From Syntrophaceae bacterium (GTDB lineage: Bacteria; Desulfobacterota; BSN033; UBA1163), in the NCBI GenBank assembly GCA_018333715.1, contig JAGXSW010000188.1, forward strand, positions 1-34,957: a DNA stretch of 34,957 nt, written 5' to 3'. The notes under the pieces were generated by a model that searched no databases, was not told the DNA's origin, and saw only the letters and a list, made by a program, of their open reading frames with translations. Shown here in pieces: positions 1 through 34,957 of the stretch. The position numbers and the translations under genes are program-made. How positions within the stretch are numbered: position 1 is the first letter of the stretch; each line of letters opens with the position of its first letter.

Positions 1-1620
1 TGGGACTGAAATCAACGATCGAATTCCTGATTGAAAATGGGGGAGAAGATTAGGCAACGTAGCCATTACCTCTTGGACATCTTTTTCATCTCGAATCAGG
101 ATGAAAATGCTCGACTTGGTCTTCATTAAATATTCATTGACCGAACCTGTCAAAGGAAAAATATCCCCAACACGGCGGTCTGGCACATCAAGTCCAAGTG
201 CGTAGGCAACCGTAACAGTATTGTTCTTGAAATTGGTAATATTAATTGAAATCCTGTTGAAAGGGATGAGTTTGTGTACTTCTTCAGCGAAGCGCTGATA
301 AACTTCTTCGATATTGAGGGTTGAGCTGATAATCCGCCCAATCTCCGCTATGGCAACATTCTCTTTGGCCAGATTCTTTGATTCTTCTTCACTCCTATGC
401 AGAGCCTCCTCTGCTTGTTTGCGTTCACTGATATCTCTGGCCCAGACCTGAATTCCGGGTTCTCCTAAAAAACTGATAACTTTGGCGTGGATCTCCCCCC
501 AAAATGAAGAGCCATCTTTTCGAAGGAATTTTACCTCATAGGTGGATGGGACAGATTCTCCTTGCATACGCGCCTTCGCTCTTTCCCGCGTGAGAGCCTG
601 ATAGTCAGGATGATAGACGAGCCAGTGGTCAAGCCCTACTAATTTACCTTCTTCAAAGCCAAGCATTTTATGGAGGCGACGATTGGCAAAGATGATCCCG
701 CCCCCCTTTTGAATGAAAATTCCGTCAAAACTCTCCTCAACCAGAGTCCGGTATCGTTCTTCACTCTTTTCAATGGCTTCTTCGAGCTTCTTACGTTCGG
801 TGATGTCCCGAGAGATACCGCGAAATCCTATCGGTTGACCCGATGAATTTTTTCTTAAGGAAACGGATGCTTCAATATATAGCTTTGTCCCGTCTTTTCT
901 AATAACACCCCAATCGAAACCTTTGGTAGGTTCTCCTGTTCTGTAGACATTATTGAAAGCTTGGTATAATTTTTTTGCGTTTTCCTCATCCATATACTGC
1001 CGGTTATTCATGCCAATGACTTCATCTCTGGAATAACCGAGCATTCGGCAGACTGAATCATTGAAAAAGGTAAAATTACCGGAAAGGTCCACCTCAAAAT
1101 AGCCATCTTCGATGTTTTCAAGAATGGCTCGATATTTTTCCTCTGACTCCCGAAGTGCTTCTTCATCTCGTTTTCGCTCAGTAATATCGCGGACATATTC
1201 AATGGCGCCTTTTACCTTTCCATCTGCGGCATCAAAAAGAGGGAAACTATATAGTTCAAGCCACCCGACACCTTTTCCATTTGCTCCTGTTCTTGGAATA
1301 ATTTTATAATTAGCCCTCCCAGTCTTCATCGCCTGGTATGTTGGGCAATCTTCGCATCGTTCATTTATCCGGAGGTAGGCCTCATAGCATTTCTTTCCGA
1401 CAAGCGGCATGGCGTGGGAATACCACTTTTCCATTGTCGGATTTACAAGAACGATGTTCATATCCCTGTCGAGGATACTGATGCCATCCTGTATACTTGT
1501 AAAGATGTTTCTAAAAAGTTGGGTACTTGTTTTAGGGTCACTTCTCTTGTTGTCATGCTGGTCTGTTTTTTTCTTCTTTTTTCCCATCTCCCTTTGCCTT
1601 ACTTTGACATTCAGTTTCAT
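1..1620 (-). CDS. Multi-PAS / GAF sensor protein (probable sensor kinase or diguanylate cyclase N-terminus), C-terminal part beyond the left edge
   Basis: Manual minus-strand translation from ATG at 1620 is open to position 1: MKLNVKVRQREMGKKKKK...FRNIFTSIQDGISILDRDMNIVLVNPTMEKWY...VRDITERKRDEEALRESEEKYRAILENIEDGYFEVDLSGNFTFFNDSVCRMLGYS...ISRDITERKKLEEAIEKSEERYRTLVEESFDGIF...ARDISERKQAEEALHRSEEE...IIGRIISSTLNIEEVYQRFAEEVHKLIPF. Three PAS repeats with ITERK linkers, then GAF-like. The ORF track omits it because it has no stop inside the window. Confidence 0.85.
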   Translation of the reverse strand, partial: MKLNVKVRQREMGKKKKKTDQHDNKRSDPKTSTQLFRNIFTSIQDGISILDRDMNIVLVNPTMEKWYSHAMPLVGKKCYEAYLRINERCEDCPTYQAMKTGRANYKIIPRTGANGKGVGWLELYSFPLFDAADGKVKGAIEYVRDITERKRDEEALRESEEKYRAILENIEDGYFEVDLSGNFTFFNDSVCRMLGYSRDEVIGMNNRQYMDEENAKKLYQAFNNVYRTGEPTKGFDWGVIRKDGTKLYIEASVSLRKNSSGQPIGFRGISRDITERKKLEEAIEKSEERYRTLVEESFDGIFIQKGGGIIFANRRLHKMLGFEEGKLVGLDHWLVYHPDYQALTRERAKARMQGESVPSTYEVKFLRKDGSSFWGEIHAKVISFLGEPGIQVWARDISERKQAEEALHRSEEESKNLAKENVAIAEIGRIISSTLNIEEVYQRFAEEVHKLIPFNRISINITNFKNNTVTVAYALGLDVPDRRVGDIFPLTGSVNEYLMKTKSSIFILIRDEKDVQEVMATLPNLLPHFQSGIRSLISVP

Positions 1621-1938
1621 ATTATAAATAAAATAGCAATATTTGTTCCAAAATGTTCCAAATTTTCATAAAAATTCAAATACTGCGCCTATGTGTTTAA
1701 TATTAAAGATGTATTCAGGTATTAAAGGCGTGGAGTAAGTAAATTATTAAGAAGGGGTAATACGCTAAAAGTGGATAATTTATGACAAATTCGCAAAAAT
1801 GATGACAATTTTGGACAAAAAAAGAGAATGGAATAATGGAATAGTGGAATGATGGAATAATGGGTGAAGATGTAAAAAGAAAGAGAAGCACAATTTCCAG
1901 AGCTTGACATTGAAGGAACATTTATTTATAAATAACCC

Positions 1939-2187
1939 ATGCAAATAACTGAAGAAATAAGAACTTCGCTAAGGCGGGAATACCTACTCTGCTCAAATGC
2001 TATTGCTTTTTATAAAAGGGCAATAAAGGATTTTGAACAAAAATACAATTTATCTACACGGGCCTTTTTGAAGAAATTTGAGGCAGGCGAAGTAGGGGAT
2101 GATGCCGATTATTTTGATTGGTATGGTTTCGCTAAACTTCTTGACCAATGGCAGAAAACACAATCTGCCATCCGTTCAGAATTGTAG
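1939..2187 (+). CDS. Small hypothetical protein (82 aa); last codons and stop abut a REPIN
   Basis: ORF MQITEEIRTSLRREYLLCSNAIAFYKRAIKDFEQKYNLSTRAFLKKFEAGEVGDDADYFDWYGFAKLLDQWQKTQSAIRSEL, with plausible protein-like composition. Confidence 0.6.
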   Translation: MQITEEIRTSLRREYLLCSNAIAFYKRAIKDFEQKYNLSTRAFLKKFEAGEVGDDADYFDWYGFAKLLDQWQKTQSAIRSEL

Positions 2188-2247
2188 CGCCCCCATTTAT
2201 TGGGGGCGAATTCAGAATCTTCGTCGGCAATAAATGCCGACGCTACA
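2183..2247. repeat. REPIN-like element: two GTAG-footed hairpins in inverted orientation
   Basis: TGTAGCGCCCCCATTTATTGGGGGCG-AATTCAGAATCTTC-GTCGGCAATAAATGCCGACGCTACA. Two hairpins with outer inverted TGTAGCG/CGCTACA. Confidence 0.75.
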
Positions 2248-2546
2248 TCTTGTTTGTTTTCTAACAACTGCCCCGAAGGGGGCACCTCCCGTGGTCGGGT
2301 CTTATCGACTTCCGGGCGAAGTCCCGGACGAGGCGTAGCCTCTTATCCACACCACAAGCACACTCCCGATAACGTCATACCCTCATCTGAGACCTCCCTT
2401 AAAGATGTCCTGAAAGAAATAAGCGCCATCATCATTGGGAAACCTTAAGCCATAAATAAAAATGGAAGACAAAAGGTGGAAGCCAGGAGGCAGAAGGCAG
2501 GGGTCAGTATAAATCCCGTCATTCCAATATTCCACTATTCCAATTG

Positions 2547-2688
2547 TGATGATCTCGTAAAAAGTCGTCTCACCGGTCCTGCGGCAGGAACCATTGTCCA
2601 GTGTTTTATAAGTGTCTGGGATTACTGGATTCCGGCTTTCGCCGGAATGACGGTCATTAGAATTTTTCGATTTTTTACGAGACCATCA
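2547..2688. repeat. MITE-like repeat, family A copy 1
   Basis: Terminal inverted repeats TGATGATCTCGTAAAAAGTCG / CGATTTTTTACGAGACCATCA. Internal GTCTCACCGGT, GTCCAG and TTACTGGATTCC...GGAATGACG are shared with the copy at 9835-9962. Confidence 0.75.
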
Positions 2689-2692
2689 ATGG

Positions 2693-4987
2693 TTACTTTG
2701 TTTTTTCTTTCAACGCTGCCAGCACCTTCTCAGGAGTAATCGGAAGTTCTTTAATTCTCACCCCTACCGCATCGTAAATGGCATTGGCAATGGCAGGGGC
2801 CGTGGGGACGAGGCCTGGTTCGCCAATGCCTTTGGCTCCGAAGGGACCAGAGGGGTCGTCTGTTTCGATCACAACAGCTTCAATATTCGGAACATCGGCG
2901 GCGGTTAGGATCTTATAATCCCGGAAATCTGGGTTGATCACCTTTCCGTTCTTAAGAATGAGCTGTTCAGTCAGGGCATATCCGATTCCCATTGCCGCCC
3001 CGCCATAGACCTGACCTTCTAAAAGCATCGGGTTAATCGCCCTGCCCACATCGTGGGCGGCTACATATTTCAGGATTTTAACCTGACCTGTCTCTTTGTC
3101 CACCTCGACCTCAACACCGTGTGTCCCGTAGGCATAGGTGACGGATAGATTTCCCTTGAATTCCCTATCGAGGTTTTCATTGGGAGGATCATAAAAATGC
3201 TCTGCCATAACCATTCTTCCGCCGGCGGTGTAGTGTGAAGCCCTGAGGATCTTTCCAAGAGGAGATTTCTTTTCCGGATCCAGTTTTGAAAAGATGGTGC
3301 GATCACGAATATCGAGATTTTCAGGGTTCTCTCCGAGAGATCGGGAAGCCACTTCGAGGAGTTGTTCCTTCACTTTTTTGGAAGCGCCTCTGGCTGAATT
3401 TCCTGCCACGAAGGTCGTTCGGCTGGCATGGGCTCCCACATCCCAGGGGCAGATGTCCGTATCGGTGTGGGTGACAATTACATCTTCTACCCTCACCCCG
3501 AGTTCTTCGGCGACGATCTGAGCGATGACCGTATCGGCTCCCTGTCCCATATCCGTGGCGCCGGTGATGACATTGACTGTTCCGAAATCATCGATCTTAA
3601 TGATTGTTCCACAACCGTCCGATTTGTAGACCCGGGCGCCTCCTCCTACATGGATCATCGATGCCATGCCAATTCCTCTTCCATCCCTTTTCCCCCGGTT
3701 CTGGCGCCAGTCTAACTTTTGGGCCACAACATCGATGCATTCCCTCAAGCCGCAGGTGGTGATGTTGAAATGCTGAGGGGTGACTTCTCCGGGCGTATTG
3801 GCGTTTCTCATTCTGAAGTCCAGGGGATCGATTCCAGCCATTTCAGCAAGGGCGTCAATTTGAGACTCAATGGCAAAGGTCGCCTGGGGGTTCCCATATC
3901 CTCGAAAGGCCTGGGAATAGGTGTTATTGGTATAGACGCATTTCGCCACATATCGAACATTGGGAACTTTATAGAGAGAGGAGATGGGCATCATCATGAC
4001 CGAAGGCGTGGTCGCTCCCCAGGAGGTATAGGCTCCGTTATCGAGAACCATCCGGACATCCCTGAAAGTGAATGTTCCATCTTTTGTGCAGCCCTGGGCG
4101 ATATCAATGACCGCAGGCTGTCTCGGCGAGGTGGCGAAAAACTCCTCTTCACGGGTGAAAATGATCTTCACAGGCTTACGGGTCTTGTAGGCCAAAAGGA
4201 TGGCGATGTATTCATAGGCGTAGGTGTCGAGTTTGCTTCCGAACGCCCCTCCGATCGTTGTCTTGATCACCCGGGCCTTTTTCCCCTCGAGCCCCATGGC
4301 AGCAAGCGCCTCCGTGTAATCCCGCTGTGCCAGCGCGGGAATCTGGGTATTGCTATATATCGTGAGATTGTTCCTGAGATCGAACCGAGCAACGCATCCG
4401 CTCGTTCCCATGCAGCAGTGGTTGACCCAGGTGAGTTTGAACCGGTCCTCTGCGACATGGGCCGAATTTTTTCTTGCTTCGTCCACATCTCCAGCGACAA
4501 GCCTCCATGGAAGGTTGAGGATATTGGTCGGTTTTTTCTCCTTTCCGCCCAAATGCTCCTCATGGATGAGGAGCGCTCCTTCTTTCATTGCATCTTCCGG
4601 ATCGAAGATGGCAGGAAGGATTTCGTATTCGACTCTGATCAAGCCCAATGCTTCCTCGGCAATATCCGGGTCTGTCGCAGCGACGGCCGCAACCTCATCG
4701 CGGTAGGAACAAACCTTATTCGCCTTCAGAGGCATATTGTCCTTGTAAAAACCGAATTTGATGAGCGGCGTATTATATCCCGTTAAGACTGCCTTGACCC
4801 CCGGGAGTCTCTCGGCCGCAGAGGTGTCCATATTGAGAATTCTTGCATGGGGATGGGGGCTGTAGAGGATTTTCCCCCAGAGCATCCCCGGGACTTTAAG
4901 GTCCTGGATATAGACCGCCTTTCCTGTGACTTTGTCCTCGGCATCCATTTTGGGAATTCGTTTTCCGATGTTGATGAAGTCTTGCAT
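2693..4987 (-). CDS. Xanthine dehydrogenase family molybdopterin-binding (large) subunit
   Basis: 764 aa; KVTGKAVYIQDLKVPGMLWGKILYSPHPHARI, TTIGGAFGSKLD, QAFRGYGNPQ, TDMGQGADTVIAQIVAEELG and GAKGIGEPGLVPTAPAIANAIYDAVGVRIKELPITPEKVL are characteristic. Confidence 0.93.
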   Translation of the reverse strand: MQDFINIGKRIPKMDAEDKVTGKAVYIQDLKVPGMLWGKILYSPHPHARILNMDTSAAERLPGVKAVLTGYNTPLIKFGFYKDNMPLKANKVCSYRDEVAAVAATDPDIAEEALGLIRVEYEILPAIFDPEDAMKEGALLIHEEHLGGKEKKPTNILNLPWRLVAGDVDEARKNSAHVAEDRFKLTWVNHCCMGTSGCVARFDLRNNLTIYSNTQIPALAQRDYTEALAAMGLEGKKARVIKTTIGGAFGSKLDTYAYEYIAILLAYKTRKPVKIIFTREEEFFATSPRQPAVIDIAQGCTKDGTFTFRDVRMVLDNGAYTSWGATTPSVMMMPISSLYKVPNVRYVAKCVYTNNTYSQAFRGYGNPQATFAIESQIDALAEMAGIDPLDFRMRNANTPGEVTPQHFNITTCGLRECIDVVAQKLDWRQNRGKRDGRGIGMASMIHVGGGARVYKSDGCGTIIKIDDFGTVNVITGATDMGQGADTVIAQIVAEELGVRVEDVIVTHTDTDICPWDVGAHASRTTFVAGNSARGASKKVKEQLLEVASRSLGENPENLDIRDRTIFSKLDPEKKSPLGKILRASHYTAGGRMVMAEHFYDPPNENLDREFKGNLSVTYAYGTHGVEVEVDKETGQVKILKYVAAHDVGRAINPMLLEGQVYGGAAMGIGYALTEQLILKNGKVINPDFRDYKILTAADVPNIEAVVIETDDPSGPFGAKGIGEPGLVPTAPAIANAIYDAVGVRIKELPITPEKVLAALKEKTK

Positions 4988-4998
4988 GAAACCTCCTT

Positions 4999-5128
4999 AA
5001 GCAGGTCAGGAGACCTGCTTCTACCCGATGATTCTTTGTTATTTGGCAGGTCAGGAGACCTGCCCCTACCCTGGTAGTTTCGAGGTTTCTAACCCTCACA
5101 GGGTAGTTTCGGGTCTCCTGACCCGAAA
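4999..5128. repeat. Intergenic REP cluster: palindrome doublet (45-bp period) plus oppositely oriented copies
   Basis: AAGCAGGTCAGGAGACCTGCTT (4999-5020), GGCAGGTCAGGAGACCTGCC (5045-5064), degenerate GTAGTTTCGAGGTTTCTAACCCTC (about 5074-5098), and inverted GGGTAGTTTCGGGTCTCCTGACCCGAAA (5101-5128). Confidence 0.85.
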
Positions 5129-5754
5129 TAACGCTTGATGTCTGAAAATTCGTATTGGAATATGTCGTTACATAGACCTTTTCTCAAAGGGTTTTGATAC
5201 ATATATCTTAATTTCTCAGTTAATTTCTTTTCGCTGAGAATGTTAAAATCGTAATAATCCGGCTGCCATAATTGATAAGTGTGTCCTTTCTTCTTTGGAA
5301 TCGGGAGCTGGATTTTAAATAGTGTTTCTTTATCCCATACCAAAAGATATTCAATGGCTTTTTTTGCAATATATTTCTTTATATCTCGTATGATGTCTGG
5401 AAGGTCAGGAGACCTTCCGCTACCCGCGGGTTGATTATTGCTCGGAAGGTCAGGAGACCTGTTGTTACCCAGTGATTCGCAAATCATGTGAATATGATCG
5501 GGCATGACAATAAATCCTTTTAATTTAAAATCCCCTCGTTCTTCATAGAACAACAAAGTGTTTACAGCTGCTTTAGCGATGTCTTTGTACTTAAATATCT
5601 CGACACGCTTATTTGTGACCATCGTAATAAAATGGTAGCCTTCGTTATATTTTCGTTTTTTCGATGGAAGGTCAGGAGACCTTTCGCTACCCGCGGGTTG
5701 ATTATTGCTCGGAAGGTCAGGAAACCTGCCGCTACCCATTGGTCTATCCATCAC
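5089..5754 (-). CDS. REP-associated tyrosine transposase (RAYT / TnpA-REP, IS200-like Y1 HUH family)
   Basis: Core YNEGYHFITMVTNKRVEIF...GFIVMPDHIHMICESL (HUH motif HIH), downstream DIIRDIKKYIAKKAIEYLL (candidate catalytic Tyr helix), and YMYQNPLRKGL typical of RAYTs. Confidence 0.85.
   Translation of the reverse strand: MMDRPMGSGRFPDLPSNNQPAGSERSPDLPSKKRKYNEGYHFITMVTNKRVEIFKYKDIAKAAVNTLLFYEERGDFKLKGFIVMPDHIHMICESLGNNRSPDLPSNNQPAGSGRSPDLPDIIRDIKKYIAKKAIEYLLVWDKETLFKIQLPIPKKKGHTYQLWQPDYYDFNILSEKKLTEKLRYMYQNPLRKGLCNDIFQYEFSDIKRYFGSGDPKLPCEG
5399..5460 (-). repeat. REP doublet inside the RAYT ORF (second doublet)
   Basis: AGGTCAGGAGACCT at 5402 and again at 5447 (45-bp period), with GCTACCCGCGGGTTGATTATTGCTCGG between; translated as SPDLPSNNQPAGSGRSPDLP. 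Confidence 0.9.
5666..5736 (-). repeat. REP doublet inside the RAYT ORF (first doublet, N-terminal)
   Basis: AGGTCAGGAGACCT at 5669 and AGGTCAGGAAACCT at 5714 (45-bp period), same spacer as 5399-5460; translated as GSGRFPDLPSNNQPAGSERSPDLPS. Confidence 0.9.
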
Positions 5755-5771
5755 TGTTTCGTGCTTCGAAT

Positions 5772-6242
5772 TTATATTTTTTTGCTTGCTTCTTTAATAG
5801 CCTGGATGATCTGGAGATAACCGGTGCAGCGGCAGAGATTTCCCGCGATTGCGTTGCGGATCTCCTCCTCGGTGGGTTTCGGAGTTTCATCGAGAAGGGC
5901 CTTGGCCGACAAGACCATTCCGGGCGTACAGAAGCCGCACTGGACGGCTCCATTCTCGACAAAAGACCGCTGGATGGGGTGGAGATTCCCATCAACATCA
6001 GCCAATCCTTCAATCGTGATGACGTTTTTTCCATCCGTCTCCATTACGGGAAAGATGCAGGAATTGACGGCTTTCCCATTGATAAGGACGGTGCAGGCGC
6101 CGCATTCTCCCAGGCCACAGCCTTCCTTGGTTCCGGTGAGTTCCAGTTTCTCCCTCAGAACCTGTATCAGGGTGAGGTTGGGTTCAGCCTCGATTTGGAC
6201 GGGTTCGCCATTTAGTTTGAAATGAATGGTCTGTTTCATCAC
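5772..6242 (-). CDS. (2Fe-2S)-binding small subunit of Mo hydroxylase
   Basis: 156 aa; CGLGECGACTVLINGKAVNSC, QCGFCTPGMVLSAKALL and GNLCRCTGYLQI give the full two-cluster signature. Confidence 0.95.
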   Translation of the reverse strand: MMKQTIHFKLNGEPVQIEAEPNLTLIQVLREKLELTGTKEGCGLGECGACTVLINGKAVNSCIFPVMETDGKNVITIEGLADVDGNLHPIQRSFVENGAVQCGFCTPGMVLSAKALLDETPKPTEEEIRNAIAGNLCRCTGYLQIIQAIKEASKKI

Positions 6243-6341
6243 TTAACGTTCCTTTCTACGAAATGATTTTCCCCCCCGGATACCCGCCTGCAATGGGCAG
6301 GAAAGAGGGCGGGTTAGTCACCCTCGAACAATGAAAATTGA

Positions 6342-6398
6342 GTAGGGGCGGCTCTCTGTGGCCGCCCTATGTGGGAGCCCACAGAGGGGCTCCCCTAC
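6342..6398. repeat. Second REPIN-like element (GTAG-footed hairpin pair)
   Basis: GTAGGGGCGGCTCTCTGTGGCCGCCC-TATGT-GGGAGCCCACAGAGGGGCTCCCCTAC. Two hairpins with outer GTAGGGG/CCCCTAC inverted. Confidence 0.75.
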
Positions 6399-6420
6399 GT
6401 TTTTTTTGATTGGAACGCTG

Positions 6421-7287
6421 TTATTTTCTAGGCAATTTCACAGACTGCTTGATGGCTTTTGCAACAAGAACTGCGACCATTTCTCTCCGGTATTCCGCAG
6501 AACCCCGGATATCGGTGATTGGAGAGCACTCCTGTTTGGCCCAATCCCCCGCCCTTATGATGAGGCGTTCATCGAGGAGATTTCCCTCAAGAATCTTTTC
6601 TGTCTCTTTTGCCCTCAGGGGAGTTGGGGCCACTGCGCCGAGTGCGATCCGGGCCCGTTCGCATATCCCTGTTTTTGGATCAAGGGTTAAGAGAACAGCC
6701 ACATTGACCACAGAAAGATCCACGCTCTTTCGCCGCCCCAGCTTCAGATAGGCTCCCAGACTATTGGGAGGAGGAGAGGGCAGGATGATCTCCTTTAAGA
6801 TCTCTTTTTTATCGAGGGCGGTTTCACCGGGTCCAAGAAAGAAAGATGGGAGGGAAAGGCGTCTCTCTTCCATCCGGCTTACAAGAAGAACCTCTGCTTC
6901 ATAAACGAGCAGGGACGGAGCCGTTTCAGCCGAGGGAGAAGCCGTGCAGAGATTGCCGCCGAGGGTTGCCACATTGCGGATCTGAACCGAGCCGAGAACG
7001 CTGGAGGCCTCCGCCAGAAGGGGGAATCTCTTTTTGATCCGTTCGGACTGTTCGATGGTCCGGTGAGTGACCAGCGCCCCGATTTTAAACGTCCCATTAG
7101 ACTCAATTTGATCCAGCCCCTGGATTCCCTGGAGGGAGATGAGGACATCAGGGGATATCTTTTTCTGCTTGTTCATCACGATGGCATCGGTTCCGCCCGC
7201 GATCAATCTTGCCTTGTCCCCGTATTGACTTAGAAGAGAAAGGGCCTCCTCAAGGGTATGGGGTTTGAGGTAGTCGAACTTTTTCAT
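6421..7287 (-). CDS. FAD-binding medium subunit of Mo hydroxylase (xanthine dehydrogenase family)
   Basis: 288 aa; MKKFDYLKPHTLEEALSLLSQYGDKARLIAGGTDAIVMNK, QIRNVATLGGNLCTASPSAETAPSLLVYEA. Confidence 0.93.
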   Translation of the reverse strand: MKKFDYLKPHTLEEALSLLSQYGDKARLIAGGTDAIVMNKQKKISPDVLISLQGIQGLDQIESNGTFKIGALVTHRTIEQSERIKKRFPLLAEASSVLGSVQIRNVATLGGNLCTASPSAETAPSLLVYEAEVLLVSRMEERRLSLPSFFLGPGETALDKKEILKEIILPSPPPNSLGAYLKLGRRKSVDLSVVNVAVLLTLDPKTGICERARIALGAVAPTPLRAKETEKILEGNLLDERLIIRAGDWAKQECSPITDIRGSAEYRREMVAVLVAKAIKQSVKLPRK

Positions 7288-8024
7288 AGACGCCTCCGTT
7301 TCTCGCGGTAATCATTGCCGAGATAAGCCTTCTTAACCCCTTCGTCTTCGATTAAAACCTTTGCGTTTCCTTCCATGGTAATTCTGCCGGTCTCGAGCAC
7401 ATAGGCCCGATCAGCGATCCTGAGCGCGGCCCTTGCATTCTGCTCAACGAGAAGGATCGTCGTTCTATCCTCCTGCAATTTACGGATGACATTAAAAATC
7501 TCTATGACGACGAGGGGAGCCAAACCCAGAGAGGGTTCATCCAGGAGCATCAATTGGGGTCTTCCCATGATTGCCCGTCCGATGGAGAGCATCTGTTGCT
7601 CCCCGCCGCTCAATGTGCCGGCTTTTTGTTCTCTTCTTTCCTTAAGAATGGGGAAGAGTTCCATCACATAGCGGAGGTCTTTTTCAATATCTTTTCTCGA
7701 TTCTCTGGAGAATCGGAGAAACGCCCCAAGTTCCAGATTTTCGAAGACAGTGAGAGGGCCAAAGAGTTGCCTTCCCTCGGGCACATGAACAATTCCCTGT
7801 GCAACGATTTTCTCCGGAGAGCGCCGGGAGATCTCGGTCTTATTAAAGCGGATAGAGCCTGTTCGGGGCGGAGTGACTCCCGAAACCGTGTTCAGAAGGG
7901 TTGATTTGCCCGCGCCATTCGAGCCGATGAGGGCGACGATCTCTTCCTTTTCGATATGGAGAGAGAGGTCTTTCAGGGCATGGATCTGACCATAGTAAGT
8001 ATTGATGAGGTCAATGTTGAGCAT
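7284..8024 (-). CDS. livF: Branched-chain amino-acid-type ABC transporter ATP-binding protein (LivF)
   Basis: Walker A GSNGAGKST, signature LSGGEQQMLSIGRAIM, LLDEPSLGLAPLVV; overlaps the downstream gene by 4 bp. Confidence 0.93.
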   Translation of the reverse strand: MLNIDLINTYYGQIHALKDLSLHIEKEEIVALIGSNGAGKSTLLNTVSGVTPPRTGSIRFNKTEISRRSPEKIVAQGIVHVPEGRQLFGPLTVFENLELGAFLRFSRESRKDIEKDLRYVMELFPILKERREQKAGTLSGGEQQMLSIGRAIMGRPQLMLLDEPSLGLAPLVVIEIFNVIRKLQEDRTTILLVEQNARAALRIADRAYVLETGRITMEGNAKVLIEDEGVKKAYLGNDYREKRRRL

Positions 8025-8027
8025 CCT

Positions 8028-8831
8028 TCATTCCTCTCCCAGGTAGGCCTGAATCACTTTTGGATCCTTCTGTACTTCTTCGGGGGTTCCTCCTGAGATC
8101 TTCTGCCCATAGTTGAGGACTGTAATTTTATCAGAGATTCCCATCACCAGGTTCATATCATGTTCAACCAGGATGATCGTGATTCCCATCTTTTTGATCT
8201 TCAATATCAGTTCCGCCATCTCTTCTGTCTCCCTGATGTTGAGACCTGCGACAGGTTCGTCAAGGAGGAGGAGTTTTGGTTTTCCGGCGAGGGCCCGGGC
8301 GATCTCGAGGCGTTTTTGCTCTCCGTAGGGAAGGCTGGAGCTGAGCCAGTCTGACTTGCTTTCGAGATGGAAGAAGCGGAGCAGGGAGGCCCCCTCTTCG
8401 GCCACCCGCCTCTCCTCCCTTTTAACCTTCGGAAGATGGAGGAGACAGTTTAGAAATTCTGATTCGGTCTGAGTATGAAGGCCGACCATGACATTCTCGA
8501 GGACGGTCATGTTGTGAAAGACCTGAAGGTTCTGGAAGGTCCGGGTGATTCCCTGATAGGCGATATGGAACGGTTTGAGTCTGGAAATCGTCTTACCTTC
8601 GAAGATGATCTTTCCGGAGGTGGGAGGATAAATTCCTGTGATGAGGTTGATCAGGGTGGTTTTGCCTGCGCCGTTAGGCCCGATGATCGCCGTGATCTCA
8701 TTCCGTCTGACCTCGAACGAAACGTCGTTGAGTGCGGCGACCCCGCCAAAATACTTCCGAATCCCCTCAGCCTTCAATATGATTTCGGAATTCATAACTC
8801 TAAACTCTAAACTCTCCTCCTCTTTTTTCAA
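8028..8831 (-). CDS. livG: Branched-chain amino-acid-type ABC transporter ATP-binding protein (LivG); start may be 8795 (MNSEIILKAEG)
   Basis: Walker A GPNGAGKTT, GITRTFQNLQVFHNMTVLENVMVG, LPYGEQKRLEIARALA, LLDEPVAGLNIRETEEM. The N-terminal extension is encoded by an AGAGTTT tandem repeat. Confidence 0.92.
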   Translation of the reverse strand: MKKEEESLEFRVMNSEIILKAEGIRKYFGGVAALNDVSFEVRRNEITAIIGPNGAGKTTLINLITGIYPPTSGKIIFEGKTISRLKPFHIAYQGITRTFQNLQVFHNMTVLENVMVGLHTQTESEFLNCLLHLPKVKREERRVAEEGASLLRFFHLESKSDWLSSSLPYGEQKRLEIARALAGKPKLLLLDEPVAGLNIRETEEMAELILKIKKMGITIILVEHDMNLVMGISDKITVLNYGQKISGGTPEEVQKDPKVIQAYLGEE

Positions 8832-9810
8832 TCATAGATTTAATCTTTCGCCTTCGATAGAAGTTGTAGAAGCCGACCACAATCCCTTCCGGAAGAAAGA
8901 CAAGGACAAGGGTGAGGATGGCCCCATAAGCGATGATATTATATTTTTCTGCGACATGAAGGAACTCTGAAAGAACGGTCAGAAGGCCTGCTCCGAAAAA
9001 AGCGCCCCAGACGCTTCCCATTCCTCCCACGATGACCATAGTGACCGCCTGGATGGAGTAATAGAAGTCGAAGCTCCGGGGGCTGATGAAGGTGATGTAA
9101 TGGGCATAGAGGCTTCCTGCAAGGGAGGCGAAGACGGCGCTCAGGACAAAGACCTTGGTCTTGTATTTATCCGTATCGATTCCCAGGGTGTTGGCGGCCA
9201 CTTCACTGCCGTGGATGGCCTTAAGCGCCCTTCCCACACGGGAGTTGACCAGGTTAACCGAGACGAGAATGCAGAAGAACACAAACGTCCAGATCAAATA
9301 GAAATTTTTGAAATCATTATCAAAGACGAATGCGCCGATGGAAAGGTGTGGAATTCCGGGGAAACCGGATGGACCTCCTGTGATCCGGTCCAGTTCCACC
9401 ATGAAGATGTGAACAATGATGCTGAATCCGAGCGTGGCCATCACCAGGTAGTGGCCCTTTAATTTGAGGGAAGGGTAGCCGACGAAGTAGGCGACCATCC
9501 CGGTGATGATCATGGCGAGGACGATCGTCGGCCAGGGGGGGAATCCGAAGGTGGCGGTGAAAATGGCGGAGAGATAGGCTCCCATCCCGTAGAAGGCGGC
9601 ATGGCCCAGGGAGATCTGTCCTGTAAAACCGATGAGCAGATTGAGGCCGATGACCACGATGGTATTGAGGCCGACGATATTCATCACCATGAAGTGGTAT
9701 TTATTCTTTACGAACAGTGGAATGAGGATGATAGCGAGGGCAAATATAATTAAAAATAAGGTCTCTTTCTTTCGGGTGAACGGCGCCATAGATTTAAATC
9801 GATTTCTCAT
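8800..9810 (-). CDS. livM: Liv-type ABC transporter permease (LivM)
   Basis: 336 aa membrane protein; GLNLLIGFTGQISLGHAAFYGMGAYLSA, ITGGPSGFPGIP, VNSRVGRALKAIHGSEVAANTLGID, VIVGGMGSVWGAFFGAGLL. Confidence 0.93.
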   Translation of the reverse strand: MRNRFKSMAPFTRKKETLFLIIFALAIILIPLFVKNKYHFMVMNIVGLNTIVVIGLNLLIGFTGQISLGHAAFYGMGAYLSAIFTATFGFPPWPTIVLAMIITGMVAYFVGYPSLKLKGHYLVMATLGFSIIVHIFMVELDRITGGPSGFPGIPHLSIGAFVFDNDFKNFYLIWTFVFFCILVSVNLVNSRVGRALKAIHGSEVAANTLGIDTDKYKTKVFVLSAVFASLAGSLYAHYITFISPRSFDFYYSIQAVTMVIVGGMGSVWGAFFGAGLLTVLSEFLHVAEKYNIIAYGAILTLVLVFLPEGIVVGFYNFYRRRKIKSMIEKRGGEFRV

Positions 9811-9834
9811 TGCAAAATTAGCATTGCAATTTTA

Positions 9835-9962
9835 ATGGTTTCGCAAAAAGTCGTCTCACCGGTGAAAACCGGTGTCCAGGGTTTTGTATGAAATTACTGG
9901 ATTCCCCGATCAAGTCGGGGAATGACGATCTTTAGTTTTTTTGACTTTTTAAGAAACCATCA
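9835..9962. repeat. MITE-like repeat, family A copy 2
   Basis: ATGGTTTCGCAAAAAGTCGTCTCACCGGT...GTCCAGGGTTTTGTATGAAATTACTGGATTCC...GGAATGACGATC...GACTTTTTAAGAAACCATCA; same termini and core as 2547-2688. Confidence 0.75.
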
Positions 9963-9988
9963 AATTTGCATTTTCCAATGATCTCTTT

Positions 9989-10873
9989 TTACACCCGCTC
10001 TGACTCCCCATAACCTAATAGTCCTGTCGGTTTGAAAAAGAGGACGAGCAGGAGGATCAAAAAGGCAAAAGCATTCTTAAACTTGGAAGAGATCAATCCG
10101 GCGCCGAGGGATTCCAGGACCCCCAGAATCAGTCCTCCGGCAACGGCGCCCGCATTATTTCCATAGCCGCCCAGGATTGCGGCAGAGAACCCCTTAAGGG
10201 CCAGCATGATTCCGGTGTCATAGGAGGAGGTGGTGATGGGCGCGATGATCATTCCTCCCACGGCGCCGATTCCTCCGCTCATGGCAAAAGAGAGCAAAAC
10301 CATCCGGTTGACGCTGATCCCCATGAGGGAGGCGGCCTTTCGATTGACTGCCGTGGCTCTCATCGCCTTTCCGATCAGGGTTCGATGAAAAAAGTATTGG
10401 AGAAAAATGACGACCCCGACCGTAATGCCAAAGATCCAGAGGTGTTGAGGAAGGATGGCTGCGCCTAAAATACGGATCACATTCTCTCCGGAGAAAGAGG
10501 GGAGGGGGACATTATCAGGGCCCCATGCCAGAAGCGCCGTTCCCCGGATGGTTGAGGAGAGGCCGATTGTGATGAAGACGAGGACGATGATGGCCTTCGA
10601 TCTGGCGGCCCGGATAGGTCCTCTTTCGATCAGAGCGCCCAGAAGGATTATCGTTGCCATGGAGAGAAAGAAGGAGAGGATGAGGGGAATTCCCAGAAGC
10701 GAATAATAGGTATACATCATCATCCCGCCCAGGGTGACAAACTCACACTGGACAAAGTTGACGATCCCCGTGGCGTTGTGGATGATATTAAAACCAAGGG
10801 CCACCAGGGCATAGATGGCCCCTATGGTGAGGCCGGTAAGGACAAATTGCAGTATCTGCTCGTAAATTCCCAT
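9989..10873 (-). CDS. livH: Liv-type ABC transporter permease (LivH)
   Basis: 294 aa; LTGLTIGAIYALVALGFNIIHNATGIVNFVQCEFVTLGGM, GKAMRATAVNRKAASLMGISVN, GFSAAILGGYGNNAGAVAGGLILGVLESL. Confidence 0.93.
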   Translation of the reverse strand: MGIYEQILQFVLTGLTIGAIYALVALGFNIIHNATGIVNFVQCEFVTLGGMMMYTYYSLLGIPLILSFFLSMATIILLGALIERGPIRAARSKAIIVLVFITIGLSSTIRGTALLAWGPDNVPLPSFSGENVIRILGAAILPQHLWIFGITVGVVIFLQYFFHRTLIGKAMRATAVNRKAASLMGISVNRMVLLSFAMSGGIGAVGGMIIAPITTSSYDTGIMLALKGFSAAILGGYGNNAGAVAGGLILGVLESLGAGLISSKFKNAFAFLILLLVLFFKPTGLLGYGESERV

Positions 10874-10959
10874 GACGAGGCATCTCTGATTGTGAAAAGA
10901 GTTGCGATTGACGGGTTAAAACTGGCCGAAGCCCCTGTCAGGGACTTCGGCCTCAGTTT

Positions 10960-12099
10960 TTATTCAACCAATGTAAATCTTCCCTTTTCCGCTTTCACCA
11001 GAGCGATATCTTTCACCGTTGTCCCGGTGTGGTCTTCAGATGAGAGGTTGTAAACTCCGCTGAGTCCAACGTAGCCCTTCATTCCTTCGAGACCATCTCG
11101 GATCTTGGCCCGGTCAGGTCCTGCCTTCTTAATGGCTTCGAGGAGAAGATAGGCGGCATCCGCTCCGTAAGCCACCATCGTTCCCGGCGTGTCTTTGAAA
11201 CGCGCTTCATATTCTTTGATGTAATCTACGAGTTTTTTCTTTTGAACATCGGAGTCAGGAAGCTTATCCGCCACTACGATTTTGGTCGAAGGCATCATCA
11301 CCCCTTCTGCGGCATCGCCTGCCAGTCTAAAGAAGATGGGCTCGGCGGCGCCGTGGCACTGAAAGAGGGGGACCTTAATGCCGAGGGCGCGGGCATTCTT
11401 AGTAGTAATGCCCATCGGAGGACCAATGGTCCATATGATGATGGCCTGAGGGCCTCTCGCATTGATGCGGGTCAATTGAGCGGTCATGTCCACATCTTTC
11501 ATGTCGAAGGTCTCTTTTGCCACAAGCTCAAATCCATGCTTGGCCGCCAGCCGGTCCACAATGGCCGCCCCATCCTTTCCAAAGCCATCCGAGGCATGGA
11601 GAAAGCCAACTTTGTTGAGGTTATGTTTCTTCAGATGGAGAGCAATTCGTTCCATGGCGTCGGCGGCCCGGTAGGGCGATTTGAAGATCCATTTTCTAAC
11701 GGGCGTGATGATGACGTCTCCACCGGCATGCATGAAGGTGGGAATTCCCTCCTTTTCGAGTGTGGGGATCATGGCCATTCCCGTATCGGTCCGGGTTGGT
11801 CCGATCAGGGCGACGATCGGTTGTGTCTCGACCATCTTTTTGAGGACCATGACGGCCTTGGTGGGATCGCTTTCGTCGTCACCGACCACCATCTCGACCG
11901 GTCGGCCTCCCACTCCGCCTTTTTTGTTAAATTCATCGATGGCGATCAGGACGGAATTCCTCTGCGCCACCCCGATGTGGGCTCCGGGGCCGGTCAGGGA
12001 AAAGATCGCTCCGATCTTGATGGGTTCGGCTCCATCGCTGATACCCGAAGAGAACATGCAGAATCCAAAAACAAGAATAATCAATAATCCTTTTTTCAT
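10960..12099 (-). CDS. ABC transporter periplasmic substrate-binding protein, Leu/Ile/Val-binding type
   Basis: Signal peptide MKKGLLIILVFGFCMFSSGISDGAEPIKIGAIFSLTGPGAHIGVAQRNSVLIAIDEFNKKGGVGGRPVEMVVGDDESDP; Peripla_BP_6-like. Confidence 0.93.
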   Translation of the reverse strand: MKKGLLIILVFGFCMFSSGISDGAEPIKIGAIFSLTGPGAHIGVAQRNSVLIAIDEFNKKGGVGGRPVEMVVGDDESDPTKAVMVLKKMVETQPIVALIGPTRTDTGMAMIPTLEKEGIPTFMHAGGDVIITPVRKWIFKSPYRAADAMERIALHLKKHNLNKVGFLHASDGFGKDGAAIVDRLAAKHGFELVAKETFDMKDVDMTAQLTRINARGPQAIIIWTIGPPMGITTKNARALGIKVPLFQCHGAAEPIFFRLAGDAAEGVMMPSTKIVVADKLPDSDVQKKKLVDYIKEYEARFKDTPGTMVAYGADAAYLLLEAIKKAGPDRAKIRDGLEGMKGYVGLSGVYNLSSEDHTGTTVKDIALVKAEKGRFTLVE

Positions 12100-12237
12100 A
12101 TTTTATCACCTCCGGCATAATGGATAGTAAAACAAACCTGAAACTTCTTTCTCCTTAAGATTTAACGACGGGCATCCCTCCTTTGTGATGGTTTCTGTTC
12201 TAATTGTCTTGTCAAGTCACCGATCAAATTTCATGGA

Positions 12238-12251
12238 TACTGTATACAGTA
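12238..12251. promoter_or_regulatory. Candidate GntR-family operator TACTGTATACAGTA (perfect 14-bp palindrome)
   Basis: Palindrome upstream of the substrate-binding-protein gene; its CTGTATAC half recurs upstream of the GntR gene at 23251. Confidence 0.55.
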
Positions 12252-12309
12252 ATATCAACCTTGTCAAGTTCTTTATCCGGTCTTTGCCTCTCCGTCCACA
12301 ATCATGAAT

Positions 12310-13605
12310 CTAAGACTCGTCCCGGTGGTCGAAGACCCGCTTGCTCTTCCGTTCTGATCTCGGGAGCGAACCGTAATCGACCACTTCCACTTTACCGCTT
12401 ACCAGTATCTGTTTTTTAATCTCCTCCTCAATGGTTCCGGCCAAAGCTCCGTCTCCTGAGAGGGACGCTCCTTCGGCTCTCTCCAGCTTGATGGTCATAT
12501 AATCCTTTCCATCCTCCTTGCGATGCAGATGAATCTGGTATTCACTCCCAGCCCCTTTTGTCCCGGAGAGGATGTGATCGATCTGGCCCGGATAGATATT
12601 GACCGCCCGGATAATGAACATATCGTCGGATCTTCCGAGGAGACGATCATGTATGGGGAGGATGGACCCGCAGGAACACCGTTTGGGAATGAGCCGGGTC
12701 AGGTCCCGGGTGCGGTAACGCACCAGGGGGGCGGCTTCTTTACGGAGGGTGGTGACCACCATCTCACCGGTCTCTCCGGGTTGAACCGGCTGGAGCGTTT
12801 CGGGGTTGAGAAGCTCAAGAATATAATAATCGGCCCAGTAATGAATCCCCTCATGATAAACACAATCAATGCCAGTTCCCGGACCATAGAGTTCCGTGAG
12901 GCCGGTGATGTCGAAGACATGTTCCACTCCGAGAAGTTCCTTCATCCTCGTTCTCATGGCATCGCTCGAACGCTCCGAACCCATGATCACTTTTTTTAAT
13001 GCGATCTTGTCGGTCAACCCTCTTTTTTCCACTTCTTCTCCCATGAGGAGGGCCATCGAGGCTGTAGCACATAGGACGGTCGACTGGAAGTCCTCCAGAA
13101 ACTGGCACTGCATATCGATATTTCCGGGACCGATGGGGATGGCCATGGCGCCCAACCGTTCGACCCCCGACTGAAAACCCACACCGGCTGTCCAGACACC
13201 ATAGCCCACAGCGATCTGGACACGATCTTTCGTCGTCAGACCGGCCATCTCATAACAGCGGGCGAACATATTGGCCCAATCGTTAATATCTTTCTGCGTA
13301 TAGCAGAGAACCTTCCGCTTGCCCGTGGTTCCCGAGGAGGCGTGAATGCGAACAATTTTTTCAAAAGGGGTGGAGCGCAGAGGAAAGGGGTATCCCTCCT
13401 GAAGGTCTTTGGCTGTCGTAAAAGGAAGTTTTGAGATATCTTTTAGAGTTTTAATATGCTTTGGTTTAACTCCTGCCTTGTCGAATCGTCTCTGGTAAAA
13501 CTCGGAATTCTTATAGGTATGGTTGACTGTTTTCTGAAGCCCCTCTAATTGAATCCGCTTGAGTTCTCTCTCGGTGCGAATCTTCGGCATGAAACTCTTT
13601 CCCAT
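12310..13605 (-). CDS. Phenylacetate-CoA ligase family adenylate-forming enzyme (PaaK-like)
   Basis: 431 aa; FRSTPFEKIVRIHASSGTTGKRKVLCYTQKDINDWANMFARCYEMAG, GSERSSDAMRTRMKELLGVEHVFDITGLTELYGPGTGIDC, YRTRDLTRLI, GRSDDMFIIRAVNIYPGQID. Confidence 0.92.
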   Translation of the reverse strand: MGKSFMPKIRTERELKRIQLEGLQKTVNHTYKNSEFYQRRFDKAGVKPKHIKTLKDISKLPFTTAKDLQEGYPFPLRSTPFEKIVRIHASSGTTGKRKVLCYTQKDINDWANMFARCYEMAGLTTKDRVQIAVGYGVWTAGVGFQSGVERLGAMAIPIGPGNIDMQCQFLEDFQSTVLCATASMALLMGEEVEKRGLTDKIALKKVIMGSERSSDAMRTRMKELLGVEHVFDITGLTELYGPGTGIDCVYHEGIHYWADYYILELLNPETLQPVQPGETGEMVVTTLRKEAAPLVRYRTRDLTRLIPKRCSCGSILPIHDRLLGRSDDMFIIRAVNIYPGQIDHILSGTKGAGSEYQIHLHRKEDGKDYMTIKLERAEGASLSGDGALAGTIEEEIKKQILVSGKVEVVDYGSLPRSERKSKRVFDHRDES

Positions 13606-13690
13606 ATCTTCCTCCGGATTAAATTCGTTCTTATCCTATATAAAAAACAGAGCTCCGTCAAGAATGTACGGATAATAATTTATCGGCCTT

Positions 13691-13903
13691 TCATGTGAAC
13701 CTTTTTTCCTTTTCAATGTCAAAAGAGTGGGCTTTCTCTTTTTTGAATAAAGCCTGCTGGCTGATCGATATCAAAGCCACTGAACCGATGATGATTGTGG
13801 CAGCAATGATCGTAAAGACAGTGACCGGTTCTCCGGCGATGAGGTGGCCAAGCAAGACCGCAACCACAGGGATGATCGATGAGATCGATGGTTCCTGGAC
13901 CCA
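13691..13903 (-). pseudogene. C-terminal remnant of an EamA/DMT-family transporter
   Basis: Reading past the hyuB stop on the minus strand: WVQEPSISSIIPVVAVLLGHLIAGEPVTVFTIIAATIIIGSVALISISQQALFKKEKAHSFDIEKEKRFT-stop. The 'EP...P..A.LLG.L..GE...' pattern is EamA-like, with no start or N-terminal part. Confidence 0.65.
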
Positions 13904-15652
13904 TCAGGGATCAATCCTTTTGCGGTCATTTCCCTTCTTTAAACTTTCTCTCAGTTTTCTTGTTAATTCTTCCTCCACTTTCAGTGTTTCAGGATGAATG
14001 GCGACCCCATAATCGTCTCTGGCTTTTTCGAGGCTGACATATCCTTCGAGCACATCTCTCTCGACCCTTTCAGGTTCACGCTCCATGGGATTCCCACAGC
14101 CTCCTCCGCCGGCCGCATCGATTGTCACTACATCCCCTGGTTTAAGCTGCGTCAAACCAAAAGGATTTCCAGGGACTCCATTGACCAGGAATTGTGCCCT
14201 GGCTCCAGGGTTTCCACCAAAGAGCCCTTCTGGGGCATGGATGTGCCTTCCTGCCTGGATTCCAAGATTAACAGGTGACTGAGGTCCATACTGATCATCT
14301 GGGATTCTAAAGACCTCCCTTTGTCCAAGACCTCCCTTCATCCTGCCCGGCCCCCCTGAATCGACAAGGAGTTCCCTTTTCTCAATGATCAGAGGCGTGT
14401 CGCTTTCGATTATTTCAACGGGCGTGTTCGCGCCGTTGGCGGGAAAGATGTAAACATAATGCCCGTCACTGGAGGCGCTGGCTCCCATTCCCCCCCCCCT
14501 GATGATCACGGAATGCCAGGGTTTCCCATTCCTCCTTTTCCCATAGAAAACATTCATCTGAGCGGGTGTTCCTCCGCTTGCGGCAATCACTTTATTGGAG
14601 GCGACTCCGGAGAGGGCTCGATAAATAATCTCGGTCAGAAAATGTCCGATGACGAGCCGCGCCGCCACGGCCGCGGGGAATTTGCAGTTGACCACCGTGC
14701 CCTCCGGCGCCTTGAGTGTGATGGGACTTGCGCAGCCGTCGTTGTTAGGGATGTCCGGGCCAAACATGCTTTTTATGGCCATGAATACATAGGCATAGGT
14801 GAAGTTATAAACGACATTTCCTCCCCAGTTCACCTGAGGGGAGGATCCATTTAGGTTCACGATGATATCGCTTCCCTTGACTTCAACCGTTGTTTTAATC
14901 ACCACATCTTGTTGGCCCTTCATCTGCTCGATCATGCCTTCAGCTTGATAGATACCATCCGGAATCTTCTCAATCTCTTCCCTCATGCTCTTTTCTGTGC
15001 GGCTGATAATCTGGTCTGCCAGGTCATCGAGATGATCCAACCCATTTTCCCTGAGCATCTGACAGATCTTCTCGGCGCAGACATGGTTGGCTGCAATCTG
15101 AGATCGAATATCTCCAATCACCTCATCGGGAGTCCGGACATTCCAGCGGATCATGTCCATCACGGATTGGTTCAGGATTCCTCCGTCGTAGAGTTTCACG
15201 AGCGGGATGAAGAGTCCTTCCTCGAAGACATCATGATTGTCAGAGGAGACACGACCTCCGATATCCGAGTGATGAAAAACGCAGGCGGTAAAAGCAACCA
15301 ATTTTCCATTGTAAAAGACAGGACTCATGACACAGACATCATTCAGATGTCCTGCCAGAGCCCAGGGGTCATTGGTAATGAAGATGTCCCCGGGTTCGTA
15401 GGTTTCCAGAGGAAGCTTGGTTACAAGATTCTTGATTCCCAGCGCCATGGCTCCGGATTGGCCGGGTGTTGCGAAGGATCCCTGCGCCAACTCTCTCCCT
15501 TTCTGGTCCGTGAACATGCAGGTATAATCATGGGCATCCCTGAGCAAGCTGGAGAAGGCGGTCCGGGCAACTGCGCTATCCGCTTCATCCACAACGGAAA
15601 TCAATCTTCGCCACAGTATTTCTAACGTAATGGGGTCAAAGGTTCCTCCCAT
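13904..15652 (-). CDS. Hydantoinase B / oxoprolinase family protein (HyuB; also beta-type subunit of ketone carboxylases)
   Basis: 582 aa; MGGTFDPITLEILWRRLISVVDEADSAVARTAFSSLLRDAHDYTC, DIFITNDPWALAGHLNDVCVMSPVF, AAGGGGCGNPMEREPERVERDVLEGYVSLEKARDDYGV. Confidence 0.93.
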   Translation of the reverse strand: MGGTFDPITLEILWRRLISVVDEADSAVARTAFSSLLRDAHDYTCMFTDQKGRELAQGSFATPGQSGAMALGIKNLVTKLPLETYEPGDIFITNDPWALAGHLNDVCVMSPVFYNGKLVAFTACVFHHSDIGGRVSSDNHDVFEEGLFIPLVKLYDGGILNQSVMDMIRWNVRTPDEVIGDIRSQIAANHVCAEKICQMLRENGLDHLDDLADQIISRTEKSMREEIEKIPDGIYQAEGMIEQMKGQQDVVIKTTVEVKGSDIIVNLNGSSPQVNWGGNVVYNFTYAYVFMAIKSMFGPDIPNNDGCASPITLKAPEGTVVNCKFPAAVAARLVIGHFLTEIIYRALSGVASNKVIAASGGTPAQMNVFYGKRRNGKPWHSVIIRGGGMGASASSDGHYVYIFPANGANTPVEIIESDTPLIIEKRELLVDSGGPGRMKGGLGQREVFRIPDDQYGPQSPVNLGIQAGRHIHAPEGLFGGNPGARAQFLVNGVPGNPFGLTQLKPGDVVTIDAAGGGGCGNPMEREPERVERDVLEGYVSLEKARDDYGVAIHPETLKVEEELTRKLRESLKKGNDRKRIDP

Positions 15653-15719
15653 TTTCTCCTCCTTGAGAAATACGAATGACAGGAACAGATTCTATTTGTG
15701 TAATTCGTTTCCATTCGTG

Positions 15720-17813
15720 CTATTCGTTTTTAAGGTTTATCCACAGGAATCCAAAATCATCCACTGAAATCGAACCATCCTCGCCGACAATGACCGTGGA
15801 CTCTTTTTCTTCAATAATAGCAGGCCCTTTGAAGGTTGCCTTCGGAAAAAGCTGGTAGCGATCATAGACCGTGTAAAAGATAAAGTCTTTTGCCTTAGGG
15901 GAGTAAGCCTTGCGCTTCCCTTTGATTGCCTTAATCAGAGAATCTCCCGTCTTATTAATATGTTGAAATTGAATCAGCCGTTCAGGGAGACTCGCTCTGA
16001 CTTTGAAATTGATGAACTCCACTTCGGAATCGGGATACGTCCTTCCGTATAATTTTTCATAGACCTCATCAAATCTGCGGCGGACCTCCTCCCTCCCCAT
16101 CTTTGCGAAATCTCTTCCGGAAATCGGGACGTTGGTTTCCGAACCCTGGCCGACAAAGCGCATATCAAGAGATCTTTCGAATTGGATATCTTTTTCTGAG
16201 GCCTGTTTCTTGAGTATCTTTGCCGCCTCCTCTTCCAGTTCCTTCAAAATCCCTTCAATTTCATTAAAATCAGAAGCCGTTAGAGCAACCTTGTGACTTC
16301 TGAGCAGGTCAAAGGCTCGAGGGGCGGTAAAAAAGCCAAGAGCCGAGCCCACTCCGGCGTTGGGCGGGACAAGCAGGCGGGGAGCCCCCAATTTTTTAGC
16401 AAGACCATAGGCATGTACCGGTCCTGCTCCACCAAAGGCAACAATCGTTACGAGGCTGGGGTTTCCTCCTTTTTCGGCGATGTGTGTTTTGGCGGCGGCG
16501 GCCATAGTTTCATTGATAAGGTCGTGGATTCCCCATACGGCCTGGATGAATTTGACCCCCAGAGGCCTGGCCACCTTTTCCTCGACCCCGAGTCTTGCTG
16601 CTTCCTTGTCGAGCTTCATTTTACCGCCAAGGAAGTAATTCTCATCGAGATAACCCAGCAGGAGATCGGCATCGGTGACACAAGGGTCCATCCCTCTTAT
16701 GCCATAACAGATGGGTCCAGGATCTGCGCCGGAGCTTTCCGGCCCCACCTGAAGTGTTCCCAGGCGACTCACCCTTGCGATGCTTCCGCCTCCTGCCCCA
16801 ATCTCCATCAAGTCAACGACAGGCACCTGAATGGTTAGTCCGCTTCCCTTCATAAATCTCTGGACACGGCCGACTTCAAATGTTGGGACGACGCCGGCCT
16901 CCCCTTTCTGAATCAAGCAGGACTTGGCGGTTGTGCCTCCCATATCGAAACAGAACATTTCTGGAATATTGAAAAGCCGGCCATAAAATTGACCCGCAAT
17001 GACTGCAGCCGTAGGTCCTGACTCGATGATTCGGACCGGAAACTCTGACGCTGTTTCGACAGAGGTGACTCCTCCACTGGAAAGCATGATGAAGAGTTTC
17101 CCCTTAAAGCCAATGGCCTCCAGCCTTTTCGCCAATTTGGAAAGGTATCGACCTGTCAGAGGTTTCACATAGGCGTTGGTGACTGTGGTGCTTGTTCTCT
17201 CGTACTCCTTAATCTGCGGCAAGACCCTGAAGGATATGGAGACCGATATTTCGGGCGCTTCCTTTTCAATGATCTCTTTGAGCATCAGTTCATTGGCCGG
17301 GTTCTCGAAAGAGTTGATCAGGCAGACCGCAATCGATTCCACACCAAGCTTGAGAATCGCCCGAACGACCTGTTTTGCCTCACGGGGATCCAACGGCTTC
17401 AGGACGCTTCCATCGCTTCGGATTCTCTCGTCCACTTCAAAACGGAGATGCCGCGGGATGAGAGGTTTTGGAAATTCGGCGAACACATCGTAAGGGGCAT
17501 ATCGAATTCCCCTCCCGATCTCCAGGACATCCCTGAAGCCCTTTGTGGTGATCAGCCCTGTTTTGGCTCCCTTTCTCTCGATAATCGAATTGATGACCAG
17601 GGTTGTTCCATGAATCACTTCATCGAGTTTCTCCACGAAATCCGGAGTATATTTCTCCATTCCTCGAATTCCATCCTCCACGGCATCCGAGGGGTCTCTG
17701 GGGGTGGTCAGACATTTGTAAGTTTTTATCTCTCCGGTTTGATCGTTCAGCAGGACAAAATCGGTGAAGGTGCCTCCAATGTCACAACCCAGCCGATAAA
17801 CCTTGTCAGCCAT
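15720..17813 (-). CDS. Hydantoinase A / oxoprolinase family protein (HyuA)
   Basis: 697 aa; YRLGCDIGGTFTDFVLLNDQTG, HGTTLVINSIIERKGAKTGLITTKGFRDVLEIGRG, CFDMGGTTAKSCLI, EIGAGGGSIARV, GVGSALGFFTAPRAFD. Confidence 0.94.
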   Translation of the reverse strand: MADKVYRLGCDIGGTFTDFVLLNDQTGEIKTYKCLTTPRDPSDAVEDGIRGMEKYTPDFVEKLDEVIHGTTLVINSIIERKGAKTGLITTKGFRDVLEIGRGIRYAPYDVFAEFPKPLIPRHLRFEVDERIRSDGSVLKPLDPREAKQVVRAILKLGVESIAVCLINSFENPANELMLKEIIEKEAPEISVSISFRVLPQIKEYERTSTTVTNAYVKPLTGRYLSKLAKRLEAIGFKGKLFIMLSSGGVTSVETASEFPVRIIESGPTAAVIAGQFYGRLFNIPEMFCFDMGGTTAKSCLIQKGEAGVVPTFEVGRVQRFMKGSGLTIQVPVVDLMEIGAGGGSIARVSRLGTLQVGPESSGADPGPICYGIRGMDPCVTDADLLLGYLDENYFLGGKMKLDKEAARLGVEEKVARPLGVKFIQAVWGIHDLINETMAAAAKTHIAEKGGNPSLVTIVAFGGAGPVHAYGLAKKLGAPRLLVPPNAGVGSALGFFTAPRAFDLLRSHKVALTASDFNEIEGILKELEEEAAKILKKQASEKDIQFERSLDMRFVGQGSETNVPISGRDFAKMGREEVRRRFDEVYEKLYGRTYPDSEVEFINFKVRASLPERLIQFQHINKTGDSLIKAIKGKRKAYSPKAKDFIFYTVYDRYQLFPKATFKGPAIIEEKESTVIVGEDGSISVDDFGFLWINLKNE

Positions 17814-17941
17814 GAATACCTCCGAAAATATAAAATGCGGAATTTGTCTGCCTATCGCATGAAGGGATTGGGGATTTCCAGGTCTTATTCTGCCTTACGA
17901 AAATGAAGGCTTCCTTTGGTGCGGTTTTTCCTGTATCCTGT

Positions 17942-18038
17942 AATTAATTAGTGTCTGTTTATAAACTAACGGTTTCCCCAAAGGTCGTCATTCCGGCATG
18001 ACAGGAAAAGAGCATTTATAAACAGACTCTAATTAATT
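17942..18038. repeat. MITE-like palindromic element, family B
   Basis: AATTAATTAGTGTCTGTTTATAAA...TTTATAAACAGACTCTAATTAATT; the 24-bp terminal inverted repeats differ at one position. Confidence 0.8.
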
Positions 18039-20054
18039 GTGGACAAAATTTGCATTGACTCTTGGGCCATTTTTCATGAAATTGTCAATTCCGATATTTC
18101 TATCCTGCGTTTTGAAACAATCGCCAAAGATCCTGGCTTCGATTTTCAATCCTTCCGCAAGAGTCGTTTTTGCCCCATCCAAAATTGCCTTTTGAAGAAG
18201 GGCATCGATCTTCCGACTCAAATGGCCAATATCAACCTCTGGAAGCTTTGAGGGAATAGGAATCGGGCCTTTTGGAATGGCAGGAACTTTGGCTTGCCCT
18301 GAAAGAATCTTGCTAACCCATCCCATGGCGGCTTCAATGAGATCACCCTCCACTTCCTCCTGAATCAGACCGATCTCTTTGGCCTGGGAGGAAGAGATCG
18401 GGTTCGAATGCCGGAGGATGGGCCACGCCTTTTCCAATCCTACCAGTCTCGGCAACCTCTGTGTTCCACCCGCTCCAGGGATGAAACCGAGCTTGGGTTC
18501 GGGTTGGGCTACAAAAACCTTCTGGCCCTTTGTGGCAATGCGGCCGGTACAGCACATGGCTATTTCATTTCCTCCGCCAAAGGCCAATCCATTCATGGCG
18601 CAGACCACAGGTTTACCCAAATTCTCGATGAGATCAAGAACAGAGTAGTTGTTGAGGCAACCGGTTTCTCCTTCCTCGGCTGTTTTTTGAGCAGCCAGCA
18701 TCCCGATGTCTGCTCCTGAAACAAATGCCCTTGTTCCGAATCCGGTTAGCACCGCTCCCTTTATTTTCGGGTCCTTCTGTATCCCTGTGAAAATCTCTCT
18801 CAATTGCTCAAAGACATCCGCATTGAGGGCATTGAGGACTTTAGGCCTCCGGATTTTAACGAGGGCGACATCTCCCTTATCTTCCCTGAAGACAACAGGT
18901 ATCTTCCATGGTTGACCTGAAGCCGCCTGTTTTTTTAGCATGTCAGCCACTTTAAACCCGGTGTTCTCTTTGGCATAGACTTCAACCAGTTCAAGGGCCT
19001 TTTTGACGCCGATCTTATTCATCATGGAGAAGGGAGAATTCAGAACCAGTCCGGCATCCATGGCCAATTCAAGATCGCCGATATTGGAAATGCCGCTTTC
19101 GACAATTTCGCAGATCATTCCGAAATAGGCCCCGATGACCCGATTCGAAACCGATTCATACATTACAGGCGTATAGTCAACGGTTTCGCCTTTTGCGGCT
19201 GTCTCCCAGGGTTTTCCGGATTTCACCTGATCATCAAGAATCTTCGGGGAGCGATACCAGGGCATGATCTTGGAGGTCATTTCATTTAGCCCATGCTGGG
19301 TGATGGGGTTTCCTCCTGCGAGATTATGAGCGGTGAATGGACCCACGCCCATTCCAAGGGCTTTCTGGACGATCACATCCGCCTGTTTGACATTGGCCAG
19401 TCCTTTTTCAACGGTTAGGGCTGTGGCTTCGAAGAGGCCTTCAAAGATGGGATCGACCGCATAACCATAACGGCTTTTCACTTTAATCGGAGCCTTTCCA
19501 ATGAATTCGTATAATTTCATCAAATATTCCGTCAGGGCAGGGTCGGTGTCTTTTCCGGGAACAATTTCCACCAGGATATTTCTTTCCGCCGGGAAAAAAT
19601 AGTGGATAACCAAACACCTGTTTTTATCTTCCATCTTCCCAAAGATCACCTCCGGCTCCATGTGTGAAGAATTGGAAGCAAAGATCGCTGTTTTCGGGCA
19701 GGATGCCTGACATTGATCGAAGATCTTATGCTTGACATCCTCTCTCTCAAAAGCGGCCTCGACCACAAAGTCAGCATCGGCGATTTTTCCATAATCGGTT
19801 GTGAAGAGGATGTTTTTGAAGATGGCATCAGCGGCCTCTTTCTTGAAGAATTTCTTTTCAGCAGCTTTCGCCATCTTCGATTCCGCCTTCCTGGAACCTG
19901 CATCGAGGGCCGCCTGAACGATATCTACCACGACGACAGGCACCCCGTATAAATACAGATTCTGGCTGAAATGAAGAGCAATGTCCGGGCCGATATTCCC
20001 CGAACCAATGACACCGATCTTCCGAATGGTCCGACCAAATAGTGTAAATGACAT
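18033..20054 (-). CDS. Bifunctional 3-hydroxyacyl-CoA dehydrogenase (N-term) / enoyl-CoA hydratase (C-term)
   Basis: 673 aa; N-term IRKIGVIGSGNIGPDIALHF, FASNSSHM, CLVIHYFFPAERNILVEIV; C-term GTRAFVSGADIGML, MNGLAFGGGNEIAMCC, QPEPKLGFIPGAGGTQRLPRL. Confidence 0.93.
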   Translation of the reverse strand: MSFTLFGRTIRKIGVIGSGNIGPDIALHFSQNLYLYGVPVVVVDIVQAALDAGSRKAESKMAKAAEKKFFKKEAADAIFKNILFTTDYGKIADADFVVEAAFEREDVKHKIFDQCQASCPKTAIFASNSSHMEPEVIFGKMEDKNRCLVIHYFFPAERNILVEIVPGKDTDPALTEYLMKLYEFIGKAPIKVKSRYGYAVDPIFEGLFEATALTVEKGLANVKQADVIVQKALGMGVGPFTAHNLAGGNPITQHGLNEMTSKIMPWYRSPKILDDQVKSGKPWETAAKGETVDYTPVMYESVSNRVIGAYFGMICEIVESGISNIGDLELAMDAGLVLNSPFSMMNKIGVKKALELVEVYAKENTGFKVADMLKKQAASGQPWKIPVVFREDKGDVALVKIRRPKVLNALNADVFEQLREIFTGIQKDPKIKGAVLTGFGTRAFVSGADIGMLAAQKTAEEGETGCLNNYSVLDLIENLGKPVVCAMNGLAFGGGNEIAMCCTGRIATKGQKVFVAQPEPKLGFIPGAGGTQRLPRLVGLEKAWPILRHSNPISSSQAKEIGLIQEEVEGDLIEAAMGWVSKILSGQAKVPAIPKGPIPIPSKLPEVDIGHLSRKIDALLQKAILDGAKTTLAEGLKIEARIFGDCFKTQDRNIGIDNFMKNGPRVNANFVHN

Positions 20055-20163
20055 AAGTTCCTCCTCTCAAAAGATCATTGCAAAATAGTCAATTAGCAAT
20101 GCAAAATTATCAATGGATAAATTGCTAATTTTGTAATGCTAATTTTACATTGCTAACTGTTTT

Positions 20164-21792
20164 TTAAAAGATTGATGGTTCCTTGAATTCTCCGTAAACC
20201 TCTTTGAAGACCCTGGTCATCTCTCCCACAGTGGCATAGGCCTTACAGCATTCGAGAAGATAGGGCATCACATTTCTTTCCGCTCTTGCGGCGTTTTCAA
20301 GGTCTTTCAACAATTGGGCCACCGTCCGGTTATCCCTTTCCCGTTTCACTTCTTTAAGCCGCCGGATCTGTTCTTCCGCAGACCCCAACCGGTACTCATG
20401 GAGTTCGACCTCCATCTCCTCGCCTTCGGTATATTTATTCACTCCAACTTTAATCAATTCCCCCTTCTGGACCCCCTTTTCAAATTCATAAGCCTGCCTC
20501 GCCACCTCTCTCTGGACATAGCCCGTTTCCACGGCCTTGGTCATTCCACCCATCTCATCGACCTGTTTCATCTCTTCCACGATCTTCTCTTCCATCTGTT
20601 TGGTCAGTGTCTCAATGAAATACGAACCGGCCAAAGGATCAACCGTGTCGCGCATTCCTATCTCCTCCATCAGAATCTGGAACGTCCTGAGAGAGAGAAG
20701 GGCTGCCCTCGGCGTGGGGATGGTATAGGCTTCGTCAAAGGAGCAGAGCGCAGTGGTCTGGGCGCCGCCCAGCGCAGCGGCAAGCGCATAGTAAGCGCCA
20801 CGGATGATATTGTTTTCCGGCTGGGCTTTGGTCATTCCATATCCTCCGCCTCCGAAGATGCCGCGGAGAAGAAGAGACCGGTTATCCTTTGCCCCGTAAC
20901 GCTCTTTGAGATTTTTCGCCCAGAGTTTTCTTGCTGCTCGGAATTTCGCCACCTGCTCCCAGAGATTTCCGAAAATATTGAGATTGAAGGTAAACCCTCT
21001 TACGAAATCGTCGATGGAATGGCCTCGGCGGAGAACCTCTTCGATATAAGTGTTGGCAATCTGGAAGGCATACGCAATTTCCTGGGCGGGAGAACACCCT
21101 GATTCACGGATATGGTATCCGCAGATGCTGACCGGATTCGTCCGGGGGAGCTCCTTCATCGAATATTCGATCGTATCCCCGATCAGACAAACCGAAGGTT
21201 TCACCGGAAAGATCCAGGCCCCTCGGCCAATCATTTCTTTAAGGATATCGTTTTGAGGAGTCGCGCTCACCCGATCCTTTTTGAATCCGAACTTTTCGGA
21301 CGTCGCCTGAAACATGGCGAGCATGATGCTTGCCACAGCATTGATAGTGAGTCCCGCGCCAATCCGGTCGAGTGGAATTTCCCGAAAAGCCGCCTCAAAA
21401 TCTCTCAGGGAATCAACAGCCATCCCGACTCTTCCGACTTCTCCTTCGGACAATGGGTCATCGGAATCGAGGCCCATCTGGGTGGGAAGGTCGAAGGCGA
21501 CATTGAGGCCGGTCTGCCCATGGGAGATCATCAGTTTAAAGCGTTCATTGGTCTCTTCCGGAGTCCCGAACCCCGTATACTGGCGAGTTGTCCATTCCCT
21601 GCTCCGGTAGCCCTGGGGGTGAATTCCACGGGTGAAAGGATATTCACCGGGATAGGCCAAATCCTTCTCAGGATCGAAACCGGCGTCCTCCATATCCTTC
21701 CGGGTATAGACCGGTTTGATATGGATGCCCGACTGGAGAATCACATCAAGTATTTCATCTTTATCGTTTTTGATATATCTGGCGACACCCAT
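20164..21792 (-). CDS. Methylmalonyl-CoA mutase family, large (substrate-binding) subunit
   Basis: YPFTRGIHPQGYRSREWTTRQYTGFGTPEETNERFK, GLNVAFDLPTQMGLDSDDPLSEGEVGRVGMAVDSL, ATPQNDILKEMIGRGAWIFP, DPLAGSYFIE. Start set at MGVARYIKND (21792); the ORF-track extension upstream is translated repeat. Confidence 0.93.
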   Translation of the reverse strand: MGVARYIKNDKDEILDVILQSGIHIKPVYTRKDMEDAGFDPEKDLAYPGEYPFTRGIHPQGYRSREWTTRQYTGFGTPEETNERFKLMISHGQTGLNVAFDLPTQMGLDSDDPLSEGEVGRVGMAVDSLRDFEAAFREIPLDRIGAGLTINAVASIMLAMFQATSEKFGFKKDRVSATPQNDILKEMIGRGAWIFPVKPSVCLIGDTIEYSMKELPRTNPVSICGYHIRESGCSPAQEIAYAFQIANTYIEEVLRRGHSIDDFVRGFTFNLNIFGNLWEQVAKFRAARKLWAKNLKERYGAKDNRSLLLRGIFGGGGYGMTKAQPENNIIRGAYYALAAALGGAQTTALCSFDEAYTIPTPRAALLSLRTFQILMEEIGMRDTVDPLAGSYFIETLTKQMEEKIVEEMKQVDEMGGMTKAVETGYVQREVARQAYEFEKGVQKGELIKVGVNKYTEGEEMEVELHEYRLGSAEEQIRRLKEVKRERDNRTVAQLLKDLENAARAERNVMPYLLECCKAYATVGEMTRVFKEVYGEFKEPSIF

Positions 21793-21804
21793 CTTCAACT
21801 CCCA

Positions 21805-21885
21805 TGTGAATGGTGAATCGTGGTTCGTGAATCGTGAAAGATTCAAAATACGAGTCACCAATCACCTATCACAATTCACGTTCTC
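21805..21885. repeat. Tandem/inverted GTGAATCGTG-type short repeat cluster
   Basis: gtgaatggtgaatcgtggttcgtgaatcgtgaaag ... gtcaccaatcacctatcacaattcacg. Confidence 0.6.
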
Positions 21886-22298
21886 TGTTTAATGTGTTCT
21901 TTGATCCACTTAATCGATTCGTCAAAAGGAGTGCCTCCAGGGAAAACCCCCTCGATCCCCATCTTTTGCAGGAGGGGGATATCTCTTGTGGGAATGACGC
22001 CGCCGACCACGACGGTGGCGTCCTCGAATTCCTTTTCTTTCATCTTCTTCATTAATTTTTCACAGATGGGCAGATGGGCGCCTGACATGATGGATAAACC
22101 GATGACATCCACATCCTCCTGAAGGGCGGTTTGGATGATCTGATCAACCGTTTGATGAAGGCCGGTATAGATCACCTCCATTCCGGCATCGCGCAGCGCC
22201 TGGGCAACCACCTTCGCGCCACGGTCATGGCCGTCCAGGCCGGGCTTTGCAACTAAGATGCGGATCTTTCTTTCCACTTTATTCCCTCGATCTACCAA
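21876..22298 (-). CDS. Cobalamin-binding small subunit of acyl-CoA mutase
   Basis: 140 aa; RILVAKPGLDGHDRGAKVVAQALRDAGMEVIYTG (DGHDRG B12 motif), DVIGLSIMSGAHLP, VVVGGVIP. Confidence 0.94.
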   Translation of the reverse strand: MVDRGNKVERKIRILVAKPGLDGHDRGAKVVAQALRDAGMEVIYTGLHQTVDQIIQTALQEDVDVIGLSIMSGAHLPICEKLMKKMKEKEFEDATVVVGGVIPTRDIPLLQKMGIEGVFPGGTPFDESIKWIKEHIKQRT

Positions 22299-22311
22299 TC
22301 TACAATCTGAA

Positions 22312-22526
22312 ATCTAACCAAAGATATTTGAATTTTTCTAAATAATTCCCTCCCCCTTCGACGCCTGCCTGCGCGAAGCCGCTTCGGCGAAGGCAGGGGG
22401 GAGGGTGAGGGTGGGGGTGGACAAAGCAGAGACCGATTGGTCCCCCCTCCCCTTCATCCCCTCCCGCCGTGGGGAGGGGAGATTTTTTTGGGCCAAAATG
22501 TTAGAGATAAATTCTCAGACTTTAAT
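22312..22526. repeat. Dispersed repeat family C, copy 1
   Basis: ATCTAACCAAAGATATTTGAATTTTTCTAAATAATTCCCTCCCCCTTCGACGCCTGCCTGCGCGAAG...TTTTTTTGGGCCAAAATGTTAGAGATAAATTCTCAGACTTTAA, matched at about 34447-34573 and, on the other strand, at about 31701-31760. Confidence 0.65.
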
Positions 22527-22540
22527 GTGTAAGAATCCAA

Positions 22541-23227
22541 CTATGGAGCCATTCTCCCTTCGTTGATCTCTTTGAGAACGATTTCCATTCCCCTTTCGAG
22601 ATGGGCTCTGACAAGGTTTTCCACAAGCCGTGGGTTATTTTTCTTCATCGCTTCGAGCATCTGACGATGGTCTGCAATAGAAGTCTTAAAACCGTTGGGC
22701 GTATGGAGCAGGGCAGAACGGTAACGGTAAAAATAGTCGCGATAGCCATTGATCATTTCGATCAATTTTTTGCTCTTGCAGGATTTATAAAGGAGGTCAT
22801 GAAATTCCGTATAGAGCTGAACCGCCTTCTCATCCTCTCCTTTTTTCAGGGCCTTCTCCGATTCATCCACCTTTTTTTCGAGGGCCGCGATTTTGTCCGG
22901 CGTAATGTGTGTAGCGGCCATATAAGAGGCGTAGCTTTCAAGAGCAATTCGAATGCCGAAGATTTCTTCCACATCCTCATTTGTGAATTCCCTGACGGCA
23001 AACCCTCCTTTTGGAAGCCGTGAGACGAGATCGTCTCGTTCCAGTTTGTGAAAAGCTTCTCTGACAGGGGTGCGGCTGATCCCTATCTGGTTGGCCAGCG
23101 TTTCCTCAACCAGCCGTTGCTTAGCCTTTAATTTTCCGTGAAGAATGGACTTCTTTAATGACTCGTAGACCATTTCACGCATAGGTTTCCTCTTGCCTAC
23201 CTTGATTGCTCCAAATATGTTTTCCAT
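22541..23227 (-). CDS. GntR family transcriptional regulator (FadR/FCD-type)
   Basis: 228 aa; MREMVYESLKKSILHGKLKAKQRLVEETLANQIGISRTPVREAFHKLERDDLVSRLPKGGFAVREFTNEDVEEIFGIRIALESYAS. Confidence 0.94.
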   Translation of the reverse strand: MENIFGAIKVGKRKPMREMVYESLKKSILHGKLKAKQRLVEETLANQIGISRTPVREAFHKLERDDLVSRLPKGGFAVREFTNEDVEEIFGIRIALESYASYMAATHITPDKIAALEKKVDESEKALKKGEDEKAVQLYTEFHDLLYKSCKSKKLIEMINGYRDYFYRYRSALLHTPNGFKTSIADHRQMLEAMKKNNPRLVENLVRAHLERGMEIVLKEINEGRMAP

Positions 23228-23250
23228 GGGGTCCTCCTTGGTGATCGGTT

Positions 23251-23265
23251 CTGTATACTGTATCC
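23251..23265. promoter_or_regulatory. Candidate GntR operator CTGTATACTGTATCC in the divergent promoter region
   Basis: Shares CTGTATAC with the palindrome at 12238-12251; lies between the gntR start (23227) and the divergent FAD oxidase gene (23422). Confidence 0.45.
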
Positions 23266-23421
23266 AATCCTAACTTTTTATACGCTAAGGACGTGGGGTT
23301 GTCAAGATTTATTTCGGCAGATCTGTAATGCGTCACGCATTACTCCATTTGTCATCTCTATTTGCCATTTGTTGAGAGAAAGGGATTGTGTTAATAATAA
23401 AAGCTCTAAAGAGATTAGGCA

Positions 23422-24867
23422 ATGCGTATTACAGAAGATATTTTAAAACTATTCGGGCCGGAACAGCTCTATTATAACCCTCAAACCCTTGATCATTATT
23501 CGAAGGATTACAGCCTTTTCCCATCCAAGAGACCGGATTGTGTGGTCAAGGCAAGAAACGCAGAAGAGATTCAACATGTTCTAAAATATGCCGGATCCAA
23601 CGGTATTCCTGTTGTTCCCTCAAGCTCAAGGGTTCATTTTTATGGAGGGACCATCCCTCAAAAAGGAGGAATTGTTCTCGATCTGACAGAGATGGATAGA
23701 GTTCTGGAGATCGACGAATTGAATCGGAGGGTAAGGATTGAGGTTGGCCTGACCTGGGGAAAGCTTTCAAAGAGGCTGGAAGAAAAAGGATTAAGAGTGA
23801 TGATGCCTTTATATCCACATCCCTTACGTTCGGTGGTCACAGATTTATTGGAAAGGGAAGTGATCACGAATACCGTATATGAATATGGGGAGTCCCTTCA
23901 AGGGATGGAGGTGGTTTGGCCTAACGGAGAGGTCTTCAGAACAGGTTCGGCAAGCGTTGAGGGTTACCCCGAATCGATCTGCAAAGGGGTCAATCCCTCC
24001 GGGCCAGGACTCGATTTTTACCGGCTATTGCAAGGAGCCCAGGGAACGATGGGGGTTGTGACCTGGGCGAACGTGAAGGTTGAATACCTGCCAAAGATGG
24101 ATAAAATCTTTTTCATTCCTGTTTCCAATATCTCCAGAGGCATTGAATTTCTTTCTCAAATCATGAGGCTTCGAGTGGGTCAAGAGTGCTTTTTTCTTAA
24201 CCGGATGAACATTGCCTTGATCTTTGATGTTGATTTTAAGAAGAGGGGAGAAAGGGTTCCCCCCTGGACTCTTTTGATCGTTTTAAGCGGGTTTCAAAGG
24301 TATCCTGAAGAGAAAATAAGGTATGAAGAAGACCTTTTGAGAAACCTTGTTAAAGGGGAGTTCCAAGAACTTCTTCTTCTCGAAGAACTCCCTAACTGTC
24401 CATTTTCTAACCTTGAAATTGTGAGGATGCTTCGGAGAGCCTGGCCGGACCCCCTGACTTACTGGAAGCAGCGATACAAGAAGGGATGCCAGAGCCTATT
24501 TTTTGTCACAAAACCTTCGTATGTAGAGAAATTTGTTGGCATCGTGGAAGCGCTTGCCATTCAGTCTGGTTACAAAAAGGGAGATATTGGAATGTACATT
24601 CAGCCCATCGAGCAGAATCGGGCCTGTCACCTTGAGTTCAACTTCTACTATGATCCTGAAAACGGTCCTGAAAAAGAGGGGATGGCCCAATTATATCAGA
24701 AAGCTGTTCTTCGTTGCCTCAACGAAGGGGCCCACTTCACCAGACCCTATGGTGAAGCTTCACGGGTGATCTATGAACGAGCTCCAGAATATGTCAGGAC
24801 GCTGAAAAGGGTGAAGGCGATCTTCGATCCTCAAAACCTGATGAACCCAGGAAGATTATGTTTTTAA
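23422..24867 (+). CDS. FAD-binding oxidoreductase (GlcD / FAD_binding_4 type)
   Basis: 481 aa; SLFPSKRPDCVVKARNAEEIQHVLKYAGSNGIPVVPSSSRVHFYGGTIPQKGGIVLDLTEMDRVLEID, GAQGTMGVVTWANVKVEYLP, VKAIFDPQNLMNPGRLCF. Confidence 0.9.
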   Translation: MRITEDILKLFGPEQLYYNPQTLDHYSKDYSLFPSKRPDCVVKARNAEEIQHVLKYAGSNGIPVVPSSSRVHFYGGTIPQKGGIVLDLTEMDRVLEIDELNRRVRIEVGLTWGKLSKRLEEKGLRVMMPLYPHPLRSVVTDLLEREVITNTVYEYGESLQGMEVVWPNGEVFRTGSASVEGYPESICKGVNPSGPGLDFYRLLQGAQGTMGVVTWANVKVEYLPKMDKIFFIPVSNISRGIEFLSQIMRLRVGQECFFLNRMNIALIFDVDFKKRGERVPPWTLLIVLSGFQRYPEEKIRYEEDLLRNLVKGEFQELLLLEELPNCPFSNLEIVRMLRRAWPDPLTYWKQRYKKGCQSLFFVTKPSYVEKFVGIVEALAIQSGYKKGDIGMYIQPIEQNRACHLEFNFYYDPENGPEKEGMAQLYQKAVLRCLNEGAHFTRPYGEASRVIYERAPEYVRTLKRVKAIFDPQNLMNPGRLCF

Positions 24868-24876
24868 GGAAAATTA

Positions 24877-26205
24877 ATGGCCCAAAAACAATTTGATTTT
24901 GACATCACCCGGATCGACCATTTCCTGTATGATATGAGAGGTTGTATCAAGTGCAAAGGGTGCATGTGGGTGGACCATATCTATATGCCGGGCATCCGAT
25001 TCAGCACGAGATGTCCGAGCGCAACCCGATATTTTTTTGACTCCTTCGGCGCTTATGGAAAAATGAGGATAGGGTTGGCTTATATCGAAAAAAGATTGCC
25101 TCCGTCGGATACCCTGCGCCATATCTTTTATGTCTGCACCCTCTGCGGAGCCTGCGATGTTGGTTGCAAGCGGAATCTCGATCTTGAAATAGGGCTCTCT
25201 CTGGAGGCCCTTCGGGTGAAACTGGTAAGGGATGGCGTCGGACCTATGCCCGCCCATCAAAAAAAGGCTGATGAGATATTCCTTTGTCATAATGTTTTCG
25301 GATACCCTCATAAGAAAAGGGGAGCCTGGATTCCTCAGAAGATTAGCCCTACGAAGGGGGCAAAAACGCTCTATTTTGCAGGGTGTTATGGTTCTTATAT
25401 TCACACTGAGGTCTCGAGAGCCACAGTGAAGATTTTAGAAGCCTCCGGAACTCCATTTCAGATGATGGATGATGAATGGTGCTGTGGAAATCTCCTCTTT
25501 TCCGTGGGAATGATTGAGGAGGCGAAAAGGCAGGCTGAACGTAACCTATCCATTGTCAGAGAGTCCGGAGCGACCACCCTTTTGACCAGCTGTGCGGAAT
25601 GTTACCGGATGTGGAAGGTGGATTACCCCAAGATTCTCCATCTTTCCACCTCTGAGTTAGGGTTTGAGGTGAAACATCTGACCGAGTTTGTGCATGAGGC
25701 GATCAGCGAGGGGAGGATAAAATTTTCCATTCCCTTTGAAGGAAAATTGGCTTATCACGATTCATGCAGTTTAAGCAGGCTCAGTGAACCCTGGATTTCG
25801 TGGTCAGGAGAGCGACAGCAATGGGGGATTCTTCAGCCCCCCTTATCGAGGCGTCGTGGGACCTGCGGAGTTTATCAGTCCCCACGGGAGATTTTGAATC
25901 TGATCCCAGGAATTCACTGGGCAGAATTGCACAGGAAAAAAGAGAACGGTTTCTGTTGCGGCGCGGGGAGAGGAACGGAGGATGCCTTTCCAGATTTTGC
26001 AATGTGGGCGGCTGAACAGAGATTGGAAGAAGTCGTCGCCATCGGCGCAGAAGGGATTATATCCGCTTGCCCCCGCTGTAAGAGCAATTTTCTTAGGGCT
26101 GTTAAAAAGAATCAGCAGGAGTTGCAGGTTTTCGACATCTCTGAGATCATCCTTGCATCGATTGGGGGCGTCAAGAAAGAGCGATCGGGAGACAGAAGGC
26201 ATTGA
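24877..26205 (+). CDS. 4Fe-4S / CCG-domain (Fer4_8, DUF224-type) electron-transfer protein, HdrD/GlcF-like
   Basis: 442 aa; RGCIKCKGCMWVDH...RCPSA, CTLCGACDVGCKRNLD, DDEWCCGNLLFSVG, ENGFCCGAGRGTE, ISACPRCKSNF. Confidence 0.9.
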   Translation: MAQKQFDFDITRIDHFLYDMRGCIKCKGCMWVDHIYMPGIRFSTRCPSATRYFFDSFGAYGKMRIGLAYIEKRLPPSDTLRHIFYVCTLCGACDVGCKRNLDLEIGLSLEALRVKLVRDGVGPMPAHQKKADEIFLCHNVFGYPHKKRGAWIPQKISPTKGAKTLYFAGCYGSYIHTEVSRATVKILEASGTPFQMMDDEWCCGNLLFSVGMIEEAKRQAERNLSIVRESGATTLLTSCAECYRMWKVDYPKILHLSTSELGFEVKHLTEFVHEAISEGRIKFSIPFEGKLAYHDSCSLSRLSEPWISWSGERQQWGILQPPLSRRRGTCGVYQSPREILNLIPGIHWAELHRKKENGFCCGAGRGTEDAFPDFAMWAAEQRLEEVVAIGAEGIISACPRCKSNFLRAVKKNQQELQVFDISEIILASIGGVKKERSGDRRH

Positions 26206-27833
26206 TTCCAAAAGAGGCAATCAAAGAATTCGAATCGATTGTAGGGAATGAATATTTCACAGTGGATCCGGTCATCTGTGAAGGATACAGGGGCGGGCCA
26301 GGCGGCTACGAATGTGGGCTCGGATATGAAAAGATGATGGTCCGGATTCCCAAAGGAATCATCCTGCCCAGGCAGACTTCAGAAGTCCGGGCCATTGTCT
26401 CGGTATGCTATCAATACGACATTCCCTATGTCCCTTATAGCACCGGTTTTTATGGAGCCAAATCTCACCCTCATGTGGAGAATGCCCTCCTGATCGATCT
26501 CAAGCGAATGAATGGTTTTGAAATCGATGAGAGGCATCTTCTCGCAGTGGTTGAGCCCGGCATCATCTATTCTCAACTTCAGGAAGAGGCATTGAGAAGA
26601 GGGATGTATGTTTCGGTTGGAGGGGGAGGCGGCCAGGTATCGGTGATTGCCAATATGATCAATGATGGCACCTCTCCCCACAGTTACCGTTTTGGTCTTG
26701 CGCAACGCCGCATTCTGGGAACGGAGATGGTGCTCCCTGATGGAGATCTTTTACGGTTAGGATCACTGGCGATCCAGGAGGATCCTTTCTGGGGAGAAGG
26801 GCCTGGACCGGATCTTCGGGGATTGCTGAGGGGGGGGACAGGATGGAGAGGCTCATTTGGAATCGTCACCAAAATGGCAATCAAACTCATGCCCTTTCAG
26901 CCTGAAGCGCTTCGACCTGAAGGGGTTTCTCCTCAGACCTCATTAAGGCTTCCCCAAAATAGGGTGAAATGGGTAAATATTCGAATGCCCGACCACATGT
27001 CATTAAAGAAGGCGGTTTATGAAATCGGGAAGGCAGAGATTGGGGCGGCGGTGATGAAGGTTCCGCTCTTCTGGCGTGCCGTTGCCAGAGCCAAGAGTAA
27101 GGAGGAATTTTGGGAGATCTGGTCAAAGGAAAGTGAAGAAAGGATCCAGAGTTTCCATCTCCTGCGGGTCCTCCTCATTGCGTATGGTTCCGAAGACCAA
27201 ATGAAATATGAAGAACGAGTCCTCACCGATATTGTCACAGAGCTTGGGGGTCAGGCGCAGAGGACAAAGCAGACTGATGAATCATGGTTTAAGAATGCGG
27301 ATTCAGCGGGCATGTGGCTGATGTGTGGGGGTTATATTTCAGTGGATTATATCTCTGAGACATTGGATCACGCCGTTTCCCAGGGAGAGAGGATGGCGGA
27401 TCTCAAGAGGAACTTTACTCCTCCCTTGATGCCGGATTACGGGGAGAGAGGATGGTTCCAGAGCTTAGAGATGGGCCATCAGGGTTATTCAGAATATTTG
27501 ATCTATTGGGATCCCGAAGAGAATACAGAAAGGGTGGATCAATTTTATCTGGAGAGCGCAAAGGAGAATATCAGAAGGCGGTTCTATACCGCACTTCTTG
27601 GTCCCAATCAACCTCTCTATTTGACAGGTCCTGCCTATGGGCGGGATTACCATCAATGGCTTCTTGCGATCAAGAATGAGTTTGATCCCAAATGGCTCTG
27701 CCACCCGCCCTTTCCCCTTGCCCACGATCAGTTCATTGACGAGGCCGAATGGATGAAAACTTTGAAAGACTGGAAGGAGCCGGGCTTGAAGGAAAGAAAA
27801 GTCTTCCCATCCGTGAAAAGTCAAACGGATTGA
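26202..27833 (+). CDS. FAD-binding oxidase (FAD_binding_4; GlcD / vanillyl-alcohol-oxidase superfamily)
   Basis: 543 aa; overlaps the upstream Fe-S gene by 4 bp, TTG start; MMVRIPKGIILPRQTSEVRAIVSVCYQYDIPYVPYSTGFYGA, LLIDLKRMNGFEIDERHLLAVVEPGIIYSQLQEEALRRGMYVSVGGGGGQVSVIANMINDGTSPH. Confidence 0.88.
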   Translation: MIPKEAIKEFESIVGNEYFTVDPVICEGYRGGPGGYECGLGYEKMMVRIPKGIILPRQTSEVRAIVSVCYQYDIPYVPYSTGFYGAKSHPHVENALLIDLKRMNGFEIDERHLLAVVEPGIIYSQLQEEALRRGMYVSVGGGGGQVSVIANMINDGTSPHSYRFGLAQRRILGTEMVLPDGDLLRLGSLAIQEDPFWGEGPGPDLRGLLRGGTGWRGSFGIVTKMAIKLMPFQPEALRPEGVSPQTSLRLPQNRVKWVNIRMPDHMSLKKAVYEIGKAEIGAAVMKVPLFWRAVARAKSKEEFWEIWSKESEERIQSFHLLRVLLIAYGSEDQMKYEERVLTDIVTELGGQAQRTKQTDESWFKNADSAGMWLMCGGYISVDYISETLDHAVSQGERMADLKRNFTPPLMPDYGERGWFQSLEMGHQGYSEYLIYWDPEENTERVDQFYLESAKENIRRRFYTALLGPNQPLYLTGPAYGRDYHQWLLAIKNEFDPKWLCHPPFPLAHDQFIDEAEWMKTLKDWKEPGLKERKVFPSVKSQTD

Positions 27834-27919
27834 TTGACAAGTGGAATAAGATGTGTGTAAAAATGGATTGTTATCTGCTCCAGCCGACAACGGTAGATGA
27901 AGTTTGACAGGAAAAAGGG

Positions 27920-28183
27920 ATGGAAATCAAGATCGATTTGCATACCATAGAACGTGCTGAGGAGCGAGGTACGAATGAAAAGGAAGTCAATGACGTGATC
28001 AATACAGGTTTTTCCATCCCGGGGAAGTATGGTCGTATAGGAAAAGCCAAAATCTATGAATTTAAACAGAAACGACACGATAAGTACTATGAGCAAAAGA
28101 AGGTTGAAGTATTCTATACGATTGAGAAGGATGTTATAATAACGGTGACAGTCTATGTTTTTTATGGGAAATGGGAGGGATAA
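27920..28183 (+). CDS. DUF4258-like small protein (putative toxin-like partner)
   Basis: 87 aa MEIKIDLHTIERAEERGTNEKEVNDVINTG...GRIGKAKIYEFKQKRHDKYYEQKKVEVFYTIEKDVIITVTVYVFYGKWEG; overlaps the next ORF. Confidence 0.7.
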   Translation: MEIKIDLHTIERAEERGTNEKEVNDVINTGFSIPGKYGRIGKAKIYEFKQKRHDKYYEQKKVEVFYTIEKDVIITVTVYVFYGKWEG

Positions 28184-28400
28184 AATGAACATTGTTTATA
28201 ATGATAAAATAGACCTTCTTTACATCCGATTGGATGACAAAAGGCAAGAGGTTATCAACAGGCGGGTCTCGGAAGATATCGTGTTGGACATCGGGGAAGG
28301 TGACAGGATTGTAGGGATAGAGATTCTTGATGCCTCCAAACGCCTTAATCTGGAGAGGTTACTTCCTGTAAAATATGAATTTTTGTCTAAAGTGGTTTAG
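28155..28400 (+). CDS. DUF2283-like small protein
   Basis: Likely start at MNIVYNDKIDLLYIRLDDKRQEVINRRVSEDIVLDIGEGDRIVGIEILDASKRLNLERLL (ATG near 28185), typical DUF2283 pattern. Confidence 0.75.
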   Translation: MFFMGNGRDKMNIVYNDKIDLLYIRLDDKRQEVINRRVSEDIVLDIGEGDRIVGIEILDASKRLNLERLLPVKYEFLSKVV

Positions 28401-28473
28401 GGAAGGACTATGTCCAACGACATATCATCCGGAAGTGGATGGACAAATTTATCTATCTAATGGAGGATTCATT

Positions 28474-28734
28474 ATGGCCGCAGAAGAGATTAAAGTTTAT
28501 TCGACCCCGACCTGACCCTACTGCAGGATGGCGAAAGAGTTTCTTTCGCAGAAAGGCTACCCTTTTACCGAACACGATGTGACCAAGGATCGAGCGGCTC
28601 TGGATGAGATGGTGAAAGTTTCGGGAGCGCGAAGCGTCCCTGTGATCACCGCCTGCAACGAGGTAATGGTGGGATTTGAAAAAACGCGCCTCGAGCAGAT
28701 GCTCAGCTGCATCAAACAGAGAAGCGAAGTCTAA
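28474..28734 (+). CDS. Selenocysteine-containing glutaredoxin-like protein (UPYC redox motif), UGA at 28513-28515 read as Sec
   Basis: GGAGG at 28462-28466, 7 nt before ATG 28474. Translation MAAEEIKVYSTPT-U-PYCRMAKEFLSQKGYPFTEHDVTKDRAALDEMVKVSGARSVPVITACNEVMVGFEKTRLEQMLSCIKQRSEV; TGA occupies the first Cys of the CPYC motif. The ORF track only caught the fragment after the TGA (28528..28734). Confidence 0.85.
28513..28549 (+). promoter_or_regulatory. Candidate bacterial SECIS hairpin immediately 3' of the UGA
   Basis: Perfect 7-bp stem GCGAAAG(28531-28537)-AGTTT-CTTTCGC(28543-28549). The loop begins 22 nt after the UGA and has G at its second position. Confidence 0.65.
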
Positions 28735-28737
28735 AAC

Positions 28738-28843
28738 TGGAATGCTGGAATAATGGCATAGTGGAATGTCGGGGAAAATTCATTTTAAATAAGTTTTATG
28801 TTTAACCCATTCTTCCATCATTCCAACATTCCATTATTCCAAA
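28738..28843. repeat. TGGAAT-type short-repeat arrays in inverted orientation between convergent genes
   Basis: ctggaatgctggaataatggcatagtggaatg ... cattcttccatcattccaacattccattattccaaag; similar arrays at about 1829-1863 and 2519-2541. Confidence 0.65.
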
Positions 28844-28844
28844 G

Positions 28845-31598
28845 TTATTTTTGAAGGCGTTGCCTTAAGAACTGCCCCGTATACGATTGTGGCGAAGCCA
28901 TGATCGTCTGGAGGTCTCCCTCCACAACAATCCTGCCTCCTTCTTCGCCGCCTTCCGGTCCCAAATCGATGATATAGTCCGCACATCGAATCAAGTCAAG
29001 GTTATGCTCGATCACGATGAGAGAATGGCCATTGGAGAGGAGTTTTTCGAAGGTTTTCAGGAGAAGCTCAATATCAGCCATATGGAGTCCTGTTGTCGGC
29101 TCATCGAAGATAAAGAGATCCCTTCCCGGATGGACCTGGCCGATGTGTTGAGCGAGTTTTAATCGCTGGGATTCCCCTCCGCTTAATGTATTGGTGGATT
29201 GGCCCAGGGTGAGATACCCCAATCCAACCTCCTTCAGAATCTGAAGTGTTATGATGATCTTCTGATGGCCCTTAAAGAAGGCAAGAGCTTCTTCAACGGT
29301 CATGTTCAACACTTCTGAGATGTTGAGGCCCTGATAACGAATCTTTAAGACCTCATGACGAAACCTTTTTCCATCACACGCCTCACAGGTAATGATCACA
29401 TCCTCTAAAAACTGCATATCCAGAACCTGAAGCCCGGCTCCCTGACAGGTTTCACACCTGCCCCCCACGGTGTTGAAGGAGAAATGGCGGGGTTGAAGAC
29501 CATGCCTTCTGGCCTCTCGAGTTCGGGCAAAAAGGTCACGGATATCGCTGAAGATATTGACGTAGGTGACGGCATTTGATCGGATACTTTTACCAATCGG
29601 GGATTGATTGACCAAGATGAGGTCGTCGATTTGATCTAACCCTTCGATGGAATCGAACCCCCCTTTTTTAAATTCCGAATTATTATTGCCTTTTACTCCG
29701 GCATAGAGAATATTATGCGCCAGAGTGGTCTTCCCCGCACCGGACACGCCTGTGATGCAGACCATCAACCCAAGGGGAATACGGACATCAATTTCTTTAA
29801 GATTATGCTGACGGGCATTGCGGATGGTCACCCACCCCGCAGGTGTCCTGTGCGATTTAATCGGAAGAAAAGGGATTCCATCCCTCAGGTATCGGGCAGT
29901 GATGGAGCCCTCTTTTTTTAAAAGGGACTCGATATCTCCTTCAAAAATGACATGGCCTCCCTCTCTTCCTGCTCCGGGACCGAGATCAATGATCGAATCG
30001 GCAGCCCGAATCATATCCGGATCGTGCTCCACCACGACAATGGTGTTGCCACGGTTTCGTAAATGAAGAAGTGTCCTGATGAGTCTGTCTGTATCTCTGG
30101 CGTGGAGGCCAATGCTCGGTTCATCGAGAACGTAGAGCGTGTCAGTCAGGGATGAACCCAGGGCCCTGGCCAGGGTAATGCGCTGGTATTCACCGCTCGA
30201 AAGGGTGCGGGTTTGTCGGGAAAGAGAAAGATATCCCAATCCGACATCGACCATGAAACCGAGGCGATCGTTGATCTCCTTGAGAAGGCGTTCTGCCGCC
30301 TGTCGCTGAAAATCTTTTAGGGGGATGCTTCTGAAGAATTGCTGAAGTTTGGAGACAGACATCTCGCTGAGCTGGCATATATGTTTTCCGGCCAGACGGA
30401 TATAGAGCGCTTCTTCTCTGAGCCGGGACTCATGACAGGCGGGGCAGGGGGCATAGGCCCGGTATTTGCTGAGAAAGACCCTGTAATGGACTTTATATCG
30501 TTTTCCCTCCATCCAATCGAAGAATCCCTTCAGACCTATGAATTCCCCTTTTCCATTGAGAAGGATCTCTTTCTGGCGGGGTTCGAGTTCGTCAAAAGGC
30601 TTCTGAATTGAAATACGATGCCTGCGGCAGGCTTTCCATAGATACTCGTAAAGGTTCTCATAGGCAGGTGTGTTCCAGGGGGCAAAGGGTTTCTCTTTCA
30701 GAGTCTTTTTGGGATCGGGAATGACCTTCTGCCAGTCGATTCCAATCACCCGTCCAAAACCCTGACAGGTCGGACAGGCTCCCACCGGACTGTTAAAGGA
30801 GAAGAGGAGAGGTTCCGGTTCTGAAAAGGTCCTTCCACAATGGTTACAGGAGTGGCTCGAATAGTAGGTCCGCTTCTCTCCATCTTCTAAAAGGACCTCA
30901 AGCCTTCCGCCTCCGGGTACAAATCCTTTCTCAATGGCCTCGGTCAATCTCGATCGGTTCTTTTCCTCGGAGGATAACCGATCGATGAGCAGAAGAATTT
31001 GCCGGCGATTCTGGAGAGAGGATGAAGAGAGGGCTGTCAGGTCAAGCGCTGCTCCATCTTCCCAGATTCGGTAATATCCATTCTGGATGAGTTCTTTTAT
31101 CCTGACCTCGGTCTTTTCGCCCTTTGCAAATGAGACCGGACTGAGAATGGATACCTTTTTTTGAGGGTATTGGCTCAGGATGGCATCGGAAACAGTTTCG
31201 ACCGTATCGCCGGAAACCTTTATCTGGCACTGGGGGCAAAACACTTCTCCTATTTTAGCGAAGAGGAGCCTCAAATAGTCATAGATTTCAGAGACCGTCC
31301 CAACGGTGGAGCGGGCGTTCTTCACTGTGTTCTTCTGCTCAATGGCAATGGCAGGAGGGATTCCATGGATGGCTTCGACATCGGGCCGGTCCATCTTTTC
31401 GAGGAACTGCCGGGCATAGGTGGACAGCGATTCGATATAGCGTCTCTGACCTTCTGCAAAAAGAGTATCGAAGGCCAGAGTTGATTTCCCCGAGCCGGAT
31501 ACACCGGTTATGACCGTGATTTTTCCTCTCGGTATTCGGCAGGAGATATTTTTGAGATTATGAGATCTAGCGCCAATGATTTCGATGAACTTTTCCAT
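28845..31598 (-). CDS. uvrA: Excinuclease ABC subunit A (UvrA family)
   Basis: 917 aa; IEIIGARSHNLKNISCRIPRGKITVITGVSGSGKSTLAFDTLFAEGQRRYIESLSTYARQFL, CNHCGRTFSEPEPLLFSFNSPVGACPTCQGFG, CETCQGAGLQVLDMQFLEDVIITCEACDGKRF, NTLSGGESQRLKLA. Confidence 0.95.
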   Translation of the reverse strand: MEKFIEIIGARSHNLKNISCRIPRGKITVITGVSGSGKSTLAFDTLFAEGQRRYIESLSTYARQFLEKMDRPDVEAIHGIPPAIAIEQKNTVKNARSTVGTVSEIYDYLRLLFAKIGEVFCPQCQIKVSGDTVETVSDAILSQYPQKKVSILSPVSFAKGEKTEVRIKELIQNGYYRIWEDGAALDLTALSSSSLQNRRQILLLIDRLSSEEKNRSRLTEAIEKGFVPGGGRLEVLLEDGEKRTYYSSHSCNHCGRTFSEPEPLLFSFNSPVGACPTCQGFGRVIGIDWQKVIPDPKKTLKEKPFAPWNTPAYENLYEYLWKACRRHRISIQKPFDELEPRQKEILLNGKGEFIGLKGFFDWMEGKRYKVHYRVFLSKYRAYAPCPACHESRLREEALYIRLAGKHICQLSEMSVSKLQQFFRSIPLKDFQRQAAERLLKEINDRLGFMVDVGLGYLSLSRQTRTLSSGEYQRITLARALGSSLTDTLYVLDEPSIGLHARDTDRLIRTLLHLRNRGNTIVVVEHDPDMIRAADSIIDLGPGAGREGGHVIFEGDIESLLKKEGSITARYLRDGIPFLPIKSHRTPAGWVTIRNARQHNLKEIDVRIPLGLMVCITGVSGAGKTTLAHNILYAGVKGNNNSEFKKGGFDSIEGLDQIDDLILVNQSPIGKSIRSNAVTYVNIFSDIRDLFARTREARRHGLQPRHFSFNTVGGRCETCQGAGLQVLDMQFLEDVIITCEACDGKRFRHEVLKIRYQGLNISEVLNMTVEEALAFFKGHQKIIITLQILKEVGLGYLTLGQSTNTLSGGESQRLKLAQHIGQVHPGRDLFIFDEPTTGLHMADIELLLKTFEKLLSNGHSLIVIEHNLDLIRCADYIIDLGPEGGEEGGRIVVEGDLQTIMASPQSYTGQFLRQRLQK

Positions 31599-31700
31599 CG
31601 GAGTTATTATAACATAGAACTATCTTTCTCTCCCTTTGCACAAATGTTTAATAGACCCTTTGGCAGGCTCAGCCTGCCCTCCGCAAGGCTTCTGGAGGCG

Positions 31701-31760
31701 GGGCTTCGCGCAGGCAGGCGTCAAGGGAGAGGGAACTATTTTAAAATTTCGTAACACTTT
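31701..31760. repeat. Dispersed repeat family C, inverted partial copy
   Basis: Reverse complement AATTTTAAAATAGTTCCCTCTCCCTTGACGCCTGCCTGCGCGAAGCC matches AATTTTTCTAAATAATTCCCTCCCCCTTCGACGCCTGCCTGCGCGAAGCC of copy 1. Confidence 0.6.
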
Positions 31761-31953
31761 AGCGCTTTGAAAAATTACCTCGACTGTCATTCCCGCGCAG
31801 GCGGGAATCCAGGGAGGTTTTTAAAGAAACTGGATTCCTGCTTTCGCAGGAAAGACAACCTCAAGGGACCATCTATTTCATGTCTTTTTTCAAAAGGCTA
31901 AATTGATATAAAATTTCTAAATCGGGATTTGGGGGTAATCCCTCAGTTATGGT

Positions 31954-32788
31954 TTGCTTAAGTTTACCACAACCTGTAAGGGAAAAACCTTCCTAACATT
32001 TGTAATGCTTTTGTGCTTTCTTATTTCCGGTTTGTCGGGATGCGGCAAGGAAGCAAAAAAGGAGAAGCACTGGAAGAGGGGAGAGAAGTATTTCTCGGAA
32101 AACAAATTCAAAGAAGCCATCATCGAATACAAGAATGTTCTCCAGATCGACCCGAAAGATTCAAAAAAGATAACCCAAAATCTTTTATGGGACATCACTT
32201 CCTTGGCCTTGCCCATCTCGGCAACAGGGATATCCAGCAGGGAAAGACGGCGCTGGCCGAGGCCGTCAAACTGAATCCCAACTGGATTGAAGGGAGGTTG
32301 CTGATTGCGGATATCCACCTCAGGACAGGGGCTTTAGATTTAGAGCTTATCCGTAAATAATGATTGTTTGTAATATCCCCCTTTGGAAAAGGGGGATTTA
32401 GGGGGATTTGCCCAAGGTTGCCACTTTAAATCCCCCCCCACCCCCCTTTACTAAAGGGGGGAAAGTTATTTATGGATAAGTTCTTAGTCATTGAGGAAGC
32501 GCAGGAGATTTTAAAAAGGGATCCCAAATCGATCCAGGCCCATTTAGCCCTCGGGAATGCCTATCTCCTGAAGAGGGATATCCCGAAAGCCGGCAAGTCT
32601 TTTGAAGAAGTCATTCAGATCGCGCCTGATAATCCCGCAGGATATTTCCATAAAGGACGAATCCTTTTGGCGCAAAGGAACAGTTTCCGGATGCCCCCCA
32701 CATCTCGGATACCCTCGGATGGGTTTATTACAAAAAGAATATCTTCACCCGTGCGATTACCTATTTGAGAACCCTTCGCAGGCTCTGA
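31954..32788 (+). pseudogene. Broken TPR-repeat lipoprotein gene
   Basis: Lipobox-like FLISGLSGCGKEAKKEKHWKRGEKYFSENKFKEAIIEYKNVLQIDPKDSK; frame change at A6 (32163-32168); continues NPKSFMGHHFLGLAHLGNRDIQQGKTALAEAVKLNPNWIEGRLLIADIHLRTGALDL; interrupted by a 140-bp element; resumes VIEEAQEILKRDPKSIQAHLALGNAYLLKRDIPKAGKSFEEVIQIAPDNPAGYFHKGRILLAQR; then a second frame change to KEQFPDAPHISDTLGWVYYKKNIFTRAITYLRTLRRL-stop. Confidence 0.85.
32344..32483. mobile_element. 140-bp MITE-like insertion with 4-bp TTAG target duplication, inside the TPR gene
   Basis: Ends AGCTTATCCGTAAATAA...TTATTTATGGATAAGTTC (imperfect TIRs); interior ATCCCCCTTTGGAAAAGGGGGATTTAGGGGGATTT ... AAATCCCCCCCACCCCCCTTTACTAAAGGGGGG; flanked by TTAG at 32340-32343 and 32484-32487. 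Confidence 0.85.
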
Positions 32789-33090
32789 CCGGGGTCCTCT
32801 TTTGGCCAACCCCTCCTCAACCCTGATTGAGATTATTCGTCAACTCGATCCCCCTCCAGACCGTCAAGTTTCCCAATCCGATATCCAGACCTTTTTGGAT
32901 GAGGGATGGGAAAACTTTTTCACTTTTTAGTGGTAATCCATCGGGACAAAATGGAAAATATTTTCCATTATTAAGAATCTTAAAGTATTCAGAATAAATC
33001 CATAATATAATGATTATCAATAGTTGGGATTCTACCTCAAATGTGGTATCAAAATTGCTTTTAAAGCATTGGATAAGAACCATATAAAAT

Positions 33091-33942
33091 ATGAAAAATA
33101 ATTCTATTTTTAATGCCCAGAACGATTTATTCAATTCTATTTTTCCTCAATCGGATAAAAGCGATCCCGGCTCACTCGAATTTAAAAAACAATCCAATGA
33201 ACCGCATGGTTCATTCAAATCTTCTCTTCTCATCGAATTGATTCAACGCATTGACCATTCACTTGAATCCATCAAATATTTTACGCAAATATCCCGAGGA
33301 AAATTCAGGGATAAAACCTTCGATGATCATTTCCATCATATTCTCAATGAGGAGATCGGGAAGGTCGATCTGCTCCTGAGCTCTGTTCTGAATTACCTCA
33401 AGGTCAATTCCACGGAAACAAAAATAAATACGGTGCACGCCCTCATTGAAAATGCGCTGAAGAAGAACCAAACCCAAATGGAAGAAAAGAAGATTCGAGT
33501 GTTTAAAAAATTTGAAGAAGACCTTCCCGAAACCGTCACTCCAGATGAACATTTGAGATATATTTTAGACTCCACCCTCAAGTATGCAATCCGATGGATG
33601 CCTCTCAATGGAGGGGTTGGCTTTATGACCAGATTGTTTATCAATCAGAAGGGCCCTGGAGGGGGCGGCGCCTCATCCATCGGGGAAGGAAAATATATTG
33701 GAATATCGGTCCTCTTCGATGGTTATAGAAAAACGATAGAGCCATTTGAGACAATCCTGAAAGGCCCCCCTCCAGAAAAGAAAGAAACGCTCGATTTTGA
33801 GTTAAAACTCATTGACCAAATGGTCAAAAAAAATCAAGGGATGATGGAATTTAAAATAGATGCCCAAAAGGGAAGGACATTAATCACTTTAAAATTTCCA
33901 GTGGAGAGAAGGAAGGTCGTTTATTATCCATCGATCAATTAA
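33091..33942 (+). CDS. Degenerate histidine-kinase-like protein (DHp-like region plus eroded ATPase domain)
   Basis: 283 aa; LLIELIQRIDHSLESIKYFTQISRGKF...ILNEEIGKVDLLLSSVLNYLKVNS...VHALIENALKKNQTQMEEKKIRVFKKFEEDLPETVTPDEHLRYILDSTLKYAIRWMPLNGGVGFMTR resembles HisKA plus the start of HATPase_c, but canonical N/G boxes are not seen. Confidence 0.6.
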   Translation: MKNNSIFNAQNDLFNSIFPQSDKSDPGSLEFKKQSNEPHGSFKSSLLIELIQRIDHSLESIKYFTQISRGKFRDKTFDDHFHHILNEEIGKVDLLLSSVLNYLKVNSTETKINTVHALIENALKKNQTQMEEKKIRVFKKFEEDLPETVTPDEHLRYILDSTLKYAIRWMPLNGGVGFMTRLFINQKGPGGGGASSIGEGKYIGISVLFDGYRKTIEPFETILKGPPPEKKETLDFELKLIDQMVKKNQGMMEFKIDAQKGRTLITLKFPVERRKVVYYPSIN

Positions 33943-33968
33943 ATAATGCCCCAAGCCCTGAGGGCACA

Positions 33969-34055
33969 CACGAATGATGAAAATGACGAATTTCACGAAT
34001 GGTAACAAATGGTTCTACATTCGTGTCATTCGCTTTAATTCGTGTTATTTGGTTC
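33969..34055. repeat. ACGAATG/CATTCGTG short palindromic repeat cluster
   Basis: cacgaatgatgaaaatgacgaatttcacgaatgg ... cattcgtgtcattcgctttaattcgtgttatttgg; related to attcgtttccattcgtgctattcg at about 15700-15727. Confidence 0.55.
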
Positions 34056-34072
34056 TATTTCCTAATTAAAGG

Positions 34073-34342
34073 ATGAGAGATATGGAACATATGTTGGCCT
34101 ATGAATTCTACCATCACGATCATGAGAACGAACCTCAATTAATTGGAATTCTTCCTGAAAGAAGAAAGGACCCGCAACGAATCAACCCTGAATCGATAAT
34201 GAATTGGGCGAAAAAGATTTTAGGGAACGGTTGGAATATGAGCAGAATTGATTTTGTTGAAGTGACCATCGACAAGATGACAGGTGAAATGATGGAATCT
34301 AAACAGAATGTTAAAGATTTCGAAGAAGAGAAAAAATATTGA
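34073..34342 (+). CDS. Hypothetical protein (89 aa)
   Basis: MRDMEHMLAYEFYHHDHENEPQLIGILPERRKDPQRINPESIMNWAKKILGNGWNMSRIDFVEVTIDKMTGEMMESKQNVKDFEEEKKY; soluble, coherent composition. Confidence 0.6.
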   Translation: MRDMEHMLAYEFYHHDHENEPQLIGILPERRKDPQRINPESIMNWAKKILGNGWNMSRIDFVEVTIDKMTGEMMESKQNVKDFEEEKKY

Positions 34343-34446
34343 TCGTCCCTCCATAAAATGAGTGATTGATTTCGACGGCGATCTCCTCCTCCCGGGAATA
34401 TTCCGGCCCTAATCGCTTGGGCCTCCATCCAGGAACCCGTTCTAAA

Positions 34447-34573
34447 TTCTAACCAAAAATATTTGAAATTCTTTAAATAATTCCTCCCCCTTCGCGCAGG
34501 CAAGCGCCGTGGGCAGGGGAGTTTTTTGGCAAAATCGATTTTATAAGTGTTAGAAACAAATTCTCAAATCTTA
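34447..34573. repeat. Dispersed repeat family C, copy 2
   Basis: TCTAACCAAAAATATTTGAAATTCTTTAAATAATTCCTCCCCCTTCGCGCAGGC...GTTTTTTGGCAAAATCG...GTGTTAGAAACAAATTCTCAAATC parallels 22312-22526 at both ends. Confidence 0.7.
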
Positions 34574-34842
34574 TTTCCTTGTAGCCGCAACCTTCAGGTT
34601 GCGTTTCAGGATCGGTATTACATTGGAGGCCGATACGCAGGCTAAAGCCTTCGCCTGCCATTTTTTTTCAAATTATCGACTATCTTTTGTTGAATGATTT
34701 GAAAAAGGGCCTAAAAGGTCTTGACATAAAACAGAACATTTTCATAAAATGAGCCGATCCGTCCAGATAGAAAGAATTCTCAAGGAGGAATAAATTTGGC
34801 ATCACTCTTGTTGCTAATAGATAAAATTTGTTTTAGATATTC

Positions 34843-34871
34843 TTGACGAAATAATATAAAAATCATATTGT
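34843..34871 (+). promoter_or_regulatory. Sigma70-like promoter for tRNA-Arg
   Basis: TTGACG-17 bp-TATTGT, ending 12 bp before the tRNA 5' end. Confidence 0.5.
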
Positions 34872-34882
34872 TGGATTGAGTT

Positions 34883-34956
34883 GCCCCTGTAGCTCAGGTG
34901 GATAGAGCAACGGATTCCTAATCCGTGTGCCGCCCGTTCGAGTCGGGCCAGGGGCG
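34883..34956 (+). tRNA. tRNA-Arg (anticodon CCU)
   Basis: Cloverleaf: acceptor GCCCCTG/CAGGGGC, D arm GCTC...GAGC, anticodon stem ACGGA-TTCCTAA-TCCGT, T arm GCCCG-TTCGAGT-CGGGC. The window ends just after the discriminator base. Confidence 0.95.
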
Positions 34957-34957
34957 C

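Follow-up and report, generated by a model that had tools for sequence, protein, structure and literature searches.

The window analysed here, a stretch of 34,957 nucleotides from a Syntrophaceae bacterium (contig JAGXSW010000188.1), carries a RAYT (TnpAREP) gene whose reading frame stays open across five GTAG-foot REP hairpins. Two further hairpins of this kind lie downstream, outside the ORF, which makes seven at the locus (Table 1). We consider it probable that the gene is a REPtron-like element whose ORF runs through both ends and to which copies of the left end have been added in frame, by the RAYT and/or by template switching or slippage on single-stranded DNA, with the products filtered by reading frame and activity.

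Table 1. Coordinates of the RAYT gene, its REP hairpins and the neighbouring genes in the window.
Feature	Position	Strand	Remarks
Upstream neighbour, (2Fe-2S) subunit of a xanthine dehydrogenase-like enzyme	5772..6242	-	Same neighbour in G006
RAYT (TnpAREP) ORF	5089..5754	-	221 aa
Outer N-terminal REP unit, left-end type	5710..5737 (palindrome 5715-5737, 1 mismatch)	-	Translated GSGRFPDLP; extra copy
Inner N-terminal REP, read as left end of the element	5665..5692 (palindrome 5670-5692)	-	Translated GSERSPDLP; common to all relatives
HIH of PDHIH	about 5496-5488	-	Within RAYT ORF
Middle REP unit 1	5443..5470 (palindrome 5448-5470)	-	Foot decayed to GTAA; translated GNNRSPDLP
Middle REP unit 2	5398..5425 (palindrome 5403-5425)	-	Translated GSGRSPDLP; in beta3-alphaC loop
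Catalytic Tyr, Y184	about 5205-5203	-	From alignment to 4er8 and residue roles given in PMC6006769
Metal-ligand Asn, N188	about 5193-5191	-	Assigned as for Y184
Right-end REP, opposite orientation	5101..5128 (palindrome 5101-5123)	+	Encodes C-terminus FGSGDPKLP
Downstream non-coding REP, left-end type	5044..5071 (palindrome 5049-5071)	-
Downstream non-coding REP	4999..5026 (palindrome 5004-5026)	-	Ends directly 5' of the AAGGAGG ribosome-binding site of the next gene
Downstream neighbour, molybdenum-binding subunit	2693..4987	-	Same in G006 and in RAYT-free relatives

The ORF encodes a genuine RAYT, as the original prediction had proposed. Its product passes the NCBIfam RAYT model REP_Tyr_transpos (NF047646; 91 bits, cut-off 80), scores 25.3 bits against Pfam Y1_Tnp (cut-off 23), and has a predicted structure for which the top fold match is E. 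coli TnpAREP with a REP hairpin (4er8_A, E 1.1e-7). Residues H87, H89, Y184 and N188 are almost invariant in an alignment of 26 homologues. An IS200/IS605 insertion sequence was rejected as an identity for the gene, which scores 20.3 bits against the IS200 model (cut-off 55) and is single-copy in its genome, where the sole other relative is distant (29% identity over 65 residues). The predicted core has pLDDT values mostly above 90. Repeat-encoded residues, which lie in the two terminal tails and in the beta3-alphaC loop, have low values (~48 at positions 1-30 and ~62-77 at positions 95-117) and little regular structure; the extra units are accordingly predicted to be disordered linkers of variable length. 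Reading of the window sequence showed that no in-frame ATG, GTG or TTG separates the N-terminal units from the conserved core, and a functional gene must therefore translate those units.

Read with the foot on the gene strand, the palindromes follow the pattern GGGTAG-N5-GGTC-N4-GACC and form straight-stemmed hairpins with a TCCT loop, some of them mismatched, as in the outer stem at 5710-5737. The arrangement described originally holds in the sequence: two in-ORF doublets each have a 45-bp spacing and an identical 28-nt spacer, CGCTACCCGCGGGTTGATTATTGCTCGG, the second doublet (5398-5470) falls between the HIH motif and the Tyr helix, a further palindrome in the opposite orientation encodes the C-terminus, and the feet are GTAG with a single GTAA. 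The translation given there is correct except for the first middle unit, which begins GNNR and not GSGR. Across the RAYT ORFs examined, 62 perfect hairpins (stem of at least 8, loop of 2-7) were counted against 2.5 in codon-shuffled controls, a number far above chance to which the window ORF contributes 0, its copies being slightly imperfect.

Comparison with relatives separates two classes of hairpin. The inner N-terminal unit (GSxRSPDLP, adjoining KKxKYxEGYHF) and the C-terminal unit (FGSGDPKLP) are found in every relative that has the corresponding region, down to 57% identity and across three phyla, including locus L007 (Nitrospinae, 70% identity) and locus L008 (Schekmanbacteria, 57%), although the C-terminal palindrome is degenerate in L007. 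The two are of distinct types, with a TGGCA...TGCCA stem at the left and a TTTCG...CGAAA stem at the right. Because these hairpins are common to the relatives, and because solo REPs in these genomes often occur as a left and a right copy together, in many cases foot to foot, we read these hairpins as the inverted left and right ends of the element, with the reading frame crossing both. By the same sequence comparison, the additions are the outer N-terminal unit, which is missing from L007 and L008, and the middle units; these added units are uniformly of the left-end type and point the same way. The original picture of an ORF invaded by its own REPs thus fits the outer N-terminal and middle units, which are insertions, but not the inner N-terminal and C-terminal units, which appear to be ancestral ends; linkers vary in length among homologues, whereas the two end segments are shared down to 57% identity, the outcome originally named as counting against insertion. 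The middle unit of L007 substitutes for about six residues and is not a clean insertion. A second Schekmanbacteria genome (G401) holds a RAYT relic (L152:514-879) that has an internal deletion, has lost the Tyr motif and has PYHIH in place of PDHIH; it retains both end hairpins and an open frame, and precedes the same next gene as L008.

Middle units form a series: L008 lacks them, L007 has one and the window two, and at least five occur in G006, a sister species whose RAYT sits between the same two genes. The G006 count is a lower bound read from two contig ends, as both contigs break inside the array. A search of 395 genomes of the phylum found this RAYT in the window's genome and G006 only. 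The GTAA foot of middle unit 1 is common to both, which indicates that this unit predates their split, while the later middle units of G006 are identical 45-bp repeats and its non-coding downstream array has expanded in 36-bp units. One spacer is common to both window doublets and differs from the spacers of G006, which are similar but its own, and this suggests exchange between the N-terminal and middle positions.

The RAYT core is under purifying selection, with a dN/dS of 0.128 between the window and G006 over 154 codons outside the repeats, much like the values of 0.07 and 0.16 for the neighbouring genes; pseudogene drift is ruled out by this value (0.13). The stems co-vary through compensatory changes. 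Outer stem positions are paired in 83% of cases in 67 distinct units (shuffles: mean 49%, maximum 54%), and in 77% when only the 19 units from RAYT loci are used (54% in shuffles); as the shuffles ignore relatedness, these figures are support and not a probability.

We also considered the surroundings of the gene. A clean empty site was sought in relatives, but the spot is either short or often holds a small ORF, so the exact insertion borders are unreadable. This small ORF, which we take by eye to resemble four-helix-bundle (S23-like) proteins, often lies between the FeS and XDH genes at loci without the RAYT (L097, L099, L101, L102 and L105). In L099 and L105 it is flanked by AAATTCGAAGCACGAAA, which is also the left flank of the RAYT, and the spot therefore looks like an insertion hot spot. 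The REP hairpin at 4999-5026 could affect translation of the xanthine dehydrogenase-like gene. A phage origin was rejected after a scan of viral contigs gave no RAYT relative and the palindrome in two contigs only.

The REP family is present away from the locus, as a genome-wide count had been expected to reveal, and the same REP DNA was found at other sites in all four genomes. It is scarce in the window's genome, with about six copies at three loci of the 2.63-Mb assembly (five listed copies with at most 1 mismatch, plus a partner 46 bp away in C263). Family copies were also found in frame within other genes, encoding UvrA (L167:3-1301), a SAM hydroxide adenosyltransferase (L171:98-973), a PutA-like protein, in which the copy lies between two domains (L179:2-1300), and probably a membrane protein without a Pfam match (L191:1-702). 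All of these copies outside the RAYT are read in the same hydrophilic way, as GS.RSPDLP or as GSGDP.LP, its partner on the opposite strand, even though five of the six REP frames are open; this preference is suggestive, given that the events are few and the screen itself demanded open frames. In L155, L162 and L164 the long ORFs that overlap solo REPs are probably spurious and were set aside, and L168, L172 and L180, where the REP lies in an upstream frame extension before the domain, were left out of the count. In G006 and the window's genome, a repeated arrangement of a right-end REP, a ~19-nt spacer and a left-end REP (L157, L159, L160, L161 and L163) has its feet inward and a longer conserved flank, and is possibly a small non-autonomous element.

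A homologue search with seeds including MPDHIHMI also recovered clostridial RAYTs at 22-28% identity. Many of their ORFs (L017, L020, L023-L025, L027, L028, L031, L035-L037, L041, L042, L213, L235 and L236) contain two in-frame GTAG REPs of opposite orientation that flank the HuH half, one after beta1/alphaA and the other, inverted, at the beta3-alphaC site used in the window. The two REPs are identical within the gene in 11 of 16 clostridial RAYTs, with a mean of 0.8 differences, compared with a mean of 7.5 differences across genes whose sequences differ; given the relatedness of the genes, the corresponding permutation result is no clean probability. Genomes G404 and G441 each have two RAYTs, each with its own REP pair, and the exact variant of one G404 pair is listed nowhere else in that genome, despite about 90 related REPs. 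Such matched pairs were not found in the passages of PMC6006769 examined, whose supplementary Figures S6 and S10 may already show them. One idea suggested by these genes, which we regard as rather doubtful, is that RAYT genes carry private, mutually matched REP substrates that evolve in concert and act as a heritable seed or a cis-recognition tag, with the tandem units of the window as another form. In an Oscillospiraceae RAYT (L018:4441-5869), a long array of alternating REPs extends from the upstream DNA into the apparent ORF N-terminus and recurs downstream of the gene.

In the reading that we favour, the RAYT gene is bounded by a pair of oppositely oriented REP hairpins whose GTAG feet face outward, and its frame crosses both ends, so that the first and last residues of the protein are encoded by the end hairpins. 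Further left-end hairpins, with a 17-nt (or 8-nt) spacer, have been added in frame, head to tail, both next to the left end and in the beta3-alphaC loop after the HuH motif. We infer that such copies arise on single-stranded DNA, where the RAYT would cleave and transfer strands next to its own hairpins and/or the hairpins and 45-bp repeats would prompt template switching or slippage. A change would be retained only if it keeps the frame, places its hydrophilic Gly/Ser/Pro/Asp peptide in a loop and does not abolish enzyme activity. The RAYT is a candidate for cutting or moving these REPs, and because the family is so small, with about six copies off the locus, it may now be inactive on them. 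For the identical tandem units of G006, slippage or unequal recombination would by itself be a sufficient explanation.

This last point bears on the main competing account, in which all of the extra units come from plain tandem duplication and gene conversion of the end hairpin, by replication slippage and RecA-type exchange, and the RAYT was uninvolved once the element had settled. The head-to-tail units in one orientation, their fixed 45- or 36-bp spacing, the identity of the newest G006 units and the similar expansion of the non-coding downstream array in 36-bp units all agree with it. However, it leaves unexplained how the first middle unit came to lie about 220 nt away from the end hairpin, in the beta3-alphaC loop, and clostridial RAYTs use the same site with other REP sequences in the opposite orientation, while solo copies elsewhere in the genomes show that the family did move. 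We hold duplication alone to be a real possibility, somewhat short of an even chance.

Two other accounts assign the segments a function. The in-gene hairpins could be kept as autoregulatory sites, through which binding of the RAYT to its own gene or mRNA would hold its expression down, and the maintenance of stems by compensatory change despite coding, together with the two mutually matched REPs kept inside clostridial RAYT ORFs, would suit such a role. This is unlikely, as feet and stems decay in some copies (the GTAA foot and the mismatched 5710-5737 unit) whose peptide frame is nevertheless kept, a middle copy is missing from L008, and covariation is expected anyway in any recently copied REP. 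It is more improbable still that the segments belong to the fold as an old functional element, with a secondary likeness to REPs: conservation of the N-terminal GSGRSPDLP and C-terminal FGSGDPKLP down to 57% overall identity is what this would predict, but the same DNA occurs elsewhere in all four genomes, the middle copies vary in number between 0 and at least 5, disorder is predicted for the regions and the stem changes are compensatory.

The observation is real and is a good example of a phenomenon already published. The original description of it as unusual was too strong, since the main text of Quentin et al. 2018 (PMC6006769) reports in-frame REPs between HuH and Y in tnpAREP genes of subclass 2.4, which it equates with Bertels group 4. 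That paper also lists an 8-aa insertion at the end of alphaB, and gives NH[IFV]H, WQ and YIxNNP as the key motifs of the subclass (its Table 1). As far as this account goes, the window protein resembles subclass 2.4 in its WQ and YxxxNP motifs, its lack of a C-terminal extension domain, the variable beta3-alphaC insertion of in-frame REPs (5398-5470), the REPs around the gene and the scattered distribution over phyla. It differs in having YMYQNP instead of YIxNNP (two positions) and DHIH in place of NH[IFV]H, and because of the latter we have not filed it in that subclass. It also differs in that its REPs form an N-terminal doublet and the C-terminus, so that the ORF spans both end hairpins, and in that unit number varies between sister species at one locus; neither an ORF through both end hairpins nor expansion between sister species was found in the passages of PMC6006769 examined. 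E. coli TnpAREP (4er8) shares the fold, the HuH-Y core and a GTAG foot 5' of the hairpin, at 19% identity in the fold alignment, but its REP hairpin has an obligatory bulge (PMC8266576), unlike the straight TCCT-looped stems of the window, and no in-gene REP copies are reported for it in the parts of the literature examined, compared with five in the window RAYT. Short in-frame palindromes in protein genes, thought to lie in linkers or loops, are also known from the intragenic GTAG/CGTC REPs of Di Nocera et al. 2013 (PMC3733652), which include uvrA among their targets, and from Rickettsia palindromic elements; here, in contrast, the host gene is the cognate transposase itself. A Rickettsia palindromic element was rejected as an identity for the window repeats, whose foot is GTAG and not a CGTC tag.

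The series of 0, 1, 2 and at least 5 units, together with a syntenic sister locus, presents a selfish repeat that has become part of the coding sequence for its presumed spreading enzyme. To our knowledge, whether and how RAYTs move REPs has not yet been shown directly in cells. The unit series supplies defined substrates, with step sizes of 45 and 36 nt, for testing REP movement by RAYT, and the matched in-gene pairs of the clostridial RAYTs could reveal what keeps a transposase coupled to its repeat family.
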